A DNA stretch of 64,000 nucleotides. Source: Vulcanimicrobiota bacterium. Lineage in GTDB: Bacteria > Vulcanimicrobiota > Xenobia > Xenobiales > JADMJV01. The notes beneath the pieces were generated by a model, which saw only the letters and a list, made by a program, of their open reading frames with translations, was not told the origin of the DNA and searched no databases. Every line of letters starts with the position of its first letter. The first letter of the stretch is position 1. Location of the stretch: contig JAHBVR010000013.1 in the NCBI GenBank assembly GCA_019637395.1, positions 124,001 through 188,000 on the forward strand. Reading direction: 5' to 3'. Of the stretch, positions 1 through 64,000 are shown piece by piece. Made by a program: the position numbers and the translations under genes.

Positions 1-563
1 CCCGCCCCCAGTGAGAGAGCCGCCTGAATCTTCTCCAGCAGATTTAGAGATTGGGGATGGAAGGTCATGCGAATGCTGGCACAATCGCTCCACCGGATCA
101 GGTTGCGCAGGTTGCGACGCAGATGCTCCCACGAGGGCGCGCCGGAAACCTTCGGTCGAAAGCGATGGCTTTCTTCATCTCCATCCAGGCTGATGAGCAA
201 CTGCACCTTCCCCTCCTGAAGGAAGCGTCGCACCGTATCGCCAGCCAGCGTGCCGTTGGTGGTCACGCCGATCACCACACGGTCGCCGCCCGGCCGCCCC
301 CTCAAGTAGTGAAGCAGCCGCAACAGCAGCTCACTGCGCAACAGGGGTTCCCCGCCAAAGAAATTCAGGCCGAGCGGCTCGCGTCCAGAAACCTCCGGCT
401 GCAAGCAGTAGTCCACCACCTTCTTGGCGGTATCCCAGGCCATGTGGCGGGGCTGCTTATTAACGAAGCAGTAACTGCAGCGTAAATTGCATTCCTCGGT
501 CACATAGATCATAAAAGTGGTCACTGGAACAAACGGTCGGTTCTCGCGAACCGGCAAAGACAT
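1..563 (-). CDS. Radical SAM enzyme (SPASM/anSME-like maturase), C-terminus cut by window edge
   Basis: Reading from ATG at 563 to the window edge gives 187 residues with no stop. The N-terminus carries the radical SAM cluster motif ECNLRCSYCF, with C25, C29 and C32 in CxxxCxxC spacing, followed by NFFGGEPLL (GGEP at 69-72), which contacts the SAM methionine. The FMIYVTEECN lead-in and the TTNGT and SLDGD strands are typical of peptide- and protein-modifying maturases with a C-terminal SPASM domain, but that part lies outside the window. A GGAGGA ribosome site sits about 12 bases before the ATG. It is the last visible gene of a four-gene minus-strand operon, 19 bases after the NifU-like gene. 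Family assignment is strong; the substrate is unknown, and the repeat protein at the head of the operon is a natural candidate. Confidence 0.9.
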   Translation of the reverse strand, partial: MSLPVRENRPFVPVTTFMIYVTEECNLRCSYCFVNKQPRHMAWDTAKKVVDYCLQPEVSGREPLGLNFFGGEPLLRSELLLRLLHYLRGRPGGDRVVIGVTTNGTLAGDTVRRFLQEGKVQLLISLDGDEESHRFRPKVSGAPSWEHLRRNLRNLIRWSDCASIRMTFHPQSLNLLEKIQAALSLGA

Positions 564-582
564 AAGCACAGCCAGATCCTCC

Positions 583-927
583 TTAATTGAGCGCCAGGCA
601 GACGGCCTTGACGGCCATCCAGGCATAAAAGCAACGTTGTGGCGGCAACCCGCCCAGGTCCCGAACGATCTGCTCGACCGTCAGCTCCTGGTCCGCCCTG
701 CGCCCCACCAATCGCTCGTAGAGGTAGCCTCCACAGGCGATGGCGGGCACACAACGGGGACAAGAGAACGCCAGGGCTTTCACGATGCCGTGTGCGTCGA
801 TTTCCAGTTGTAGTTGAAAGTAGTGGCCCTGTTCCGCGCTTCCCACCCTACTTTGATGAGTCGGGGCGTCCAGCGAACCGAAGCCCCGAGCATTGTCGAA
901 GTAGCGCCGGGTTTGCGGGGAGAACAT
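583..927 (-). CDS. NifU/IscU N-terminal-like Fe-S scaffold protein with altered ligands
   Basis: A 114-residue protein that follows the NifU_N/IscU pattern along its length: NARGFGSLD (cf. NPRNVGSLD), a strand segment FQLQLEID, SCPRCVPAIA (cf. GCGSAIAS) and LPPQRCFYAW (cf. LPPVKLHCSM). C59 and C99 match the second and third cluster cysteines of IscU. The first ligand cysteine and its neighbouring aspartate (ACGDxM) appear replaced, reading AEQGHY with Q33 and H35. Extra cysteines sit at 56, 65 and 110. In the family this protein assembles or carries Fe-S clusters; here it may serve the adjacent radical SAM enzyme. It lies 5 bases after the 114-residue gene upstream. Fold assignment is moderate to good; whether it still holds a cluster is uncertain. 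Confidence 0.72.
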   Translation of the reverse strand: MFSPQTRRYFDNARGFGSLDAPTHQSRVGSAEQGHYFQLQLEIDAHGIVKALAFSCPRCVPAIACGGYLYERLVGRRADQELTVEQIVRDLGGLPPQRCFYAWMAVKAVCLALN

Positions 928-932
928 GGCGC

Positions 933-1277
933 TTAGACGGCTACCGGGTTAACGAATTGAGGGGAGCCCATGAGCAGCCGGTAAGCCTGGGCACGCAAGT
1001 TATCACCTTCGGCCGGGCCTGCGGGGACCTCGAAATGCTCCAGCATCTCCCGGTCGGCGCCGGTCAGCTCCAGCGAAAACCCACTCAGCGCCGGCTCCTG
1101 GGTTTTGTGTCCATCCCAACGACCGTCCGAGTCCAGGATTTTCGCGGCCGCTCCGGCCGAAAACCAGGTCCGAACCGTCACCATGGTGCGGTTGCCTTCC
1201 ACCGCGATGCTTTCGATTCTCGAGTAGGCTTGCGGGGCGGGCACCCCGCAAAAAGTTGCTTCCGATTGAATTGCCAT
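933..1277 (-). CDS. Small hypothetical protein next to tail-fibre-like gene
   Basis: A 114-residue protein starting MAIQSEATFC with a strong AGGAGG ribosome site whose bases overlap the region just after the upstream stop. It has alternating hydrophobic strands (SRIESIAVEG, TMVTVRTWFS), two cysteine-poor halves and no membrane segment or signal peptide. Small beta-rich proteins of this size are common directly after tail-fibre genes in phages, but I do not recognise the family. The spacing (9 bases after the repeat protein, 5 before the NifU-like gene) places it firmly inside the operon. It could be a chaperone or attachment partner for the repeat protein, or a carrier/recognition protein for the radical SAM enzyme. 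Function is unassigned. Confidence 0.75.
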   Translation of the reverse strand: MAIQSEATFCGVPAPQAYSRIESIAVEGNRTMVTVRTWFSAGAAAKILDSDGRWDGHKTQEPALSGFSLELTGADREMLEHFEVPAGPAEGDNLRAQAYRLLMGSPQFVNPVAV

Positions 1278-1286
1278 TTTATCCTC

Positions 1287-3080
1287 CTAAAATTCCACAT
1301 CTCTAACGACCCAGCCGATTGTGCGGGCCGCCGAACTTCCCAGGACCATTTGCAGGTTGGAGCCACTCACGTTCAGACCCACCTCACCGGAGGCCGGACT
1401 GCCCGAGAGGACCCAGGCCGCCGACCCCGACTCAATCACCGGTGTGCCGGCGCCCATAAAGCGGACGATGGCCCAGTCGTCGTTGGAGTCGAAGAACTCG
1501 ATCCGCCCCCGGCGATTGCTCAAAGAGAGAATCGTGGTGGTGGAAGAGTCGGCATAGCTCTGTCCCTTACTCGTGACCGAGGCGGACTGTTGCGTGCCGG
1601 TTTTGCGGAAGGTATCTCCGATGTTGACCTGGCCATTCTCGGTGGCCGAAGCCAGGCTGACGGAGTCGCCAATTGCGATGCAATGGGAACCGGTCGTCAG
1701 ATTGGTGGCGCAAGAGGAGCCCAGGATGGTGTTGTAGTTGCCACTGGTGATGGCGGAGCCGGCGTTGTAGCCCACAGCCACGCAACCGGCTCCGGTCGCG
1801 GCATACAGGGCCGAGTGGCCCATGGAGGTGTGGTAGGATCCCGTCGAGTTCTGGCGGAGAGACATCGTCCCGAAGGCGCTGTTATAACCGCCGGTGGTAT
1901 TCGTATAGGCCGATTCCCGCCCCAAAAAGGAGTTACCGGCCCCCGAAGTGGTGTTGTAGCCCGCCGCATAGCCGGCGGCCGTGTTGTAGCCAGCCGTGCA
2001 GGCCTGAAGGGCAAAATAGCCCAGGGCCGTCACGCCGTCGTTGCTGGAGCCGCTATATCCGGCCGAGGCTCCCAGGCAGGTTTTGGCGCTGCCCGTGGTG
2101 TTTTGCCGGCCGGCCAGAGCGCCGCACATCGTATTGCTGCTCCCCGAGGTGTTGCTGTAGCCGGCCTGGTTGCCTAGAAACAGGCCCGAAGTGCCGCTGC
2201 TGTTCTGGTAGCCGGCCGCATAGCCCAGGGCGCAATTGTAGTTGGCCGTGTTGGCATAGAGCGCCCCGTAGCCGACCGCCGTCGAGCCCGTTCCCGTGGT
2301 CGAGCTTAAGCCCGCCTGGTAGCCGATGGCCACCCGGTAACTGCCGGTGGTATTTGCATAAGCCGCCTGGCTGCCCAGCGCGGTGTTGCCTGTGCAAGAG
2401 GTGGCCCCGTAGAGAGCCCTGTAGCCAACTCCCGTGTTCTGGGAGCCGCCGCCGAGGCCCCCGTGGAACACATTGTCGCCCATGCCGATATTGTTTCCGC
2501 TGTTGTCTTGAGCCGTGCCCCCCTGGGCCAGCGGCACCGTGCCGGACAGATCAGAAGCAGCCGGAGCGGCGTTGACGAAACTCGAGCCATTGTAGCGCAC
2601 CACCTGGCCCGGGGAAGGCGAGCTGATAGCGACATCGGTCAGGTCGTTGAGAGCCGCCACCGAGCTGCCGCCCACGCCCCCCAACATCTCGAAGCGACCG
2701 CCACTGGCGTCGTTGTAGACGGCGGCCACCATCTGGTTGGCCGCGATGTCCCCCGGCGAAAGTGCGCTTCCGCCAGCCCTTACCAGGGATTTGGCGGTCA
2801 GAGCGCCTCCGGGACCGACCACCTGCAGGGTGGAAGCCCCCGTATTGGCGTTGGCCGCCTTAAAAACCACCAACATGCCCTTTTTATAGGCGGCGAATTG
2901 ATTCTGGTTGTCAGGAGAACCGTCGAAGTTCACCTGGTAGGCGTCGGCCGCACCGACGTCATCGCGGTAGAAAGCCTGGCCGTCCTCCAGCTCGGCCAGA
3001 ATGGGGAAGAGTTGGGTAATGTGCTCGGCTTCGATCACATCGCCCGTATTGATTGTATTGTCTGATAATGGACTGGACAT
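1287..3080 (-). CDS. Phage tail-fibre-like / YadA-head-like repeat protein
   Basis: 597 residues starting MSSPLSDNTI, with ribosome site GGAAT before the ATG. The first 200 residues resemble the attachment region of phage tail-fibre proteins (FAAYKKGMLVVFKAANANTG, GTVPLAQGGTAQDNSG). Residues about 210-490 hold some 16 degenerate repeats of 16-23 residues with the core [A/V][I/L/V]GYxAGYxNTTG, the left-handed beta-roll pattern of YadA-type heads and many tail fibres. The C-terminal 100 residues (SLSNRRGRIEFFDSNDDW onward) look like a beta-rich tip. There is no signal peptide or YadA membrane anchor, so an exported autotransporter is unlikely; a phage or phage-derived particle, or an unknown surface assembly, fits better. 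Eight or more cysteines fall inside the repeats. First gene of the radical SAM operon. Confidence 0.75.
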   Translation of the reverse strand: MSSPLSDNTINTGDVIEAEHITQLFPILAELEDGQAFYRDDVGAADAYQVNFDGSPDNQNQFAAYKKGMLVVFKAANANTGASTLQVVGPGGALTAKSLVRAGGSALSPGDIAANQMVAAVYNDASGGRFEMLGGVGGSSVAALNDLTDVAISSPSPGQVVRYNGSSFVNAAPAASDLSGTVPLAQGGTAQDNSGNNIGMGDNVFHGGLGGGSQNTGVGYRALYGATSCTGNTALGSQAAYANTTGSYRVAIGYQAGLSSTTGTGSTAVGYGALYANTANYNCALGYAAGYQNSSGTSGLFLGNQAGYSNTSGSSNTMCGALAGRQNTTGSAKTCLGASAGYSGSSNDGVTALGYFALQACTAGYNTAAGYAAGYNTTSGAGNSFLGRESAYTNTTGGYNSAFGTMSLRQNSTGSYHTSMGHSALYAATGAGCVAVGYNAGSAITSGNYNTILGSSCATNLTTGSHCIAIGDSVSLASATENGQVNIGDTFRKTGTQQSASVTSKGQSYADSSTTTILSLSNRRGRIEFFDSNDDWAIVRFMGAGTPVIESGSAAWVLSGSPASGEVGLNVSGSNLQMVLGSSAARTIGWVVRDVEF

Positions 3081-3268
3081 TGGGATTCCTTTCTGTTGCT
3101 CTCGGGGGCAGCACGAAGCCAGACCCCGGTGCGAATAGGGTTTTTAGAAACTAGAAAATGGGTCTACAAGGAGCCGGGGAAGGGCCGGAGTATCATCGCT
3201 CGGATACGGTGCTCGATATCAGCGGATTCATCTTTTACAATCATGCATGAACTGATGGTGAACCCGCC

Positions 3269-3484
3269 CTAATCGGGCAGTTGTTCGAAGAGCAAGGTCA
3301 GCAGAGCGCGTAACTCATCCAGGTGAGTGCCCACGGTTTTGTCGCGGCGCTCCAAGGCTTTCAGCCGCCGCAATGCCTCGCTCTTCAGTCGGTTGGGCTC
3401 CTCCGAGGTCGGGGAGGCGCTTTCCGTTTCTTGCGTCCACGGGCGGCGCCGCCGCGGCCTCGGTGTCGGAGCCGAGGTCATCAT
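3269..3484 (-). CDS. Small hypothetical protein, helical C-terminus
   Basis: 71 codons starting MMTSAPTPRP after the ribosome-site-like GGGG stretch. The N-terminal half is basic and proline-rich, the C-terminal 40 residues (RLKSEALRRLKALERRD, then a leucine-rich end) are predicted helical. A second ATG four bases upstream opens another frame (MNDDLGSDTEAAAAPP) that shares the same ribosome site and looks more natural at its start. The original gene may therefore have used that start and later changed frame. It lies about 190 bases upstream of the tail-fibre-like gene on the same strand. No family recognised. Confidence 0.4.
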   Translation of the reverse strand: MMTSAPTPRPRRRRPWTQETESASPTSEEPNRLKSEALRRLKALERRDKTVGTHLDELRALLTLLFEQLPD

Positions 3485-3801
3485 TCATAGCCAACCCCTT
3501 TCCCGCTCTCCCCGGGCATAGCGAGGCCAAACCCCGAGAGAGCGTCATTTTATGCGAGACTGCGAGAAAGCTATTTCTTGGTCAGCCGGACAGCCGCTTC
3601 CATGGCGGCCTCCCAGAAAAGACGGGCGGGTCCAGGCCATGGTAATGGGCCAGCGTTTTCTGGGCGTTATTTAGACAAGAAAATCTCACCGTCATCAGCC
3701 ACGGCAGAGCGAATTCTTTAATCTTAATCATTTTTTCAGGACACTTCCTTTTCCGTATTTTAGGCATGAGCAAAGCTCGGGCTTTGCTCTTTGACGTGAA
3801 T

Positions 3802-4007
3802 TCAGGCTACTGGACGAGGCCTGTAAAGTTCTATTACCGAACCATTCAAGGCCGTTGCCAATCTCTTTACGGTGGAGGCATACGGCTTTACCCGCAGGCT
3901 GACACCGCTCGCTTCGGCCAACTCCGCTTGAGTCAGGTTCGCGTCGAGTCGATGCTTTGCTCAAACGCCATTTCTTGTTTCGGCTATTCTCGCAACCTCT
4001 TTCTCAT
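3802..4007 (-). pseudogene. Broken XRE-type helix-turn-helix regulator
   Basis: On the minus strand the frame ending at 3802 reads LTQAELAEASGVSLR followed directly by VKPYASTVKRLATALNGS and then IELYRPRPVA. This is the classic XRE/Cro repressor fold: first helices, a GVS turn, the P-Y-A-S-T-V-K-R-L-A-x-A-L-N helix and the VxEL end. The recognition-helix segment (normally RTIxRLExG) is missing between the two parts, and upstream the start MRKRLRE at 4007 is separated by stops. The gene is too short and interrupted to be functional. It may be the remains of a prophage or plasmid regulator. Confidence 0.55.
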
Positions 4008-4874
4008 AATAGTGCCTTTCGGCCCGACTGTCTAACCCCTACTTTATCCCTACTTTATCCCTAGTTATCAGGAATTTCAGATATTTCCGAATTCCTCACC
4101 AGCCATGGGGAAAGTAACCCCGCCCCTTGCGCGAAGCCTCACCAACCTTTAGAGTAGTGACTGACCTGAGGGGCTGGAAGCTTAGGGTCCCGTAAAACAC
4201 TGAACCTCCTGTCCCCTGCGGGTCATCTTTTTTCAAGACTGCTTATTCTTCCGATGGGCTTTCCTCCTGATACAACTGAATATACCCAGGGTTCGTATCC
4301 TTCGGCCACTCGCAGGCGTTCGGAAAGCCGACTTCCGGGCAGCGTAGCCCGAGCCAAACTCAGCCCAACCCGTAGACACGCTTCCAATCTTCTGCGTAGT
4401 TTTTCCAAGACCAACAATTCATACGTATACTGTATCAAATCCAGACAGAGTATACAAGAGTTGGCGGAAGGCAAAAACTTGAATCGGATTCGGCGCGCGG
4501 AGCCCGTCCCCATCAGGCTCAAGTGGACCGCGACAGATTTGGTCGCGCTGATAAGATCCGTTAATTATCGATGGCGATCAAGCAGCTACTTTTTTTCTTC
4601 AGATTTTACGCGGCCAGGCTTACTTGAATCGCATAACCATCGATCCATAAGGAGACTAATTTCTCTAGAAATCCCCCTCGGTTTCTCAAGAGCCACATCC
4701 AGACCCGTCTCACACAGAAAGATCTCAACAATCCTTCTCCACCTCTTCAGGAAGGCGGACTTCAAAACGACTCGACCATCCGGAAAGAGCGAGGGCGGTT
4801 TCAACAAGCGCGCCCACCGGTAGGGGCTTGCGGCCTGGAGAGGAAGCCACAATGCATCCCCGGGCGGGAGTCTT
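4008..4874. other. Low-coding, decayed patch without a confident gene
   Basis: About 870 bases, less GC-rich than the flanks, where no frame looks convincingly coding. Points seen: a short direct repeat CTACTTTATCC at 4040-4062; a minus-strand reading 4422 to 4243 of 20 codons (MNCWSWKNYAEDWKRVYGLG), an in-frame TGA and 38 more codons ending YQEESPSEE; and a minus-strand frame 4852-4586 (88 codons) with a plausible but unrecognised product. Together with the broken XRE gene at its left, this looks like decaying acquired DNA. Confidence 0.4.
4425..4455 (-). promoter_or_regulatory. Palindromic operator/promoter-like site
   Basis: GTATACTGT at 4425-4433 and ACAGAGTATAC at 4445-4455 form an imperfect inverted repeat. 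Read on the minus strand the same DNA offers TTGTAT, a 17-base spacer and TACAGT as -35/-10 elements, just before the ATG at 4422 of the TGA-interrupted reading frame. It resembles a repressor-controlled promoter of a mobile element; the decayed XRE gene nearby may once have bound it. Confidence 0.3.
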
Positions 4875-5642
4875 TTAGCCGCTCCAGCAGCCCCAGCAGC
4901 GGCTGGCAGACTTCATAGAGGCCGAATTGTGGAACTGGTTGCAATGCCGGCACATACTCCAGTTGAGATCTTTGGGCTGGATAGGGAAGGCCCGCATGAA
5001 CTTCTCGCTGACTGACATGTCCGGGCTCCAGTTGTTGTGGTCCGCCAAACCCAGGATTACCAGTTGGGTGAGTTTCTGGCCTCGGCCCCCGGTGCCGGTC
5101 AGAATGATTTGGGTCTCCCCGGGCCGCCTTAGCCAGCGCCTCAAGAGGTCGCCGAAATCGCTTTCGCCGACACCCCTCACGCGGCGCCGCAACTCTGGCA
5201 GAATCCAGTCTTGAGCGGCTTTACAGATACCTTGCTGGTGGGGACCGCTGGGGAGAATCTCCAGAGCATAGGCGGCGGCCAGGTAATCCCAATAAGGAGA
5301 GCGCTGGTCCCGGAAGTGAGGATTTGCCAGAGCCATATCTAAGAGACTCGAAATGAGACGTCTATTTTGTCTCACGAAAGGATCATGCAGAAGACCAAGG
5401 ACAAGCTCTGGATTGACCAACAGAGTCTCGATGAACAGCCATTTGTCAGCCTTGTCCATCCCTACATGGTTCTGAGCTTTTTCGAGTTCGGGCAAGATAT
5501 GTTGCTCCAGTTGGAGCACGACCTCCCTGGCTTTAGGGTCGTCAGGCGGGTCATAAGGGGGAAGAGGCACCAGGTTGGGAGGGGGTGGGACCTCGGACGG
5601 CCCCTGTCGGACCCGAAAGAGTTTGAGAAGGCGTGCAAACAT
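4875..5642 (-). CDS. Hypothetical protein, 255 residues
   Basis: Starting at MFARLLKLFRVRQG the protein has a proline-rich linker (VPPPPNLVPLPPYDPP, about residues 22-37) and then an all-helical region rich in leucine and aromatic residues to about residue 225. It ends with a CRHCNQFHNS segment. The frame is open for 45 more codons upstream, but those belong to the broken prepilin gene. At the 3' end, a shift of one frame after CNQF gives a more natural-looking continuation (GLYEVCQPLLGLLERLKDS), so the C-terminus may be frameshifted. No signal peptide or membrane segment. No family recognised; its position directly after a PilX-type gene could point to a pilus-related role, which is only inference. 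Confidence 0.55.
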   Translation of the reverse strand: MFARLLKLFRVRQGPSEVPPPPNLVPLPPYDPPDDPKAREVVLQLEQHILPELEKAQNHVGMDKADKWLFIETLLVNPELVLGLLHDPFVRQNRRLISSLLDMALANPHFRDQRSPYWDYLAAAYALEILPSGPHQQGICKAAQDWILPELRRRVRGVGESDFGDLLRRWLRRPGETQIILTGTGGRGQKLTQLVILGLADHNNWSPDMSVSEKFMRAFPIQPKDLNWSMCRHCNQFHNSASMKSASRCWGCWSG

Positions 5643-5887
5643 AGCTGGCGTGCCGCTTCCATTCCAGGAAATGAACCCGCCCTCCTTGCCCCTTATGCTA
5701 AACCAGTCCGGCGCCTTTCCGGGCATCCACCAGACCCGCCTCGGCGGCCAGCAACGCCTGCTGGCGGTCGCGAGCACTTCCTGCCGCCACCAGTTGCTGA
5801 TGGGTGGTTTGCAGAAGGGCGCAGGCTAAAAGAAAAAGGAACGTCACAATGAGCAACGTCCAAATCAGTGCGAAACTTTCGCTTCAC
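5643..5887 (-). pseudogene. Broken PilX/type IV prepilin-like gene
   Basis: A GTG at 5887 opens VKRK, and after a one-base frame change the minus strand reads SFALIWTLLIVTFLFLLACA followed by LLQTTHQQLVAAGSARDRQQ and ALLAAEAGLVDARKG. This is the form of a PilX-type minor prepilin: short basic leader, cleavage site before F-A-L, a hydrophobic helix, then Q-Q-A-L-x-A-A-E-A-G. A second frame change after the G is needed to continue into WFSIRGKEGGFISWNGSG, which has the look of the prepilin body. With two frame changes and only about 80 residues left, the gene is probably dead. Confidence 0.5.
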
Positions 5888-6095
5888 GCAAGCTAGGCAA
5901 CCGTTCCTGTCCCCGGTCCCCAGTCCAGTAAATTCTGACTGTTCATTCGCGAACATCCCAACGGAGTACTTTCCGTTGGTCCACAGTAACTGTCTTGAAT
6001 GAAGCTGCAATCGACCGGCGGCGTAATGGGAGGGGCCGCTACGCAAGGAAGGGGAGCTGGTGCGGAAAAAAACGGGCTCGTTTGCAGAAAATTCA

Positions 6096-6308
6096 TCAGA
6101 CCACCCCCAAATCAGTTCCCACGCCAACTGCTACGCGTGTCATGGGATGCTCGGCCGCGAGCCGGCTCCAGCGGGGATATTCAGGGATTTTTTCAAGAAT
6201 GGAGTCCTGGGTTGCCTCCTCCAGTAGCTGTTGTTTGCGCCGGTCGCCCGTGAACCGCCGGATTCGTGGATTGTTGATGAGGTCGATCACTTCACCGATT
6301 ACATCCAT
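6096..6308 (-). CDS. Small hypothetical protein, 70 residues
   Basis: Start ATG at 6308 (MDVIGEVIDLIN) is chosen because GGAGG lies 8 bases before it; an in-frame start 20 codons upstream has no such site. The product is mainly helical and charged (RRKQQLLEEATQDS, then LEKIPEYPRWSRLAAEH). No signal peptide or membrane segment. Its TGA overlaps an ATG (TGATG) that opens a 67-codon frame to 5893, which I do not consider convincing. No family recognised. Confidence 0.5.
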   Translation of the reverse strand: MDVIGEVIDLINNPRIRRFTGDRRKQQLLEEATQDSILEKIPEYPRWSRLAAEHPMTRVAVGVGTDLGVV

Positions 6309-6402
6309 CTGTGTATCCTCCGTTGTGTGTCTCAGGATAGAGGCATCGTAATGGAGGACTGCCGACAAAATGTCGATCCAGCGTCGATTTGTAAATCCCC
6401 GG

Positions 6403-6657
6403 TTAATCCCATATTAACCTTTCAAGCTCGGCAACCCCGAAAATCGCCGCGCCACTGCGAGTCAACCTCAGCCGTCCATGCGGAGCCTGAAAGGGTCCGC
6501 ATAAGCCCCGGCCGTAAGCGATTTCAAGTTGCCGAATGGGCTCTGCTCTCAGATACTTAGTCGGAACCGATACTTCCGCCGTTGTGGCTGGAGCGGTCGC
6601 GGCGGGACGGGCCCACGGTCCGGCCTGATTGGCGCCAATGGTGGGCTTTGCCACCAA
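6403..6657 (-). CDS. Possible small hypothetical protein
   Basis: 84 codons from a TTG. The C-terminal 60 residues (VSVPTKYLRAEPIRQLEIAY, ending GVAELERLIWD) look protein-like, but there is no ribosome site and the first 25 residues are low-complexity alanine and threonine. It occupies most of the otherwise empty interval between the 70-residue gene and the M28 peptidase gene. It could be a remnant. No family recognised. Confidence 0.28.
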   Translation of the reverse strand: MVAKPTIGANQAGPWARPAATAPATTAEVSVPTKYLRAEPIRQLEIAYGRGLCGPFQAPHGRLRLTRSGAAIFGVAELERLIWD

Positions 6658-6693
6658 GGTATGGTCAACGGATAGGCCTGCCGTCGGATGGCG

Positions 6694-7722
6694 CTAAGGT
6701 GCGCTCACCAACTCGTCCAGAACCTTCCGCAGCCCCAGGGTAACCCGCGCCATGCGCTCGAAGTCCAGAGTCTCCGGCTTATCCGTGTTCTGATGGTAGT
6801 TGGGATTGCGGAAGGGTGCCGTATCGGTAACCATCAGCGCGGGATATCCGACCTGCCAGAAGGACCAGTGATCAGACCAGCCCACTCCCGGAATGAAAGT
6901 CGGCAAGCAAGCCCCTTGGGAGGGGAAGGCCGCCTGACGCCGGAAGGACTCGACAACGCGGCGGGTCAGGGCTCGCGAAGATAAATTGCCCACAAAGCCT
7001 ACAAAATTACCGGTGTTGGGATAGACCAGGCTGAGAGGAAACGGGTATTTCTGGGTCCCCGGCTTGTCCTTGTAATAGCCCAGGGTCTCCAGGCTCAGCA
7101 TGGCCACGATCAGCTCATTGGCGGCCCGGCACTTGCGGGCGTAGACCAGGCTGCCCATCTCCTCGGTTTGAAAAAAGTAGGGTTCCTCGTTGGTAAAGGC
7201 CACGAATCGCACGGTCCGCTTGGGGTTCCGCAGCTGCCGGGCCAGTTCCAGCAGAATAGCCACTCCGCTGGCATTATCGTCAGCGCCGGGTGTGCTGGGA
7301 ATGGTGTCGTAGTGAGCCCCGATGACCACGATCTCCGGCCCTGCCTTGCGCTCGGCAACCAGATTGCAGAACTTCTCCGCGGGGTCGCCGGCCATGTATT
7401 CCTGGCGTTCCACGGGATAGCCGGCGCTCTTGAACTGCTGCTCCATCCAGTCGGCCGCCTCTTCCAACTCGCCGCTACCCGTCTTTTGAAAGCGATAGGT
7501 ATGGTGGTGCCGCTCACCGATGCTTTCCGAAAGATGGCGCACCGAAGCCTCGAGTCGGGCAGACAGTTGACGGGTCTCGTCATTGGGCGCCGGTAGGACG
7601 CCAGCGAAGCTCTGCCGGGGCATGACCAGGCAGTAGCACGACAACGCCACCAGCATTCCCCCCAGTGCTGTCCAAATGGCCAACCGTACTTTGGGACGGA
7701 AAAACCTCTTCCAGCGGAACAT
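6694..7722 (-). CDS. M28-family metallopeptidase, membrane-anchored
   Basis: 342 residues from MFRWKRFFRP. Residues 13-32 form an N-terminal signal anchor, so the enzyme should sit outside the inner membrane. The M28 zinc-site pattern is complete: GAHYD (H137), GADDNASG (D149), NEEP (E179/E180) and YHQNTD (H310), with SDHWSF around 283-288. Family members are aminopeptidases or, with this W/SDH-type ending, sometimes glutaminyl-peptide cyclotransferase-like; I favour a general aminopeptidase. A longer frame begins 34 codons upstream, but it would put a non-signal-like region before the anchor. The gene diverges from the membrane-protein gene at 7922, with about 200 bases of shared promoter region. 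Confidence 0.85.
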   Translation of the reverse strand: MFRWKRFFRPKVRLAIWTALGGMLVALSCYCLVMPRQSFAGVLPAPNDETRQLSARLEASVRHLSESIGERHHHTYRFQKTGSGELEEAADWMEQQFKSAGYPVERQEYMAGDPAEKFCNLVAERKAGPEIVVIGAHYDTIPSTPGADDNASGVAILLELARQLRNPKRTVRFVAFTNEEPYFFQTEEMGSLVYARKCRAANELIVAMLSLETLGYYKDKPGTQKYPFPLSLVYPNTGNFVGFVGNLSSRALTRRVVESFRRQAAFPSQGACLPTFIPGVGWSDHWSFWQVGYPALMVTDTAPFRNPNYHQNTDKPETLDFERMARVTLGLRKVLDELVSAP

Positions 7723-7921
7723 CAGTGTCTCTTCGACAAATGCCCCGCCTGCCCCCCAAGAAGACAGTCCCTCGCATGGCCGGCCCCTCTCCGGCCATAT
7801 ACCGAGCGGGGATACTTGTCTCACCCGTCGACGCCGCGCGGATGGGGGACTGTCGATCTATTATGTGTTCGTAGGCCACCCTGCACAAGGTCGCATTACC
7901 GGTAATGACGAATATTCCCGG

Positions 7922-8671
7922 GTGTTCGGGGAGCGACTGGATCGTGGCATCATCCTGGCTTGTACGGTATTTTCCTCGGTCGTCATTCTTGGACTGCTTC
8001 CCCTGGCCATCCGGCGCTACGGCACCACTCCAGACAACGCGCGGTATTTTATGGGTTTCTTCCATATCTTGCTGTGGGTGGTGGTCGGCGGCCTGGCGAT
8101 GCGCAAATGGCGACAGCCACTGATCGCTCTCATGCGCCGCTATGAGGGCCGGCCCAAATCCGCCTTTATAGCCTTCTCCGTGCTGCTGGCCTGCATCGAG
8201 GAAGCCCTGGCCTGCCTGATGACCAATTTGGGGAGACTTTTTGGCGACCCCACCGGCCAGGTCTACATAACCGCCTCGGCCAACTATCTGGATCTAGCCT
8301 TTCTCCACAGCGTAATCGTCATCGTACCGCAGGTGGCGATCTGGTCGTGGATTTTGGAGCGCTATCGGTTCACCAGCAGCCGCCTCTTTGTTCTGTTTGG
8401 AGTCCAGGGAGGGTTGGCGGAGATCGCTTTCGCCGGGATGCAGCCAGCCCTGTTTCCAACCTGGCTTCTGGTCTATGCTCTGATGACCTGGCTCCCGTAT
8501 CAGGCCTTCGAGCCCGCCCTGGAGCGAGCGCGTATTCGTAAGAATCCGGGATTTCTGATTCAGATACTATCTCTGGTGCTGGTGCAGGCGGGCTGCATCC
8601 TTTTCAGTTTGGCCTTCCTGGCTATCAGCTACGGGCTGTTCGGCCATCCACTCTCGCACTTTCCTAAGTGA
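7922..8671 (+). CDS. Integral membrane protein, unknown family
   Basis: About 249 residues from GTG (VFGERLDRGIILACTV); the true start is uncertain because the frame is open far upstream, overlapping the divergent peptidase gene. I count six or seven hydrophobic helices: near residues 8-25, 40-55, 80-95, 125-145, 160-175, 180-200 and 222-242. A conserved-looking pair of acidic residues lies in ACIEEALACL and a histidine in LDLAFLHSVIVI, faintly like CPBP-type membrane proteases, but the usual motifs are not clear enough to claim that. No operon partner. Confidence 0.6.
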   Translation: MFGERLDRGIILACTVFSSVVILGLLPLAIRRYGTTPDNARYFMGFFHILLWVVVGGLAMRKWRQPLIALMRRYEGRPKSAFIAFSVLLACIEEALACLMTNLGRLFGDPTGQVYITASANYLDLAFLHSVIVIVPQVAIWSWILERYRFTSSRLFVLFGVQGGLAEIAFAGMQPALFPTWLLVYALMTWLPYQAFEPALERARIRKNPGFLIQILSLVLVQAGCILFSLAFLAISYGLFGHPLSHFPK

Positions 8672-8701
8672 CCCCCCGGCGCAAATCCCACCTTGACAGG
8701 T

Positions 8702-9859
8702 TTAGCCCGAGCGAGGGTAGCGAGCCGCATCCAAGGCCTCTAGAAAACCCTGCAGATCGGACTGCTGGTTGTAAAAGTGCGGGGAAATGCGGAGGCCGCA
8801 GTCGGGGCGGTAATCCACGATCACCCCCTGCTTTTCTAAAGCGGCCTGGCACTCTTGGGCGCCGGGAAAGTCCACGCACACCATACCGTTGCGCCGCTCG
8901 GCCAAACGCGGGCTTTTGACGGTCAGGCCGCGCTGCTCCAGTTGCTCGTAAAGCCAGCCGGTCAGCTGCTGGGAGTGGCTGCGAATGGCCGGCAGACCCA
9001 GCTTCTCCACCCACTCCAGGCCCTGGCGGGCGGCAAACAGGGCCAGCACGTTGGGCGTGCCATTCAAGAAGCGCAGAATCCCTTTGTTCAGCTCGGGAGT
9101 ACGGGTTTTCTCATAAGCGAAAGGGTTGGCTAACGAAAACCAGCCCACCAGCGTCGGCTCCAACTGCTGAATCAATTCCGGCCGGACATACAAAAATCCG
9201 CCTCCGGGACCGCCGCACAGCCATTTGTGACAACCGGCCACGAAGAAATCGAAGCCTCCTCCGGCCAAATCAATAGGCACGCAACCGGCGGCCTGGTAGG
9301 CGTCCACCACCAGCAGGGCGCCCATCTCGCGGGCGCGGCGCTGCAACCGCTCCACCTCTTGCAGGGCCCCTGAACGAAAATAAGCGTGGCTGGTCACTAC
9401 CAGAGCGGTACGCTCGTCGATGGCTTCTTCCAAAAGTTCGACCGGCATCAGCACCGGGTCCGGGGAAGGCAACACCACCACCTCAGCCCCGTAGATCTCC
9501 TGGGACTGCCAGAAGGGCATGGTGGTGGTGAACTCCAGGTCGCAGAGCACGATGCGGCGCCGTTCCGGGGTATAGCGCAGACAACTGGCGATGATGGCGA
9601 AGCCCAGCGTCACGTTGAGACAGGGCACGATGGTGCCCTGAGCGGCTCCAAGAATGCGCTCCAGACGGCCGCCAAACTCGCCGATGGCCTGCCACCACTC
9701 GCCGTCCCAGGCCAGAATGCCCTGGCTCGCCCAAAGCTCGGCATAACGCTGTAATTCTCGGGTCGTGCCGGCCGGCATGGCCCCTAAGCTGTGGCTGGCC
9801 AGGTAGTTCTTAGTCCCCAGAATGGGAAACTGATCTCGGGGCGCGAGGGGGTGCTGCAT
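8702..9859 (-). CDS. PLP-dependent class V aminotransferase, kynureninase-like
   Basis: 385 residues, full length for a fold-type I enzyme. YLASHSLGAMP near the N-terminus matches the YLxxNSLGxxP signature of kynureninases. DAYQAAGCVPIDL supplies the PLP-binding aspartate, and GCHKWLCGGPG the Schiff-base lysine and the glycine-rich loop seen in kynureninase. The C-terminal RPDCGLRISPHFYN segment also fits that family. Its substrate could be kynurenine or another amino acid. No tryptophan-degradation genes are near, so a pathway role is not supported. The ATG at 9859 is immediately beside a duplicated tlyA fragment. Confidence 0.82.
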   Translation of the reverse strand: MQHPLAPRDQFPILGTKNYLASHSLGAMPAGTTRELQRYAELWASQGILAWDGEWWQAIGEFGGRLERILGAAQGTIVPCLNVTLGFAIIASCLRYTPERRRIVLCDLEFTTTMPFWQSQEIYGAEVVVLPSPDPVLMPVELLEEAIDERTALVVTSHAYFRSGALQEVERLQRRAREMGALLVVDAYQAAGCVPIDLAGGGFDFFVAGCHKWLCGGPGGGFLYVRPELIQQLEPTLVGWFSLANPFAYEKTRTPELNKGILRFLNGTPNVLALFAARQGLEWVEKLGLPAIRSHSQQLTGWLYEQLEQRGLTVKSPRLAERRNGMVCVDFPGAQECQAALEKQGVIVDYRPDCGLRISPHFYNQQSDLQGFLEALDAARYPRSG

Positions 9860-9860
9860 G

Positions 9861-9899
9861 GACCAACTGTTGGTTAAGCAAGGCTTCTTCCCCTCCCGT
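9861..9899 (+). repeat. Duplicated fragment of the tlyA 5' end
   Basis: These 39 bases match 10147-10185, inside the start of tlyA, at 35 positions. Read in the same frame they encode DQLLVKQGFFPSR against DQLLVEQGFFPSR in TlyA; two of the four differences are silent, so the copy probably diverged while still coding. The frame closes soon after (RLPQQL then stop). The two copies flank a broken gene at 9911-10120. Confidence 0.6.
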
Positions 9900-9910
9900 T
9901 CGAGGCTTCC

Positions 9911-10120
9911 TCAGCAGCTTTGAGAGAGAAAACGCTGCAACTCCAACAACAAGTCTCGATCTCGAGGGAACCCACGCTTCTGGATCAACTGAAGAGCTGC
10001 TCTGGCTACCTCTAGATCCTCCGGCCACAGTTGGCCTTAAGAGCGACGAGGTCTTGTAAGTCCTTGGGCCATAATAGTGGCGGGTCCAAGGGGGGGCGCG
10101 CTAGCTCCCCCTTGAACACC
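9911..10120 (-). pseudogene. Remnant of a possible nucleotidyltransferase (DUF6036/AbiEii-like) gene
   Basis: The minus strand reads ALVFKGELARPPLDPPLLWP, then KDLQDLVALKANCGR. After a one-base frame change it continues PEDLEVARAALQLIQKRGFP and RDRDLLLELQRFLSQSC, then stop. The pattern P-E/K-D-L-x-x-L-x-A-L-K-A-x-x-G-R, then E-D-L-E-V-A-R-A-L, is how C-termini of MNT/DUF6036-type nucleotidyltransferases (often toxin components) end. Only the C-terminal part remains, and the upstream half is replaced by tlyA. Family assignment is tentative; the broken state is clear. Confidence 0.38.
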
Positions 10121-10125
10121 AGGGC

Positions 10126-10926
10126 GTGGCGAAAAAAATTCGACTGGATCAACTGTTGGTGGAGCAAGGCTTCTTCCCCTCTCGGGAAAAGGCCCAGGCT
10201 TCCATCATGGCCGGACTGGTGCTGGTGGGCGGGCAACGCTGCGATAAAGCCGGGACCCCGATCAAAGAAGACGCCCTCATCGAGATCAAAGGCAAACCAC
10301 ACCCCTACGCCAGCCGGGGCGGGCTTAAGCTGGCCCAGGCGCTGGATTTGCTGCAGTGGGACGTGAGCGACTGGAAAGTGGTTGATCTGGGTGCCTCCAC
10401 CGGCGGCTTTACCGACTGTCTTTTGCAAAGAGGCGCCGCCCGGGTGTGCGCCGTGGACGTGGGGCGCGGGCAGCTGGACATGAAGCTGCAGCAGGACCCC
10501 CGCGTCATCATCAAAGACAAGACCAACGCTCGCTACCTGGAGCGGGAACAATTACCCTACCCTCCTGACCTGGTCACCGCCGATCTCTCCTTTATCTCTT
10601 TAAGACTGCTCTATCCGGTGATCTGGGAATGGCAGCCTCCTCGTCTGATTACGCTGATCAAACCTCAGTTTGAGACCGAGGCGAAAAATCTCCGCAAAGG
10701 TGTGGTGCTTGATCCCCGGGTGCACGAGGCTGTTTTACAACGAAGCACGGAAGAAGCCGCCGAAGCCGGCTGGCTGCTGACGCAGATAACTTACTCGCCG
10801 GTGCGCGGTCCGGCCGGAAATATTGAATTTGTGGCAGGTTTCACCCGCCATGAATCTAAACCAGCCGGGAAGGCCCGGTTCAATTGGGCCGAACTCGTGG
10901 CGCAAGCCCATCAATCGGCGGTGTAA
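10126..10926 (+). CDS. tlyA: TlyA family rRNA 2'-O-methyltransferase
   Basis: 266 residues from GTG (MAKKIRLDQLL). The N-terminal S4 RNA-binding domain (RLDQLLVEQGFFPSREKAQA) is followed by YASRGGLKL, the TlyA hallmark, then a Rossmann methyltransferase fold with VVDLGASTGGFTDCLLQ as the SAM-binding motif I and TADLSFIS as motif IV. FETEAKNLRKGVVLDPRVH near residue 185 is also characteristic. The enzyme methylates ribose 2'-OH of cytidines in 16S and/or 23S rRNA. Its TAA overlaps the ATG of the next gene (TAATG), so the MCE gene is translationally coupled; TlyA beside NAD kinase is more usual elsewhere. Confidence 0.93.
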   Translation: MAKKIRLDQLLVEQGFFPSREKAQASIMAGLVLVGGQRCDKAGTPIKEDALIEIKGKPHPYASRGGLKLAQALDLLQWDVSDWKVVDLGASTGGFTDCLLQRGAARVCAVDVGRGQLDMKLQQDPRVIIKDKTNARYLEREQLPYPPDLVTADLSFISLRLLYPVIWEWQPPRLITLIKPQFETEAKNLRKGVVLDPRVHEAVLQRSTEEAAEAGWLLTQITYSPVRGPAGNIEFVAGFTRHESKPAGKARFNWAELVAQAHQSAV

Positions 10927-12014
10927 TGCTCAGCAAAGAGGGTCGGATCGGTCTGGTCGTGTGCAGCATCTCCATGGTCATGCTGGGACTGGCTCCTACT
11001 CAGAGCAAGCGCACGCCGCTGGGTGGAGCGCAGTACAAACTGGTCTTTCACGCCTGCCAGGGCCTGCGGGTGGGGGACCCGGTCACCCTGGGCGGAGTTG
11101 ACGGCGGGCGCGTGGTGGACATCGACTTTGCTCCCCGGGAAGAGTGGAACGACCTCAATCCGCCCGGCGAGAACCGTCCGGTGGTACTGGTCACGGTCGG
11201 CCTTTACCAGGGCTACAAGTTGACCAAAGGAACCGCCTACAAAGTCGTCTCCACCCTGCGCGGCCGCCATTTCATCAACATTTTGCCGCCGCCTCCGGGC
11301 GAAGCCGCCTCGGACGGAGTGCTCAACAACGAGCTGGACAGCACGGGAGATGACCAACTGTTGGCCACCATCAAGCATTTCAAAGTGCTCAATCAGTCCA
11401 CCAAAGACATGCGCTCCAATTTTGCCGACCCCGCCTTTCGCCGCGACATGAAGGATCTGGCCTCAAACATGCGTTTCTATTCGGCGGAATTCGTGCGCGT
11501 CAGCCAGGGCTCGCGCGCCCAGGTGCTGAAAATGCAGCAAAACCTGGAGCGCCAGGAAGCCGCTCTGATGGCCAACGTCCAGCGCATGGACGAAAAAACC
11601 GCCCGCGCTTCGGCCTATATCCGCACCATGGTTCCGGCCGCGCGCGCCCAGTTGGCCACCTACCAGGGCCAATTGGATGCCGGCCAGAAGCAGATGGACC
11701 AGGCTTACAAGTTGGCCGAAGGCTACACTAAAGGCTTGCTTTCGCTCAAAGCACGTCTGGAAAACAGTCCGCTGGCCAAAATCGACCCGGAGAAGCTCAG
11801 CCAGCAAATGCACGACTGGAAGAACAAGCTGGAAGACTACGCCAATCTGGCCGGCGATATGCACACGCTCTCCTCCGATCCGCAGATTCGGGACGGCTTG
11901 AAGGATCCGATTCGCAAGTACAAAGCCATGTCGGAGAAGTGGAAAGAGCAGGTGCACGGCTTCGAGACTCAGGTCGAACCTTATCGCTGGCTCATTCCCC
12001 GAGAACACCAATAG
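10926..12014 (+). CDS. MCE/MlaD domain lipid-transport protein
   Basis: 362 residues starting at the ATG that overlaps the tlyA stop. Residues about 8-25 (GLVVCSISMVMLGLAP) form an N-terminal anchor or signal. YKLVFHACQGLRVGDPVTLG then GVDGGRVVDIDF is the MCE domain signature, extending to GRHFINILPPP near residue 125. The remainder is a long helical/coiled-coil region (about 150-330). MCE proteins form hexameric rings that carry phospholipids between membranes of diderm bacteria. No MlaE or MlaF partner is next to it, so its permease and ATPase would have to lie elsewhere, if it needs them. Confidence 0.85.
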   Translation: MLSKEGRIGLVVCSISMVMLGLAPTQSKRTPLGGAQYKLVFHACQGLRVGDPVTLGGVDGGRVVDIDFAPREEWNDLNPPGENRPVVLVTVGLYQGYKLTKGTAYKVVSTLRGRHFINILPPPPGEAASDGVLNNELDSTGDDQLLATIKHFKVLNQSTKDMRSNFADPAFRRDMKDLASNMRFYSAEFVRVSQGSRAQVLKMQQNLERQEAALMANVQRMDEKTARASAYIRTMVPAARAQLATYQGQLDAGQKQMDQAYKLAEGYTKGLLSLKARLENSPLAKIDPEKLSQQMHDWKNKLEDYANLAGDMHTLSSDPQIRDGLKDPIRKYKAMSEKWKEQVHGFETQVEPYRWLIPREHQ

Positions 12015-12048
12015 GATCTTTTTAAGGGTCGGGGAATAATCTTAGCCT

Positions 12049-12939
12049 ATGGCCATGTCGCGAATGGACGCTTTCTTTCAGGGATATAACCCCTACACCG
12101 GGTCAGCCATGCCTCAGCCCACCCGCCAGGGCGGCGTCCCGGCGGACCAACCATCGGCTCAGGGCTATCCCTACCAGCCACAGATGCCTCAGCCCGGGAT
12201 GGAGCCTCAGGTCAACCCGCAAGAAGTGCTGGACCCGCTTTACATGGCTCAGAGCGAGCTGGACAAAGCCAGGGCCGGCATCGATAAAGTCCGCCAATAC
12301 TGGGGAACCGTGCAGCGCGAAGTCAATTCCGCCTCAACTCAGACCAGTCGCACCGGTAACGACCTCTACCCGGCCGAAAACGACACGGAAGAAACGGACC
12401 ATTCGCGCACCGGCCAGTGGGCCAACAGCAGCCTCGATCAAATCGAGCGCCAGCTTTACAACCTGCGCTACGATAGCTCCAATCCGACCTACGCGGTCTA
12501 TGAAATCAAAAGCCAGTTGGCCAGCGCCCAGAGCTATCTAAGTCAGGTAGACTCCAGACGCCTGCCCAACCCTTATCGCCATCAAGAAGCGATGCGCAAC
12601 ATGGGCGATTTCAGCTCGCAACTCTACCGCATTGAAATGGCCCAGCAGCAGTTGGAGCAGAAGCTGCAGGGACTGCAGACCCCAATCAGTTCAGCGCGTT
12701 ACGATCTGAATGCGGTGGCGCGGGACACGGAAGGCGTATCGGTCGCCTACCAGGCTCGTTCCGCCCGCGGCAATCTGACCACTCTCTCCCAACAATTGCA
12801 ACAAATCGACCAACATTTGCGCTATTCTGAAGCAGATTTGCGAACCGCCGAAACGGCCGCCAACTCCGCCGACCAGAATATGCAAGCGGCTTACGATGAG
12901 TACCAATATAGCTGGCGAACTTCCGACCGCAGAGTGTAA
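12049..12939 (+). CDS. Hypothetical coiled-coil protein
   Basis: 296 residues from ATG at 12049; MSRMDAFFQG two codons later is an equally good start. The first 65 residues are proline-, glutamine- and tyrosine-rich (GYPYQPQMPQPGMEPQ) and probably disordered. Residues about 68-295 are almost wholly helical with heptad-like spacing (LYNLRYDSSN, QQQLEQKLQGLQ, LTTLSQQLQQIDQHLRYSE). No signal peptide or membrane segment. It lies 34 bases after the MCE gene and may share its transcript. No family recognised. Confidence 0.65.
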   Translation: MAMSRMDAFFQGYNPYTGSAMPQPTRQGGVPADQPSAQGYPYQPQMPQPGMEPQVNPQEVLDPLYMAQSELDKARAGIDKVRQYWGTVQREVNSASTQTSRTGNDLYPAENDTEETDHSRTGQWANSSLDQIERQLYNLRYDSSNPTYAVYEIKSQLASAQSYLSQVDSRRLPNPYRHQEAMRNMGDFSSQLYRIEMAQQQLEQKLQGLQTPISSARYDLNAVARDTEGVSVAYQARSARGNLTTLSQQLQQIDQHLRYSEADLRTAETAANSADQNMQAAYDEYQYSWRTSDRRV

Positions 12940-13005
12940 TCATACTGCAAGTAGGAATGTGGCTGGCCCCATGCGTAAATAGGTTTTGTCGGAGGTAGTT
13001 AACTC

Positions 13006-13890
13006 GTGAAATCCACTCGCTTGCTCTCTATGCTTTTGCTGGCAGCCTTGATGGGCCCGGTGCAGTCCGCCCCCGACAAAAACCACATTTATCTGGTGGT
13101 GGGTCAGGTCGGTAAGTGCACTGTGGCCGGTAAACCCGTTGCGCTCTTGAGCTACCTGGCGGTCAACGACACCGTTATCTGTCCCCCCAACGGCTCGCTG
13201 ACCGTGACCAACGTGCTGACCGGCGCACGCTACCAGATTACCGGCCAGGCCTCCCTGAGCAAAGAGCTGGTTCCCGACGATAAGACCATCAAGGCCGTCA
13301 GCCAGAGCCGGGAACAGCGTCAGGGCATCGAAGTCAGCCATCAGGTCGACATGAGCAAATACGGAGGTTACACCAGCCGCTCTTTCGGGGTCAAAGCGGA
13401 TGCGCCCATTCCCATTTCCATCGAGAAGCTCCCTATCACGCTTGACCTGACCCTCAGCAAGCACAAGCTGGATGGGCCGAACCCGATGATTCGTTACCGC
13501 AAAGTCAATGAGCATGGCTTCCCCGAGTATGTGCGCGCGGTCGTCTCTTCCGACGGCACCCGGCTGACTCTGCCGGATCTGAAGATACCACCGGACCAGA
13601 CCACCATGATTTTCTTCGGCGACCCGGAAAAGAGCGACGGCCGAGAGGTCTTCGACAGTCAGGCCTCTTTCGCTGTGACGGTAGTCAACCCGAAGTTGGA
13701 AAAGAAGTTACGCACGGTACGGGCCATGGCCGACAAAGCCTCCGAACTGGAAGCCTACGAAGCATACTGCCACCTGGAACTCTACTGGCCCGCGCGCAAG
13801 CTCCGAGACCAGTTGCTCAAGCAGTATCCGGAGGCCAGGGGAGAAATCGGAGAACTTTTCAAAAAGTGGATTGAGCCGCCCCCGAAATGA
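13006..13890 (+). CDS. Secreted protein of unknown function, partner of the caspase-like gene
   Basis: 294 residues from GTG, preceded by GGAGGT. Residues 1-21 are a signal peptide (LLSMLLLAALMGPVQSA). Residues 27-95 (YLVVGQVGKCTVAGKPVALL, then VNDTVICPPNGSLTVTN) look like a FecR-type or SH3-like beta-domain that senses or holds a ligand. A middle beta-domain runs to about 225, and a helical C-terminal 70 residues finish the protein (ELEAYEAYCHLELYWPARKL). Its ATGA overlaps the caspase-like gene, so the two are translationally coupled. FecR-like proteins are frequent partners of caspase/CHAT and secretion genes in cyanobacteria and other bacteria; here the link is inference. Confidence 0.65.
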   Translation: MKSTRLLSMLLLAALMGPVQSAPDKNHIYLVVGQVGKCTVAGKPVALLSYLAVNDTVICPPNGSLTVTNVLTGARYQITGQASLSKELVPDDKTIKAVSQSREQRQGIEVSHQVDMSKYGGYTSRSFGVKADAPIPISIEKLPITLDLTLSKHKLDGPNPMIRYRKVNEHGFPEYVRAVVSSDGTRLTLPDLKIPPDQTTMIFFGDPEKSDGREVFDSQASFAVTVVNPKLEKKLRTVRAMADKASELEAYEAYCHLELYWPARKLRDQLLKQYPEARGEIGELFKKWIEPPPK

Positions 13891-15722
13891 AGGCAGCTCT
13901 CGTTTTAGCCGCGGCCTTGAGCCTGAGTGCGCCCTCCCTGGCGGAGGGACAAACCTGGGCGGTGGTGGTGGGGATTGACAATTATGCCAAGGAAGGCATC
14001 CCGGCCTTACGCTATGCGGGGGCGGACGCCAAGCTCTTCGCTCAAGCCCTGCAGACGCTGCTCAAGGTTCCCCAAGATCACCTTTACCTTTTCACCAGCG
14101 ACTCGGTCGAGTCGGGCCAGTCGCCCTCCCGCCTGAACCTGGTCTACCGTCTCGACTGGCTGAGCAAGAACGCCAGGGCCGAGGATGTGGTGATCTTTTA
14201 CTTTGCCGGTCACGGGGCCCAGGTGGAGGGCACTTCGTTTTTGTTGACTGACGATTCCGATCCCCGCAGCCTGGAAACCCTCAAGGCATCAGCGCTCAAC
14301 ACAGCCGACCTGAACCGTCTGATCGACCGCACAGCGGCGGCCAAAACGCTGACCGTGCTGGATGCCTGCCGCAACAACCCCAGCGGTGGGCGAGACGAGT
14401 ATAGCGTGGCAGCCCAGTTCGCCCTGACAGGCAAAGGCAAAGAGGTGGTGGGACTGGTCAGTTGCAGTCCCGGCCAGCGCTCCTGGGAATGGGAAGCCAA
14501 GAAACACGGCTTTTTCACCTACTTTCTGGTGGAGGCGATGCAAGGCAAAACTGGCGGTATCAAGGGAAATATCACGCCGGCCTCACTGGCCGAGTTTCTC
14601 GACACGCAGGTTCCCACTCAGACGCTTTCGGTGGTGCGCCAGAAGCAAAACCCCCGCTTGTTCTATGACGGGCCTTCCAGCAGTGGCTGGGTACTCGGCA
14701 AAGCACCTGCTTCCGCCACCCCCATGAAAGACCTGGAATCTCTGGCGGCCAGGGCGGAGCTGCTGGCGGCCGAAAAGGTCGAACTGGAATCTCGGCTGCG
14801 AGCCGAGGAAGCGCGCCGGCGCGAAGTGGAGTTACGTCTGGAAGCCGCCGATCGGAAGGCAGCCAGCGTGGGCGCCAGGCCGGCCTCCGAGGAGACCCAG
14901 AAACTCGCCCTGGCCCGAGATCTGGCCCTGAAGGAGCTGGTGCAGACCAAGAAAGAGCTGGAAACCCTGCGAGTGCAGTTGGCGGCGCGCGGCGGCCCGT
15001 CGGCCGAAACCGAGTTGATGCTGGCCGAACGCGAGCAACTGCGCGCCGAAAACAAAGTGCTGCTGGCCAAAATCACCCTTTTGGAGGGGCGCCTCCAGGA
15101 TTCCAAGGTTTCCATGGCCCGCAGTTTCACCCTGGAAGACAACGGACCATTGTCCGCCCGCGCCAAAGAACTCAACGCCCTGGCCCTGCACTCGCCCAGC
15201 CCGGAGAACCGTTTGCTGGCGGCTCAAGCGGACGTAGCCAAAGACCTCTACGACGCGGACCAATTAACCGAAGAAGTAGATCGGCTGACCGGCGTCTGGT
15301 TTGACGAGCTGCGTCGGCTAGAGCGGCAGTTGCAGGCAAAGGAAAGCGAAAATGCCGCTCTGCGGGAAGAAAACGAGCGTATGCATTCGGAGCTGGAAGT
15401 TCTGGGAATGGTCCGTTCGGTGTATCGAAACAAACAAGACCAGGCGGATCTGGTCAAGCGCCTGGCCCAAGTTCAGTTGGCCAGCTTAGACGGAAGCAGC
15501 CCCGGCCTGGAAGCGACCCGGGCCCGAGAACAAAAGGCGTTGCGTGAATGTCAAGAAAAAAACGCGCAACTGATCGAGCGCCTGGAGGCACTGGTCAAGT
15601 TCGCGCCAGCCAAGAGAGTCTACATTTCACGCGATTTTCGAAGGATGAATTCCATGCCCGGCATGGGTGACATTCTGGACATACCGGTCAAGACCGGCCC
15701 GGAACTACAGAGCCTGCCTTAA
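13887..15722 (+). CDS. Secreted caspase-like (C14) peptidase with coiled-coil tail
   Basis: 611 residues. Residues 1-19 are a signal peptide. Residues 23-265 form a p20-type caspase fold: WAVVVGIDNY as the first strand, YFAGHGAQ with H109 and LDACRNNP with C161 as the catalytic pair, and QKNPRLFYDGP-like end. These are the residues expected of an active metacaspase/orthocaspase. From about 280 to 600 the protein is long helix and coiled coil rich in leucine, glutamate and arginine (RAELLAAEKVELESRLRAEE). Overlap with the upstream secreted protein gene shows co-expression. The gene ends back-to-back with the FhaC-type porin, suggesting a possible role in processing or controlling the secreted haemagglutinin, unproven. 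Confidence 0.85.
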   Translation: MKAALVLAAALSLSAPSLAEGQTWAVVVGIDNYAKEGIPALRYAGADAKLFAQALQTLLKVPQDHLYLFTSDSVESGQSPSRLNLVYRLDWLSKNARAEDVVIFYFAGHGAQVEGTSFLLTDDSDPRSLETLKASALNTADLNRLIDRTAAAKTLTVLDACRNNPSGGRDEYSVAAQFALTGKGKEVVGLVSCSPGQRSWEWEAKKHGFFTYFLVEAMQGKTGGIKGNITPASLAEFLDTQVPTQTLSVVRQKQNPRLFYDGPSSSGWVLGKAPASATPMKDLESLAARAELLAAEKVELESRLRAEEARRREVELRLEAADRKAASVGARPASEETQKLALARDLALKELVQTKKELETLRVQLAARGGPSAETELMLAEREQLRAENKVLLAKITLLEGRLQDSKVSMARSFTLEDNGPLSARAKELNALALHSPSPENRLLAAQADVAKDLYDADQLTEEVDRLTGVWFDELRRLERQLQAKESENAALREENERMHSELEVLGMVRSVYRNKQDQADLVKRLAQVQLASLDGSSPGLEATRAREQKALRECQEKNAQLIERLEALVKFAPAKRVYISRDFRRMNSMPGMGDILDIPVKTGPELQSLP

Positions 15723-17333
15723 TTAAAATCTCGTCTGTAGACCGGCGTAGAGAGCGGGGCTGCGTCCTGTGCTGGAGGGTGTAGGAGCAATCGGAAAGCC
15801 CAGGTCCAAACGCAGGGTAGCGTGCTGCTGGAGTCCAAAACGGAAGCCGAAGCCGGCGCCGGTCAAGTGCGAACCCAGCGGCAAATCGCCGGGAAGAGCA
15901 CGGCGCAGACTGACGCCACCGTGATCGACGAAGGCGGTCACCTGGAAAGCGTCCAGGTCTTCCTCAAAAGGAGACCAGCGCAGTTCGGCCCCCAGCACGT
16001 AGGCGTTGTCCCCCAGAAGTTGGGCCTGGGGATAGCCGCGTACGGTGTCGGGACCGCCCACGGCAAATTGCTCGGCCACGTAGAGCGGCTGGGTGGCATA
16101 TTGGCCGCTGGCGCGGAACAGCGCATAGAGCCCGGGTTCCAGGTTCTGAATGCGAGCCAGATCCAGGTTGAATTTGGCGAATCCCCCACTGGCCCCGACC
16201 CGGCTGACCAGCGGGTCACTGGCTGGAGTTCCGCCCAGTCCCTGGGTGTAGGCTGCCTGCAGCAGAGTGCGACCCTCAAGGGAGCGCCAATCGGCCTGAT
16301 AGGTCAGTCTGGCGCTGTTGTATTCGTCCCGCGAAAACGGCTGCAGACCCCCGAAGAAATTGTTGCGAATGAATTTGTGCGAGACGGCCAGCCCGAGGTT
16401 GCTGGAGAACTCCAACTGGCGCTCCAGCGGATGGCTCAGGGCCACCGTGTAAATATCCGCGTTGCCACGCACGTCCAGGATGGCGCCCAGGCCTTGAGAA
16501 ACAGCGAAGGCGCCGTTGGCATAGCCGAAGTTGATGGTGGTGCCGTCTTGATTCAGTGGCGTCTGGTAGTTGATCTGATAGAAGCTGTTTTCCCGCGACG
16601 GGAAACCGAGCACTCCGCGCAAGCTGATCTGGTCGGCCTGCTGCAGTACATTGGCAGCGTCGAAGGTCAGGCCGACGCGGTTCTCGCCGGTGGCCGAGGT
16701 TCCGTAATTATTGTAATCCACTCCTCCGTGCACCGGCGTGGCGTCTTTGACCCGCAAAGTGACGTCGGTCTGGCCGACCTCCGAGCCGGGCGCCATAACG
16801 GCTTGAACCTGCAGGTCGGGAAGTTCGTTCATCAAGAGCATGGCCCGCTGGAAGCGGTCGTTGCGGAAAGTCTCGCCTTCGAAACTGTGCATAAAGCGCT
16901 CGCGAACGAATTCGGGATCGTAGTGTTCAGCGCCCTCGACCGTGACCTTGCCGACTTTACCCTCGACCACCCTCAGTTCGACCTGGCCGTCCTGAATCGA
17001 TTGCTGAGGAAGATAAGCTCGCACCAGGAAATAGCCGTTGCGCTGATAGAGGGCGGTGAGGTTGCGGGCCACTTCGCGCAACTGGGCCAAGGTCAGGGCC
17101 TGGCCCTGATAGGACTGGTAGGCTTTCTGTAATTCCTCGGGAGCCAGCAGGGTATTGCCGGTGACCAAAAACTTGGAGACGACCACGGTTTTTTCGGAGG
17201 CTTCGGGGGAAACTTCTTCGTTGGCAGCCTGCACCAGGTCCGAGTTCTGCGGCATCGGTGGCTGCGCCCGGGCGCCCAAAGAACAGCCCAACCATGCACC
17301 GATCAGGTAATTTCTGTAACGCGCCAACCGCAT
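15723..17333 (-). CDS. Two-partner secretion outer-membrane transporter (FhaC/ShlB type)
   Basis: About 536 residues starting MRLARYRNYLIGAWLG; a frame open 24 codons further upstream would reach into the exoprotein gene and is not used. A signal peptide ends near ARAQ. POTRA domains follow (VVVSKFLVTGNTLLAPEELQ, GYFLVRAYLPQQ and VELRVVEGKVG), then a 16-strand-type barrel with the family VRGYPQAQLLGDNAY motif in the loop-6 region, and a terminal phenylalanine (LQTRF). It is the outer-membrane pore that recognises and exports its TpsA partner, the divergently placed 17388-21689 gene. The start regions are only 54 bases apart, so both promoters overlap. Confidence 0.9.
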   Translation of the reverse strand: MRLARYRNYLIGAWLGCSLGARAQPPMPQNSDLVQAANEEVSPEASEKTVVVSKFLVTGNTLLAPEELQKAYQSYQGQALTLAQLREVARNLTALYQRNGYFLVRAYLPQQSIQDGQVELRVVEGKVGKVTVEGAEHYDPEFVRERFMHSFEGETFRNDRFQRAMLLMNELPDLQVQAVMAPGSEVGQTDVTLRVKDATPVHGGVDYNNYGTSATGENRVGLTFDAANVLQQADQISLRGVLGFPSRENSFYQINYQTPLNQDGTTINFGYANGAFAVSQGLGAILDVRGNADIYTVALSHPLERQLEFSSNLGLAVSHKFIRNNFFGGLQPFSRDEYNSARLTYQADWRSLEGRTLLQAAYTQGLGGTPASDPLVSRVGASGGFAKFNLDLARIQNLEPGLYALFRASGQYATQPLYVAEQFAVGGPDTVRGYPQAQLLGDNAYVLGAELRWSPFEEDLDAFQVTAFVDHGGVSLRRALPGDLPLGSHLTGAGFGFRFGLQQHATLRLDLGFPIAPTPSSTGRSPALYAGLQTRF

Positions 17334-17387
17334 TCGCCCGGTTACTCGAGAAAAATGAGAATACCTGCCCAGCGAGAAGGGGCCGTC

Positions 17388-20300
17388 ATGAGCGGACGCA
17401 TCCATCGCACTCTTTTAGCTGCCCTTCTCGCCTCCGGAGTGGCTCTGGCTTTACCGGAAAACGGCCAGGTGATTCAGGGAAGTTTACAGATCTCGCAACC
17501 CCAAAGTCACATTTTACAGATTTTACAATCGAGTCCCACCGGAATCATCAATTGGGGCTCTTTCAACATCGATGCCCATCAACTGGTGCAGTTCCTCCAG
17601 CCCGGAGCCAGTTCCGCTCTGCTCAATCGCGTCATCGGTCAGGATCCCAGCCAGATCCTGGGGCAAATCCAGGCCAACGGCCGTATTTTGCTGGTCAATC
17701 CCAACGGGATTCTTTTCGGCCCCGGTAGCTCGGTCAACGCCGGTAGTTTCCTGGCCACCACCCTGTCCATCCAGGACCAGGATTTTATTCAGGGCCGCTA
17801 CCAATTGCAGCAGGACCCGAACAGTCCCCTGAGAGCGGTGGTCAATCAGGGCGAAATTCGCGTGACCGATGGGGGCTTCATCGCGCTCATTTCCCCGCTG
17901 GTCGATAACCAGGGGCTGTTAATCGCGCAACAGGGCCAGGTGGTGCTCGGAGCCACCCGGCAGGCAACTCTCCAGGTAGATGCGCGCGGACTGCTTCAGG
18001 TGAGCATCCCGGATGGATTTCGGGGCCATTCGCAACCGTCCCCGCAAACGGTGCTGCTCACCCAGGGCCAGATGAGCGACACTCTGGCCCAACTGGTCCG
18101 AGGTGGGCAGCCCGAAGGCGAGCGCATCATCGAAACCGCCCAGGGCATCCAGTTGGTGGGAGCCGAGGGCTTGCTGGTCAACCAGGGAACCATTCGCAGC
18201 CAGGCCGGTAACATTCTAATGGACTCAAGTCAAGCCACCGTCAATACTCCCGGCAGCCTGGTCAGCGCCAGCTCCGCCCAGGGGAACGGCGGTGAGATCC
18301 GGGTGCTGTCGGCCGGCTCGGCCATTCAAATGGGCCAACTGGCCGTGGCCTCGCAGTCCGGCGACGGCGGCTTCATTGAGGTCAGCGGCCGCACCGTGCA
18401 CCTCACTCAGGCTCCCGATCTGTCGGCGCCTCAAGGCAAGGCCGGCCAGTTGCTCATCGACCCGGATTTTGTCCATATTGTTTCCGGTGGCGGAGATAAT
18501 CCCACCTTTCCCGTGCTGGCCGGGGATGCGCCCACGACCCAATTCATCAATGCCTCGGCTTTGGATACAGCCGGTAGCGTTATTGTGGAAGCCCAACAAG
18601 ATCTTTTCATCGACCCGGGGGTGGCCGTACAGCTGACCCAGGCAACCGACCTCACCTTGCATGCGGTGGACGGCAACCTGGAGATGGGGACAGGCAGCAG
18701 CATCAGCGCCACCAATCCGGCCACCACCATTACCTTGCTGGCGGGCGGCACCGCCACCGTACGCGATATCCTGGCTTCCAATATCACCATCAACGCCGGC
18801 GACAAGGTCGACCTTTTGTCCGGCCAGTTCGGAACGGCAGGAGCGCCCACCGTGATGAGCGTCAACGCTCCTCACATCTTCACCGAGATCGACGGCCAGA
18901 TTGAGGTAGTCGGCACTTCCGCCAACGTGAGTCTGAACGCTGCTGAAGACGCGGTTTTCTCGGCCGGTTCGCGCTTCAACATCCAGTCTCCCACGGCTTA
19001 CTTGACCGTCGAGGGAGATACTCGAGGAGTGACCCTGCTCCAAGACGCCAGTGTCCATGCCAGCGGCACCGGTAATATCACCTTTCAGTCCAACGGCGCC
19101 GGTCCCGATACCGGCGTCTTCCTCCGGGAAAACTCGGAACTTAGAATGGACGGAGCCGCCAACGTTACGTTGGACACGGTGGGGGCGATTTTTTCGATCG
19201 GCACCATCCGCGCCGAGAATGCCGCTTCGGAGGCAAAGGTCAACGCCGGCACCGGTGCCCAAATTTCCAGCGTCCGGGTCCCCACCATGACCTTCACCTC
19301 TCCGAGCTTCGTGAAGTTTTTGAGCGGAAGCCTGGGAGTCAGCGCCACCGACACGGTTTTGAATGCCAATTCTCCCAGCATTTCTTTTGAAGTCAATTCT
19401 GATGTCCACATCCTGGGGGACAACGCCCAGGTAGAGCTGACTTCCACCGGAGATTTCGGATTTTTCAGCGGTTCAACGGTGACCTTGGAGAGTAACACGG
19501 CCAACTTCATCCTCACCACTCCGGGAGGAGGTAGCTTTGATGCTGACTCCACCCTGCGAGCCCCCGGCGCGGCCAACCTCACTGTCAACAGCAGCGGCGG
19601 TCTCCTCAATATCGGGGATCGCAGCACCATCGCGGTGACCGGTGCCGGCGAGATCAACCTCAACCAGAGCGGCGGCGACCTGAGCATAGGCCAGAACAGT
19701 TTACTCAGCCTGGGCTCGGGCAATATCAGCCTGAACAACGCGGACCAGAATATCGTGGGCGACCTGGGCTCGCAAATCCGCCTCGACGGAGTCGGCAATA
19801 TCTCCGTCAACGCCGATCATGGTAACGTGGATTTTCGCGACGGCACCACCCTAACGGCCAGCGAGGTGAATGTAAGCGCGGGCAAGGATGTCTTTCTGGC
19901 CAATGTGGCGGCCAGCCAGCTCAACGCCAGCGGTAACTCGACCAGCGGGGCGGTCAACTTTCGCGGCGGCACCCTGGGCGTGGCCGGCCGCGATACGACC
20001 GTCAATGTGACCGGCAACGACATCAGTCTCGGTGGCTCTCCCCTGGTGCTGGAGGGCAACCGCGTGCTGCTGAACCTGGACGGCAACGGCAGCATCGTTG
20101 TAGGTCCCAGCAACGGCATTCAATCCCGGGCCAGCCTTCGCACCGACGCCAATATCACCATGGACGGTGATTTCCGAATGTTCGACGGGGCCCGCATCCA
20201 GAGCAGCGGGCTCGGCAACGTCACCATTCAGGCCAACTCGTTTGGAATGGACGCGGGCTCGCTGATCTCGCTGGCCGATCCGGCCAGCCGGCTGACCGTG

Positions 20301-21689
20301 AACACGGTAGCCGATCTGACCACCGCCGATGTGGCCGTTCCCAACATCGACCTGCACGCCGGAGGCAACCAGTTCTTCAATCCCGGCACACTGGGGCGGG
20401 CCGGCGTGGCTACCGTCTTGAACGCCGCCTCGGATCATGACCTCTTTTTCTTCGCGGGCAACCCCATTCGTTTTGCCGGCAGCACTCTCGACTACAATCA
20501 GACGGCCGGCGGCAATATCTTCTTTGCCAATGCAGCCGACATTCGCCTGGACGGCAGCACCTCCAACAACGTTTCGCTGGACGCTAACGGCTTTATGCGG
20601 ACTGGCGGCACCACCGAGGTCAACCTCTCCGGCGCGGCTCCGACCCGGCTCGAATTGACAGCTGATTCTTTCGGCCTTGACAACTCGCGCATCAACCTGC
20701 CCCACAGCGCTTCCAATGTCAGCGTGCAATCGACGGGAGTGGCCCGCCTGGATCGCGTGGCCACAGGCACCTTCAGTGTGACCACGACGGCCGGGAATGT
20801 GCGCGTGCTGGGGACGATCGAAGCCAACGATCTGACCATCAACACCCCCCGGGAACTCATCAAGGAAAGCACCTCCCCCGACCCGGCCCTGATTGCGCAC
20901 AACCGCCTGGACATCACCGCCGAGCGCATCTCCGGGCCAGTGAACTTCAGCGCAGCCGGTCTGGTGCAGGCTTTTCCCATCGCTACCGACGGCACCACCC
21001 TGGTGCGTATCAACGTGACCGGCACCAATAGCAGCGACCAGGGCGACCGAGCGGCCAACATCTTCTACTACTTCCCACAGAGCGGCAATGTGCAGGTCAC
21101 CAATCCAAACGGCGACGTGCTGGTGTACAACCAGCCCAATCCTAATCCCCCGCCTCCGCCCGCTGCGCCTTCGCCCCCACCTTCAAATGGCCGCGCTATC
21201 GCCACGCGCGAAGACCTGAGCAGTGCGCAGTTCGTGGAGGTGACCAACCAGGCGGCCCAGAGTCAGATTCAGTTGTCGAATTTGTACTCGGCGGACTATC
21301 TACCCTCTACCTCCTCGGTGCTCATGCTGGGCTATAACAACATCGGCCTGACCCATTTTGCGCCGGTGCCGCTGAGTACGCCCTTGCTCGAACTGGCCGT
21401 GGTGGACCCGGCCGAGGCGTCCCAGGAGCGAGCCCGATCTCAGTCGGCGGAAAGCCCTGCCGGCACTTCTCCGAGAACCGACGGGGCCACCCTCCCCGGT
21501 CGGGGGGAGACCCCTACTGTGGAAACCGGCGTGCTCAGTCCAGAGTCCTCCGCCACCGGCACGCGCAATCGCGAGGAAGCCGTGCGCGACGACCAGGCCA
21601 ACAGCATGGTCCTGGCCGGCAACGACGAAGACGAAGAACTACACTACTGGAGAAAGCTGATCGAAGGCTTCCTCATCTGGGAAGAGTAA
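17388..21689 (+). CDS. Filamentous-haemagglutinin-type TpsA exoprotein
   Basis: 1433 residues from ATG at 17388, which has GAAGGGG nine bases upstream (an earlier in-frame ATG at 17355 does not). Signal peptide to about residue 23, then the TPS domain with INWGSFNIDA and the NPNGILFGPGS motif that the porin recognises. The rest is a long beta-helix of irregular repeats rich in glycine, asparagine, serine and valine. A proline stretch (PNPPPPPAAPSPPPSNGR) near residue 1255 and an acidic C-terminal tail of 180 residues follow. It should be exported by the divergent FhaC-type protein and act at the surface in adhesion or competition. No catalytic or toxic domain is visible at the C-terminus. Confidence 0.9.
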   Translation: MSGRIHRTLLAALLASGVALALPENGQVIQGSLQISQPQSHILQILQSSPTGIINWGSFNIDAHQLVQFLQPGASSALLNRVIGQDPSQILGQIQANGRILLVNPNGILFGPGSSVNAGSFLATTLSIQDQDFIQGRYQLQQDPNSPLRAVVNQGEIRVTDGGFIALISPLVDNQGLLIAQQGQVVLGATRQATLQVDARGLLQVSIPDGFRGHSQPSPQTVLLTQGQMSDTLAQLVRGGQPEGERIIETAQGIQLVGAEGLLVNQGTIRSQAGNILMDSSQATVNTPGSLVSASSAQGNGGEIRVLSAGSAIQMGQLAVASQSGDGGFIEVSGRTVHLTQAPDLSAPQGKAGQLLIDPDFVHIVSGGGDNPTFPVLAGDAPTTQFINASALDTAGSVIVEAQQDLFIDPGVAVQLTQATDLTLHAVDGNLEMGTGSSISATNPATTITLLAGGTATVRDILASNITINAGDKVDLLSGQFGTAGAPTVMSVNAPHIFTEIDGQIEVVGTSANVSLNAAEDAVFSAGSRFNIQSPTAYLTVEGDTRGVTLLQDASVHASGTGNITFQSNGAGPDTGVFLRENSELRMDGAANVTLDTVGAIFSIGTIRAENAASEAKVNAGTGAQISSVRVPTMTFTSPSFVKFLSGSLGVSATDTVLNANSPSISFEVNSDVHILGDNAQVELTSTGDFGFFSGSTVTLESNTANFILTTPGGGSFDADSTLRAPGAANLTVNSSGGLLNIGDRSTIAVTGAGEINLNQSGGDLSIGQNSLLSLGSGNISLNNADQNIVGDLGSQIRLDGVGNISVNADHGNVDFRDGTTLTASEVNVSAGKDVFLANVAASQLNASGNSTSGAVNFRGGTLGVAGRDTTVNVTGNDISLGGSPLVLEGNRVLLNLDGNGSIVVGPSNGIQSRASLRTDANITMDGDFRMFDGARIQSSGLGNVTIQANSFGMDAGSLISLADPASRLTVNTVADLTTADVAVPNIDLHAGGNQFFNPGTLGRAGVATVLNAASDHDLFFFAGNPIRFAGSTLDYNQTAGGNIFFANAADIRLDGSTSNNVSLDANGFMRTGGTTEVNLSGAAPTRLELTADSFGLDNSRINLPHSASNVSVQSTGVARLDRVATGTFSVTTTAGNVRVLGTIEANDLTINTPRELIKESTSPDPALIAHNRLDITAERISGPVNFSAAGLVQAFPIATDGTTLVRINVTGTNSSDQGDRAANIFYYFPQSGNVQVTNPNGDVLVYNQPNPNPPPPPAAPSPPPSNGRAIATREDLSSAQFVEVTNQAAQSQIQLSNLYSADYLPSTSSVLMLGYNNIGLTHFAPVPLSTPLLELAVVDPAEASQERARSQSAESPAGTSPRTDGATLPGRGETPTVETGVLSPESSATGTRNREEAVRDDQANSMVLAGNDEDEELHYWRKLIEGFLIWEE

Positions 21690-21706
21690 CGCCGGCTGCC
21701 CCGCCC

Positions 21707-22050
21707 GGGACTTGCCAGTCCGCGGTAATTCTTACCGCCAGGCCGGCAAGTGAGCCGCCCGCACCGGGACTTGCCAGTCCGCGGTAATTCTTACCGCCAG
21801 GCCGGCAAGTGAGCCGCCCGCACCGGGACTTGCCAGTTCCGCGGTAATTCTTACCGCCAGGCCGGCAAGTGAACCGCCCGCACCGGGACTTGCCAGTCCG
21901 CGGTAATTCTTACCGCCAGGCCGGCAAGTGTGCCGCCCGCACCGGGACTTGCCAGTTCCGTGGTAATTCTTACCGCCAGGCCGGCAAGTGAGCCGCCCGC
22001 ACCGGGACTTACCAGTCCGCGGTAATTCTTACCGCCATGCCGGCAAGTGA
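21707..22050. repeat. Array of six tandem 59-60 bp hairpin repeats
   Basis: Six near-identical units start at about 21707, 21766, 21825, 21885, 21944 and 22004. Each holds a double inverted repeat: outer arms ACTTGCC and GGCAAGT, inner arms GCGGTAA and TTACCGC around TTC. The units differ by single changes, and one extra T makes some 60 bp. The last unit is slightly truncated. It lies just after the exoprotein gene and before the bidirectional terminator. There are no unique spacers, so it is not a CRISPR array. Confidence 0.95.
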
Positions 22051-22064
22051 GCCCCTCCACAAAA

Positions 22065-22094
22065 AAGAAGCCCGGCCTTGCGACCGGGCTTCTT
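22065..22094 (-). terminator. Rho-independent terminator (for the ABC exporter)
   Basis: AAGAAGCCCGG and CCGGGCTTCTT form an 11-bp perfect stem. On the minus strand it ends in a TTTTTT run, which fits the end of the permease gene whose stop is at 22112. On the plus strand it may also stop leakage from the repeat array, with a weaker T tail. Confidence 0.85.
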
Positions 22095-22111
22095 GATTGA
22101 GCGAGACCTGT

Positions 22112-24235
22112 TCAGGCGACGCGGTCGGCGCGCAGGGCATCCTGCTGACCGGGCTGCTGCAGGTTGGCCAGTGTGCTGAAGTAGCACACCGAGGCCAGGC
22201 CCATCAGCGAGATCATTCCGCTCGCCCAGGCGGCCAGAGCCTCGATTTCCGTCACCCGGCCCACGCTGGTCATCAGCGAGTTGGGCAGGCAGGTCCAGGG
22301 GCTCAAGCCCATCGGGCTGATCATAGCGGCCACCGCCAGCGCTAACCAGCCGAAGGTAATGCCACGATGACTACCGCGCAGCGCGGCCATCAAGCCCAAC
22401 CCGGCCAGTGGGAAAATCAGGGCGCTACCCAAACTGGCGACCGCCAGAGGAGTGGCCACCAGCCAGCCCATAACCGCGGCCAGGGCCAGCCCTTGAGCCG
22501 AATGGCTGGTTTTGCTGGCACTGGAAGCCCAGAACCCGAGCAGACCAGCGGTCGCGGTCAGACCGACGGAGTAGCTGACCAGCTCGAACAAAGCCTGAGG
22601 ACTGAGAGCACCGGCGATCACGAACAGGAGCAACGATGGCGAAGCCACCAGCAGCTGGATGACGGGCATCAGCAGCGTGCCGACGAGTTTGCCGCGCAGT
22701 ACCTGACCGGGCTCGATGCCGGTCAGAGCCAGGTCGGTCCAACTGCGGCGGTCGCACTCGGAGGTGACGGCGTTGGCCAGGAAGCCCGAACAACGCACCG
22801 ACAGGTAGAGGGACAAGAGCACCAGGCATCCCAACAGGCCCTGGCCCATCGAGTGGAGGCGAATCTGATTGAGCGTGTCGGCCGATAGCTGGGTGCTGCC
22901 GATTTCGCTGGCCGTGTTGGAAACCCCGAACATGCGGGCCTCATCCTGAGAGAGTGGCTGCAACGCCGGCCCGGGACGGTGGGGGGTGTCGCCGTTCGAG
23001 GAATAGCTGGAAGCTAACTGGTAAGGATCGTGCACTACGACTTTGAAGACCTGGCTGGCCGGCAACGGCACGTGAGCCGACTGATAGAGCGACATGCGCA
23101 GACAGGCGCAGTTGGTGTGACCCTTCAGGTGCAGTTCGTCGTTGTTCCAGCTACGCAATTTTACATAAGGAGAAGGAGCGGTGGTAGCTCCTGTCCGCGG
23201 GTCAATCGTGTCGAGCTGGGGCCCTGACAGGCCAATCGTGGGGCTCGCCGCGCGTAGCGGAGCGTTGCTGCGCAGCTCGATTTCACTGGAGCGGCGCACG
23301 TTCCAGCTCTGCGAGTAAAGGAATGGAGCCAGGAAAAGCGTGACGAAGACGGCATAGCCCGGCCATTTGCCGGCGCCGCTGCGCAGTTGCGCGGCCAGTT
23401 CCCGCAGGAACACGGGGTTCTCGCGCACGCCCAGGAAGCCGGGCACCCAGCCGGGCGTCTGCTGATAGAGACGATGCACCTGGCGGTCGGTCAAGGTGGG
23501 AGCGGCGGTCAGACCGCGCTCGTAGCGGCGAGCCGCCACCATCCACATACCGGCGCACAGAGCCGTGCCCAGCAGAGCGAAAGCGAGCGGGAGGTGCTGG
23601 CGCAGTCCCATTTCCGCTTCGGGCACGACCAGGGGCCAGACCGCCGCGAAGGGATTGACCGCGTCAAAGACGGGATAACGCTGCGTGGTCACGGTCACGG
23701 CCGAGACCACCAGGTCGAAGATGGGGGTCAGCAAAAGCCAGCAAGCTTTGAGTGTCCATCCTTGGACAACCGCTCGCGACGTACTCGAAGCCAGGCTCGA
23801 GACAAACAGACTGGACACGATGGACATCACGCCGCTGAGGGCGGCGATGCCCAGCACGGCCAGGCCGCCGGTCAGTCCTTGCGAGGTGTGGGTGCTGCTC
23901 AGCAACACGGCCGGCGCGGTAAACGCCAATAGGCGAGCCAACGAGCGGAATTCCGGAGAAAGCTTGTACCAAAAGAGGGCGCTGGGACTGAGTTGCGTCA
24001 GGCGCAGACAATCGAGCGTCTTCTTCTCCTTCTCTTCCGCCAACACTCCAAAGGAGCGGTTGCCCAGCAGTAACACCGCCGTCCCGATCAGCGCCCAACT
24101 GTCCAGTGCGAACAACGTGCATCCACACCATCCCTGTTTGAGCAACCAGATCGTCAGCAGCCAAAGCGCGACACCAAAAACCGCGGTGCCGCGGGTCGAC
24201 AGGACATCCCCTGAGCGACCTTGCGCTAGCCTCAT
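22112..24235 (-). CDS. ABC-2-type exporter permease (large)
   Basis: 707 residues starting MRLAQGRSGD, preceded by and overlapping the ATPase stop (ATGA). Two groups of about six hydrophobic helices flank a soluble domain (about residues 300-440) with the RTGATTAPSPYVK region. VLAEEKEKKTLDCLRLTQLSP (first half) is the coupling segment of ABC-2 permeases, where the sequence after the second helix is E-K-E-x-x-T-L-x-x-L. A second copy of the pattern, ECDRRSWTDLALTGIEPGQ, occurs after residue 510, so the protein is a two-half fusion. Together with the ATPase it forms an exporter of unknown substrate; the large extracytoplasmic insert suggests a surface lipid, glycan or peptide. Confidence 0.85.
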   Translation of the reverse strand: MRLAQGRSGDVLSTRGTAVFGVALWLLTIWLLKQGWCGCTLFALDSWALIGTAVLLLGNRSFGVLAEEKEKKTLDCLRLTQLSPSALFWYKLSPEFRSLARLLAFTAPAVLLSSTHTSQGLTGGLAVLGIAALSGVMSIVSSLFVSSLASSTSRAVVQGWTLKACWLLLTPIFDLVVSAVTVTTQRYPVFDAVNPFAAVWPLVVPEAEMGLRQHLPLAFALLGTALCAGMWMVAARRYERGLTAAPTLTDRQVHRLYQQTPGWVPGFLGVRENPVFLRELAAQLRSGAGKWPGYAVFVTLFLAPFLYSQSWNVRRSSEIELRSNAPLRAASPTIGLSGPQLDTIDPRTGATTAPSPYVKLRSWNNDELHLKGHTNCACLRMSLYQSAHVPLPASQVFKVVVHDPYQLASSYSSNGDTPHRPGPALQPLSQDEARMFGVSNTASEIGSTQLSADTLNQIRLHSMGQGLLGCLVLLSLYLSVRCSGFLANAVTSECDRRSWTDLALTGIEPGQVLRGKLVGTLLMPVIQLLVASPSLLLFVIAGALSPQALFELVSYSVGLTATAGLLGFWASSASKTSHSAQGLALAAVMGWLVATPLAVASLGSALIFPLAGLGLMAALRGSHRGITFGWLALAVAAMISPMGLSPWTCLPNSLMTSVGRVTEIEALAAWASGMISLMGLASVCYFSTLANLQQPGQQDALRADRVA

Positions 24236-25341
24236 GACTTAGCTACCTCCCATCCCTCTCCGGCCCGGGTGACATTCATGTATGCCGACTCGAGACTCGG
24301 AGCTTCTTCGTAAAAGCTTACGATTGGAAATCCTTTTTGGATCAATGACTTCAGAAGTTCGTGCAAGTCTTGTTCCTGGTTGCCGCCGAGACGGAACAAG
24401 ATGTGGTCGTTGTCCCAGCGCACACCGTCAATCTCTGGACAATCCTTGAGGAATTGAAAAAGTTCCTCGCCCTGGCCAAGTCCTTTAACTCGCAGCCGTC
24501 GGGTTCCCTGTTCCTCGATCAGATTCTTGGTTTCATCCACGCAGATCAGGCAGCCGCGACTGACCACTCCGATGCGGTCGCACATATCGGCCAGATCTTC
24601 CAAGACGTGGGAAGAAATTACGATGGTGGTGCCCTGGCGCTGCAGAGACCTGAGAATCTCGCGCAGTTCCAGACGAGCCAGCGGGTCGAGGCCGCTGGCG
24701 GGCTCGTCGAGCAGCAACAACTTGGGCTTATGCAAAATGGAGCGGCCCAGACAAAGGCGCTGTTTCATACCGCGCGACAGGCCGTCGACCGGCTGCTCGG
24801 CCATGTGCTCGATACCCACCGTCTGCATGGTTTCGCGCACCGCATAGTCGCGGGTGGCCGCCGGCAAGGCGCTGGCGCGGGCGAAAAAATCCAGGTATTC
24901 GCGGACCAGCATGTCATCGTAAACACCCAGTACGTCCGGCATGAATCCTATGACGCCGCGAATTTTCTTGACTTCGTTGAGGCGATAACCACACACCACC
25001 ACTTCGCCGGAATCGGGCGGAATCAAGGTGGCCAGAATACGCAGCAGGGTGGTTTTACCGGCTCCGTTCGGACCGACCAGGCCGAACATCTCGCCGGCTC
25101 CCAGCTTCAAGCTCACGTCGTTGAGGGCCAGAGTTCCCAAGAAGCGCTTGCTGACCGCCGTCACCTGGGCCACCACGCTGCCGCCGGGTTCCGCCGCCAT
25201 GCGGGGAGAACGAGCCTTGATGCGCTCCTCGGCCTGTCGGCGTTCCTGAGTTACGGAATCAAGACTGGCCTGAGAAGTCCCCTCCAGAACACTGGAACTT
25301 TCGTTCAACTGACGGGTACGAGGTGCGGGGGTATTGGACAT
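24232..25341 (-). CDS. ABC transporter ATP-binding protein (ABC-2 exporter)
   Basis: 369 residues from MSNTPAPRTR; the frame stays open 102 codons upstream, but that part is not protein-like. The first 55 residues are a polar extension. Then come GLVGPNGAGKTT (Walker A), VDGLSRGMKQRLCLGR (ABC signature and Q-like turn), LLLLDEPASGLDP (Walker B and D-loop) and TIVISSHVLEDL (H-loop). The C-terminal 110 residues resemble the accessory domain of bacitracin- and gliding-type exporters. It overlaps the permease by four bases, so both make one complex. The region diverges from the TPR gene at 25501 with about 160 bases between starts. Confidence 0.93.
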   Translation of the reverse strand: MSNTPAPRTRQLNESSSVLEGTSQASLDSVTQERRQAEERIKARSPRMAAEPGGSVVAQVTAVSKRFLGTLALNDVSLKLGAGEMFGLVGPNGAGKTTLLRILATLIPPDSGEVVVCGYRLNEVKKIRGVIGFMPDVLGVYDDMLVREYLDFFARASALPAATRDYAVRETMQTVGIEHMAEQPVDGLSRGMKQRLCLGRSILHKPKLLLLDEPASGLDPLARLELREILRSLQRQGTTIVISSHVLEDLADMCDRIGVVSRGCLICVDETKNLIEEQGTRRLRVKGLGQGEELFQFLKDCPEIDGVRWDNDHILFRLGGNQEQDLHELLKSLIQKGFPIVSFYEEAPSLESAYMNVTRAGEGWEVAKS

Positions 25342-25500
25342 TTCTGTAAGGTTCTCTTGTCTTTTCGCCTCCCCTGCCACAGGTTCCAGGGGGGTTTCCA
25401 AGGGGGCCTGACAGCAGGAGCGAGTCACCTCAGCGAGAAGGTTCCCCCTTATGTTGGTGAATCCAGGCGGGCAGGCCCCCGTCTGCGAGGAGAATGGATC

Positions 25501-27621
25501 ATGACTCCCAAGTTCGGCGGCGGACAGAAGCCCGCCTTCGTAAAAAAAGAGAAGCCGCCAGGCTCTGGCGGCGGCAGTGGTGATGGTTCCGGCGGTGACA
25601 ATAAAGGATTTGTCAAAAAAGAAACCGGCGCTCAGAAACCCAATCAAGGTATCAAAGATGGCTACAAGCCGATCATTGGCGATATTGACGACGATAAGCT
25701 CGACGACGCCTTAGCCGCCGTCAATCGAGAGCTCGAAGCCGGTTCTTCGGATAAGCAGCAACTCGAGAAGCTGCACGAGAAAAAATACCGCATCCTGAGA
25801 AAAATGAACGATCGGCCGGCCATGCGCGCCGCTCTGCAGACGGCCGCGCGCGAGTGCGTCAGCCCATTTTTCGGAGTCAAGCTGGCCGAGGCCCTGGAAG
25901 AAGAAGGAGCCTACGGCAAAGCGCTGGAGTGGCGCCGCTGGGTCGCCCAGTTCGAGCCCGACGATCCTGACACCATCCGCCGTCTGGCCGCCACTTCGGT
26001 GCGCGCCAACAACCTGCAGATCGCAGAGAGTTCTTACGCTCACCTGATCGAGCTGAAAAAGCATGACGAGGCTCCCCTGGGCGGCACCTTCTACGAGGAA
26101 ATGCTGGGCAAGGGCCTCAATGCCGAAGGTCGCTACGCCCTGCAGCAGATGGGCCTGCGTATGCTGGCCCAGGCGCTTACCCATCAAAGCCACAGCCCTT
26201 CCCTGCTGGAATCGGCGGCTCGCCTCGCCTACCGCGTGCGCGATCTGGATTCTTCCTGTCGCTTCTACGAGCGGGCCATCGCCACCAACGGGAACCACCG
26301 TAATTCTCGTCAGTGGAAAGTGGAGTTGCTGCGCGCCTACGGCATGTCCGGCCTGCAGCGGCCCTGGTACGAACTGAGCCAGAGCTTCATCGCGGAACTG
26401 CGGGAGCATCTGCAGGTCGACCGCACCGACGCGCGCGCCTGGACGATTCTGGCCCAGCTGCAAATTCAAGCCGGCTATTTCGAAGACGCCATTTCCACTT
26501 TGAAAGGCGCACTGGCGGCCGACAGCAAGAATGCCCAGGCCCTTTGGGAACTGGGCCGCCTCTATGTACGCATGGGGCGCAGCCAGGACGCCATCGACTA
26601 CTACCTCGAGATCATCAACGATCCCAACGAGAAGAAGTCGGTGCGCCGGGCCATCGAACGCACGCTGGCCGATCTCTATTTCCGCACCGGCCAGTATCAG
26701 GACGCTCTCGAACTCTACCTGCGCGATCCCGAAAGCAACCTGCGAATGGTCGCGCCGATCTACGAAGCCGTAGGCGAACTGAAGACGGCCGAAGATTACT
26801 ATACCAAGTCCATCAAACAGGCTCCCCGCGACGCTCGCACCCACCTGGGCGTGGCCGAATTCTGGGTGCGCCGCGAAAACTGGGAACAGGCGGCCCTTTC
26901 CGGACGCGAGGGCCTGCGCTGCACCTACGCCACCGAAGAAGTGCACTCCAATCTGGCGGTGGCCCTGGCCACCGCCCAGATGAACCTCAAGTCCATCGAA
27001 GAAGCGCTGGCCACCATGGAAGAAATCTGTCAGGCCTACCCTGACTCGATTGCCCAGACCTTCCGCAAAGCCAAATTGCTTATCAAGATGAACCGGCGCA
27101 GCGAAGGCATGCGCTTGGCCGAAGAAGTACGCACCTCGGCCACCCACCAGACCGGCTGCGCTCCGGCTTCTTCCTCTTTGTGGAGCCTGCTGGGCGATTG
27201 CCACACCCTGCTCAACGATATCGAATCGGCCTGGGACTCCTACACCAACGCCTTGAAATACGACTTCATGGACTCGGTGGCCGTGCGCGGCCTGGGAATG
27301 ATTGCCGAGAAACAGCAAGAGTGGCAGACTGCCCTGGAACTCTACGAACGCTTCGTGGTGTTGGACCCGCTCAATCTGGCCACTCCCACCGTGCGAACCA
27401 TGATCAAGAAACTCAAGGACCGCCTGGGCATCGTCGATCCCCCGCCGGAACCGGTGGCCAGCGGCGACGAAACCGGCCAGGTAGGACCTCCGCCCCAGGC
27501 GGGACCTCCCGTTGGTCCTCCGGTCGGACCGGCCCCGGTGGCGGCCGCCACCCCGCCCCCTCCCGCTCCCAAGCCCCAAGAAGGCTGGATGGGAAGTGGC
27601 GACGTCGACTTCTACGAATAG
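25501..27621 (+). CDS. Large TPR-repeat protein
   Basis: 706 residues from ATG at 25501, with a GGAGA site 6 bases upstream; the frame is open for hundreds of codons upstream but those lie over the ABC ATPase gene. The first 65 residues are glycine- and lysine-rich and disordered. From about 80 to 660, helix pairs repeat every 34 residues or so with typical TPR residues (LGRLYVRMGRSQDAIDYYLE, TKSIKQAPRDARTHLGVAEF). A proline-rich C-terminus (PPPQAGPPVGPPVGPAPV) precedes a short acidic tail. No signal peptide. Likely a cytoplasmic scaffold; the partner is unknown. Confidence 0.85.
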   Translation: MTPKFGGGQKPAFVKKEKPPGSGGGSGDGSGGDNKGFVKKETGAQKPNQGIKDGYKPIIGDIDDDKLDDALAAVNRELEAGSSDKQQLEKLHEKKYRILRKMNDRPAMRAALQTAARECVSPFFGVKLAEALEEEGAYGKALEWRRWVAQFEPDDPDTIRRLAATSVRANNLQIAESSYAHLIELKKHDEAPLGGTFYEEMLGKGLNAEGRYALQQMGLRMLAQALTHQSHSPSLLESAARLAYRVRDLDSSCRFYERAIATNGNHRNSRQWKVELLRAYGMSGLQRPWYELSQSFIAELREHLQVDRTDARAWTILAQLQIQAGYFEDAISTLKGALAADSKNAQALWELGRLYVRMGRSQDAIDYYLEIINDPNEKKSVRRAIERTLADLYFRTGQYQDALELYLRDPESNLRMVAPIYEAVGELKTAEDYYTKSIKQAPRDARTHLGVAEFWVRRENWEQAALSGREGLRCTYATEEVHSNLAVALATAQMNLKSIEEALATMEEICQAYPDSIAQTFRKAKLLIKMNRRSEGMRLAEEVRTSATHQTGCAPASSSLWSLLGDCHTLLNDIESAWDSYTNALKYDFMDSVAVRGLGMIAEKQQEWQTALELYERFVVLDPLNLATPTVRTMIKKLKDRLGIVDPPPEPVASGDETGQVGPPPQAGPPVGPPVGPAPVAAATPPPPAPKPQEGWMGSGDVDFYE

Positions 27622-27674
27622 ACCTGCTAGACGGCCTGGATGACCGCGCCCAGGCAGGCTAGCAAATTCTCCTG

Positions 27675-27897
27675 ATGCGTGTTTCTGATTTTCCGGAAAT
27701 TGCCAGGCTGAGCACCACCCAAAGCTTCTGTTGATCGAGGACCTGTGGGGAGATATCAGCACCAACGAAGAAGAGGTGCCTGTCCTCCCGAGCCATTTGG
27801 CAGAGCTTGAACGCAGGCTCGCGGCCTCTCGGGAGTCTCGCCTTACAGTTTGCTCACACTAGAAGAACTGAAAAGCAGACTTGAGTCTGGAGAGTGA
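27675..27897 (+). pseudogene. Broken antitoxin of a ParE/RelE-type addiction module
   Basis: MRVSDFPEIARLSTTQK, then in another frame LLLIEDLWGDISTNEEE and VPVLPSHLAELERRLAASRE, then after a further change SLLTLEELKSRLESGE and stop. This is the layout of the short helical antitoxins found with ParE-type toxins: a K-L-x-L-I-E-x-L-W helix, then L-x-x-L-x-x-R-L and a final L-E-E-L-K-x-R-L. At least two frame changes are needed, so it cannot be functional. Its TGA overlaps the start of the toxin remnant, as in intact modules. Confidence 0.62.
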
Positions 27898-28157
27898 CGT
27901 TCGCCTCGGCTCGGAGTGGTATGAAGACAAATCGCCCGGATTGGGTCAGGATTTCCGTAGCGAATTTATCTTTGCGCTGCCAGTCTCTGCGACAACCCTC
28001 TTTTCCACCGCAAAGTGTCTGGAGACATCAGGCGCACCTGGCTCCGCCGTTCGGCCTTTATTTCATACTCGAAGGCCGAACGGTGGTCGTCCTGGGCCTG
28101 TTCCACACCGCGCGCTCAGATTTCATTGTACGAAATCTTCGCCAACGCAATTCATAG
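27894..28157 (+). pseudogene. Broken ParE/RelE-type toxin
   Basis: Three short pieces in different frames line up with a ParE/RelE toxin: VRLGSEWYEDKSPGLGQDFR (the WYE-xxS-PGLG motif), then RKVSGDIRRTWLRR, then PFGLYFILEGRTVVVLGLFH and TARSDFIVRNLRQRNS. The order, spacing and the final strand are those of the family. Two or more frame changes interrupt it. It directly follows the broken antitoxin, giving a complete but dead module. Confidence 0.65.
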
Positions 28158-28203
28158 GCTGTGAAGCAAGCATAATGCCCCAGAAGCTTGCTCACGATAG
28201 TGG

Positions 28204-29199
28204 TTAGCGGACGGCCTGGATGGCGGTGATGACGGCGGCGTCGACGATATCGTCGGCTTTGCAGCCGCGCGAAAGGTCGTTGGAGGGGAGTTCCAGGCCT
28301 TGCAGGATGGGGCCGACGGCGGTGGCGCCGGCCAGGCGCTCGGTGAGTTTGTAGCCGATATTGCCCGACTGCAAATCGGGGAAAATCAGCACATTGGCCT
28401 TGCCGGCCACGGGAGAGCCAGGAGCCTTTTTCTGGCCGACCGCTTCCACCAGGGCGGCGTCCAGTTGCAGCTCGCCGTCAATCTTCAGTTCCGGCCGGCG
28501 AGCGCGCACCGTTTCGGTGGCCTTGACCACCTTTTCCACCAGGGGGTGCTGGGCGCTGCCTTTGGTGGAGAAACTGAGCATGGCCAGACGTGGCTCGACT
28601 TCCAAGAAATTCCGGCAGGTATCGGCGGTACAGATGGCGATCTCGGCCAGCTGCTCGGCGTTGGGTTCGACCACCACGCCGCAGTCGGCGAAGAGCATGG
28701 CGCCGCCTTCTCCAAAGTTCCGCTCCTTGAGCACCATTAGAAAGAAGCTGGACACGGTGCGAATGCCGGCCGCCAGGCCGAGGCACTGCAAAGCCGCCCG
28801 CACCGTATGGGCGGTGGTATTGGTGGCGCCCGCCACCGTTCCGTGGGCCAGGCCCCGGCGCACCAACACATTGGCGAAATAGAGCGGGTCCTGCATGGCT
28901 TTCTCGGCCTCGGCCTCGGTCAATCCTTTATGGCGGCGCAGCTTAAAATACTCCTGGCGACAGGCATCCGCTTCCTGATCGGTCAGGTGGTCCAGCAAAC
29001 GGCAGCCTTCCAGGCTGATGTTCAGCGCCTCGGCTCGACGCTGCAGGTTATCCGGCTTACCGATCACCGTCACCTGGGCCAAACGCCGCTGCACCAGCGA
29101 AGCGGCCGCCACCAGCGTGCGGTCGTCCCCTCCCTCAGGTAACACAATGTGTTTGAGCTGCTCCTGCGCTCGGAAGTAAAGCCGTTCCAAAATAGCCAC
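28204..29199 (-). CDS. pta: Phosphate acetyltransferase
   Basis: 331 residues from GTG at 29199, preceded by GGAGG; the usual length of the short bacterial Pta. The protein carries [17 protein letters not shown], then [21 protein letters not shown] and [20 protein letters not shown], followed by [19 protein letters not shown] and [19 protein letters not shown]. All are hallmarks of the acetyl/butyryl phosphotransferase family, and this set fits phosphotransacetylase best. It interconverts acetyl-CoA and acetyl phosphate. No acetate kinase gene is next to it. The promoter would lie in the tandem repeat array at 29229-29400. Confidence 0.93.
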
Positions 29200-29228
29200 A
29201 ACCGTCGTCCTCCAGTTTCCCCCCACAT

Positions 29229-29400
29229 TCTGGGGGGACTACGTCTCCCCCCAGGCCCTCCCTCCTTCGAATGATCTGGGGGGGACTGCGTCTCCCCCAG
29301 GCCCCCCCGCCTTCGAATGATCTGGGGGGGACTGCGTCTCCCCCCAGGCCCCCCGCCTTCGAATGATCTGGGGGGGACTGCGTCTCCCCCCAGACCCCCC
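29229..29400. repeat. Four tandem GC-rich 46-47 bp repeats with hairpin core
   Basis: The motif GGGGGGACTGCGTCTCCCCC recurs with its GACT at 29237, 29284, 29330 and 29376, joined by AGGCCCCCCGCCTTCGAATG and ATCT. GGGGGGA and TCTCCCCCC arms can pair across a short loop. The array occupies the interval between the divergent pta and NHL-protein genes, so it must sit in or beside their promoters. Confidence 0.85.
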
Positions 29401-29441
29401 GCCTTTGCAGGGAATGCGATCACCCCCGCAAAGTTTTGAGA

Positions 29442-30551
29442 ATGAATATGAGTCAACGCGGACTGCTCTGCGGATTGATTGCGCTGGCCAGCGTCTGCGC
29501 CATTCCTGAGCTCTACGCTCAACCGGCCCCGGCCGACCAACCCATTGTGCCCAATCCCACCATCCCGGAGACCGCTTCTCCGTCGCCTTCGGCTTCTCCA
29601 AGCGCCTCCCCCAGCCCGAGCGGGAAAACCAACGAGCCCGGTCTGGCGGAGAGCGGTATCTATATCTCAGACAGCGGGAACCATCGGATCATGTTCCTCA
29701 AGGACATAAGCGGAGAAGGCCGCAAGGTGCTGGGACGCCCCGGTCACGAACCCGGTTATTTTCTCCACCCCTGCCAGATCTGGGTGGATCCGGCTGGCAA
29801 GATCTTCGTGGCCGATCGTGACAACAATCGCATTGTCCGCATGGATCAAATCAACGGATTCGGTTGGAAAGAACTGCCCGGATTCAATCACCCCGAGGGC
29901 GTGGCCAGCCGCGGTGATGAAGTCTACGTGGCCGATACCGGCAACAACCAGGTGGTCGTCTACGATGGCGAACTGAACAAGACGCCCCTGCGCACCTATA
30001 ACGACCCGCGCCTCAATCACCCCACCGGCCTCTGGCTCGATCAGAACAAAGACCTGTATGTGACCTGCGGCCAGGATCCCCCCGGTGGGCGAGTGGTCAA
30101 GCTGGTCGATCCGGCCGACCAGACCGGCGCCAAATGGGAAGTATACGAAGGCCAGAATCTCAAACAGCTCGGCTTTGCGCCCAGCCAGATGGTGACCCAT
30201 AAACGCCAGCTCTGGATGGTCGATCCGGCCGCCAACCGGTTGGTGCGGGTGGATAACTTTCAGGGCCGCTCGGCTCGCGAATGGGGCGGCTATGGCACCA
30301 ATCTGGGCAAATTCCGCAATCCGGCCGGCCTGGGCATCTCCAAAGACGGCAGCCTTTACGTGGCCGACTCCGGCAACGATCGTATTGTCGAAGTCACCGG
30401 CAACGATCCCAAGGATTGGCACACCTACGTCGGCGCTAACGAAGGGGTGGTATTACGCAATCCTACTTCGGTTTTCAGCTACTGCCCGGTGCCGGCGCCG
30501 CCCCCGCCGAAAGACGAAGAAGATCCCAAGAAGCGCAAAAAACCTAAATAG
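29442..30551 (+). CDS. Secreted NHL-repeat beta-propeller protein
   Basis: 369 residues from ATG at 29442. A signal peptide ends about residue 25 (CAIPELYAQP). A proline/serine linker follows (SPSPSASPSASPSPSG). From about residue 70 to 345 there are five or six NHL blades with the recurrent VADxxNNRIVR pattern: ISDSGNHRIMFL, VADRDNNRIVRM, VADTGNNQVVVY, VDPAANRLVRVD and VADSGNDRIVEV. The lysine-rich end KKRKKPK is short. Such propellers bind proteins or carbohydrates outside the cytoplasm. No catalytic residues are apparent. Confidence 0.85.
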   Translation: MNMSQRGLLCGLIALASVCAIPELYAQPAPADQPIVPNPTIPETASPSPSASPSASPSPSGKTNEPGLAESGIYISDSGNHRIMFLKDISGEGRKVLGRPGHEPGYFLHPCQIWVDPAGKIFVADRDNNRIVRMDQINGFGWKELPGFNHPEGVASRGDEVYVADTGNNQVVVYDGELNKTPLRTYNDPRLNHPTGLWLDQNKDLYVTCGQDPPGGRVVKLVDPADQTGAKWEVYEGQNLKQLGFAPSQMVTHKRQLWMVDPAANRLVRVDNFQGRSAREWGGYGTNLGKFRNPAGLGISKDGSLYVADSGNDRIVEVTGNDPKDWHTYVGANEGVVLRNPTSVFSYCPVPAPPPPKDEEDPKKRKKPK

Positions 30552-31500
30552 ATTTCCAGGCCGCCCGCAGGGCGGCTTTTTCCTGGTCGCTGTTTTCCCA
30601 AACCAGGACCACCAGGTAGGGCGGCTTGAGAGCGACCGCCCAGGTTACGACCTGTTGCTCAAGCCGGGCCACGCAACTCCATTGCCAGCCCTGAGCGCAT
30701 TTCTGCAGCGGAGCCAGTTCCGGTGGACGCCTCCAGGGCTGAACGTGCTCGCTGAACAACTGGCTCAAGGGCAGCTCGCTGCCGCTTTTCAACAGGTAAT
30801 AGGCCACCTGGCCGGGAGAGATGAGCAGCTGGCCTTTGACCGGCTGGGGACTGGTCCAGTCCATCAAGGAAACCGGACGCCTCGGCAATTGCTTCCAGGA
30901 CCAGGCCCGGGCCAGGGGTCCGGCCGGATAGAGTCCCAAAAAAGGCCGGTTCAGCAGCGGCGCCCGCTCATCATGTTGCCAGGTGCGCCAATCGGCTCCC
31001 ACCCGGGCGGGTTGAAAATCAGGCTTGGAAATAGCCGCCAGCACCTGACCGCGGTCCAGATCCACCAGCAGCGCCGCCCCTTGCTCGGCCGGAAAGACCC
31101 GCTCCAGGCTCCGTTGCCGAGGCAAGTCCAGGCTGAGCCGGAGTTCATGCCCCGGTCGGGAAGTGACTCCATTCTCCTCGCGCCGTTCGCGCAGCAACTC
31201 GTTCTTCCAACGCTCCGCGCCCCCCACTCCCCGGTCGACACTATAAAAGCCGGTCCAATGGGAGGGCAGCGATCCCTGAGGATAAATCCGGTGATTACCG
31301 CGTGAGTAGGCCAGTAACTGACCATGCCGGTCCAGCACCCGTCCGCGGAAGGCGACCTTCTCCAGCAGACGGCTGTTGTGAGGGTCGGTATTGAGCTGCT
31401 GGCGCCAGCCCAACTGCAGTGCCACCAGGCGTAGAGGCACCACCAGCAGCAGCAATAAGAAAACCCATTTGACCCGGACTAAGCGATCGTCAAAGTTCAC
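30544..31500 (-). CDS. Penicillin-binding-protein-like protein, apparently catalytically dead
   Basis: 318 residues, short for a PBP2/FtsI family protein. An N-terminal anchor at 12-30 is followed by RGRVLDRHGQLLAYS, the start of the class B PBP dimerisation region. Then GAALLVDLDRGQVLAAISKP matches the entry to the transpeptidase domain. At the position of the catalytic GSxxK motif (after LNRPFLGLYPAG) the sequence is GPLAR: P195 and R198 replace Ser and Lys. No KTG motif is visible, though LISPGQVAYYLL fits the V-T-P-x-Q-x-A helix. It overlaps the SEDS gene by 11 bases, so it is probably an inactive partner that regulates or stabilises the glycosyltransferase. Confidence 0.75.
   Translation of the reverse strand: MNFDDRLVRVKWVFLLLLLVVPLRLVALQLGWRQQLNTDPHNSRLLEKVAFRGRVLDRHGQLLAYSRGNHRIYPQGSLPSHWTGFYSVDRGVGGAERWKNELLRERREENGVTSRPGHELRLSLDLPRQRSLERVFPAEQGAALLVDLDRGQVLAAISKPDFQPARVGADWRTWQHDERAPLLNRPFLGLYPAGPLARAWSWKQLPRRPVSLMDWTSPQPVKGQLLISPGQVAYYLLKSGSELPLSQLFSEHVQPWRRPPELAPLQKCAQGWQWSCVARLEQQVVTWAVALKPPYLVVLVWENSDQEKAALRAAWKSI
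30560..30581 (+). terminator. Rho-independent terminator of the NHL gene
   Basis: GCCGCCC, GCA loop, GGGCGGC and then TTTTT. It lies nine bases after the NHL stop and inside the 3' end of the opposing PBP-like gene, whose last codons therefore have to encode the stem. Confidence 0.85.
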
Positions 31501-32806
31501 GGCGGGTCATCCTCAGCAACAAGGCCAGAATCACGAAATTCGAGAGCAATGAACTGCCGCCGTAACTGATGAAGGGCAGCGTGATGCCGGTCATGGGCAT
31601 CAACTTGAGAATGCCAAACAGAACTACGCAGGACTGCCAGCTCATCAAGCAGGCCAGACCGGCAGCCAACAAACGCTCGAAGGGATCTTGAGAAACCTGG
31701 GCGGCGCGAAAACAGCGCAGCAGAAATAGAGTCAGAATCCCCCAGAGCAGGCAGCCCCCCAGAGTTCCCAACTCCTCGCACCAGGCCACATAAATAAAGT
31801 CGGTGGCCGCCTCGGGGATACGGTAGGGCTCTCCCAGGCCCAGGCCGGTTCCCTGCCAGCCCCCCCAGGCCAGAGCAAAGAGGGCTTCGGAAATCTGATA
31901 GCCGCTGTCTTGATAGTGACCCAGAGGGTCCAGCCAGGCCTCCACCCGGACGCGCACATGGCCGAACCGATTGTAGGCGGCCATAGCCCCAAAAAGGCTC
32001 AGGCACAAGAGACCGAGCACCCAGCGCAGGCGTCCGCTGACCAGATAGAGCATGGCCAGAAATAAGCCAAAAAACAGCAGGGCGGGGCCCAGGTCTTTCT
32101 GCAACACCAGCAGTGTCTCCAACAGCAACCAGGCGCCGGCCATCACCGCCAGCACCGGACGAGTGAGACGCTTGGGGTCCTGGGCGGCCGGGGCCAACAA
32201 GATAGCCAGCAGACAGACCACCAGCACTTTCACGATTTCCACCGGCTGAAAGCTGAAAGGGCCGAGCGCGTACCACAGAGCGGCACCGTTACGCTCTTTG
32301 CCGAAGACAAACAGGCCGCATTGCAAGCCCAGGCAAAGTATGAGCAAAGGTCCATACCAACGCCGCAACTGATCGAGTCGCTTGAGATAAGCCGTAACTA
32401 GAATGAGGGTGGCCAGACCCACCAGCACCCAGCAGGCTTGATTGACCGCCAGGGCTTGCTCCAACCGCAGTTGCATGACCCAGCCCAGGCCGGAAAGCAG
32501 GCAGGCCAGCGGCAACAGCAGGCGGTCACCACGGCACCTGGCCCAACGAAGCCCGAAATAGGCCGCCCACCAGCCCAGGGACCAGGCCGCCAGGGCCACC
32601 AGAAACCAGCGCCCGTGGTTTCCCACATGGGCCTCCAACAGACCGTAGAGGGAAAACACCAGCGCCTGGCTGAGCACCATGGTCAGGCCCTCGTTGGACC
32701 AGGCCGCGCCCTGGGCCGGCACGGGCCGGCGCCAGAGCATCAGGATCCAGACGAGAAAGAGGCCCAGGGCCACTTCCCAGGCGAGCTGGGCGTTCACCGC
32801 AAACAC
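31490..32806 (-). CDS. SEDS peptidoglycan glycosyltransferase (FtsW/RodA/SpoVE family)
   Basis: 438 residues with about ten to twelve hydrophobic helices. VLQKDLGPALLFFGLFL contains the conserved lysine-aspartate before helix 7 that SEDS enzymes need. FSFQPVEIVKVLVV is the QPSE-like motif (here QPVE) and ITLPFISYGGSSLLSNF is the signature near the C-terminus. Members polymerise lipid II in elongation or division, together with a class B PBP. Here the PBP partner overlapping downstream looks inactive. N-terminus MFAVNAQLAW carries no signal. Cannot distinguish FtsW from RodA by sequence alone. Confidence 0.9.
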   Translation of the reverse strand: MFAVNAQLAWEVALGLFLVWILMLWRRPVPAQGAAWSNEGLTMVLSQALVFSLYGLLEAHVGNHGRWFLVALAAWSLGWWAAYFGLRWARCRGDRLLLPLACLLSGLGWVMQLRLEQALAVNQACWVLVGLATLILVTAYLKRLDQLRRWYGPLLILCLGLQCGLFVFGKERNGAALWYALGPFSFQPVEIVKVLVVCLLAILLAPAAQDPKRLTRPVLAVMAGAWLLLETLLVLQKDLGPALLFFGLFLAMLYLVSGRLRWVLGLLCLSLFGAMAAYNRFGHVRVRVEAWLDPLGHYQDSGYQISEALFALAWGGWQGTGLGLGEPYRIPEAATDFIYVAWCEELGTLGGCLLWGILTLFLLRCFRAAQVSQDPFERLLAAGLACLMSWQSCVVLFGILKLMPMTGITLPFISYGGSSLLSNFVILALLLRMTRREL

Positions 32807-32833
32807 TCAGCCCGTTTTATCAAGACCATGTGT

Positions 32834-33973
32834 CTAATCGATGACGACGGACTTGCTGGGGCCATCCCAGCGATAATTGATGCTCAGCGCGGGCAGACAA
32901 ACCCTCACGGGCAGGTACAGCTTGCCGTCCAGCGTGACGCCGTCGGCGGGCAGGTAGGTTTGCGTCACCTCTTTGTTGGTCAACGTCACCGTTTTGGTGG
33001 TCGGGTCCCAGGCGGAGGTCACGCCCAGACGGCGCAGGCCCTCCACGGAGGTGTAGACTCCCTGGCTGGACTTGAGCAGCAGGCCTGGCTCCCCCACCTC
33101 CTGACCTTGCGCTTGCAGACCGATCTGGCCCTCGGCGAAAGTCAGCGGAATCCCCTTAGGATGGGCCAGCCAACCGGCCAGCACTTTTTCGTCGAGCCAG
33201 GACTGCACACCGGCTGCGTTCAGCAGTTCCTGAGCCCGGGCGGCCAGGGGACAACGGCCGTAAACATCAGGGAAGACCGAAAGACACAGGCTGCCGGTCT
33301 CGGGGTCGCGGCCGAGTTTGACCGGCTCATACTCGATGCGCACCGGCATGCCTACCTTGACCTTGTCAAACAACTCGTGGCTCATGGCCGGGTACATGCG
33401 CATGCATCCGTGCGAGGCCGCCGATCCGATGGAGGAGGGCTGGGTGGTGGAATGCAGCCCCAATCCAGGCATCGACAGGCCCATCCAACGATCACCCAGG
33501 GGATTATCCGGTCCGGCCGGCACCACCGTGTCGGTCCCCAGGCCGGCCCATTCAGGCGGCATCCAGGTCGGATTCTTGACCCGACTGACCAGCTCGAACT
33601 GGCCCGTCGGGGTGGCAAAGCGACCCGGCTGGCCGATGGCCACCGGATAGAACTTGTCAAAGGCCCCGTTGCGAAAGAGAAATACGCCGCGCTCGGGCAG
33701 ATTGATGACCAACCCATCGGCGGGGGGATTGGCGGGCAGGATACGCCGGCTGGGCAGGATGATCTCTCCGCTGCGCGCCACCGTCAGTTGCACCGGCAGC
33801 CCGTTGGCGAAGGCAAAATGCTCGATGGCCAGACCGTGGCGCAGGCCAAGCTCGTACAGATTATCGCCGGCGGCCACCGGGATGGTGCGCTCCTTGCCCA
33901 CCACCGGCGGGAGCTCGGCCGCCGCGGAGAAAGTCAGAGCCAGCAGAGCCAGAAAATGAGAAATCTTTCGCAT
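32834..33973 (-). CDS. L,D-transpeptidase (YkuD) with LysM-like and C-terminal accessory domain
   Basis: 379 residues. Residues 1-19 are a signal peptide. A LysM-like region (VAAGDNLYELGLRHGLA) follows near 33-50. The YkuD domain spans about 85-230; its catalytic motif is HSTTQPSSIG with H174 then SHGCMRM with the catalytic C190. The last 100 residues (NKEVTQTYLPADGVTLDGKL, YLPVRVCLPAL) resemble the copper-amine-oxidase N-terminal-like domain seen on secreted cell-wall proteins. It should form 3-3 crosslinks in peptidoglycan or attach proteins to it. It starts two bases after the stop of the small gene upstream, within the wall operon. Confidence 0.9.
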   Translation of the reverse strand: MRKISHFLALLALTFSAAAELPPVVGKERTIPVAAGDNLYELGLRHGLAIEHFAFANGLPVQLTVARSGEIILPSRRILPANPPADGLVINLPERGVFLFRNGAFDKFYPVAIGQPGRFATPTGQFELVSRVKNPTWMPPEWAGLGTDTVVPAGPDNPLGDRWMGLSMPGLGLHSTTQPSSIGSAASHGCMRMYPAMSHELFDKVKVGMPVRIEYEPVKLGRDPETGSLCLSVFPDVYGRCPLAARAQELLNAAGVQSWLDEKVLAGWLAHPKGIPLTFAEGQIGLQAQGQEVGEPGLLLKSSQGVYTSVEGLRRLGVTSAWDPTTKTVTLTNKEVTQTYLPADGVTLDGKLYLPVRVCLPALSINYRWDGPSKSVVID

Positions 33974-33974
33974 T

Positions 33975-34295
33975 TTACTGGGGGCGCAGGCCCCGATATT
34001 CCTTCTTGGTTTGAAAGAGGCTGGCTTCCTGGCGTCGCACCACCGTCAGCACTTCATCCCAGGGAATAAAGTAATGGGCCACTGATTCGCCGGCGGCCAG
34101 AGCCGATTTGCGCTGCTCGGCCGGTTCCAGCCACAGTCCGTAGCGGTCCACTCCCACTAACCGTCCGGGGCACTCCGCGCCCAGGCCGAGTTGTTCCTGA
34201 TACTCCTTGCCGCGAAACTTGACCACCACGTCCTTATCCAGACTGGAGGAAAAATCGCTACGCGGCCCATTCTGTTCTTGCTTGACTTCACTCAT
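33975..34295 (-). CDS. Small protein with possible Sm/Hfq-like fold
   Basis: 106 residues. After a polar N-terminus, DKDVVVKFRGKEY, then GRLVGVDRYGLWLEP, then YFIPWDEVLTVVRR give strand lengths and positions like the five-strand Sm/Hfq core: an input strand, a G-x-V-x-G-x-D-x-x-x-x-x-L strand pair and a final I-x-x-x-x-I strand. Such small proteins bind RNA or act as adaptors. This is a fold guess without a diagnostic motif. The gene is sandwiched between the lytic transglycosylase and L,D-transpeptidase genes, with 12-base and 1-base spacing, so it is co-expressed with wall enzymes. Confidence 0.6.
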   Translation of the reverse strand: MSEVKQEQNGPRSDFSSSLDKDVVVKFRGKEYQEQLGLGAECPGRLVGVDRYGLWLEPAEQRKSALAAGESVAHYFIPWDEVLTVVRRQEASLFQTKKEYRGLRPQ

Positions 34296-34307
34296 ACGTT
34301 CAACCCT

Positions 34308-34982
34308 TCAAATTGGGAGATGGCCGGACCCACACTTGAGCTCCGGATATAGTTCCCGGTACCTTCTCTCACTTTGAAGCACCGCCTCCACGTAACAGCG
34401 CGTCTCGGCAAAGGGAATGTCGCTGATGCCCAGGCGCTGCCCCGGTCTCTCGTTCAGCCAGTCCTGAGCCTGTTGGGGCCCGGCGTTGTAAGCGGCCAAC
34501 ACGGCCACTTCCTGCCCGTCGAAACGCTCACGCAGGTAGTTCAAATAAGTGCTGCCCAGGCGCACATTGGTGGTGGGCTCCAACAGGTCGGGCTTGCCCG
34601 GCCGCAGTTCCAACGCCTGGTGAATCCATTCCGCCGTCTCCGGCATTAATTGCATCAGGCCGCGGGCACCCACCGGAGAGCAAGCGGCCGGATGAAATTC
34701 GCTTTCCTGCAAGATCACGGCGGCCACCAGCGAGGGGGATAACTGAGCGCGTTCCGCTTCCCGCAGCACCACTTCTCGGAACAACAGGGGATAGCGCAGC
34801 CTCTGCACGGAAGGCTGAGGCCAGGCCCAGGCGGCCAGAGCGGCTAACAGCAGAGTCAGACAGATGCAACGAAACCAGGCGAAGCCGTGGCGCTTGCCGG
34901 ACAATTTGCCGTCGCGGGGACGGCGCACCTTCCAGCCCGAGCGCTTTTTCGTTGTGAGGCCCGAGCGCGGTTGCGCGCTCAC
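34308..34982 (-). CDS. Membrane-anchored lytic transglycosylase (Slt/MltE-like)
   Basis: 224 residues from GTG at 34982, overlapping the coaE stop by four bases. After a basic N-terminus a hydrophobic anchor lies near 38-54. The SLT domain has LVAAVILQESEFHPAACSP with the catalytic glutamate (ILQESEF), then GARGLMQLMPETAEW and NVRLGSTYLNYL, and AVLAAYNAGPQQ. These are the four conserved blocks of family 1 transglycosylases, which cut glycan strands during wall growth or insertion of envelope machines. Confidence 0.9.
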   Translation of the reverse strand: MSAQPRSGLTTKKRSGWKVRRPRDGKLSGKRHGFAWFRCICLTLLLAALAAWAWPQPSVQRLRYPLLFREVVLREAERAQLSPSLVAAVILQESEFHPAACSPVGARGLMQLMPETAEWIHQALELRPGKPDLLEPTTNVRLGSTYLNYLRERFDGQEVAVLAAYNAGPQQAQDWLNERPGQRLGISDIPFAETRCYVEAVLQSERRYRELYPELKCGSGHLPI

Positions 34983-35572
34983 AGGCTATGCTGAGCCTGA
35001 CGCAGGACTTCGAGCAGGGATTGATGGAGTTGCTCCAGGCTGCCGGAATTGTCGATGACCCGGTCGGCCAGGGTCAGTTTTTCTGCCAGCGGCATTTGAG
35101 CCGAAATCCGAGCTTCGGCCTGCTCTTCGGTGAGGTGGTTGCGCTCCATCAGTCTCGCTTTCTGAACTTGACGCGGCAGACTCACCAGCCAGACCTCATC
35201 CACCCAATCCTGGCGCCGGTTCTCCAGCAGAAGCGGCACCATGACGACCACCAGGGGGTGAACCTTCTCCAGTTCCGTGACCTGTCGCTGCATTTCGGCC
35301 CAGATCACGGGATGGGTCAGGGCGTTGAGGCGCTCCAAAGCCTGTGGATTGGAAAACACCTTTTCGCCCAGAGCCATTCGGTCCAGGTCGCCGTCTTGGT
35401 TCAACACCTCATGACCGAACGCCTGTACAATATCGTGAAAAAGAGATGAGCCCGGCCGCATAACGGCCCGGCTCACCTCATCGGCATCCACCACCGGGAT
35501 ATTTTCATTTTTGAGAAACTCAGCCACCGCGCTCTTACCAGAGGCGATTCCACCGGTCAGACCTACTCGCAA
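34979..35572 (-). CDS. coaE: Dephospho-CoA kinase
   Basis: 197 residues, normal for the family. The start appears to be TTG at 35572, seven bases after the rpsA stop, so translation is likely coupled to rpsA. MRVGLTGGIASGKSAVAEFL is the P-loop (residues 7-14). VVDADEVSRAVMRPGS supplies the second conserved block, and VVMVPLLLENRRQDWVDEV the third. LADRVIDNSGSLEQLHQSL is the typical C-terminal segment. It carries out the last step of coenzyme A synthesis. coaE beside rpsA or polA is a common bacterial arrangement. Confidence 0.95.
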   Translation of the reverse strand: MRVGLTGGIASGKSAVAEFLKNENIPVVDADEVSRAVMRPGSSLFHDIVQAFGHEVLNQDGDLDRMALGEKVFSNPQALERLNALTHPVIWAEMQRQVTELEKVHPLVVVMVPLLLENRRQDWVDEVWLVSLPRQVQKARLMERNHLTEEQAEARISAQMPLAEKLTLADRVIDNSGSLEQLHQSLLEVLRQAQHSL

Positions 35573-35578
35573 GAGAAT

Positions 35579-36889
35579 TTATTCCGCAGCAGGTTCATTA
35601 CCTTCTTCGGCAGCGGGAGCGGCCTCCGCTCCCGGAGTCAGGAACTGGGCCAACTGGCCCTGGAGTCGGTCACCGATGGTGAAACCGGAGTGTCCGTCGC
35701 CACGAGTGCTGGTCACCGAGTCTCCACGGCTGGCGCCGGCGGTACCGGACTGGCGAATGGAGAGCAGGATACGGCGGCTCTCGGGCTTGATTTCGAGAAC
35801 CTTGACTTTGACTTCCTGGTCAGGCTTGAAGTGCTCGGCCGGCTTGGTGATGCGAAAATCAGCCAGCTCGCTGATCGGTACCAGCCCTTCCACTCCGTCG
35901 GCGATTTCGACGAAGACATAGTTCTTGGCTAACTTGCTGACCTTGCCGGGTACGATGTCATTGACGCGCATGCTCTCCACCGCCGTGGTCCACGGATCAG
36001 GGCGAGCCTGGCGCAATGAAAGCGAAATACGATCCTTTTCGGGACTGACCGAAAGCACGCGCACGTCTACCGGCTCACCCACGCGAACCACCTCGTTGGG
36101 GTGCTTGATGCGCTTCCAGGACAGCTCGGAGATGTGCACCAGGCCGTCCGCGCCGCCCAGGTTGATGAAGGCGCCGAAGTTGGTCAGGCGAGCCACGGTG
36201 CCACTCACAATCTGGCCTTCTTCCAGGTTCTTCATGGTGTTTTCGCGCATCTTGCCGCGCAATTCTTCCAGGGCCTTCTTGCGCGACAGCACCACTTTGC
36301 GGCGGGGCTTATCCACTTCCAGAACCTTGAGCTCGAGCGACTCGCCGACATAATCGGAGAGGTCGTGCACAGGGCGCAGGTCGACATGCGAGGCCGGCAC
36401 GAAGCCGCGCAGGCCCAGATCGACGATCAGGCCGCCTTTGACCTGCTCGGTGCAGGTGGCGGTGAGAATTTCGCCGGTTTCTTCGGCTTTGATGACGCGG
36501 AACCAGGCCGACTCAAGGTCAGCCCGCTTCTTCGAGAGGATCAGGGTGCCCTCGGCGCCCTCCACGCGGGTGACGGTGACTTCGACCTGCTCGCCCACTT
36601 TGACGATTTCGTTGGGGTCCACATCTTTGCGATGAGACAACTGATGGAGCGGAATCACACCTTCCGTTTTGTAGCCGACATCGACCAGTACTCCCTCGGA
36701 GTCGATACGGACCACCTTGCCCGAGAGCAACTGGCCGGGCTTGAACGCCTCGTCCATAGCATCCTGGGCAGCCATGAGGCTTTCCATGGATTCGCCTGCT
36801 TCGGCGGCGTCTTGATCCACATCGTGTTCGACAGCTTCGTGAGCTGCGGTCGCTTGTTGTTCTTCCGTAGTCGGCTCTGTGTTGGTCAT
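35579..36889 (-). CDS. rpsA: 30S ribosomal protein S1
   Basis: 436 residues, with AGGAG before the ATG. An acidic N-terminal 60 residues precede four S1 OB-fold domains: GQLLSGKVVRIDSEGVLVDV, ILTATCTEQVKGGLIVDL, GQIVSGTVARLTNFGAFINL and DIVPGKVSKLAKNYVFVEI, each with the VxxVxxxGxxVxV pattern. Four domains is usual for non-proteobacterial S1. The protein binds mRNA and helps initiation on the 30S subunit. A G-rich C-terminus with the sequence EEGNEPAAE completes it. It begins the minus-strand run that carries coaE and the wall genes. Confidence 0.95.
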   Translation of the reverse strand: MTNTEPTTEEQQATAAHEAVEHDVDQDAAEAGESMESLMAAQDAMDEAFKPGQLLSGKVVRIDSEGVLVDVGYKTEGVIPLHQLSHRKDVDPNEIVKVGEQVEVTVTRVEGAEGTLILSKKRADLESAWFRVIKAEETGEILTATCTEQVKGGLIVDLGLRGFVPASHVDLRPVHDLSDYVGESLELKVLEVDKPRRKVVLSRKKALEELRGKMRENTMKNLEEGQIVSGTVARLTNFGAFINLGGADGLVHISELSWKRIKHPNEVVRVGEPVDVRVLSVSPEKDRISLSLRQARPDPWTTAVESMRVNDIVPGKVSKLAKNYVFVEIADGVEGLVPISELADFRITKPAEHFKPDQEVKVKVLEIKPESRRILLSIRQSGTAGASRGDSVTSTRGDGHSGFTIGDRLQGQLAQFLTPGAEAAPAAEEGNEPAAE

Positions 36890-37016
36890 GTTGGTTGTGC
36901 TCCTTTAGTGGGACGGCCCCCACCGCCTTGTGATTGCGCTTTGGGTGGCTGCGGTTCTCTGCCCGGGGAAATGATTCCTTTCCCTACTTAAGCCCGCTAA
37001 CACCGTTTTTCTAACG

Positions 37017-37050
37017 AATCCGGGCAAATCACGAGTGATTTGCCCGGATT
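37017..37050. terminator. Strong stem-loop between polA and rpsA
   Basis: AATCCGGGCAAATCAC and GTGATTTGCCCGGATT pair perfectly around a two-base loop. There is no clean T run on the minus strand side, so it may terminate polA transcription weakly or act as an attenuator or RNA-processing site before rpsA. Confidence 0.6.
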
Positions 37051-37123
37051 CTCTTAGGCTTGAACTTATCCTGATGAACTAGCCCTCGCCCAACTCCCGC
37101 GAAAACGGGTAGTAGGGATATTT

Positions 37124-39889
37124 TCAGCGGGCGGCGACTGCCAATTCGATCTCCTGAGTGCCCACCAGATCGGTGCCGATTCGGGCCCTGGTCTGCAGGG
37201 GCACGCGTAACACATCCTTGAGACGCGTCTCGAGAACCCGCTCGATCTCTTTTAACACGCGCAGATGGTGCTTGGGATCAACCTCGAGTACCACTTCATC
37301 TCGCAATTGCAGGGAGAAAGTGGCCGGCAACTTGGCCTGCAGGATCAACTGGTGAATTTCCACCAGCACCACCTTCAAGATATCGGCCGAGCTGGCCTGG
37401 ATGGCCGCGCTGCGGGCCACCCTCTCGGCCGTGCTGCGGATATCCGAGTTTCGGCTCGAAATCTCCGGCAGGCTGCGGCGCCGTCCGCGGATGCTGCTCA
37501 CCCAGCCCATGGTGCGGGCCTGGGTCAATTGGCCCTCCACATAGGAATGCAGCCCGGGGAAGCGATCGTAGAGGCTTTTCAGTGATTGGCGCATACGGTC
37601 TCCCGCTTCAGCCAGCGAAAGTCCCTGGCTTTGGGCAAAGCGGTGGCGGCCGATAGAGCCCAGCAGCACGTCCAGAATCTCCCGACCCGTCTCCTGCTGG
37701 ATGTCCTCGGGCAACAAGTTGAAGAGAACCTGCTCCACGTCTTCACCACGAGCAAAGGACTTGATCAGCTCTCCGTCCTGCGCCAGGTGAGCGGCCACTC
37801 GCAGAGGCAACTGGGTGTAACTGACTCCCATCAGAGTGCGCTTGGAATCGCGAGCGCCCAGAGCCTTGAGGAACATTTCCTCAAACTCCTGGCGATAAGT
37901 CGAGTTCGGCAGCAACTCGATCTCACCGAGCAAGCGGTTGAAGGTGGCCACCGCGCCACCCACCGCGCCGGGACCCATCCACAGCAAGCGCTCCGAGCTG
38001 GCCACGGGATTCTGAGCCAGCCGGTGGAACCAGCCGTAGCGAGGTTCGGCCAGCAGCGGACGAGCCTTTTGGAAGCTCTCCAGCAAGTCACGCAGGCTAC
38101 GATAGTCGCGCAGTACGTCGCCGATGGGATGCAGGCTGGCCACCTGGGCCACCACATCGGGTCCAATCGGAGAACCGTTCTTGGGACGCGAAGGCACCGC
38201 CAGTCCGAGCTTGTCGAAAAGGACTTCGGCCAGTTCGCGCGGGTCATCCACATCGAACTTGCCACCGCCCATTTTTTGCACCTGAGCGTGGCAGGCATCG
38301 CGCTTTTCCTTCAGCGTCCTGGCAAAGTCGTCCAATTGCTTCTGCTCAAGAACCGCGCCGGTCCGCTCCATCTGGGCGTAGACCCAGGCCAGCGGCAGGT
38401 CTACCGCCGAGAACTGGTCCCACATGTTTTCGGCGCGCAGGCGGTTTTCCAAAGTCTGGGCCAGACGGCGCAGCCCCTGAAGGCGCAGGCCCGCCCAACG
38501 CGACAGTTCTTCCACCGGAACCTGCGAGAGCTTGCGAGCTCCGGCGCCGCGCCCCAGGAGGGCGCCCTCACCGGGAATCTCGATGCCGTGGCGGCGACAA
38601 ATCTCGTCAAACCACGGGTTGCCTTCGACCGAGTCGATCAGGTGCGAGGCGATGGCCACATCGAAGAAATTGTGTTCCGGCAATACGCCGTCAGACAACT
38701 CCATCATCAGGAAAGCCCGCAAATTATGGACATTCTTGCGACGCTCGGGATCCTTCAGAGCGGGACGCAATACTTTGATCACTTCGTCGGCCGTCAGAGC
38801 CGATTCCACGCCCGTGAACGGAATCAGCTTGGCCGACTCGTCGCCGCAGCCCACGATCAGGCCGACCCATTCGTCACCCGAACCAAGCAACAGCATATCG
38901 ATGGGCTCTTTGCTCTTCTTTACCAGGTGGGTGAGAGCGGCTTTGCCCTTTTTGCCGACCAGGACTTCCACTTCGGGAGCGGCCACCGGCTCGTGAATCT
39001 CGATGGCCTCACGCTCCAGCAGGCTGGTCATGAGTTCGGTCAGCTCGAGACGCTCGAAGATATCCTTGATACGCATGGTGGAGATGCCGCGGAACTGGCA
39101 CTGTTCCCAGTCCACCATCAAATCCAGGTTGGTGCGGATGGCGGCGCGGGTGCGGAAGTCCAAAGCCTCGGCGCGGTGCTCGGAGAGCGGGTTGCGCCAC
39201 TTGGCCGGCAACTGGTCCAGCGAATTCAGCAGGTCATCCAGGCTACCGTGTTGGGAGAGCAGCTTTTTGGCGGTCACTTCGCCGATACCGGGGACGCCGG
39301 TGATGTTCTCGGAGGAGTCACCGGCCAGGGCGCGCAGATCAGCCAACTGGTAGGGCAGCAGATTAAAGCGCTTTTTGACGGTTTCCTCATCGTATACCAT
39401 CAGGTCGGTCAGGCCCCGGCGGAAGGTCATCACCTGGACGCGCGGCCCCACCAATTGGAGAAGGTCCAGGTCACCGGAAAGGATCAATACTTCCATACCG
39501 CGCTCGGCGGCCTGGGAGGCAATGGTGCCGAGGCAATCATCACCCTGGTGGCCGCGCACGCGGAATACCTGGATGCCGAGAGCCCGAATCATATCCTCGA
39601 TAGTCGGCAGTTGCGAGGCCAGATCTTCAGGCATTTCCACGCGTTGGGCGTTGAAATCGTGATAATCGGCCACCCGTTCGGTGGGAACTCCTTTGTCGAA
39701 AGCGACTGCGACGTGGGTGGGCTTTTCCTTGGCTAAGAGACGAATCATCAGCTCGAAAAAGCCGGCGACGGCGTGGGTGGGAATTCCATTGGCGGTTTGC
39801 ACGGGCGGAACCGCGTAAAAAGCGCGGTAGGCAAGTCCATTGCCGTCAATGAGGAAGAGTTTCGACTTGGGTTCCGTGTTGGTGGTCAT
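37124..39889 (-). CDS. polA: DNA polymerase I with intact 5'-nuclease but degraded polymerase site
   Basis: 921 residues in the normal three-domain order. The 5'-nuclease (1-290) keeps its acidic residues: LFLIDGNG (D15), AVAFD (D65), QGDDCLGT (D117/D118), SGDLDLLQLV (D140/D142) and GDSSENITGVPGIG (D191). The middle domain has no DxE exonuclease motif, as in many bacteria. In the polymerase, motif A reads GVSYTQLPLRVAAH: S690 stands for the metal-binding Asp and P695 for Glu. The O-helix segment (730-752) lacks the dNTP lysine and tyrosine. Motif C reads LRDEVV, with H863R but D864/E865 kept. The fold (YDRFPGLHSYVEGQ) is preserved. Probably a nuclease with an inactive polymerase scaffold. Confidence 0.9.
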   Translation of the reverse strand: MTTNTEPKSKLFLIDGNGLAYRAFYAVPPVQTANGIPTHAVAGFFELMIRLLAKEKPTHVAVAFDKGVPTERVADYHDFNAQRVEMPEDLASQLPTIEDMIRALGIQVFRVRGHQGDDCLGTIASQAAERGMEVLILSGDLDLLQLVGPRVQVMTFRRGLTDLMVYDEETVKKRFNLLPYQLADLRALAGDSSENITGVPGIGEVTAKKLLSQHGSLDDLLNSLDQLPAKWRNPLSEHRAEALDFRTRAAIRTNLDLMVDWEQCQFRGISTMRIKDIFERLELTELMTSLLEREAIEIHEPVAAPEVEVLVGKKGKAALTHLVKKSKEPIDMLLLGSGDEWVGLIVGCGDESAKLIPFTGVESALTADEVIKVLRPALKDPERRKNVHNLRAFLMMELSDGVLPEHNFFDVAIASHLIDSVEGNPWFDEICRRHGIEIPGEGALLGRGAGARKLSQVPVEELSRWAGLRLQGLRRLAQTLENRLRAENMWDQFSAVDLPLAWVYAQMERTGAVLEQKQLDDFARTLKEKRDACHAQVQKMGGGKFDVDDPRELAEVLFDKLGLAVPSRPKNGSPIGPDVVAQVASLHPIGDVLRDYRSLRDLLESFQKARPLLAEPRYGWFHRLAQNPVASSERLLWMGPGAVGGAVATFNRLLGEIELLPNSTYRQEFEEMFLKALGARDSKRTLMGVSYTQLPLRVAAHLAQDGELIKSFARGEDVEQVLFNLLPEDIQQETGREILDVLLGSIGRHRFAQSQGLSLAEAGDRMRQSLKSLYDRFPGLHSYVEGQLTQARTMGWVSSIRGRRRSLPEISSRNSDIRSTAERVARSAAIQASSADILKVVLVEIHQLILQAKLPATFSLQLRDEVVLEVDPKHHLRVLKEIERVLETRLKDVLRVPLQTRARIGTDLVGTQEIELAVAAR

Positions 39890-40195
39890 CCGATGATCTA
39901 GTCTCCTAACTTAACCGAAGCGGGGAACAAAGTCCCGGCCTCAAACAACCTGAATGCTCAAGGGCACAGAGAGCGCCCTTGGGGGCGCCCAGGCGTTCTA
40001 GGCCATCCTAAGCTTTCCCTCCCCGACTTGGGCCAACATTCCCCGGATTTCTCCGAATGAATCCCGCTTGTCCAAATTTCGTACCCGGGCTTGATCTCCG
40101 GGCAAGAAGGGTTCTTCTTATGGCTCACAACGGGGAGGTTTTAAACAGGCTTACATAGTTTTGGGTACCCGAACGGGAGGCACCTGCCAAAGAAA
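39890..40195. other. Intergenic region upstream of polA
   Basis: About 300 bases with no convincing gene. It should hold the polA promoter. A short AAGGGC...GCCCTT inverted repeat at 39959-39980 is the only structure seen. Confidence 0.5.
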
Positions 40196-40223
40196 AGAGA
40201 CCTGGCCAGATGGCCAGGTCTCT
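40196..40223 (-). terminator. Rho-independent terminator of the Fe-S oxidoreductase
   Basis: AGAGACCTGGCC and GGCCAGGTCTCT pair perfectly over 12 bp with an AGAT loop. On the minus strand it is followed by TTTTCTTT, 20 bases after the stop at 40243. Confidence 0.9.
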
Positions 40224-40242
40224 AATTTTATCCGCCGACGAT

Positions 40243-42309
40243 TCAGTGAGCGGCGGCTGCTCCCACCGTCTCGGCCGACATCACCAGCGCATCGGCCACG
40301 ATCTCGACGACATCGCGGGTCTGGATTTCGTTTTGTTTGTCCTTGGTGCTGACGGCGTCGCTCATCATGGTCAGACAGAAAGGGCAGGCCGAGGCGATGA
40401 CCTTGGGCTGGACGGCCAGTTCCAGGGCGTCGGCCAGGCGCATATCGTTGACCTTGGTGCCGTGCTCCTCCATCCACATACGACCTCCGCCGGCGCCGCA
40501 ACAACGACCGGTGGAACGGGAAGGCCCCATTTCCTGCAGGCGCAGGCCGGCGGCCTGGAGCGCTTCGCGGGGCTGCTCATAGATGTCGTTATAGCGACCC
40601 AGGTAGCAACTGTCGTGGAAAGTGGCGTCGATCACGGTGCCGGGCTTCAGCTTGATCTTGCCCTCGTTCAGCAACTGCGTGATCAGCTCGGTGTGGTGGA
40701 TGACTTCGTAGTGGCCGCCGAACTGGGTGTATTCGTTCTTGATGGTATTGAAACAGTGCGGGCAGGCGGTGACGATCTTCTTGACGTTGTACTGGTTCAG
40801 GGCGGTTACGTTCTGCTCGGCCAGCACCTGGTAGAGATATTCATTGCCGATACGGCGGGCCGGGTCACCGGTGCAGGCTTCTTCCTTGCCCAGGATGGCG
40901 AAACGCAGGCCGGCGGCTTTCATGACCTTGACCAGCGCGGCCGTCACTTTCTTATTCCGCTCGTCGAACGAGCCGGCGCAACCGACCCAGTAGACCACGT
41001 CCAGCTCGCCGGGATCTTCAGAGAGCTCCTTGATGTCGAACTCCTTGGCCCAATCGCCGCGCGTGGCGAAGCCGAAGCCCCAAGGATTGTAATTGTTCTC
41101 CATATTCTTGAACGAACGCTCGACTTCTTTGGGAAAGCGGCCTTCGACCTGAACCAGGTAGCGGCGCATGTCGACGATTTCCTGCACATACTCGATAAAG
41201 ACGGGGCAGGCCTCTTCGCAGGCCCGGCAGGTGGTGCACGAAAAGAGAGCCTCCTCGGAAACGGCGCTCAGGCGGTCCTGCAAAATAATCTCGGGGACCT
41301 CGGGAGTCTCCCCTTTGGCTTTGGCCTCGGCCGTTTTGATGACGAACTCGCCGCCTTTGTTCTCCACCAGCTCGTCGCGTAACTGCTCGGTGATCTTTTT
41401 GGGATGCAGCGGCTTGCCACTGGCAAAGGCCGGACAGACGGAGGTGCAGCGGCCGCACTCGGTGCAGCTGTACCAGTCGAAGTTATTCTTCCAGTTGAAG
41501 CCGTCCAACTGAGCCACGCCGAAGTCTTCCTTCTCGAGGTCCGGCTTGGTCAGTTGCCCGTAAGGATATTTGCGGCGCATATAGACGTTGGGCAGACTGG
41601 TGATGATGTGGAAGTGCTTGGAATAGGGTAGATAGGCGCCAAAGCCCAGCACCAGCGCCAGGTTCAGCCACCAGGCGACTTCCTGAATCGTGCCCAGCGT
41701 GGCCGGCTGCAGGCCCAGATTCAGAAATCCCTGGCCGATACGGTAAGTCAAGAAGTGAGTCTTGGGCAGGTCTCCCACCTCTCCGGCGAAGGCCTGGATA
41801 GCCATGGCGCAACCGCCCTGGATAAACTCGACCACCATCAGCGAACCGATGATGACGAGAATGATCAGCGCTTCGACCGACGGTTCGGGAAAGCGGGGAC
41901 GCCAGATCAAGCGCCGGTACAGGGCCATCGAGACCCCCAGCAGCACCAACGCCATGAAAATTTCCTTGATCAGGTTGTAGACCATGCCGATCGGCTCGTT
42001 TTCGGCCAGCAAGGGCAGGTTGAAGTCGGGACCGGCAAAGCCGCGCAGGATCAGGGTCAGATTAGCAATGGCCAGGATGCAGAACCCCCAGAAGATCATC
42101 ACGTGCATCGAGCCGCCGTAGGCGCGGTTGAGCAATCGCTTCTGCAAGAAACCGTAGAGGATCAGGTCGACGATCCTTTCCGCGGGACGGTCAAAGCGTT
42201 CGGGCGACTTTTGGGCGGCTTTCATGAAGCCCCACAGGCGCAACATCTGCTTGACAAAGAAATAACCCGTGATGGCCAAAATGATCAGGGTGCCGGCGAT
42301 TCTCAACAT
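40243..42309 (-). CDS. Membrane Fe-S oxidoreductase (HdrD/GlpC-like, narG-gamma-like N-terminus)
   Basis: 688 residues. The first 260 hold five or six helices with histidines (GSMHVMIFWGF, YSKHFHIITSL), as in haem-binding NarI/DsrM-type domains. Two ferredoxin clusters follow near 280-295 (CTECGRCTSVCP) and 365-380 (CTTCRACEEACP). The C-terminal half has two cysteine-rich CCG domains: YWVGCAGSF with CPHCFNTIKNE, and FHDSCYLGRYN with GRCCGAGGGRMW. Such proteins pass electrons between quinone and a soluble partner, for example an electron-transfer flavoprotein or a heterodisulfide-like acceptor. No ETF gene is in this window. The gene stands alone, with a clear terminator. Confidence 0.88.
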   Translation of the reverse strand: MLRIAGTLIILAITGYFFVKQMLRLWGFMKAAQKSPERFDRPAERIVDLILYGFLQKRLLNRAYGGSMHVMIFWGFCILAIANLTLILRGFAGPDFNLPLLAENEPIGMVYNLIKEIFMALVLLGVSMALYRRLIWRPRFPEPSVEALIILVIIGSLMVVEFIQGGCAMAIQAFAGEVGDLPKTHFLTYRIGQGFLNLGLQPATLGTIQEVAWWLNLALVLGFGAYLPYSKHFHIITSLPNVYMRRKYPYGQLTKPDLEKEDFGVAQLDGFNWKNNFDWYSCTECGRCTSVCPAFASGKPLHPKKITEQLRDELVENKGGEFVIKTAEAKAKGETPEVPEIILQDRLSAVSEEALFSCTTCRACEEACPVFIEYVQEIVDMRRYLVQVEGRFPKEVERSFKNMENNYNPWGFGFATRGDWAKEFDIKELSEDPGELDVVYWVGCAGSFDERNKKVTAALVKVMKAAGLRFAILGKEEACTGDPARRIGNEYLYQVLAEQNVTALNQYNVKKIVTACPHCFNTIKNEYTQFGGHYEVIHHTELITQLLNEGKIKLKPGTVIDATFHDSCYLGRYNDIYEQPREALQAAGLRLQEMGPSRSTGRCCGAGGGRMWMEEHGTKVNDMRLADALELAVQPKVIASACPFCLTMMSDAVSTKDKQNEIQTRDVVEIVADALVMSAETVGAAAAH

Positions 42310-42349
42310 AAGTCAGGCCGTTTAGCAGGGGCGGTGGAAAATCCTGGAG

Positions 42350-43354
42350 TCAGGGAAAGTTTTTCTGAAACCAGCCCGCCAGAAAGTCTCCGCAGGCCTG
42401 GTGCACGGCCGGACCGGGGTGCGCATCCTGAGGACTGAGAACCAGCTCCGAGTTTCGCAGTTCACTGAGACCGCGTTCTTTCATCATCTGGTCCAGAGTG
42501 GGCTGAAAATCGCACACCTCAAAACCCGCTTCCCGGGCATATTTGAGGCCGATTTCATCGCGCATCGGGAAGGCCAGCAGGACGATCCGGAAGTGATTCT
42601 CGCGACCCAACTGGGCCAGCTCTTGATACGATCGCTGCACCGCTTCCCAACCCACCAGATCCTTGTACTGGTCGGGTACTCGGGCGGGGTCATCTTCTTG
42701 TTTGTAGGGGCCGGAGACATGGCCGGGCGGAGGGGGCGGAGGCAGCAGAGTATCCCGGCTCAGCCGGCCTACCAGCCAGTCGACCAGAAAAGAAGCCGAC
42801 AGATCCACGGGCGAGCGCTGGATATAGTTGGGCAACTGGGTATCATTGCTGATAAAATTGACCACCACTACGTCCGGCTTGTATTTCAGGCCATAAACTC
42901 GAAAACACTCGACCTCTTGAGCGGCGTTGTAACCGGGCCGGCCCATATTCAAGCAATCCCACTTGGGTAGCTGGCGGGCGGCCACGCGCTCGTAACAAGA
43001 TTCATAGGGAACGCCCCAGCCGAACAAATTGGAGTCGCCCAGGAAAATCACCCGGCGCTGGCCGGCCGGGGTCACCAGGGGATGGTCGGCGTCGCGAAAT
43101 CCTTCGGCATTGGTCCTGACCGGCACGCCCATGAACTCGACCTCCAGGTTGGGCCGCAAATCGTAGACCAGTTTGCGATTGGAGTTGAACTTGACGATCT
43201 GACCGGCCATGACCTTACCGCTCAGCTTCTGTTCGTCGGCTCGCTGCACCCGGTAATTATCGTAGGCGGTACGACAGCGCAGGCCCACCTCCAGCGCCAG
43301 CGCCCCAAACACCAGTCCCAGCCCCATCAGCAGCAAGCGTAGAAACACTTTCAT
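42350..43354 (-). CDS. SGNH-hydrolase-like protein (second of a tandem pair)
   Basis: 334 residues starting MKVFLRLLLM, overlapping the upstream gene by four bases. A signal anchor covers about 5-22. The SGNH pattern is seen: block I IFLGDSNLFGWGV (catalytic Ser), block III FISNDTQLPN (Asn) and block V SPQDAHPGPAVH (Asp-His). These enzymes remove acyl or acetyl groups from lipids or polysaccharides, or transfer them. The protein is about half identical to its neighbour, including the phrases ARVPxxYKxLVGW and DDPARVP, so the pair arose by duplication. Confidence 0.85.
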   Translation of the reverse strand: MKVFLRLLLMGLGLVFGALALEVGLRCRTAYDNYRVQRADEQKLSGKVMAGQIVKFNSNRKLVYDLRPNLEVEFMGVPVRTNAEGFRDADHPLVTPAGQRRVIFLGDSNLFGWGVPYESCYERVAARQLPKWDCLNMGRPGYNAAQEVECFRVYGLKYKPDVVVVNFISNDTQLPNYIQRSPVDLSASFLVDWLVGRLSRDTLLPPPPPPGHVSGPYKQEDDPARVPDQYKDLVGWEAVQRSYQELAQLGRENHFRIVLLAFPMRDEIGLKYAREAGFEVCDFQPTLDQMMKERGLSELRNSELVLSPQDAHPGPAVHQACGDFLAGWFQKNFP

Positions 43355-44370
43355 GGGAAATTCCGCCGTAGAAATTCGGCCAGAAAATCACCGCCCAGCT
43401 TGTGCATCTTGGCCGAAGGATGAGTGTCCGGCTTGGGCAGGCACAGGTCGGAGTTCTGAAAATCGGCGATGTTGCGCTCCTTCATGACTTCCGCCAGCTT
43501 GGGAGTGAAATCGCAGATTTCAAAGCCGTTGGCCTTGGCAAAAGGCAAGGCGCCGTCGTCGCGGTGCGGAAAACACAGGAAGACGACCTTGAAGTGGTGC
43601 TCCTGAGCCAGTTGACCCAGCTCCTTATAAGAACGCTCCACCGCCGCCCAGCCGACCAGATTTTTATACTTGGCTGGAACCCGGGCGGGGTCATCCTCAT
43701 ACTTGAACTGCTTCTTCTCTTTGTCGAGAAAAATGGTCGGGGCCATGGCCAGACCGTCCCGGCTGAGCTGGCCAAAGATCCAGTCGACCAGGAAGGAAGC
43801 CGATAAATCGTCAGGAGTGCGCTGAATATAGAAAGGCAGTTGGGTGTCGTTGCCGATGTAGTTGATAATCACCACGTCCGGCCTGTACTTCAAACCGTAA
43901 ACACGAAAGCATTCGACTTCCTGGGCCGCATTGTAGCCCGGACGGGCCAGATTGATGAACTCCCAGTCCGGCAAATTCTGGGCGGCCACGCGCACGTAGC
44001 CCTGGTCAAAATCGACGCCCCAGCCGAACATATAGGAATCCCCCAGCGTGACGGCGCGATGGCGCACCGTGGCCGGCCGCTCCAGTGGGTGCTCGAAGTC
44101 CCGAAAACCCTCCCCGTTGGTTTTCACGTTGACCTTCATGAACTCGACGTCCAGATTAGGACGCAAATCGTAGACCAGGCGAGGGTTCTCATTAAATTTA
44201 ACCATCTGGCCGGCGCTGACCGGACCATGCGGAGTCACATAGCCGGCCTGGCGCACGCGGTAGTTGTCGTAGGCCACCTTGCAGCGCAGCCCTACTTCCA
44301 GGGTCAGTGCCCCGGCAGCCAGGCCCGTAGCCATCAGTCCAAGTCTTAAAGCGATTGCACGCAAGCTCAT
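43351..44370 (-). CDS. SGNH-hydrolase-like protein (first of a tandem pair)
   Basis: 339 residues from MSLRAIALRL. N-terminal anchor near 7-25, then LEVGLRCKVAYDNYRV, shared with the neighbour. Block I is AVTLGDSYMFGWGV (Ser), block III YIGNDTQLPF (Asn) and block V PDTHPSAKMH (Asp, His). A paralogue directly downstream overlaps by ATGA, so both are made from one transcript. Both probably act in the periplasm on a wall or surface glycan. Substrate not predictable. Confidence 0.87.
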   Translation of the reverse strand: MSLRAIALRLGLMATGLAAGALTLEVGLRCKVAYDNYRVRQAGYVTPHGPVSAGQMVKFNENPRLVYDLRPNLDVEFMKVNVKTNGEGFRDFEHPLERPATVRHRAVTLGDSYMFGWGVDFDQGYVRVAAQNLPDWEFINLARPGYNAAQEVECFRVYGLKYRPDVVIINYIGNDTQLPFYIQRTPDDLSASFLVDWIFGQLSRDGLAMAPTIFLDKEKKQFKYEDDPARVPAKYKNLVGWAAVERSYKELGQLAQEHHFKVVFLCFPHRDDGALPFAKANGFEICDFTPKLAEVMKERNIADFQNSDLCLPKPDTHPSAKMHKLGGDFLAEFLRRNFP

Positions 44371-44417
44371 GGGGCGCCGGTTCTCCGCCGGCCGCCCGGC
44401 CCCTGGCTCCCAATTTC

Positions 44418-45494
44418 TTAATCCAGAAGTGAATGAACCTTCTCGCGCAATTGAATGGGGCTGAAGGGCTTAGGCAAAAAACTGGCCGTATCGGCCTGAA
44501 ACCCACGCCGCTCCAGTTCCGCAAGGCTGCAACCCGAAGTGAAAAGCACTTTGGCGGGCTGCAATCTCTCGGCCAATTCAACCCCGGTCATGCCCGGCAT
44601 AGCAAAGTCGGTCACCAGCAGCTCCACCGGTTCCAGTGGTGCTTGCATAACCTGCTCTCCATTGCCCGCCTCGACCACTTCATAGCCTTCGCGGCGCAAC
44701 AGGGTCACCATCAGGCGGCGAATGGCGTCGTTATCTTCGACCACCAACACGCGCGGCTTTCGTTTGGTGGGCGGGGCCTCCCGCAACGGAGTCAGGTCTT
44801 GCAAACTGCCGACCAACCGGTTCTCCAGGCGGCGCCCCCGCACCCGGACTTTGCGAATGTGTGCATCCGGCCAGGTCAGTTCTATTTCGCCGAGCAGAGA
44901 GGTGGCGAACCAGGCACGTAACCGCTCTTGCTCTTCGGCGGGCAAAGTCCGCCACAAGGCCTGAGGTTGTTCATAAGCCAGGCTAACCGGGAGGCCCAGA
45001 ATACGCTCGAAAGCGGGACTGACGTAAACGAACCGGTTTTGTTTCAATTGAAAAATCCAATAGCAATCGTCGATGGCCGAAACCACCTCCGCCAGGCGCC
45101 GCTGGCCGCACCGGAGCTGTTCGTTTTCTAAAATGGCTTCAATGGTATGGGGCAAGCGCCGCATGTGGCGGACATTTTTGATGACGTAGTCGGTCGCGCC
45201 CATTTTCATGGCTTGCACGGCCAGTTCTTCGCTGCCGGTGCCGGTCAAAATCACCACCGGCACTTCGGGCATCTCCCGCTTGACCAATTGTAAAACGTCC
45301 AGGCCGCTGAATCCCAAAACATTCAGATCGGTGATGACCAGAGAGAAATCCTGCGAAAGTTTACCTAAAAAGTCATCCCGGCTGCCCACTTCCACCAGTT
45401 CATAGGGTCGAGGCGCTTCCTGCAGGGCCAAACGCACCAACTCCCGGTCCAATTCGGCATCATCCACATACAGAAGTCTGGCCGGCTTCCTCAA
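44418..45494 (-). CDS. REC-PAS-REC response regulator without output domain
   Basis: 358 residues. Residues 6-125 form a receiver domain with YVDDAELD acidic pocket, D56 as phospho-acceptor (ITDLN) and T-x-x-x at GTGSEE. Residues 128-230 form a PAS-like domain (WIFQLKQNRFVYVSPAFERI). A second receiver occupies 247-358, with VVEDNDA and D296 (VTDFAMPG) and K near FLPKPFSP. There is no DNA-binding, GGDEF or kinase module, so it is probably a phosphorelay or protein-protein signalling component. No kinase gene is next to it. Confidence 0.85.
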   Translation of the reverse strand: MRKPARLLYVDDAELDRELVRLALQEAPRPYELVEVGSRDDFLGKLSQDFSLVITDLNVLGFSGLDVLQLVKREMPEVPVVILTGTGSEELAVQAMKMGATDYVIKNVRHMRRLPHTIEAILENEQLRCGQRRLAEVVSAIDDCYWIFQLKQNRFVYVSPAFERILGLPVSLAYEQPQALWRTLPAEEQERLRAWFATSLLGEIELTWPDAHIRKVRVRGRRLENRLVGSLQDLTPLREAPPTKRKPRVLVVEDNDAIRRLMVTLLRREGYEVVEAGNGEQVMQAPLEPVELLVTDFAMPGMTGVELAERLQPAKVLFTSGCSLAELERRGFQADTASFLPKPFSPIQLREKVHSLLD

Positions 45495-45588
45495 ACAGCT
45501 CTATCACTCCCCGCTTAAACCTGCTCTTTTTGCAATAGCTCTATAATTGTAATTCAAGAAAGAAGCCCTGGGCAGTAGGGTAAACCCT

Positions 45589-46725
45589 CTAAGTTTTGGG
45601 GGGACGGGGGCCGAGGTACTGGTGCAGAGTGCACTCGATCATTCCGTTGTAGAGCTTGCGCCGCTTATCCGGAGTTCGTCCGAAGCAGTGAACGAACTCC
45701 GGGTGATTGGTGATGATGTAAGCGGACCAGGTCTGCAGCCAGGGGACCACGATGCGGCCGAACTCCGCGTAAAGCCGTTCGACCTCGCGCCGATCGGAGA
45801 GCCGTTCTCCGTAGGGCGGATTGGTGATCAGCACCCCGTAGTCCGTCTGGGTGGCCAGTTGCTGCAAGGGCCGGGTGCGGAAAGTGATGCCCCGGCCTCC
45901 CAAACCAGCGCGTTCTAAATTCTGGTTGGCCAGCCGAATGGCCTGATCGTCGCCGTCGGAGCCGGAAATGCGCAGTTTGGTGCTGCGATCGAAGAGGTCC
46001 TCGGCTTCCTGGCGGGCTTCCCGCCACACCCGGGCGCCCACCGCCGGCCAGTGCTCGGCCGCGAACTCCCGTTGCCCGCCCGGAGCCCTCTTCAGGCCCA
46101 CCATGGCGGCCTCCAGCAAGATGGTGCCGCTCCCGCAGAAGGGGTCCACCAGCAAGCGCCCGGAGTCCCAGTAGCTCAGCAAAATCATGCCGGCGGCCAG
46201 AGTCTCGCGAATGGGCGCTTCGGTGGTCAGCAAACGGTAGCCGCGCTTGTGCAGACCGGTGCCGCTGGTATCCAGACTGAGGCTGGCCTGGTCCCTGGCC
46301 AGGGCCACGCGAATGGGAAAGCGGGCGCCCGTTTCGGGAAAGGTTTGCGCTCCATAGCGGGCGGCCAGAGCTTCCACCACCGCTTTCTTGGTCACCGATT
46401 GGAGGGCCGGAACACTCGACAACTGGGAGCCATGGCTCAATCCTTCCACCGGAAACTCGGCGTCTTGAGGCAGCAAGTCAGCCCAGGGCAAGGACTTGAC
46501 TCCTTGAAAGAGCTCTTCGAAGCTGGTGGCCGGAAAACAGCCCAATCGCAGCCAGATACGGTCGGCCGTGCGCGCCCACAGATTGGCCCGGGCCATGGCC
46601 AGGAAGTCCCCCTGAAAAAAGACGTGGCCGTTGTCGCTGCGCACGCCCTCCAACCCCAGGGCCTTGAGTTCCCGCCCCAGCACCGCCTCCAGGCCAAAGG
46701 CGCAAGTCGCATCAAAATCAAACAT
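45589..46725 (-). CDS. THUMP-domain RNA guanine-N2-methyltransferase (RlmL N-half/YcbY type)
   Basis: 378 residues from MFDFDATCAFG. The first 150 residues are a THUMP RNA-binding region (FGLEAVLGRELKALGLEGV, TADRIWLRLGCFPATSFEEL). The methyltransferase part shows VDPFCGSGTILLEAA (SAM motif I) and LITNPPYGERLSDRREVE, the catalytic NPPY motif for exocyclic nitrogen. Together these match rRNA (guanine-N2) methyltransferases of the RlmL/YpsC class. A longer frame starts 22 codons upstream but lacks protein character. The gene diverges from the FAD oxidase gene at 46803 with 77 bases between. Confidence 0.9.
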   Translation of the reverse strand: MFDFDATCAFGLEAVLGRELKALGLEGVRSDNGHVFFQGDFLAMARANLWARTADRIWLRLGCFPATSFEELFQGVKSLPWADLLPQDAEFPVEGLSHGSQLSSVPALQSVTKKAVVEALAARYGAQTFPETGARFPIRVALARDQASLSLDTSGTGLHKRGYRLLTTEAPIRETLAAGMILLSYWDSGRLLVDPFCGSGTILLEAAMVGLKRAPGGQREFAAEHWPAVGARVWREARQEAEDLFDRSTKLRISGSDGDDQAIRLANQNLERAGLGGRGITFRTRPLQQLATQTDYGVLITNPPYGERLSDRREVERLYAEFGRIVVPWLQTWSAYIITNHPEFVHCFGRTPDKRRKLYNGMIECTLHQYLGPRPPKT

Positions 46726-46802
46726 GGCGGGGGGTTCGCAGCCACTTCTGCGACGCCTCCCGGGGAAGGACCCCACTCCGGCCATAGCCAACCATCGGTC
46801 TC

Positions 46803-48299
46803 ATGCGTACACGGCTTCTCTTTCTCTGTCTGACTCTGCTCAGTTTCCTCCAAAGCCTGCCGCTCTGGTCCCAGGAACGCCCGCAGGTGGTGGTGGTGGG
46901 CGGAGGCATCGCCGGTCTGGTCACCGCCTACAAGCTGGAGCAGCGCGGCTATCGCACCTGCCTGCTGGAAAGCAGTGAACGGTTGGGCGGGCGCATCGGC
47001 ACGGCCCATTACTCCAAGGGTTTGGAAGCCGAATACGGCATGCAGGAGATTTGGGAGAAAAGCCCGCTCATCGGCATCCTCAGAGAACTCGGACTGCAGT
47101 TGGAATCCAGCGACGATCCCTTTTCCAGCCTGCTGCTGGACGATCACCTCTACGCCTTCACCGAAGACACGCGCGAGGAATATTTTAAGAAGCTCTTCAC
47201 TCCCGCCGAGCGCAAGGCCTTTGACGCCACCATCGGCGAGTTGGAAAGTTGCTATACCGAGGCGACCAGCAAAGGCTTGACTCCGAAGATGCTCAAATTG
47301 CAGGACATGAGCTTCGCGGAGTTCCTCAAAGCCCGTCAGCTTCCGCCTAAAGTGGAGCAGGCCTTGCGCCTGACCATCGAGGTGGAACTGGCTACGGTGG
47401 CCGAAAAGTTCAGCGCGCTTTCCGCCATTCTTGAATACCGCACTTTTCTCTTCGGTGGCGAAAAGAACTTTCACGTGCCCGGGGGCAACAGCGTCATTAT
47501 CGGAAAGCTGAGTGACGCACTCAAGGGTCCGAAAATTCTGGGGGCGACCGTCACCCACGTGGTGCGTCGCCAGGAAAATGGACGTCTGCTGGCCGAGGTC
47601 AGCTACCTCAAGAATTCCACCGAACAAAAGGTGCAGGCCGAGGCCGTGGTCATGGCCGTCCCCTGGGTGATGTTACACCAGATCCAGTTCGAGCCGGCGC
47701 TAACCGAGCCACAGCTGCGCGCCCTCTCCCGGCTGGGACGAGGGCAGTACACCGTCATTCATATGCTGCTCGACAAGGCGGTGGCCGGCTTGTGGGCCCA
47801 AGGAGACCCCTTTCCCGTATTGAGTAACGCCGAACTCGGAGTCATCTATGGGCCCCACGCCACCGACACCAACGGGCCGGAGATCGTCTTTTCCTTCCTG
47901 ATTTACGGACCCGAGGCGGAGGCTTACCATATGGCTCCCCGAGACCTCAAACGGGATGAAGTGTTGGAAGGAATGGACGCCGTTTGGCCCGGCTTCTCCA
48001 AATACGTGCACGAAACGTTCTTTTATACCTACCATCCGGCGGCTGTGACCTACTGGCCCAAAGGCCGTTCTCCCCTGGATGAACTCTCCCAGGCCATCCG
48101 TACCCCGAACCAGGGTCTGTTCTTAGCCGGCGACTGGACCGAAAGCAGTCACGCGGAAGGGGCCGTACATTCAGCCCTGCTGACGGCTGACAAAGTCGAC
48201 AGCTATCTAAGGCTTACTTCTCGCCGCGCAGGACCTTCAGGTACTGGACCAGGGCTTCGCGCTGATCATCCTTCAATTTGTTACCGTAGCCGTCCATAG
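46803..48299 (+). CDS. Secreted FAD-dependent amine oxidase-like flavoprotein
   Basis: 498 residues. A signal peptide covers about 1-24 (LLFLCLTLLSFLQSLPLWS). FAD-binding VVVVGGGIAGLVTAYKL follows at 30-50, then LLESSERLGGRIGTAH, the GG-doublet of flavin amine oxidases. The C-terminus LFLAGDWTESSHAEGAVHSA completes the FAD site. Export of a flavoprotein suggests the Tat or Sec route; no twin-arginine motif is evident (MRTRLLF). The substrate may be an amine or a carotenoid-like compound. Its 3' end overlaps the opposing cytochrome c gene by 86 bases. Confidence 0.85.
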   Translation: MRTRLLFLCLTLLSFLQSLPLWSQERPQVVVVGGGIAGLVTAYKLEQRGYRTCLLESSERLGGRIGTAHYSKGLEAEYGMQEIWEKSPLIGILRELGLQLESSDDPFSSLLLDDHLYAFTEDTREEYFKKLFTPAERKAFDATIGELESCYTEATSKGLTPKMLKLQDMSFAEFLKARQLPPKVEQALRLTIEVELATVAEKFSALSAILEYRTFLFGGEKNFHVPGGNSVIIGKLSDALKGPKILGATVTHVVRRQENGRLLAEVSYLKNSTEQKVQAEAVVMAVPWVMLHQIQFEPALTEPQLRALSRLGRGQYTVIHMLLDKAVAGLWAQGDPFPVLSNAELGVIYGPHATDTNGPEIVFSFLIYGPEAEAYHMAPRDLKRDEVLEGMDAVWPGFSKYVHETFFYTYHPAAVTYWPKGRSPLDELSQAIRTPNQGLFLAGDWTESSHAEGAVHSALLTADKVDSYLRLTSRRAGPSGTGPGLRADHPSICYRSRP

Positions 48300-48537
48300 G
48301 AGTGCCCGGCACGCCTTTGGTAATAATTTTGAGGACCGCTTTGTCGGTGGTGCCGCGTTTGTAGCTGGCAGCCGCCAGGCTGCTGGGCTTGCTGTCGAAG
48401 CCCCGGGCGTCGGGACCGTCACCCATTCCTTGGGCGCCGTGGCAACCGGCGCACCATGTCGTATAGAGCGCCTTGCCGTCAGGGGGAGCCGCCTGAACAG
48501 CCCCGGCGGTCAAAGCCAACAAAAGAATCCTTCGCAT
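48214..48537 (-). CDS. Periplasmic cytochrome c (monohaem)
   Basis: 107 residues from MRRILLLALT, chosen because a 16-residue signal peptide follows. The haem site is WCAGCHG (C29, C32, H33) and the distal methionine is probably M81 (GTPMDGYG). The rest is the short class I cytochrome fold ending YLKVLRGEK. It may carry electrons to or from the oppositely encoded flavoprotein; they overlap at their 3' ends. A longer frame exists upstream but adds no signal. Confidence 0.9.
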   Translation of the reverse strand: MRRILLLALTAGAVQAAPPDGKALYTTWCAGCHGAQGMGDGPDARGFDSKPSSLAAASYKRGTTDKAVLKIITKGVPGTPMDGYGNKLKDDQREALVQYLKVLRGEK

Positions 48538-48598
48538 ACCGGCTGTTTCGCTCAGGCTCCCCGAGGTGCCTTCCAGACAGGTGCCGAACCGGCGCGCC

Positions 48599-49840
48599 AT
48601 GGCCTTAGAAACCATTCTGAGCAGCGACGGCTTCCAATTGGCCTGGGAAAACTCGGCCGATTTCCTCCATCTGGTGTGCCACCATCCCCAGCTCGAGACT
48701 CCCCTGGGGATCTCCCTGGATGCTCAGGAACGCCAAGATTTTCTAGAAATCGTACGCTCGGCTCAAAGAATGCAGACTCAATCGCTGGAGCAGTCGCACC
48801 GACTGGGAGCTTTGCCCGCCCGTCCGGCGCGTTTACGCCTGGCCCTGGCCCCGGGTCCCCGCCTGGTGGTGGAAGCCATCCTGGCCGGCCGGCAATTGTT
48901 CGAAGTCAGTCTGGAAAGCCGCTCAGCGGTGCGCGCCCTGGTCCACCTGCTGATTCAGCAACCCGATTCGACCACTCGAAGAATCGAAGCGACCTTGGGA
49001 GAACGCGAGCAGGACCGAGTCCAATTGGGCGGGCAGTGGGGAGTGTGGCGGGAACCACACAGTCACGTGCTGGGCCCGGCCGGCGAGTGGCTTCCTCTGG
49101 CCGAACTCCCCGCGGGCCAGGCTTTACGAGGCTGGCTCAACCCAAACGGGAACTGGGAACGTCTGAGCCTGGACGCGGGCGCGCCGGCGGGTCCGGACCG
49201 CCTGGTGGAACGCGGTCTTTTCGAGCAAGCCGAGGCGGCCTACGGGGTAATGGAAGCAAACCAGGCCAAGCAAGAACTGGGGCGGGCCTACCTGGCCGTG
49301 CAGCGCGGTCCGCTGCTGGAGGCGCTCCCCCATCTGCAGGTGGCTCGGAGCTTGAGCGGCGAACTCAGCGAAGAAGACGAGAACCTGCTGCTGGAATTGG
49401 AGACCTATCTGCTCTGCCAGCAAGGCACGGACAAGGCCTCGCTGATAGTCCAGAACATGCAAAAACTGGTGGCCCGCCAGGTGACCCGGGACCGTTGGGC
49501 GGCCCGGCGCGCCCTGAGCAACTGGTGGGTTCTCCTGGATTTGCTCTGGGATGGACAGGTACCTGCCCTCCCCCTGCAGGTCTGGCAGAGTTGGCTGGCG
49601 CAAATCCCATCGCCGATCATGCTGCCGACCCTCTCCTTCGCCCGGCCCGCTGCCTGGAGCAGGCCAGCGGAGAAACCCGCGAGGGTCCTACCGGCTCGGG
49701 TATTACCGCCGGAACGGAGTCAGTTGGCGCCGCTGATTGCCATCCTCCTGGCGCTCCTGCTGGGTTTCTGGTGGCGTTGGAAACACCCGGTGCAATGGAG
49801 TACTCAGCCCACGGCTCCAGTTACCGGCTCTGCAAGATAA
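48599..49840 (+). CDS. Hypothetical protein with C-terminal membrane anchor
   Basis: 413 residues from MALETILSSDG. The first 190 residues look beta-rich (LRLALAPGPRLVVEAILAGR), the next 180 helical (YLAVQRGPLLEALPHLQVAR, LQVWQSWLAQIPS) with TPR-like character. A hydrophobic helix near 385-400 (LIAILLALLLGFWWRWK) precedes a short tail, so the protein may be tail-anchored. It starts within the divergent cytochrome c promoter. No family recognised. Confidence 0.7.
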   Translation: MALETILSSDGFQLAWENSADFLHLVCHHPQLETPLGISLDAQERQDFLEIVRSAQRMQTQSLEQSHRLGALPARPARLRLALAPGPRLVVEAILAGRQLFEVSLESRSAVRALVHLLIQQPDSTTRRIEATLGEREQDRVQLGGQWGVWREPHSHVLGPAGEWLPLAELPAGQALRGWLNPNGNWERLSLDAGAPAGPDRLVERGLFEQAEAAYGVMEANQAKQELGRAYLAVQRGPLLEALPHLQVARSLSGELSEEDENLLLELETYLLCQQGTDKASLIVQNMQKLVARQVTRDRWAARRALSNWWVLLDLLWDGQVPALPLQVWQSWLAQIPSPIMLPTLSFARPAAWSRPAEKPARVLPARVLPPERSQLAPLIAILLALLLGFWWRWKHPVQWSTQPTAPVTGSAR

Positions 49841-50963
49841 GCATATCGGCAATAGCGTCGCGCTGCTTTTGGGAAAGGTTGCGCAGGGACGGCAGCGCTT
49901 TCAGCATGGCCTCGCCCTCTTTGGGGTTGATTTTGCCGTCCGCTATTCCTTTCTTCACCGAGTCGGCCATATAATTAAAAGTATCCATCCCCATCGCCTG
50001 CCCCGTCACAAATGCGGTACGGTGACTGACGCCGAAAGTGGAGCCGGCTAACTGCTTGCCGGCCTCGTCGCGCGCCTTGCTGCTCATCTTGTCATACATG
50101 CCGGTCACTTCCGGGGGTAGCTTGCGCAGCAACTCGAACTTGCCGCTCTTCTCCAGGGACTGGCGCACATTGTCCTTGAGATAGGCGAACTCTTTCTTGG
50201 GCTCAGGCTTGGGCTCGACCGCTTTGGGCTCGGGCCTGGCTGGTTCTGGCCTGGCCTCGACCGGCCTGGCTTCCGCCTGCTTGGGTTCGGCCGGCTTGGG
50301 TTCGATCGCTTTCGGCTCTTCCTTCTTCGCCTGCTCCGGGGCCCTGGCTTTGCCGTTGAGAACTTTGAGCGTTTCCTGGCCGATGATGCCGTCTTCTTTG
50401 AGACCATTCTCTCTTTGCAGTTTCTTAACGGCTTCTTGCGTTTTGGGACCGAACTTGCCATCCGTCTTTAAATCGCCGCCCAACCGATTCATCAATTCCT
50501 GGGCGCCGCGCACCTTGGAGCCCTGCGAACCCTGGCTGAGCAACATGTCCTTGTTCAAGGTCAGGCCTTTGGCCAACTGCTTGTGGGTGGCCGCGCCGGC
50601 CACGCCGTCTTGCTCCAGGCCTTTGCGTCCCTGGAACTTGCGCAACGCCTTCTCGGTCTTGGGACCGAATTCACCGTCGGCCTTCAAGCCGGCTCCCTGC
50701 GCGTTCAACTGATGCTGCAGATTCTTGACGTCATCGCCGCTCTGGCCGCGTCGCAGGCCCGGACTGGCCGCTCCCCAGGCGCCAAAGTTGGGAGGGGCCG
50801 CGTTGGCGCTCTCGCCGGGATGACCGGTTACGCGCACATCGTCATCGGTGGTTTTTCCCTTGGGAGCCTTCTTAGCGGGAGCCTGAGAAACCGGCTCCTT
50901 CCGGGTGGCTGGCTGAGTCGCAGCCACCCTGGGATGATCGCTGGAGATACCTTTGGCCGACAT
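49821..50963 (-). CDS. Peptidoglycan-binding-domain protein
   Basis: 380 residues. Two PG_binding_1 domains are clear: LRRGQSGDDVKNLQHQLNA to GVAGAATHKQLAKG (about 70-130), and LSQGSQGSKVRGAQELMNRL to DGIIGQETLKVLNG (about 142-200). A long Pro/Glu/Lys-rich linker (KPAEPKQAEARPVEARPEPA) follows, then a 110-residue helical C-terminus (KFELLRKLPPEVTGMYDK). No signal peptide is seen, so export, if any, uses another route; phage-like or injection-system proteins sometimes look like this. Its 3' end overlaps the opposing hypothetical gene by 20 bases. Confidence 0.85.
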   Translation of the reverse strand: MSAKGISSDHPRVAATQPATRKEPVSQAPAKKAPKGKTTDDDVRVTGHPGESANAAPPNFGAWGAASPGLRRGQSGDDVKNLQHQLNAQGAGLKADGEFGPKTEKALRKFQGRKGLEQDGVAGAATHKQLAKGLTLNKDMLLSQGSQGSKVRGAQELMNRLGGDLKTDGKFGPKTQEAVKKLQRENGLKEDGIIGQETLKVLNGKARAPEQAKKEEPKAIEPKPAEPKQAEARPVEARPEPARPEPKAVEPKPEPKKEFAYLKDNVRQSLEKSGKFELLRKLPPEVTGMYDKMSSKARDEAGKQLAGSTFGVSHRTAFVTGQAMGMDTFNYMADSVKKGIADGKINPKEGEAMLKALPSLRNLSQKQRDAIADMLILQSR

Positions 50964-51008
50964 AGTACATCCTGTTTCCGCAGATTTCCCTCATTATGCA
51001 ACAAGAAA

Positions 51009-51034
51009 AAAGCGAAGCCACCTGGCTCCGCTTT
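51009..51034 (-). terminator. Rho-independent terminator
   Basis: AAAGCGAAGCCA and TGGCTCCGCTTT pair with one mismatch around CC; on the minus strand TTTTTT follows. It ends the transcript of the gene at 51061-51651, before the peptidoglycan-binding gene. Confidence 0.85.
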
Positions 51035-51060
51035 AACAAATGATGAACTTTGTTGCCGAG

Positions 51061-51651
51061 TTATTGCTGTTCTTTAGGCTCGCCCTGATTCAGGCCCTGC
51101 AGGATGTTACCCAGAATCTGAGTGGGATTGTCTTCCTTATGGGCGTAGAAACCGTAGTTGCCGCCGTCCTTCTCGTTGACCTCGACGAAGCGCAGGCTGT
51201 CTCCCTTGTCTCGGGCCAACCCTTCCAAGGTGGTACCGGCGTCTTTGACGCGGGTGGAGAGCGTGGCGATAAAGTATTCCTGTCCAGGCTCCACGCCGGC
51301 GGCCTTATCCCGCTCCTGACGATTGTGCTTACCGATATTCTCGAGGCTCTCTCCCTTACTCAAATCGAGCTGGGGAATAGGCTCCTGGATGGCGCGACCC
51401 AGGCGAACTTTCTCCACATTGAACGGGAGACCGGCTGCCTCCGACAGTTTGCGCAAATCGCCGACCAGGGCGTCGGGACTGGCGCCTTTAACCTGCATGG
51501 TGGCTTTATCCCGGAACCACTTGTCTTCCAGCACCAGTTCGCCAGGGCTGTTCTCGAAGCGAACGCTGGCCGACTTCATGCGGGTGGAGGCTACCGAGAA
51601 CCCGACCATATTCGGGTTGATAGCGCCGACCGAGGTGAAACTTCCGGACAT
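51061..51651 (-). CDS. Hypothetical protein, 196 residues
   Basis: Starts MSGSFTSVGAIN with GGAG ten bases upstream. No signal or membrane helix. A mixed alpha/beta content is suggested: VRFENSPGELVLEDK, then EYFIATLSTRVKDAGTTLEG, and a conserved-looking QILGNILQGLNQGE end. It lies on the same strand upstream of the peptidoglycan-binding gene but is separated from it by a strong terminator. No family recognised. Confidence 0.65.
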   Translation of the reverse strand: MSGSFTSVGAINPNMVGFSVASTRMKSASVRFENSPGELVLEDKWFRDKATMQVKGASPDALVGDLRKLSEAAGLPFNVEKVRLGRAIQEPIPQLDLSKGESLENIGKHNRQERDKAAGVEPGQEYFIATLSTRVKDAGTTLEGLARDKGDSLRFVEVNEKDGGNYGFYAHKEDNPTQILGNILQGLNQGEPKEQQ

Positions 51652-51762
51652 TGTGTGTGTATCTCCTTAGAACCTGATAGATAGAGCTTAGCCGCCGGTG
51701 CTGAAAAATCGTTGAACCTCCCTTTCAGGGAGGTTTCAGTCTCAAGCGCTATCCTCCGAGGT

Positions 51763-52074
51763 ATGGCAACCGTAAACGTCTACACCTACTACACCCACAA
51801 ATTGGCCCATCAGAAAATGCCTCGCCCCAAGGCGGCCCGCCGGGTCCCACGCTTGCCCCGTATCCATCCGAGGCTGGTCATCCCGGTGCTGGTCTTGCTG
51901 TGGCTGCGCTTTCTGCCTCCCGCCCAGCCGGTGGCCGCTTTGATCGGCTGCGGTCTGGCCCTGGGGTTCCTTTTCATCCTCAGCCGCATCGGGATTCGCA
52001 CCCGCAAAGTCTGGCGCGCCCTCAACGGTTTGTCTCTGGGAGCCGACGATCTCCAAGTACTCTGCAGCCGTTAG
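51763..52074 (+). CDS. Small membrane protein, 103 residues
   Basis: ATG at 51763, with CCGAGGT just upstream. After a basic amphipathic N-terminus (KMPRPKAARRVPRLPRIHPR), two hydrophobic helices follow: VIPVLVLLWLRFLPPAQP and VAALIGCGLALGFLFILSR. The remainder, RIGIRTRKVWRALNG, is basic. It may be a two-helix membrane protein with both ends cytoplasmic. Seven bases separate it from the next gene, so they are probably co-transcribed. No family recognised. Confidence 0.6.
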   Translation: MATVNVYTYYTHKLAHQKMPRPKAARRVPRLPRIHPRLVIPVLVLLWLRFLPPAQPVAALIGCGLALGFLFILSRIGIRTRKVWRALNGLSLGADDLQVLCSR

Positions 52075-52081
52075 CCCCCGC

Positions 52082-52750
52082 ATGTCCTGGCGCGAAGAAG
52101 ACAATCCTCTCAGCGGCGGCCTGCGCAATCCCGGGCTGGTGGCTCCTCTCCTCGATTTAGCCTTGCACATGCAGGCCGGCCATCTCACCCCCGCGGAGTA
52201 TCTGGAACGGATTCAGAAAGCCCAGGGACGATTTCAGCGGCTGCGCGGACGCATGGCCGAATCCATCCTGGCCGGCACCAATCTGGAAGCCTACCGCGAA
52301 GGACTGATGGAAGCGCTGGATGACACTTTTAACCTGCTCCAGTATGGACTGGAAGAGCTTCAAGTCTATCGGGTCGGCGAAAATCGCGCCCCCCTGCGCA
52401 TGGGTCGACTTTTGCTGGAAAAAGGTGAGCAAGAGTACCTGGCCTTACTGGAAATCATTCAAAAAGAAGCGGACGTTCCGGGCTGCGAGCGCGAGCGCAC
52501 TACCGATTTGTGGTCGCAGCTCCTGCATGAAGCCGGACGAGCCCGGCTCGGAGAAATCACCCCCGAGGACTACCTGGAAACCCTGGCCTGGGGCGAGTGG
52601 GCGTTACGAGCCCATATGGACGGTACCTTCCGGGATTTCCAACGAGCCTTGAACTCCCTGCGAGCCTCCCCTGACCAGCCGACCGAGGCGGAACAGAAGG
52701 TGCTCGTGTCGCTCCACCGGCTGCGCGAATTTCTGGGACTGTCGGTGTAG
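52082..52750 (+). CDS. Hypothetical helical protein
   Basis: 222 residues, almost all helical. It has two similar helix-rich parts, each with a TPAEYLERI- or TPEDYLETL-type segment (HLTPAEYLERIQKAQGRFQR, then EITPEDYLETLAWGEWALRA), which suggests internal duplication. No signal peptide or membrane helix. It follows the small membrane-protein gene closely. No family recognised. Confidence 0.68.
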   Translation: MSWREEDNPLSGGLRNPGLVAPLLDLALHMQAGHLTPAEYLERIQKAQGRFQRLRGRMAESILAGTNLEAYREGLMEALDDTFNLLQYGLEELQVYRVGENRAPLRMGRLLLEKGEQEYLALLEIIQKEADVPGCERERTTDLWSQLLHEAGRARLGEITPEDYLETLAWGEWALRAHMDGTFRDFQRALNSLRASPDQPTEAEQKVLVSLHRLREFLGLSV

Positions 52751-52796
52751 CGGAGTAGGGAAAAGGAGTCGAGCGCCTGCCTCCAAAGGCCACTCC

Positions 52797-53261
52797 GTGT
52801 GGCTCTCCCTCATTGCCTATACGATCCGGCTCGGCGTCAAGTTGGGCCTGGTAAAAACCGAACCGGAGTCCGCTCAAAGCCGGGCCTACATTCGTTCCCA
52901 CGATGGTCTCCACTGGCTGCGTAGCCAGCTTTTGAACAGCCGGCTGACCTGCGTCGAAGAGACCCTCTTGCGCTTCAGCAACAAAGGGCGGCAATACACG
53001 ATTCGTTTTCAAGAGGGCAAGCTGAGTCTGGAGCCGCCCCGCCAGGGAGCCCGTAGCGCCATCGCCCTGACCTTCGATCCTCAGGCGGTGGATGAGCTGG
53101 AGCTGGGACCGCAGAGCTTCGTGATCTTCAGCTATGCCAGGAACCAACTGAGCATCCAACTGCAGGCGGGTGATGGCAGCCTGGGAGAAGTCGGTGTCTC
53201 CAAGGTCGAGCTGCATCTGCGCATCGATTTGGACAAGCAGGGTTTAGCCGATTGCTTTTGA
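52797..53261 (+). CDS. Hypothetical protein, 154 residues
   Basis: Starts at GTG (MWLSLIAYTIRLGV). A beta-rich C-terminal part (LTFDPQAVDELELGPQSFVI and QLQAGDGSLGEVGVSKVELH) follows a basic helix. No signal peptide is clear, though residues 2-18 are hydrophobic. Only five bases separate its stop from the MerR operator-like dyad. No family recognised. Confidence 0.6.
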   Translation: MWLSLIAYTIRLGVKLGLVKTEPESAQSRAYIRSHDGLHWLRSQLLNSRLTCVEETLLRFSNKGRQYTIRFQEGKLSLEPPRQGARSAIALTFDPQAVDELELGPQSFVIFSYARNQLSIQLQAGDGSLGEVGVSKVELHLRIDLDKQGLADCF

Positions 53262-53266
53262 ATGGG

Positions 53267-53285
53267 GTGACAGTTTTACTGTTAC
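53267..53285 (+). promoter_or_regulatory. Dyad operator-like site upstream of the MerR gene
   Basis: GTGACAGT and ACTGTTAC face each other around TTT, a 19-bp dyad 17 bases before the TTG start of the MerR gene. MerR-family regulators usually bind such dyads in their own promoters. Confidence 0.55.
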
Positions 53286-53301
53286 AAGGGAGAGGCCTAC
53301 T

Positions 53302-53817
53302 TTGGAATCGGGTGAGATTCTCTGGAGTCTGGAGGAGCTGAGCCAGCATTCGCAGCGCGAGCTGGAGCAGCGCAAGATTCCCAACCCCGGCGGCCGCGTC
53401 TCCCAGGTCCTCAGTGCTCGCACCATCCGTTACTACACCAGCCTCGGCCTGGTGGACAGGCCTTCCAGCTATGACGGCGGCGTGGCCAAATATGGCCCGC
53501 GGCACTTGCTGCAACTGCTGGCCATCAAAATATTGCAGGCCGAGTACCTGCCGCTTCCCGAGATTCAAAAGCAACTCTTTGGACGAACCGAGCAAGAACT
53601 AACCGAAGTAGTGGAGTCTGCCTCGCGCGCGGAAGAATCCGTCGAAAGTAAGCCACTGGCCAGGAACGAGACTTGGCTGACCCGAAGGGTCCTTCCCGGT
53701 TTGCGACTACTGATAGACGAACGTGATTTGTTGACGGAATGGCTTAAAGCACATTCTCGAGAAGAGGCGGCAGCGCAGATATGGAGCGCCGTCGAAGAGA
53801 TGGCTTCCGGAAAGTGA
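53302..53817 (+). CDS. MerR-family transcriptional regulator
   Basis: 171 residues from TTG (MESGEILWSL) with GGGAGAGG upstream. The N-terminal winged helix-turn-helix is seen as LSARTIRYYTSLGLVDRPSS followed by KYGPRHLLQLLAIKILQ, the R-Y-Y-T-x-x-G-L motif of MerR. The last 60 residues form a helix that should make the antiparallel dimer. No metal-binding cysteines are present, so it probably senses something other than a metal. It sits directly upstream of the VIT/VWA gene and may control it. Confidence 0.85.
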   Translation: MESGEILWSLEELSQHSQRELEQRKIPNPGGRVSQVLSARTIRYYTSLGLVDRPSSYDGGVAKYGPRHLLQLLAIKILQAEYLPLPEIQKQLFGRTEQELTEVVESASRAEESVESKPLARNETWLTRRVLPGLRLLIDERDLLTEWLKAHSREEAAAQIWSAVEEMASGK

Positions 53818-53857
53818 AGGAAAGGACGTTTCTGGCCGAAGGGCCCCGCCAGTAGCC

Positions 53858-56512
53858 ATGCAGTCAGCCAACAGCATAGAGCACCTTCCGCTCGAGAAAG
53901 AGCTCGCCACTCGCCGCCTGCCCCTGGGGCCGGGGGCCGTTTTGGGTTGTTTGGGCTCTCAGATCACTTCAGCGAACCTCGGGCGCCTGCTGGTCCGCGT
54001 GCGTTTGGCCGGGCCGGTGGCCGCCGTCGAAGTGGTGCAAAGCTTCCAGAATGCGGCCTCCCAACCGGTCGAGCTGTACTATGTCTTCCCGCTCAACGCC
54101 AACGCCACCGTTTCCCGCTTCCGCGCCCAGGTAGGGCAGCGCAACTGCGAATTGCAAGTAGTCCCCAAAGAGCAGGCCGCCAACCTGACCCGCCACCAGG
54201 TTCCCGGCTTTTTGGCCGGGCTCTTCGCCAGCGAGTATCAAACCGTCTTTTGCGTGCCCCTGGGAAGCGTCAACCCGGGTGAAACCATCAATATTGACCT
54301 GGCTTACGCCGAGCTGCTGCCCTGCTGGGAAGGTGATTTTCGTTTCGTCTTCCCGCTGATGATGAGCGCGCGTTTTCAGAGCGGTCTATCGCTCGATCAG
54401 ATGGACCAGGAAACTCCGGTCAGCCTGGCCCCAGGATTGGTGGCCGGTCCCAATGTGGCTATCAGCGTGGCTCTGGAGATGACCGGTACTCCGCCCACGC
54501 GCATTGCCAGCAGTCACCCTATGGAATTTCGTCCCCAGGCCTCCGGCGAGGCCTTGTTGGAAATGATCCGCACGGAACTGCCGGCGCGCGACTTCACCCT
54601 GACCTACCGCTTCGGCCACGAAAAGAACCCTCAAGGAATTTTGCGCCAGGGCCGGCAGCACTTCCTTTACCATCTGCACGCTCCGTTGCTGGGGCCGCCT
54701 TCGACCCTGCCCCGCCATCTGATCATTTTGATGGACGTTTCCGACAACGCCCAGGGAGCGCGCCTGGAAGTCTCCAAACGAGTGGCCGCCCAGCTGCTCA
54801 ACAGCATGGGCCCCGGCGAGAACTTCTCCCTGGTGGGATTCAACAACCAGTTGACCGGCTACGAGACCGGTATACCTTGCGATAAATCGCATGTTCCGGC
54901 CGCTCTGGCCTGGCTGCAAAACCTGAAACCCACGGGTCGAGCCGACATGAGCACCATTCTTGAGCGAGTCCTGCAGTTAGCCTCCGAGCAGGGACGCGGC
55001 ATGGTGGTGGTGGTGCTGGCCTGTGGCAAGCTAGGCAACGAACCGGAAATTTACGCCACTCTCACCCAGTACCAACCCCACATTCGCTTTAACTGCGTCG
55101 GTATCGACCAGGGCGTGAATCCTTCGTTTCTGCGGCGCCTGTCCGGTTACACCCGGGGCCAGGCCGTCTTTGTGGGCGAGTCCGGCCCGGATGAAATGAC
55201 CATGAACAAAATCGTGCAGGATACCCGCTGCCCGCTGCTGACCGACCTAACCCTGGTCGACCAGGGGCTGGGCATCAACGCCGAGACCTTCAGCCCGGTC
55301 AGCCTGCCGGGCCTGGGTCTGAACGATGCGGTTACCGTGTTGGGCTTGAAGGCTGGCAATGGCGGCCTGGAAGCGCGCGCGCGGATTTTCTCGGGCCCGC
55401 CCTGGATCGAAGCGGTGGCTCCGCTGGCCTCTCAGAATCCGGCGCTGGGTGTGGTCTGGGCCCACCTGAAGGCGCGCGAGATGTCGGACGAGCTTCGCCT
55501 GATCACCGGTCCGCGCGCCAGTCGTCTGAGGGACGTGAGCGCCAGCCTGGCCCGAGATTATCGCCTGGTGGGAGACAACACCGCTTCCGTCCTCACCGAC
55601 TCGGCCGCCGCCGGCGGGGCCACCTGGCTCCCGCCGCTGGTGCCGTCCGAGTGGAAGCCCGAAGTGGTGGTGGACCTGACCAAGAATACCACCAAGAGCG
55701 GCGGTATGAAGATTGGTCTGCCTCCTCCCATCGAGGACCTGCCTCCGCGTCCGCCCCAACCCGAAATGGCCGAGCCGGACCCGGTCCGACCCATCCCGGT
55801 CGAAGCGGAGGACGAGAATCAAAGTGGCCTGATCCGTAAGGCGGTGATCGGCAACAAAGCCAAGCACGAAGTGAAAAACAAGTTGCACGGCGGCATCAAG
55901 GAAGGCGCCAAAGCCAAGCCCATGATGGGTTCCGGACGTGCTGGAGCAGCCGGCGGCAAGCCCATGATGTCGGGCAAGCCGGTGCTGCGTAATCCCGGTG
56001 TGGCCGCCACCCAGGGGAAAGCTGCGGTAGTGGCCGTGGATGAAGGGCCCAAGCTACTTCCCAAGCCCAACCAGGGCGGTCAGGCCAAGGTAGAAGTCGC
56101 GGCCCGGCCGGAGCCGACTCCGGTCGTTCCGCCCACTCCTCCCCCACCCCCACCGACCACTCCGGTAGAGCCGCCCCCGCAACCCGCCGGATCGGGAGAG
56201 GTGACCCCGGAGACCATCGCCCGCCAGGTGTTGAGCAGCAATGCTGAGTTCCGCCAGGCCATCATGGTGGACCTCAAGCTGGTCTACCAAACTCTGGCCA
56301 AATGCGCGCAGGCCGGCGGCGCCGCTGATCCCAACCTGATTCCCTTGCTGGAAAAAATTCTACGCCGCCTTCAGCCCATTCAAGAGCAATCGACCCTGGT
56401 GAAAGAGGCCTACCGTATCGGAGTGCTTTGCTATCAGGCGCTACGCGGCAACGACCCGCAGGCGCTGGCCAAGACTCAGGTATGGGTTCAGCGTTTCGCC
56501 AAGCTCTTTTAA
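53858..56512 (+). CDS. VIT and VWA domain protein with disordered proline-rich tail
   Basis: 884 residues. The VIT domain covers about 20-160 (VRVRLAGPVAAVEVVQSFQN, ASQPVELYYVFPLNANATVS). The VWA domain covers about 285-460, beginning HLIILMDVSDNAQGARLEVS; its metal-site motif is DVSDN where DxSxS is usual, so metal binding may be altered. From about 590 to 780 the protein is proline-rich and charged, with many KPMMSG- and PPPPPP-type runs. A helical end follows. VIT/VWA proteins form surface or cytoplasmic complexes in many bacteria. No signal peptide, so cytoplasmic, or exported by an unknown route. It overlaps the class V enzyme gene (TAATG). Confidence 0.88.
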   Translation: MQSANSIEHLPLEKELATRRLPLGPGAVLGCLGSQITSANLGRLLVRVRLAGPVAAVEVVQSFQNAASQPVELYYVFPLNANATVSRFRAQVGQRNCELQVVPKEQAANLTRHQVPGFLAGLFASEYQTVFCVPLGSVNPGETINIDLAYAELLPCWEGDFRFVFPLMMSARFQSGLSLDQMDQETPVSLAPGLVAGPNVAISVALEMTGTPPTRIASSHPMEFRPQASGEALLEMIRTELPARDFTLTYRFGHEKNPQGILRQGRQHFLYHLHAPLLGPPSTLPRHLIILMDVSDNAQGARLEVSKRVAAQLLNSMGPGENFSLVGFNNQLTGYETGIPCDKSHVPAALAWLQNLKPTGRADMSTILERVLQLASEQGRGMVVVVLACGKLGNEPEIYATLTQYQPHIRFNCVGIDQGVNPSFLRRLSGYTRGQAVFVGESGPDEMTMNKIVQDTRCPLLTDLTLVDQGLGINAETFSPVSLPGLGLNDAVTVLGLKAGNGGLEARARIFSGPPWIEAVAPLASQNPALGVVWAHLKAREMSDELRLITGPRASRLRDVSASLARDYRLVGDNTASVLTDSAAAGGATWLPPLVPSEWKPEVVVDLTKNTTKSGGMKIGLPPPIEDLPPRPPQPEMAEPDPVRPIPVEAEDENQSGLIRKAVIGNKAKHEVKNKLHGGIKEGAKAKPMMGSGRAGAAGGKPMMSGKPVLRNPGVAATQGKAAVVAVDEGPKLLPKPNQGGQAKVEVAARPEPTPVVPPTPPPPPPTTPVEPPPQPAGSGEVTPETIARQVLSSNAEFRQAIMVDLKLVYQTLAKCAQAGGAADPNLIPLLEKILRRLQPIQEQSTLVKEAYRIGVLCYQALRGNDPQALAKTQVWVQRFAKLF

Positions 56513-57654
56513 TGCGGGCTCGCCACCGCCGTCATTTCTTGCTCGATCCCGAGATCGGGCACTTAAATCACGGCTCCTATGGAGCAACCCCCCTGCCTGT
56601 TTTGCGCCGGCAATGGGATTGGCAGCGCCAGATGGAGGCGCGCACGGTGGAGTTCCATGTGCGCCGCCAGGACGGGTTGCTGCGCCAGGCGCGCGCGCCC
56701 ATCGCCGAGTATCTGGGAGCGGAACTGGATAATACCGCCTTCGTGGTCAACACGACCACGGCCATGAACTGGGTGGCCCACGCTCTACCCCTGGGTCCCG
56801 GCGACCAGGTGCTCCTGAACGACCATGAATACGGCGCGGTGTTTCGCTGTTGGCGGATCTTCGCGGCCGAGCGCGGCTTTGAGGTGGTGAGCGCGCCGTT
56901 CGTGCTCGGCGAAACCTGGCTGGATATTCTGGAGGCGCACTGCACACCGCGGACCCGGGCCGTGGTGGCAAGCCACATCACCAGCGCCACCGCGCAACGG
57001 CTGCCGGTGGCGGAAATCGGCGCCTGGGCTCGCCACAAAGGCCTGTGGAGCATCATCGACGGCGCCCATGCCCCGGGTCACATTCCTTTGCAGTTGGAAC
57101 AACTGGGCGTCGATTTTTATATGGGCAATCTGCACAAATGGTTGTGGGCCCCCAAAGGAGCGGCCTTGCTCTGGGTGGCGCCAGCCTGTCAAAAATGGAT
57201 CAAGCCGTTGATCGTCTCCTGGGGCGTGGAGCCCATTCATCCGATCGGGGAACCGGCCTGGGTAGCCTGGGTACAGATGCAGGCCACCCGGGACCCTTCG
57301 GCCTTTCTAGCCGCCTCGGCGGGCCTGGACTATCAGCGGCTCTATCATGACCCGTTAGCCGAGTCCTATTGCATCCGACGCATGCAACGAGTGAGCCGGC
57401 GCCTGGAGGAACTGGGGGCCCGTCCTCTGCCCTGGGAAGGCTTGAAAATGCGCGCCTTCGAGTGGCCCTTCCCTCAAGATCCGGCCGCACTTCATCTCAA
57501 ATTATTTCAAAAACATCGGGTAGAGCTGCCCGTTTATCATTGGAACGAGAAGCTGCTGGTGCGCTTCTGTCTGCAGCACTACGTGGATGACAGCGAGCTG
57601 GAGCGGGCTTTCCAGGGTCTCTCAGAATCCCGCGTTACGCCGGGCCTTCTGTAA
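56512..57654 (+). CDS. PLP-dependent class V aminotransferase (isopenicillin-N epimerase-like)
   Basis: 380 residues from an ATG that overlaps the VIT/VWA stop. LNHGSYGATPLPVLRRQW near the start and IIDGAHAPGHIPLQLEQLG supply the PLP aspartate, and GNLHKWLWAPKGAALLWV the Schiff-base lysine. These features match the CefD/isopenicillin-N epimerase-like branch, whose members include ergothioneine C-S lyase (EgtE-like) and cysteine desulfurases. No related biosynthetic genes are nearby. The gene is translationally coupled to a VIT/VWA protein, an unusual pairing. A start 28 codons upstream would sit inside the VWA gene and is not used. Confidence 0.83.
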   Translation: MRARHRRHFLLDPEIGHLNHGSYGATPLPVLRRQWDWQRQMEARTVEFHVRRQDGLLRQARAPIAEYLGAELDNTAFVVNTTTAMNWVAHALPLGPGDQVLLNDHEYGAVFRCWRIFAAERGFEVVSAPFVLGETWLDILEAHCTPRTRAVVASHITSATAQRLPVAEIGAWARHKGLWSIIDGAHAPGHIPLQLEQLGVDFYMGNLHKWLWAPKGAALLWVAPACQKWIKPLIVSWGVEPIHPIGEPAWVAWVQMQATRDPSAFLAASAGLDYQRLYHDPLAESYCIRRMQRVSRRLEELGARPLPWEGLKMRAFEWPFPQDPAALHLKLFQKHRVELPVYHWNEKLLVRFCLQHYVDDSELERAFQGLSESRVTPGLL

Positions 57655-58671
57655 GATTTCCAGACGCCGGGCGGTAGGCGGATGCGACATATCGTCGCGC
57701 AAAATGGCGGCACCGAACTGCTTGACCAACAACTTCTCCAGCTTGCTCAGACAATCGCCCAGGCCGTCGGCCGAAAAACCGGCCGAAACGGCGTAGCGAA
57801 GTCCCAGCACATCGGCTTCTTCTTCGTCGAGTTTGGTGTAGTAGATGTCGTGATCGAACTTGTACTGTAACTGATCGCGCTGGCGCGTATAAGCGGCCGC
57901 CTGCTGGCGCAGCGTCAGCGAGTCATTGCCCTGGTCGATTTGTCCCTGGATTCGCCGGTAGTCGTTGAGCAGCGCCAGGATGTCGCGCAGCAGGTCGCTG
58001 CGGCGAAAGACGTGGCGGCGCACACCGTGGGCCACTTCGTGGCCGAGCACGCCGGCCAGTTCGTCGTCGGTAATATTCATATCCAACAGGCTGTCGGTCA
58101 CGAAAACGTGTCCCTCACCGGTGCAGGCGGCATTGGGCGCGCTCATCTTGACCACCACGAAGGTCCAGGGCATGTCTTTCAGGGGAGTCGCCTGGATGAC
58201 CTGGTTACCGATGCGTTCCACTCGCGCCTGCAGTTCCGGCCGGTCGGTTCTGGGCACTTCTTTGAGGATTTCATTGAGGCGCCGCCGCGCTTCGCGATAC
58301 TCGGCGCGGCGGGTCCAGACTTCCGGGGAAGTGGCCAACGGGGTCGTGTCGCTCTGAATCTTGACCCAATCGACCGTACCGGGGCTGGTGCGCCGCGTGA
58401 AGCCGAGTGCGGTGGCCATCCAGCTTAGCGAAATCCCGGGCCCTTCCGGCCCTTTCTGGCCTTCGATGCTGGCCTGGCCGCGGTCATCAAATTGCAAGCG
58501 TTTCAGTTCTTCAGGGTTGAGCAACTTGGAGAGCTGGTCGCGCGCCACATAGACGTCACCGCCCACCACTTTGCCCAGCACCTCGCGATTGCGCAGGTAG
58601 TAGTGAGTGCCCTCCGCCCCGACCGGCAACAAGGCCAGACACCCCAGCAGAAGGAGCCTACTCAGTCTCAT
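57622..58671 (-). CDS. Secreted M48-family metallopeptidase
   Basis: 349 residues from MRLSRLLLLG, with a signal peptide to about 20. The zinc motif is GHEVAHGV (HEVAH at 211-215), the third ligand probably in KLDEEEADVLGLRYA, and the C-terminal HPPTARRLEILQ is a family feature. Residues 22-110 (HYYLRNREVLGKVVGGDVYV) look like a beta-rich accessory domain. It probably acts on envelope proteins as a quality-control protease, like BepA or YfgC. Its stop overlaps the opposing PLP gene by 33 bases and its start overlaps the next upstream gene by 14 bases. A frame open 74 codons upstream has no signal. Confidence 0.88.
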   Translation of the reverse strand: MRLSRLLLLGCLALLPVGAEGTHYYLRNREVLGKVVGGDVYVARDQLSKLLNPEELKRLQFDDRGQASIEGQKGPEGPGISLSWMATALGFTRRTSPGTVDWVKIQSDTTPLATSPEVWTRRAEYREARRRLNEILKEVPRTDRPELQARVERIGNQVIQATPLKDMPWTFVVVKMSAPNAACTGEGHVFVTDSLLDMNITDDELAGVLGHEVAHGVRRHVFRRSDLLRDILALLNDYRRIQGQIDQGNDSLTLRQQAAAYTRQRDQLQYKFDHDIYYTKLDEEEADVLGLRYAVSAGFSADGLGDCLSKLEKLLVKQFGAAILRDDMSHPPTARRLEILQKARRNAGF

Positions 58672-59134
58672 CTTTTTCGTTCTTGGTAGGCCCCAGCTCT
58701 TCTTGATAGCGCTGAGCGGCTTCCTGAAAGCGCTGGTGGTAAAGCGCCAGCCAATCCTGGCTTCCCGGAGCGGGGGAGGTTTCTGGTTGAGCATCCTCAG
58801 GCGCCTCGAACAGAGCCTGATCGTCAGCGCCCGGGGGCTCCGCGGCGGCGGCGCGGTAACCGTCGCCGGGATCGGCCGCCGGTGCCGGAGCACCCGGAGG
58901 AGGCGGCATCTTGAGGTTGAGTTGCAAGGGCACGGGTTCCGGGTCGGGTTTGTCGGGCACCAGAGGAACAGCTTCTTCTTCCTTGGGCGGGGCGAGCTGC
59001 TCGTCCACCTGGGCGGTGGGATCGAATTTTATTTTGGTTTTGAGATCGATGGGGTCAAAGCGGGTCAAGAGAAAATCGACCAGTTCGCACTCGCCACTGG
59101 CAACGTCAAACATGTCAGGTCGTTCACGGCCCAT
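58658..59134 (-). CDS. Hypothetical proline/acidic-rich protein, 158 residues
   Basis: Largely disordered: acidic and proline-rich (VPDKPDPEPVPLQLNLKMPP, PAPAADPGDG). A short helix (FQEAAQRYQEELG) forms the C-terminus. The N-terminal 40 residues (CELVDFLLTRFDPIDLKTKI) may be structured. The overlap with the M48 gene indicates co-transcription. No family recognised. Confidence 0.55.
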   Translation of the reverse strand: MGRERPDMFDVASGECELVDFLLTRFDPIDLKTKIKFDPTAQVDEQLAPPKEEEAVPLVPDKPDPEPVPLQLNLKMPPPPGAPAPAADPGDGYRAAAAEPPGADDQALFEAPEDAQPETSPAPGSQDWLALYHQRFQEAAQRYQEELGPTKNEKDETE

Positions 59135-59207
59135 CTAATCAGAAACATACAAGGCTGCTCTTCCTTTTCCTGGGGGCAGGCCCTGGAGTTTGGGTGGGGA
59201 ATCGTGC

Positions 59208-59702
59208 ATGATGCTTCCCTCACCCCCACGCCAGGCGGAACGCTACTCAGCCTATGTGCCGCCGCAACACATTTTGGGCTATTTGAAAGCCTTAAAAATC
59301 GTGATTGCGGCCGACGGGACCGTCTCCGACCGAGAGATGCAGGCGTTGCGAGTGGGCATGCGCTACATGGGAGTCCCGGAAGCGGTGCGCCAGCAAATCG
59401 AAGCTTTCGACCCTCAGGAAACGCGACTGCTCCAGGTGCTGCCCAGCTTTCGCCTGGGCGGCATCGAAGCTCGCTACTTACTGCGGGACGCCATCGAGTT
59501 AGCCAGCTCCGACGGCGTCTATGCCCAGGCCGAGCGCAATGCCGTCAATCGTATAGCCACCATCCTGGGGGTAAGCGGGGAATTGGTGCGGACCCTGGAG
59601 AGCCTGGTGGAACTCGAGCGGGCCGCCCGGCGCCTCAAGAAAGCTCTGCTGCCGCGCAGTCTGCCCTCAGTATTAACCCAGGATCTCGACCATGTTGGAT
59701 GA
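59208..59702 (+). CDS. TerB-like domain protein
   Basis: 164 residues from ATG 59208 (MMLPSPPRQAER); a GTG six codons upstream is possible. The helical TerB pattern is clear: IAADGTVSDREMQALR and SSDGVYAQAERNAVNRIATI, each with an acidic loop D-G-x-V/Y and a following helix. A charged helix (LERAARRLKKALLP) ends the protein. TerB domains occur in stress and membrane-associated complexes. Its end overlaps the opposing bestrophin-like gene by 30 bases. Confidence 0.75.
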   Translation: MMLPSPPRQAERYSAYVPPQHILGYLKALKIVIAADGTVSDREMQALRVGMRYMGVPEAVRQQIEAFDPQETRLLQVLPSFRLGGIEARYLLRDAIELASSDGVYAQAERNAVNRIATILGVSGELVRTLESLVELERAARRLKKALLPRSLPSVLTQDLDHVG

Positions 59703-60554
59703 GATGGTCTTACACAGACGATCCATGGGCAGGTCATTGGCGTCGTGGCCGAAGGGATCTTCGATTTGTTCGGCGATGAGCTCCAAACTGGCCAGCACGT
59801 AAAAAACGAAAACCACCACGGGCACCGATAACCAGCTGAGCACGAAGACGTAGCCGAGGGGCAGCGTCACTGTATAGGCCACGATGAATTTCTTGATAAA
59901 GGTCGTGTAACTGTACGGAATGGGTGTGTTTTTGATGCGCTCACAAGCGCCGCAGATGTCCAGGAAAGCTGTTACATCGTTGTTGATCAGCAGCATCTGG
60001 TTCTCACTCAGGTGCCCGTTATTTTGCAGCCCGTGCAGGCGTTGCATCAAGCTGGTGATCACCTGGATGGGGACATGCTTGCCCCGGTCAAAGTCAGGGA
60101 TCTCGGGATGCGGGCGTTCGTCCAGCGCCAGGCGAGTCCGCTCGAGCAGCAAATGGGTGCGCATTTCATTGGCGAAAAGCCCGATCATCTGGCCGAACCA
60201 CTGGCGCTCCAGAAGCTGGTCGGCAGGTAGATAGGTGTGGAGCTTGACGGCCAGGTTGCGGCTGCAATTGACCAGCGCCCCCCACAGTTTGCGCCCTTCC
60301 CACCAGCGTTCATAGGCCGTGTTGGTGCGAAACACCAGCAGCATGCTGATGGCGAAACCAAGCAAACCATGCATCAAGGTGATGCTCTTGAGCGGATGGC
60401 TGTCGCGCAGGTGCATGTAGTCCAGCTCGACATAAGCCAGCGCCGCCGTATAGATGGCCAGGCCGATGAGTAAAAATAGCAAGCGTCGGAACGTATCGCT
60501 CTGGTGGAATTGAAAGACCGGCTTGAGCCAGCGACTGGGATCTTCAGCAATCAT
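59673..60554 (-). CDS. Bestrophin-like ion channel (UPF0187)
   Basis: 293 residues from MIAEDPSRWLKP, with GGAAGT eight bases before the ATG; the frame is open for 59 more codons, but these lack the family pattern. FRTNTAYERWWEGRKLWGAL is the bestrophin signature and PIPYSYTTFIKKFIVAYTV plus VFYVLASLELIAEQIEDPFG the second one. There are four hydrophobic helices. Bacterial members are pentameric channels, mostly for cations or anions. The gene diverges from the PLD-like gene with about 230 bases between. Confidence 0.9.
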   Translation of the reverse strand: MIAEDPSRWLKPVFQFHQSDTFRRLLFLLIGLAIYTAALAYVELDYMHLRDSHPLKSITLMHGLLGFAISMLLVFRTNTAYERWWEGRKLWGALVNCSRNLAVKLHTYLPADQLLERQWFGQMIGLFANEMRTHLLLERTRLALDERPHPEIPDFDRGKHVPIQVITSLMQRLHGLQNNGHLSENQMLLINNDVTAFLDICGACERIKNTPIPYSYTTFIKKFIVAYTVTLPLGYVFVLSWLSVPVVVFVFYVLASLELIAEQIEDPFGHDANDLPMDRLCKTISSNMVEILG

Positions 60555-60782
60555 ATCTTGACACTTCCTTAACCTTGCAAGACTCAGATCCCTGTTCGGG
60601 TCAACCCGGTCTCGGCCCGGACCCGTTGGAGGCGGCAACTGGGCTACCGAGCCCAAACTCGCTCCCCCAACCAGGCTGTTATTGCTTATGTGGGGTCTGA
60701 CGAGGCTGTAACAGATCGGAAAACCCCTCATGCTCCCCGGTCTTTATGCTGGTGAAAAGACTGCCGAAGGGATTTCGATCCA

Positions 60783-61793
60783 ATGGACAGCCAGGCTCTG
60801 CGACTTTCCGTTCCCCATCCATCGATTGACCAGCAACCGGTTTCCCGCCGTCCCCAACTGCATGCCGTGCCCGCTCGTGATCACGCCGTGCTGGCGATGC
60901 CCCAGGCGGGTATCGAGAGCATTTTGGAAGTGATTGGCCAGGCGCGCCGGCGCATTTATGTAAAGATGTTCAAGTTGACCTCGGAGCGCATTCAGCAGGC
61001 CCTGATCAGCGCCCGGCAGCGCGGGGTGGAGGTGCGCGTGATGCTCAACCCCAGCCGTTCCGATGGTTCGCGGGCCAATGACGAAGCCGCCGAAGCCCTC
61101 CGGCAGGGGGGCGTGCGCGTGGAATGGACCAACCCCAGTTTTTATGTCACCCACGAGAAGTCGATGGTGGCCGATGAGCTGGCCTTCATCTGCACCTTCA
61201 ATTTTGCCGACAAATACTTCAAGAAGACCCGCGGCTACGCCATCGTTTCCCGCAACCAGGAAGAAGTAGCTGAAGTCGTCGAGGGATTCGAAGCCGATTG
61301 GGAGCGCCGCTCCTTCAGCCCGCGTCGTCTGGTCTGGAGCCAGGGCAGCCTGGGCAATTCCCGCCGCCGCCTGGAAGCGCTGATCGAAGGGGCTGGCGAG
61401 GAGATTCTCATCGAGAATCCCAAGCTGGTCGACGAACAGATCAAAGATTGCCTGCTGGCCGCCCTCGGCCGCGGCCTGCGCGTGTGCTTTTTGAGCAGCG
61501 GCCTCAAAGGGTTGTCCGAATGGGACATCGCCGAGAACTCGGCCAATCTGCGCCAGTTGCTGGCTCACGGAGCAGAAGTACGCGAGATCAAGAAGCCGGC
61601 CATGCACGCCAAGCTGGTGCTAATCGACCGAAAACAAGCGCTGGTCGGCTCCATGAACCTGGACCGCAGTTGCTTTGAGCTGCGCCGCGAGCTGGGCGTG
61701 GTGGTGACCCATCCAGTACCGCTGGCCGATCTGCTGCAAACCTTCCTGGCCGACTGGGCTGCTTCGCGTCCTTCCCACCTGGCGCTTGTCTGA
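60783..61793 (+). CDS. Phospholipase-D-like protein with two HKD motifs
   Basis: 336 residues. The first HKD-type site reads THEKSMVADELAFICTFNFA, the second MHAKLVLIDRKQALVGSMNL. Both keep His, Lys and Asp with the following G/C-T/S-x-N-x. There is no membrane helix or signal peptide. Members include cardiolipin synthases, nucleases and phosphatidyl-transferases; the missing membrane helices argue against a typical ClsA. The stop overlaps the chromate-transporter gene by eight bases. Confidence 0.83.
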   Translation: MDSQALRLSVPHPSIDQQPVSRRPQLHAVPARDHAVLAMPQAGIESILEVIGQARRRIYVKMFKLTSERIQQALISARQRGVEVRVMLNPSRSDGSRANDEAAEALRQGGVRVEWTNPSFYVTHEKSMVADELAFICTFNFADKYFKKTRGYAIVSRNQEEVAEVVEGFEADWERRSFSPRRLVWSQGSLGNSRRRLEALIEGAGEEILIENPKLVDEQIKDCLLAALGRGLRVCFLSSGLKGLSEWDIAENSANLRQLLAHGAEVREIKKPAMHAKLVLIDRKQALVGSMNLDRSCFELRRELGVVVTHPVPLADLLQTFLADWAASRPSHLALV

Positions 61794-62319
61794 TCGGCCT
61801 CCGCTGGGGGCGATCTTCGTCTCTTTCACCCGGATTTCGTTGTTTTCCGTGGGCGGAGCCACCATGGCCTGGATCCGCGAGGAAACGGTGCACCGTCGGA
61901 AATGGCTGAGCGAGGATGATTTCGCCCAGGCGGTGGCCGTCTGCCAGTTGCTGCCGGGCGCCAACACCCTCAACATGAGCGTTTTTCTGGGAGCCGAAAT
62001 GCGCGGCTGGAAAGGTGCCCTGGCGGCTCTGCTGGGACTGATCACTCTTCCCTTTTTTCTGGTGCTGGGACTGGGTATCGCCTACGGACGTTTAGAACAA
62101 GGACCGCTGCTGCGGGCGATCTTTGCCGGCCTGGGAGCGGGAGCGGCCGGCGTGGCCCTGGGCACGGCCATTCAAATGGGTCGCAAGCACCTGAGCGACG
62201 GCTGGTTGCTTTTCCTGGCCCTGCTGGTCTTCGGCTGCCTGGCCGGTCTGCGCCTGCACATGCTGGCGGTAGTGGTCATGGTTCTACTGCTCTCGCTGCT
62301 GATGGACCGCCAGCCGTGA
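61786..62319 (+). CDS. Chromate transporter, first half (ChrA-like)
   Basis: 177 residues from TTG at 61786. TRISLFSVGGATMAWIREET is the first CHR signature (F-x-x-G-G). VCQLLPGANTLNMSVFLGAE is the second (L-x-P-G-x). About five hydrophobic helices. Together with the next gene it makes the two halves of a ChrA protein; split short-chain CHR pairs are known in several phyla. It overlaps the next gene by ATGA, so they are made together. Substrate could be chromate, sulfate or another oxyanion. Confidence 0.85.
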   Translation: MSDRPPLGAIFVSFTRISLFSVGGATMAWIREETVHRRKWLSEDDFAQAVAVCQLLPGANTLNMSVFLGAEMRGWKGALAALLGLITLPFFLVLGLGIAYGRLEQGPLLRAIFAGLGAGAAGVALGTAIQMGRKHLSDGWLLFLALLVFGCLAGLRLHMLAVVVMVLLLSLLMDRQP

Positions 62320-62837
62320 TCTGGAAAGTGCTGGCCGTCTTCACCGCCCTCTCGCTGCTGGCCCTGGGCGGAGGCTCGGCCATCATTCCCGAACTGCAAC
62401 GCCAGGCCGTCCTGGAACAGCACTGGCTGAGCGACCGCCAGTTCGTCGACTTCTATGCCCTCACTCAAGTGACGCCGGGCCCGAGCATGATGGTGGTGGC
62501 TCTGGTCGGCTTCCAGGCGGCGGGTACCTCCGGCGCGCTGGCGGCCGTGATCGGCATGTTTGGACCCACCGGCCTGTTGGTGTTCACCGTGCGCAACACC
62601 TGGAATCGCCTGCGGGCTTCGCGCTGGCGCCGGCTCATGGAACGCACCACCAGGCCTTTCGCAGTGGGTACCATGCTGGCTTCAGCCACCCTGGTGGCCC
62701 AATCCACCAACCATCGCCCGCTGGACTGGGCCTTGACCCTGACCACCGCCGCCCTGGTCGGCAGCAAACGCCTGGGTATTCTCCCCACCATGGCCCTGGC
62801 CGCTCTGGCCGGTTGGCTCTCGGGCCTTTCAGGCTAA
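62316..62837 (+). CDS. Chromate transporter, second half (ChrA-like)
   Basis: 173 residues starting GTG-like (MIWKVLAVFTALSLLALGGG). LALGGGSAIIPELQRQAV is the matching first CHR signature, and ALTQVTPGPSMMVVALVGFQ the P-G-P motif. Hydrophobic helices follow to the end. The opposite orientation expected of the two CHR halves is consistent with a dual-topology origin. It ends four bases over the stop of the opposing PilZ gene. Confidence 0.85.
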   Translation: MIWKVLAVFTALSLLALGGGSAIIPELQRQAVLEQHWLSDRQFVDFYALTQVTPGPSMMVVALVGFQAAGTSGALAAVIGMFGPTGLLVFTVRNTWNRLRASRWRRLMERTTRPFAVGTMLASATLVAQSTNHRPLDWALTLTTAALVGSKRLGILPTMALAALAGWLSGLSG

Positions 62838-63532
62838 GCGTCGAAAGAGCGGCGCAGCAGAGCTTTCAGGTAGAGACCAAGCAGCTTTAATTGGGGTCCG
62901 TCCAGTTCGCGGAACTCCATTCCCTGCACGCCATCGTCGCGGGCCTCGCTCACGGTTCCGGCCAGGGCCAGCGCTTCAAGCTTGAGATAAGGGCCCACGG
63001 TGATGGTCGCCTCGCCCACCGGCAGGCGAGGTTTGGCCTTGACCAACGCCCCACCCACACCGAGATTCTCCACCTGAACTTGGCGCTCTCCCACCACGGC
63101 CGGGAGTTTGCACTCGGCCCGCACCCAACGGCGCTTGCTACGCGAAGAGAGACTGGAGAAACCCAGCAGTTGCAAAATAGAAAACACCCAGGAGTGGGGG
63201 GTCACGGTGAAGCGCATACCCGAGTTGGTCAGCTCCCCCACTTGCCGAGTCCAGCAGATCTGGCCTTCGATGGGCTCGTTGGGACCGTCGACATCGACGA
63301 AGGGACAGTAGACCGTAATCCACTGGCCGACCTTGAGAGGATGGCGGCTGCTCAGAGCCAGTCCACCTTCGCCCAGGTCGTTGATGGTGCCGGGAAAACG
63401 GCCCTCGGCGCTGGAATACATGCTGCGGTAGCTGCACTTGAGACGTATCAGGTTGCGCCGTTCTTCAAAAGCCCAGGACGGTCCCTTACCTCTCACCAGA
63501 GAAAGAAAGCCGTTGAGAAAATCCTTCACCAT
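62834..63532 (-). CDS. Protein with two PilZ domains
   Basis: 232 residues. The first PilZ part reads ERRNLIRLKCSYRS then GTINDLGEGGLALSSR, with the R-x-x-x-R and N/D-L-G-E-G-G-L-x-L motifs for c-di-GMP. The second part (KRRWVRAECKLPAVV, VENLGVGGALVKAK) has R-x-x-x-R and N-L-G-V-G-G-A. It is likely a c-di-GMP receptor that changes partner binding. The gene lies three bases from the glycine-zipper gene upstream, so they share a transcript. No membrane helix. Confidence 0.87.
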   Translation of the reverse strand: MVKDFLNGFLSLVRGKGPSWAFEERRNLIRLKCSYRSMYSSAEGRFPGTINDLGEGGLALSSRHPLKVGQWITVYCPFVDVDGPNEPIEGQICWTRQVGELTNSGMRFTVTPHSWVFSILQLLGFSSLSSRSKRRWVRAECKLPAVVGERQVQVENLGVGGALVKAKPRLPVGEATITVGPYLKLEALALAGTVSEARDDGVQGMEFRELDGPQLKLLGLYLKALLRRSFDA

Positions 63533-63535
63533 GGC

Positions 63536-64000
63536 TTAACCCTGGGGCTTGTCCTTGGGTCGGCTTTCCACCATCTTCAGCAAAGTACCCCCGGCAATGC
63601 CCGCGGCCAAGCCCACTCCGCCGCCGATCAGACCACCCATAATGGCGCCGCTGACGGGGCCATAGCGAGCCGTATCAAAGGTATGCTGTACGCGCTGCAT
63701 TTGCGGAGTGCCGTCGGCATTGTAAAGAGGAACGTCGCGATAGACCCCGCTGGTGCCTCGACCAAAGCCGATTCCCAGGCCGGGGAAACCCAGGCCGAGG
63801 TTGTGCTCGTAGTAATCCGAAGGAATCTCGCCGATGCGCTGGTTCTGCAAAACCGGCCCCATCCACTCGCGCGTGTGCACTTCCTTCTGAGCCTGCTCGA
63901 TGACACCGGCCACGTGGCCCAGTGCTCCGCCGCCGATCATGCCTACGGCGGCGCCTCCCAGAGCCAGCATGCCGGCCCGGCTGTGCAACTCTTCCCGTTT
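63536..64000 (-). CDS. Glycine-zipper protein, 5' end cut by window edge
   Basis: At least 154 residues; the frame runs to the edge of the window (in-frame codons beyond 63988 read KREEL), so the true start may lie outside. AGMLALGGAAVGMIGGGALG and GAIMGGLIGGGVGLAAGIAG are two glycine-zipper helices, separated by a polar middle (EWMGPVLQNQRIGEIP, YYEHNLGLGFPGLGIGFG). Such zippers insert in membranes or form oligomers. Co-transcribed with the PilZ gene. No family recognised. Confidence 0.65.
   Translation of the reverse strand, partial: KREELHSRAGMLALGGAAVGMIGGGALGHVAGVIEQAQKEVHTREWMGPVLQNQRIGEIPSDYYEHNLGLGFPGLGIGFGRGTSGVYRDVPLYNADGTPQMQRVQHTFDTARYGPVSGAIMGGLIGGGVGLAAGIAGGTLLKMVESRPKDKPQG

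What the first reader, a model, noticed from the sequence alone, without database searches (positions are those of the whole stretch)
1..3080. Radical SAM enzyme, NifU-like scaffold and tail-fibre-like repeat protein in one tight operon
Four minus-strand genes spaced 5-19 bases apart join a beta-roll repeat protein, a small phage-like protein, a NifU/IscU-like protein and a radical SAM/SPASM-type enzyme. Radical SAM maturases normally act on small peptides or on sulfatases; a dedicated Fe-S scaffold beside one that may act on a structural fibre is not an arrangement I know. The sequence shows order, spacing and motifs; the substrate relation is inferred. It may be a phage-derived particle whose fibre is modified after translation.
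Basis: partly seen in the sequence, partly recalled or inferred. Interest (0 to 1): 0.8.

Follow-up and report, generated by a model that had tools for sequence, protein, structure and literature searches.

The report
Rhs toxin operon with peptide-modifying enzyme
The four genes are the front half of a repeated gene cassette in uncultured Eremiobacterota that appears to make a large, swappable bacterial toxin of the Rhs type, together with a phage-derived fibre, a repurposed iron-sulphur-scaffold-like protein and a radical SAM enzyme that most likely modifies a small glycine-rich partner protein, not the fibre.

Summary
In detail: four tight minus-strand genes (gaps 9, 5 and 19 bases). The window cuts the operon. 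To the left the radical SAM/SPASM gene is complete, then come a 201-aa glycine-rich protein with three Cys and a ~2,200-aa RHS/YD protein. The cassette recurs in six loci: three Eremiobacterota genomes plus one doubtfully binned contig.

Comparison separates the parts. The IscU/NifU-fold gene goes with RHS cassettes in general: six lack the radical SAM gene. The radical SAM gene always comes with the glycine-rich gene (6 of 6; both absent from seven other loci), and it serves three unrelated fibre types. So the fibre is an unlikely substrate and the glycine-rich protein the likely one. The NifU-like protein is not a dedicated Fe-S donor: it occurs without the enzyme and its window version has lost most canonical ligands.

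Sister cassettes carry a one-helix protein, an M15 endolysin and an HTH gene upstream; RHS tips vary and an orphan tip lies nearby. No contractile sheath was found. Best reading: an Rhs polymorphic-toxin cassette with a radical-SAM-matured accessory protein, perhaps released by lysis. Substrate, chemistry and delivery are inferred, not shown.

The parts
1287..3080 (-). Fibre-like protein, 597 aa: phage-type N-terminal domain shared by all cassette fibres, 17-residue beta-roll-type repeats, unrelated C-terminus
933..1277 (-). Small 114-aa protein that accompanies the beta-roll fibre type (85% identical partner in G002:C430); probable fibre-specific partner or chaperone (inferred)
   Evidence: no family; structure prediction unusable, pLDDT 45
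583..927 (-). IscU/NifU-fold protein, 114 aa; keeps IscU C63 only, new conserved C56, C65, C99
   Evidence: PF01592; model pLDDT 93.9; TM 0.88 to IscU; ligand loss
1..563 (-). 5' part of the radical SAM/SPASM gene (389 aa from M22); continues outside the window to L009:9394 (C5:123394)
   Evidence: ribosome site before M22. Outside the window the operon continues with the Gly-rich gene L009:8786-9391 (C5:122786-123391) and the RHS gene L009:2149-8757 (C5:116149-122757)
3269..3484 (-). 71-aa ORF, conserved upstream of the fibre in sister cassettes
3823..3951 (-). Remnant of the HTH regulator found at the head of sister cassettes; frame interrupted by stops. The one-helix protein and endolysin genes of sister cassettes are missing here

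Best explanation
The four genes are the 5' half of a modular Rhs polymorphic-toxin cassette of Eremiobacterota. Pooled plan: HTH regulator, one-helix protein (putative holin), M15 endolysin, fibre, fibre-specific small protein, IscU-fold protein, rSAM/SPASM enzyme, Gly-rich Cys protein, RHS/YD shell protein with a variable C-terminal tip, then small genes that may give immunity. Proposed working: the RHS shell folds in the cytoplasm around its tip; the rSAM/SPASM enzyme cross-links or otherwise modifies the Gly-rich protein made next to the RHS protein; the IscU-fold protein serves RHS or fibre assembly instead of feeding clusters to the enzyme; the fibre binds the target; release is by holin/endolysin lysis, as in type 10 secretion. 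Shown by sequence: gene content, order, co-occurrence, variable tips, enzyme motifs, loss of scaffold ligands. Inferred: substrate, chemistry, role of the IscU-fold protein, immunity, delivery.
For: Same gene order in six loci with gaps of -4 to 40 bases. rSAM and Gly-rich genes always together (6/6) and both missing from seven related loci. The Gly-rich block is the most conserved part of that protein: 87% against 66% and 40% in the flanks of one pair, 74% against 59% and 43% in another. rSAM triad and seven SPASM Cys invariant; nearest models PapB, nif11, QhpD, SCIFF maturases, nearest structure 5wgg at 1.4e-50. RHS: PF05593, DUF6531, Rhs-associated core, nearest structures T6SS Rhs toxins; tips differ after the last DPxG, and an orphan RHS end with another tip lies downstream. 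M15 endolysin next to a one-helix protein.
Against: No experiment. The Gly-rich proteins are low in complexity and align poorly between subgroups, so their homology rests on position and composition. The holin has no family match, the window copy lacks holin and endolysin, and spanins were not sought. No toxin family was found in the two tips scanned. RHS proteins of cassettes with and without the rSAM gene differ, so the RHS protein as substrate is not excluded.
Confidence: 0.58

Rival explanations
1. The rSAM/SPASM enzyme modifies the RHS protein itself (shell or tip), and the Gly-rich protein is an adaptor or recognition partner.
For: All six rSAM cassettes have an RHS gene two genes downstream, and these RHS N-termini are mutually related at 33-74%, while those of G005 cassettes without the enzyme are only about 24% similar.
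Against: RHS cassettes without the enzyme are common; the best models for the enzyme are maturases of small precursors.
Confidence: 0.17
2. One reading: the enzyme modifies the fibre of a phage-derived particle, with the NifU-like protein as its cluster donor.
For: Fibre, NifU-like and rSAM genes are adjacent.
Against: Three unrelated fibre types beside one enzyme family, and the window's fibre type also occurs without it; the NifU-like gene occurs without the enzyme and the window type lacks C37, D39, H105 and C106; no sheath gene in the genome.
Confidence: 0.07
3. The Gly-rich protein is a fibre-tip-like or structural element (glycine-rich adhesins of phages are known) and not the substrate; the enzyme acts on something outside the operon.
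For: Glycine makes up 18-35% of these proteins and more than a third of the central block; a Gly-rich C-terminal domain is also found in one fibre type.
Against: It is paired with the enzyme and not with the fibre type; Gly-rich and rSAM genes are 2-14 bases apart in all six loci; each protein has 3-4 Cys.
Confidence: 0.12
4. The cassette is a decaying prophage or a chance pile-up of phage and host genes.
For: Fibre, endolysin and HTH genes in sister loci; insertion sequences nearby; broken HTH remnant in the window.
Against: Order kept across genera with tight spacing and purifying selection (rSAM amino-acid identity 0.81 with four-fold-site identity 0.47); the six enzymes are one group at 100/98; viral contigs hold only distant relatives of the enzyme and canonical IscU in unrelated settings.
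Confidence: 0.05

Closest known systems
Rhs polymorphic toxins (T6SS-associated Rhs such as Tre23, Tse15, Tse5)
   Same: RHS repeats, Rhs-associated core ending in DPxG, variable C-terminal tips, orphan tip nearby
   Different: No PAAR or VgrG neighbour seen in the loci read; instead fibre, IscU-fold, rSAM and Gly-rich genes, and endolysin in sister copies. Toxicity of the tips untested
rSAM/SPASM peptide and protein maturases (PapB, SCIFF maturase CteB, QhpD)
   Same: Radical SAM triad and seven SPASM cysteines; best model and structure matches
   Different: All curated models score far below cut-off (181 of 340 bits for PapB); the likely substrate is a 149-201-aa Gly-rich protein in a toxin operon
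IscU/NifU Fe-S scaffolds
   Same: Fold (TM 0.88) and Pfam family
   Different: Window type keeps C63 only; C37, D39, H105 and C106 replaced; linked to RHS/fibre genes
Type 10 secretion (holin/endolysin/spanin), as for the Yersinia entomophaga toxin complex (PMC10847048)
   Same: Small membrane protein and endolysin genes beside a giant YD-repeat protein in sister cassettes
   Different: Holin identity unproven, spanins not sought, genes missing from the window copy
Contractile tail-like systems (eCIS, tailocins)
   Same: Phage-type fibre with collar or collagen domains in sister cassettes
   Different: No contractile sheath in the genome, no other tail genes in the loci read

Membership tests
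Radical SAM/SPASM enzyme | CxxxCxxC triad plus seven-Cys SPASM pattern | tested here: met
   All ten Cys invariant in six sequences; Pfam cut-off passed
PapB-type ranthipeptide maturase | Curated equivalog score of 340 bits (NF047865) | tested here: not met
   181 bits
RiPP precursor/maturase pair | Dedicated small precursor gene strictly linked to the maturase | tested here: met
   Gly-rich gene 2-14 bases downstream in 6/6, absent from loci without the enzyme
RiPP precursor/maturase pair | Modification of the precursor by the enzyme | not testable with these tools
   Needs co-expression and mass spectrometry
IscU/NifU Fe-S scaffold | IscU fold | tested here: met
IscU/NifU Fe-S scaffold | Three cluster cysteines (C37, C63, C106) and D39 | tested here: not met
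   Only C63 kept in the window type; the other cassette type lacks C106 only
Rhs polymorphic toxin | RHS/YD repeats and Rhs-associated core | tested here: met
Rhs polymorphic toxin | Variable C-terminal tip after the core, orphan tips nearby | tested here: met
Rhs polymorphic toxin | Toxic tip neutralised by a downstream immunity protein | not testable with these tools
   Small downstream genes exist; function unknown
Type 10 secretion system | Holin, endolysin and spanin genes | tested here: inconclusive
   Endolysin clear; holin by size, one helix and position only; spanins not searched; window copy lacks them
Contractile phage-tail-like particle | Tail sheath gene (PF04984) | tested here: not met
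   None in the genome

The most novel reading that the evidence does not exclude
A radical-SAM-modified glycine-rich protein is a working part of an Rhs toxin complex, and an IscU-fold protein with replaced cluster ligands has become a conserved assembly or loading factor of Rhs/fibre cassettes across a bacterial class. To my knowledge neither role has been described.
Probability: 0.33. Interest if true: 0.85.

Novelty: new variant of a known kind. Interest (0 to 1): 0.63.

Why it matters
Rhs toxins are best known from T6SS settings. A lineage that pairs Rhs proteins with phage fibres, an IscU-fold protein and sometimes a radical SAM maturase would show another way to build and deliver them, and would add a protein partner of a giant toxin to the targets of radical SAM/SPASM chemistry. 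It also shows that a NifU-like gene beside a radical SAM gene need not be its cluster donor.

Tried and rejected
Fibre as substrate: rejected on co-occurrence. NifU-like protein as dedicated donor: rejected. Loss of IscU C106 as a hallmark of the cassettes: rejected, because a conserved copy near an IscA-like gene also lacks it. Viral origin: the rSAM scan of viral contigs gave distant relatives only, 21-38% identity, the tree keeps the six cassette enzymes together at 100/98, and the viral NifU hits inspected are canonical IscU; the single phage record with a NifU match looks like a bacterial contig. Known defence system: only weak overlap with viperin models in the radical SAM core. Structure of the 114-aa protein: two sequences, pLDDT 45, discarded. 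Literature: no paper found that joins YD-repeat proteins with radical SAM, and nothing relevant.

Full report
What is there. The window is G000:C5:124001-188000 of a 7.66 Mb genome. Its genus-mate G002 holds a contig of the same length and match position as a record titled Candidatus Eremiobacterota, and G006 matches 'bacterium CPR1' in the same way. The four minus-strand genes are as described. The rSAM start used here is M22 at position 563, which has AAGGAGG upstream; the longer frame starts inside the NifU-like gene. Reading 10 kb to the left (L009) completes the rSAM gene and adds, 2 bases on, a 201-aa Gly-rich protein with 3 Cys and, 28 bases on, an RHS protein of about 2,200 aa. The reported genes are the front of a six-gene operon.

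Sister cassettes. The same order, with gaps of -4 to 40 bases, is found at C32 (81% rSAM identity) and C22 (48%) of the same genome, at G002:C187, at G006:C697 (cut inside the NifU-like gene) and on a contig binned as Bryobacter, JALHNH010000089. That contig's glycosyltransferase, putative holin and fibre N-terminus are 86-88% identical to Eremiobacterota copies, so a binning error is likely. The six enzymes form one group with 100/98 support. No other of 149 genomes of the phylum has one at E 1e-70. Upstream genes in sister cassettes are an HTH regulator, a protein of about 104 aa with one hydrophobic segment, an M15 endolysin (PF08291; PHROG endolysin) and, with collar-type fibres, a glycosyltransferase. 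In the window copy only a broken HTH remnant and the 71-aa ORF remain.

Which part goes with which. Loci without the rSAM gene: G002:C430 (same beta-roll fibre type, the same 114-aa partner at 85%, NifU-like gene, then a 1,041+ aa protein without RHS match), G005:C372 and C70 (fibre, NifU-like, a peptide of about 79 aa, RHS), G000:C2 in the same genome (collar fibre, 116-aa partner, NifU-like, a short peptide, RHS, small gene, second RHS tip), and G011:C21, G013:C291 and C298 (NifU-like, structural protein, small protein, RHS). The RHS proteins of G000:C2, G011 and G013 were recognised by eye from their YD motifs, not by a family search. None of these seven has a Gly-rich gene of this kind between NifU-like gene and large gene. 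So the NifU-like gene goes with RHS/fibre cassettes, while rSAM and Gly-rich genes come and go together. Four of the six NifU_N genes over the Pfam cut-off in this genome lie in such cassettes. The C5 and C32 NifU-like genes agree at 92% of four-fold sites, against 47% in the rSAM and RHS genes and 68% in the fibre N-terminus, which suggests recombination at this gene and swapping of the modules around it (inferred).

The enzyme. It has the radical SAM triad and seven SPASM cysteines, all invariant. Nearest curated models are PapB, nif11, QhpD and SCIFF maturases, all well under their cut-offs; the nearest solved structure is 5wgg. Purifying selection is clear (amino-acid identity 0.81 with four-fold sites at 0.47). 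The Gly-rich proteins (149-201 aa, 3-4 Cys, a Gly-rich block of 50-60 residues) are most conserved in that block: 87% against 66% and 40% in one pair, 74% against 59% and 43% in another. Together with the strict pairing this makes them the most likely substrate. Thioether chemistry is an analogy, not a result.

The NifU-like protein. The model is confident (pLDDT 93.9) and matches IscU (TM 0.88). Of the IscU ligands C37, D39, C63, H105 and C106 only C63 remains in the window type, while C56, C65 and C99 are new and present in all six sequences of this type; the other cassette type lacks C106 only. A conserved copy near an IscA-like gene also lacks C106, so that loss is not special to the cassettes. 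A standard scaffold role is doubtful for the window type. A role in assembly of RHS or fibre is my proposal.

The RHS protein. RHS repeats, DUF6531 and the Rhs-associated core are clear, with Rhs toxins of T6SS as nearest structures. Tips after the last DPxG differ between cassettes, and an orphan RHS end with another tip lies downstream at C5:107487-108671. No contractile sheath is present in the genome. Lytic release by holin, endolysin and spanin is documented for another giant toxin complex (PMC10847048); here it is a proposal, weakened by the unproven holin and by the window copy lacking these genes.

Verdict. Observation confirmed; interpretation partly supported. The most likely reading is a modular Rhs toxin cassette with a radical-SAM-matured Gly-rich accessory protein. 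The open-access papers searched hold no description of such a cassette; most subscription papers are not in that library.

Noticed in passing
L156:13487-14671 (C5:107487-108671): Orphan RHS C-terminal end, 61% identical to the cassette-1 core over 226 aa and then with a different tip, followed by a small ORF: looks like a displaced toxin-tip module.
   Followed up: partly
window:583-927 against L010:8569-8913: The NifU-like genes of cassettes C5 and C32 are 97% identical in DNA (92% at four-fold sites) while neighbouring genes are near saturation: local gene conversion or module exchange.
   Followed up: partly
L212:521-883 (G000:C12:339520-339882): A conserved NifU-like gene near lepA and an IscA-like gene has KRHA in place of KxHC, so it lacks the IscU C106 cysteine.
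   Followed up: partly
L030 (JALHNH010000089.1): Contig filed under a Bryobacter (Acidobacteriota) bin but carrying a cassette 86-88% identical in several genes to Eremiobacterota copies: probable binning error or recent transfer.
   Followed up: partly
L010:10476-11573 and L030:3575-4672: A GT2/TPR glycosyltransferase gene lies upstream of the collagen/collar-type fibre only; it may glycosylate that fibre.
   Followed up: no
L151:3752-6874 (G002:C430): A 1,041+ aa protein with no Pfam or PHROG match takes the place of the RHS gene after fibre, small partner and NifU-like gene.
   Followed up: no
L210:7623-8598 (G000:C24 end): Putative holin and M15 endolysin genes at a contig end; possibly the missing head of the C22 cassette, whose contig starts inside a fibre gene.
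   Followed up: no
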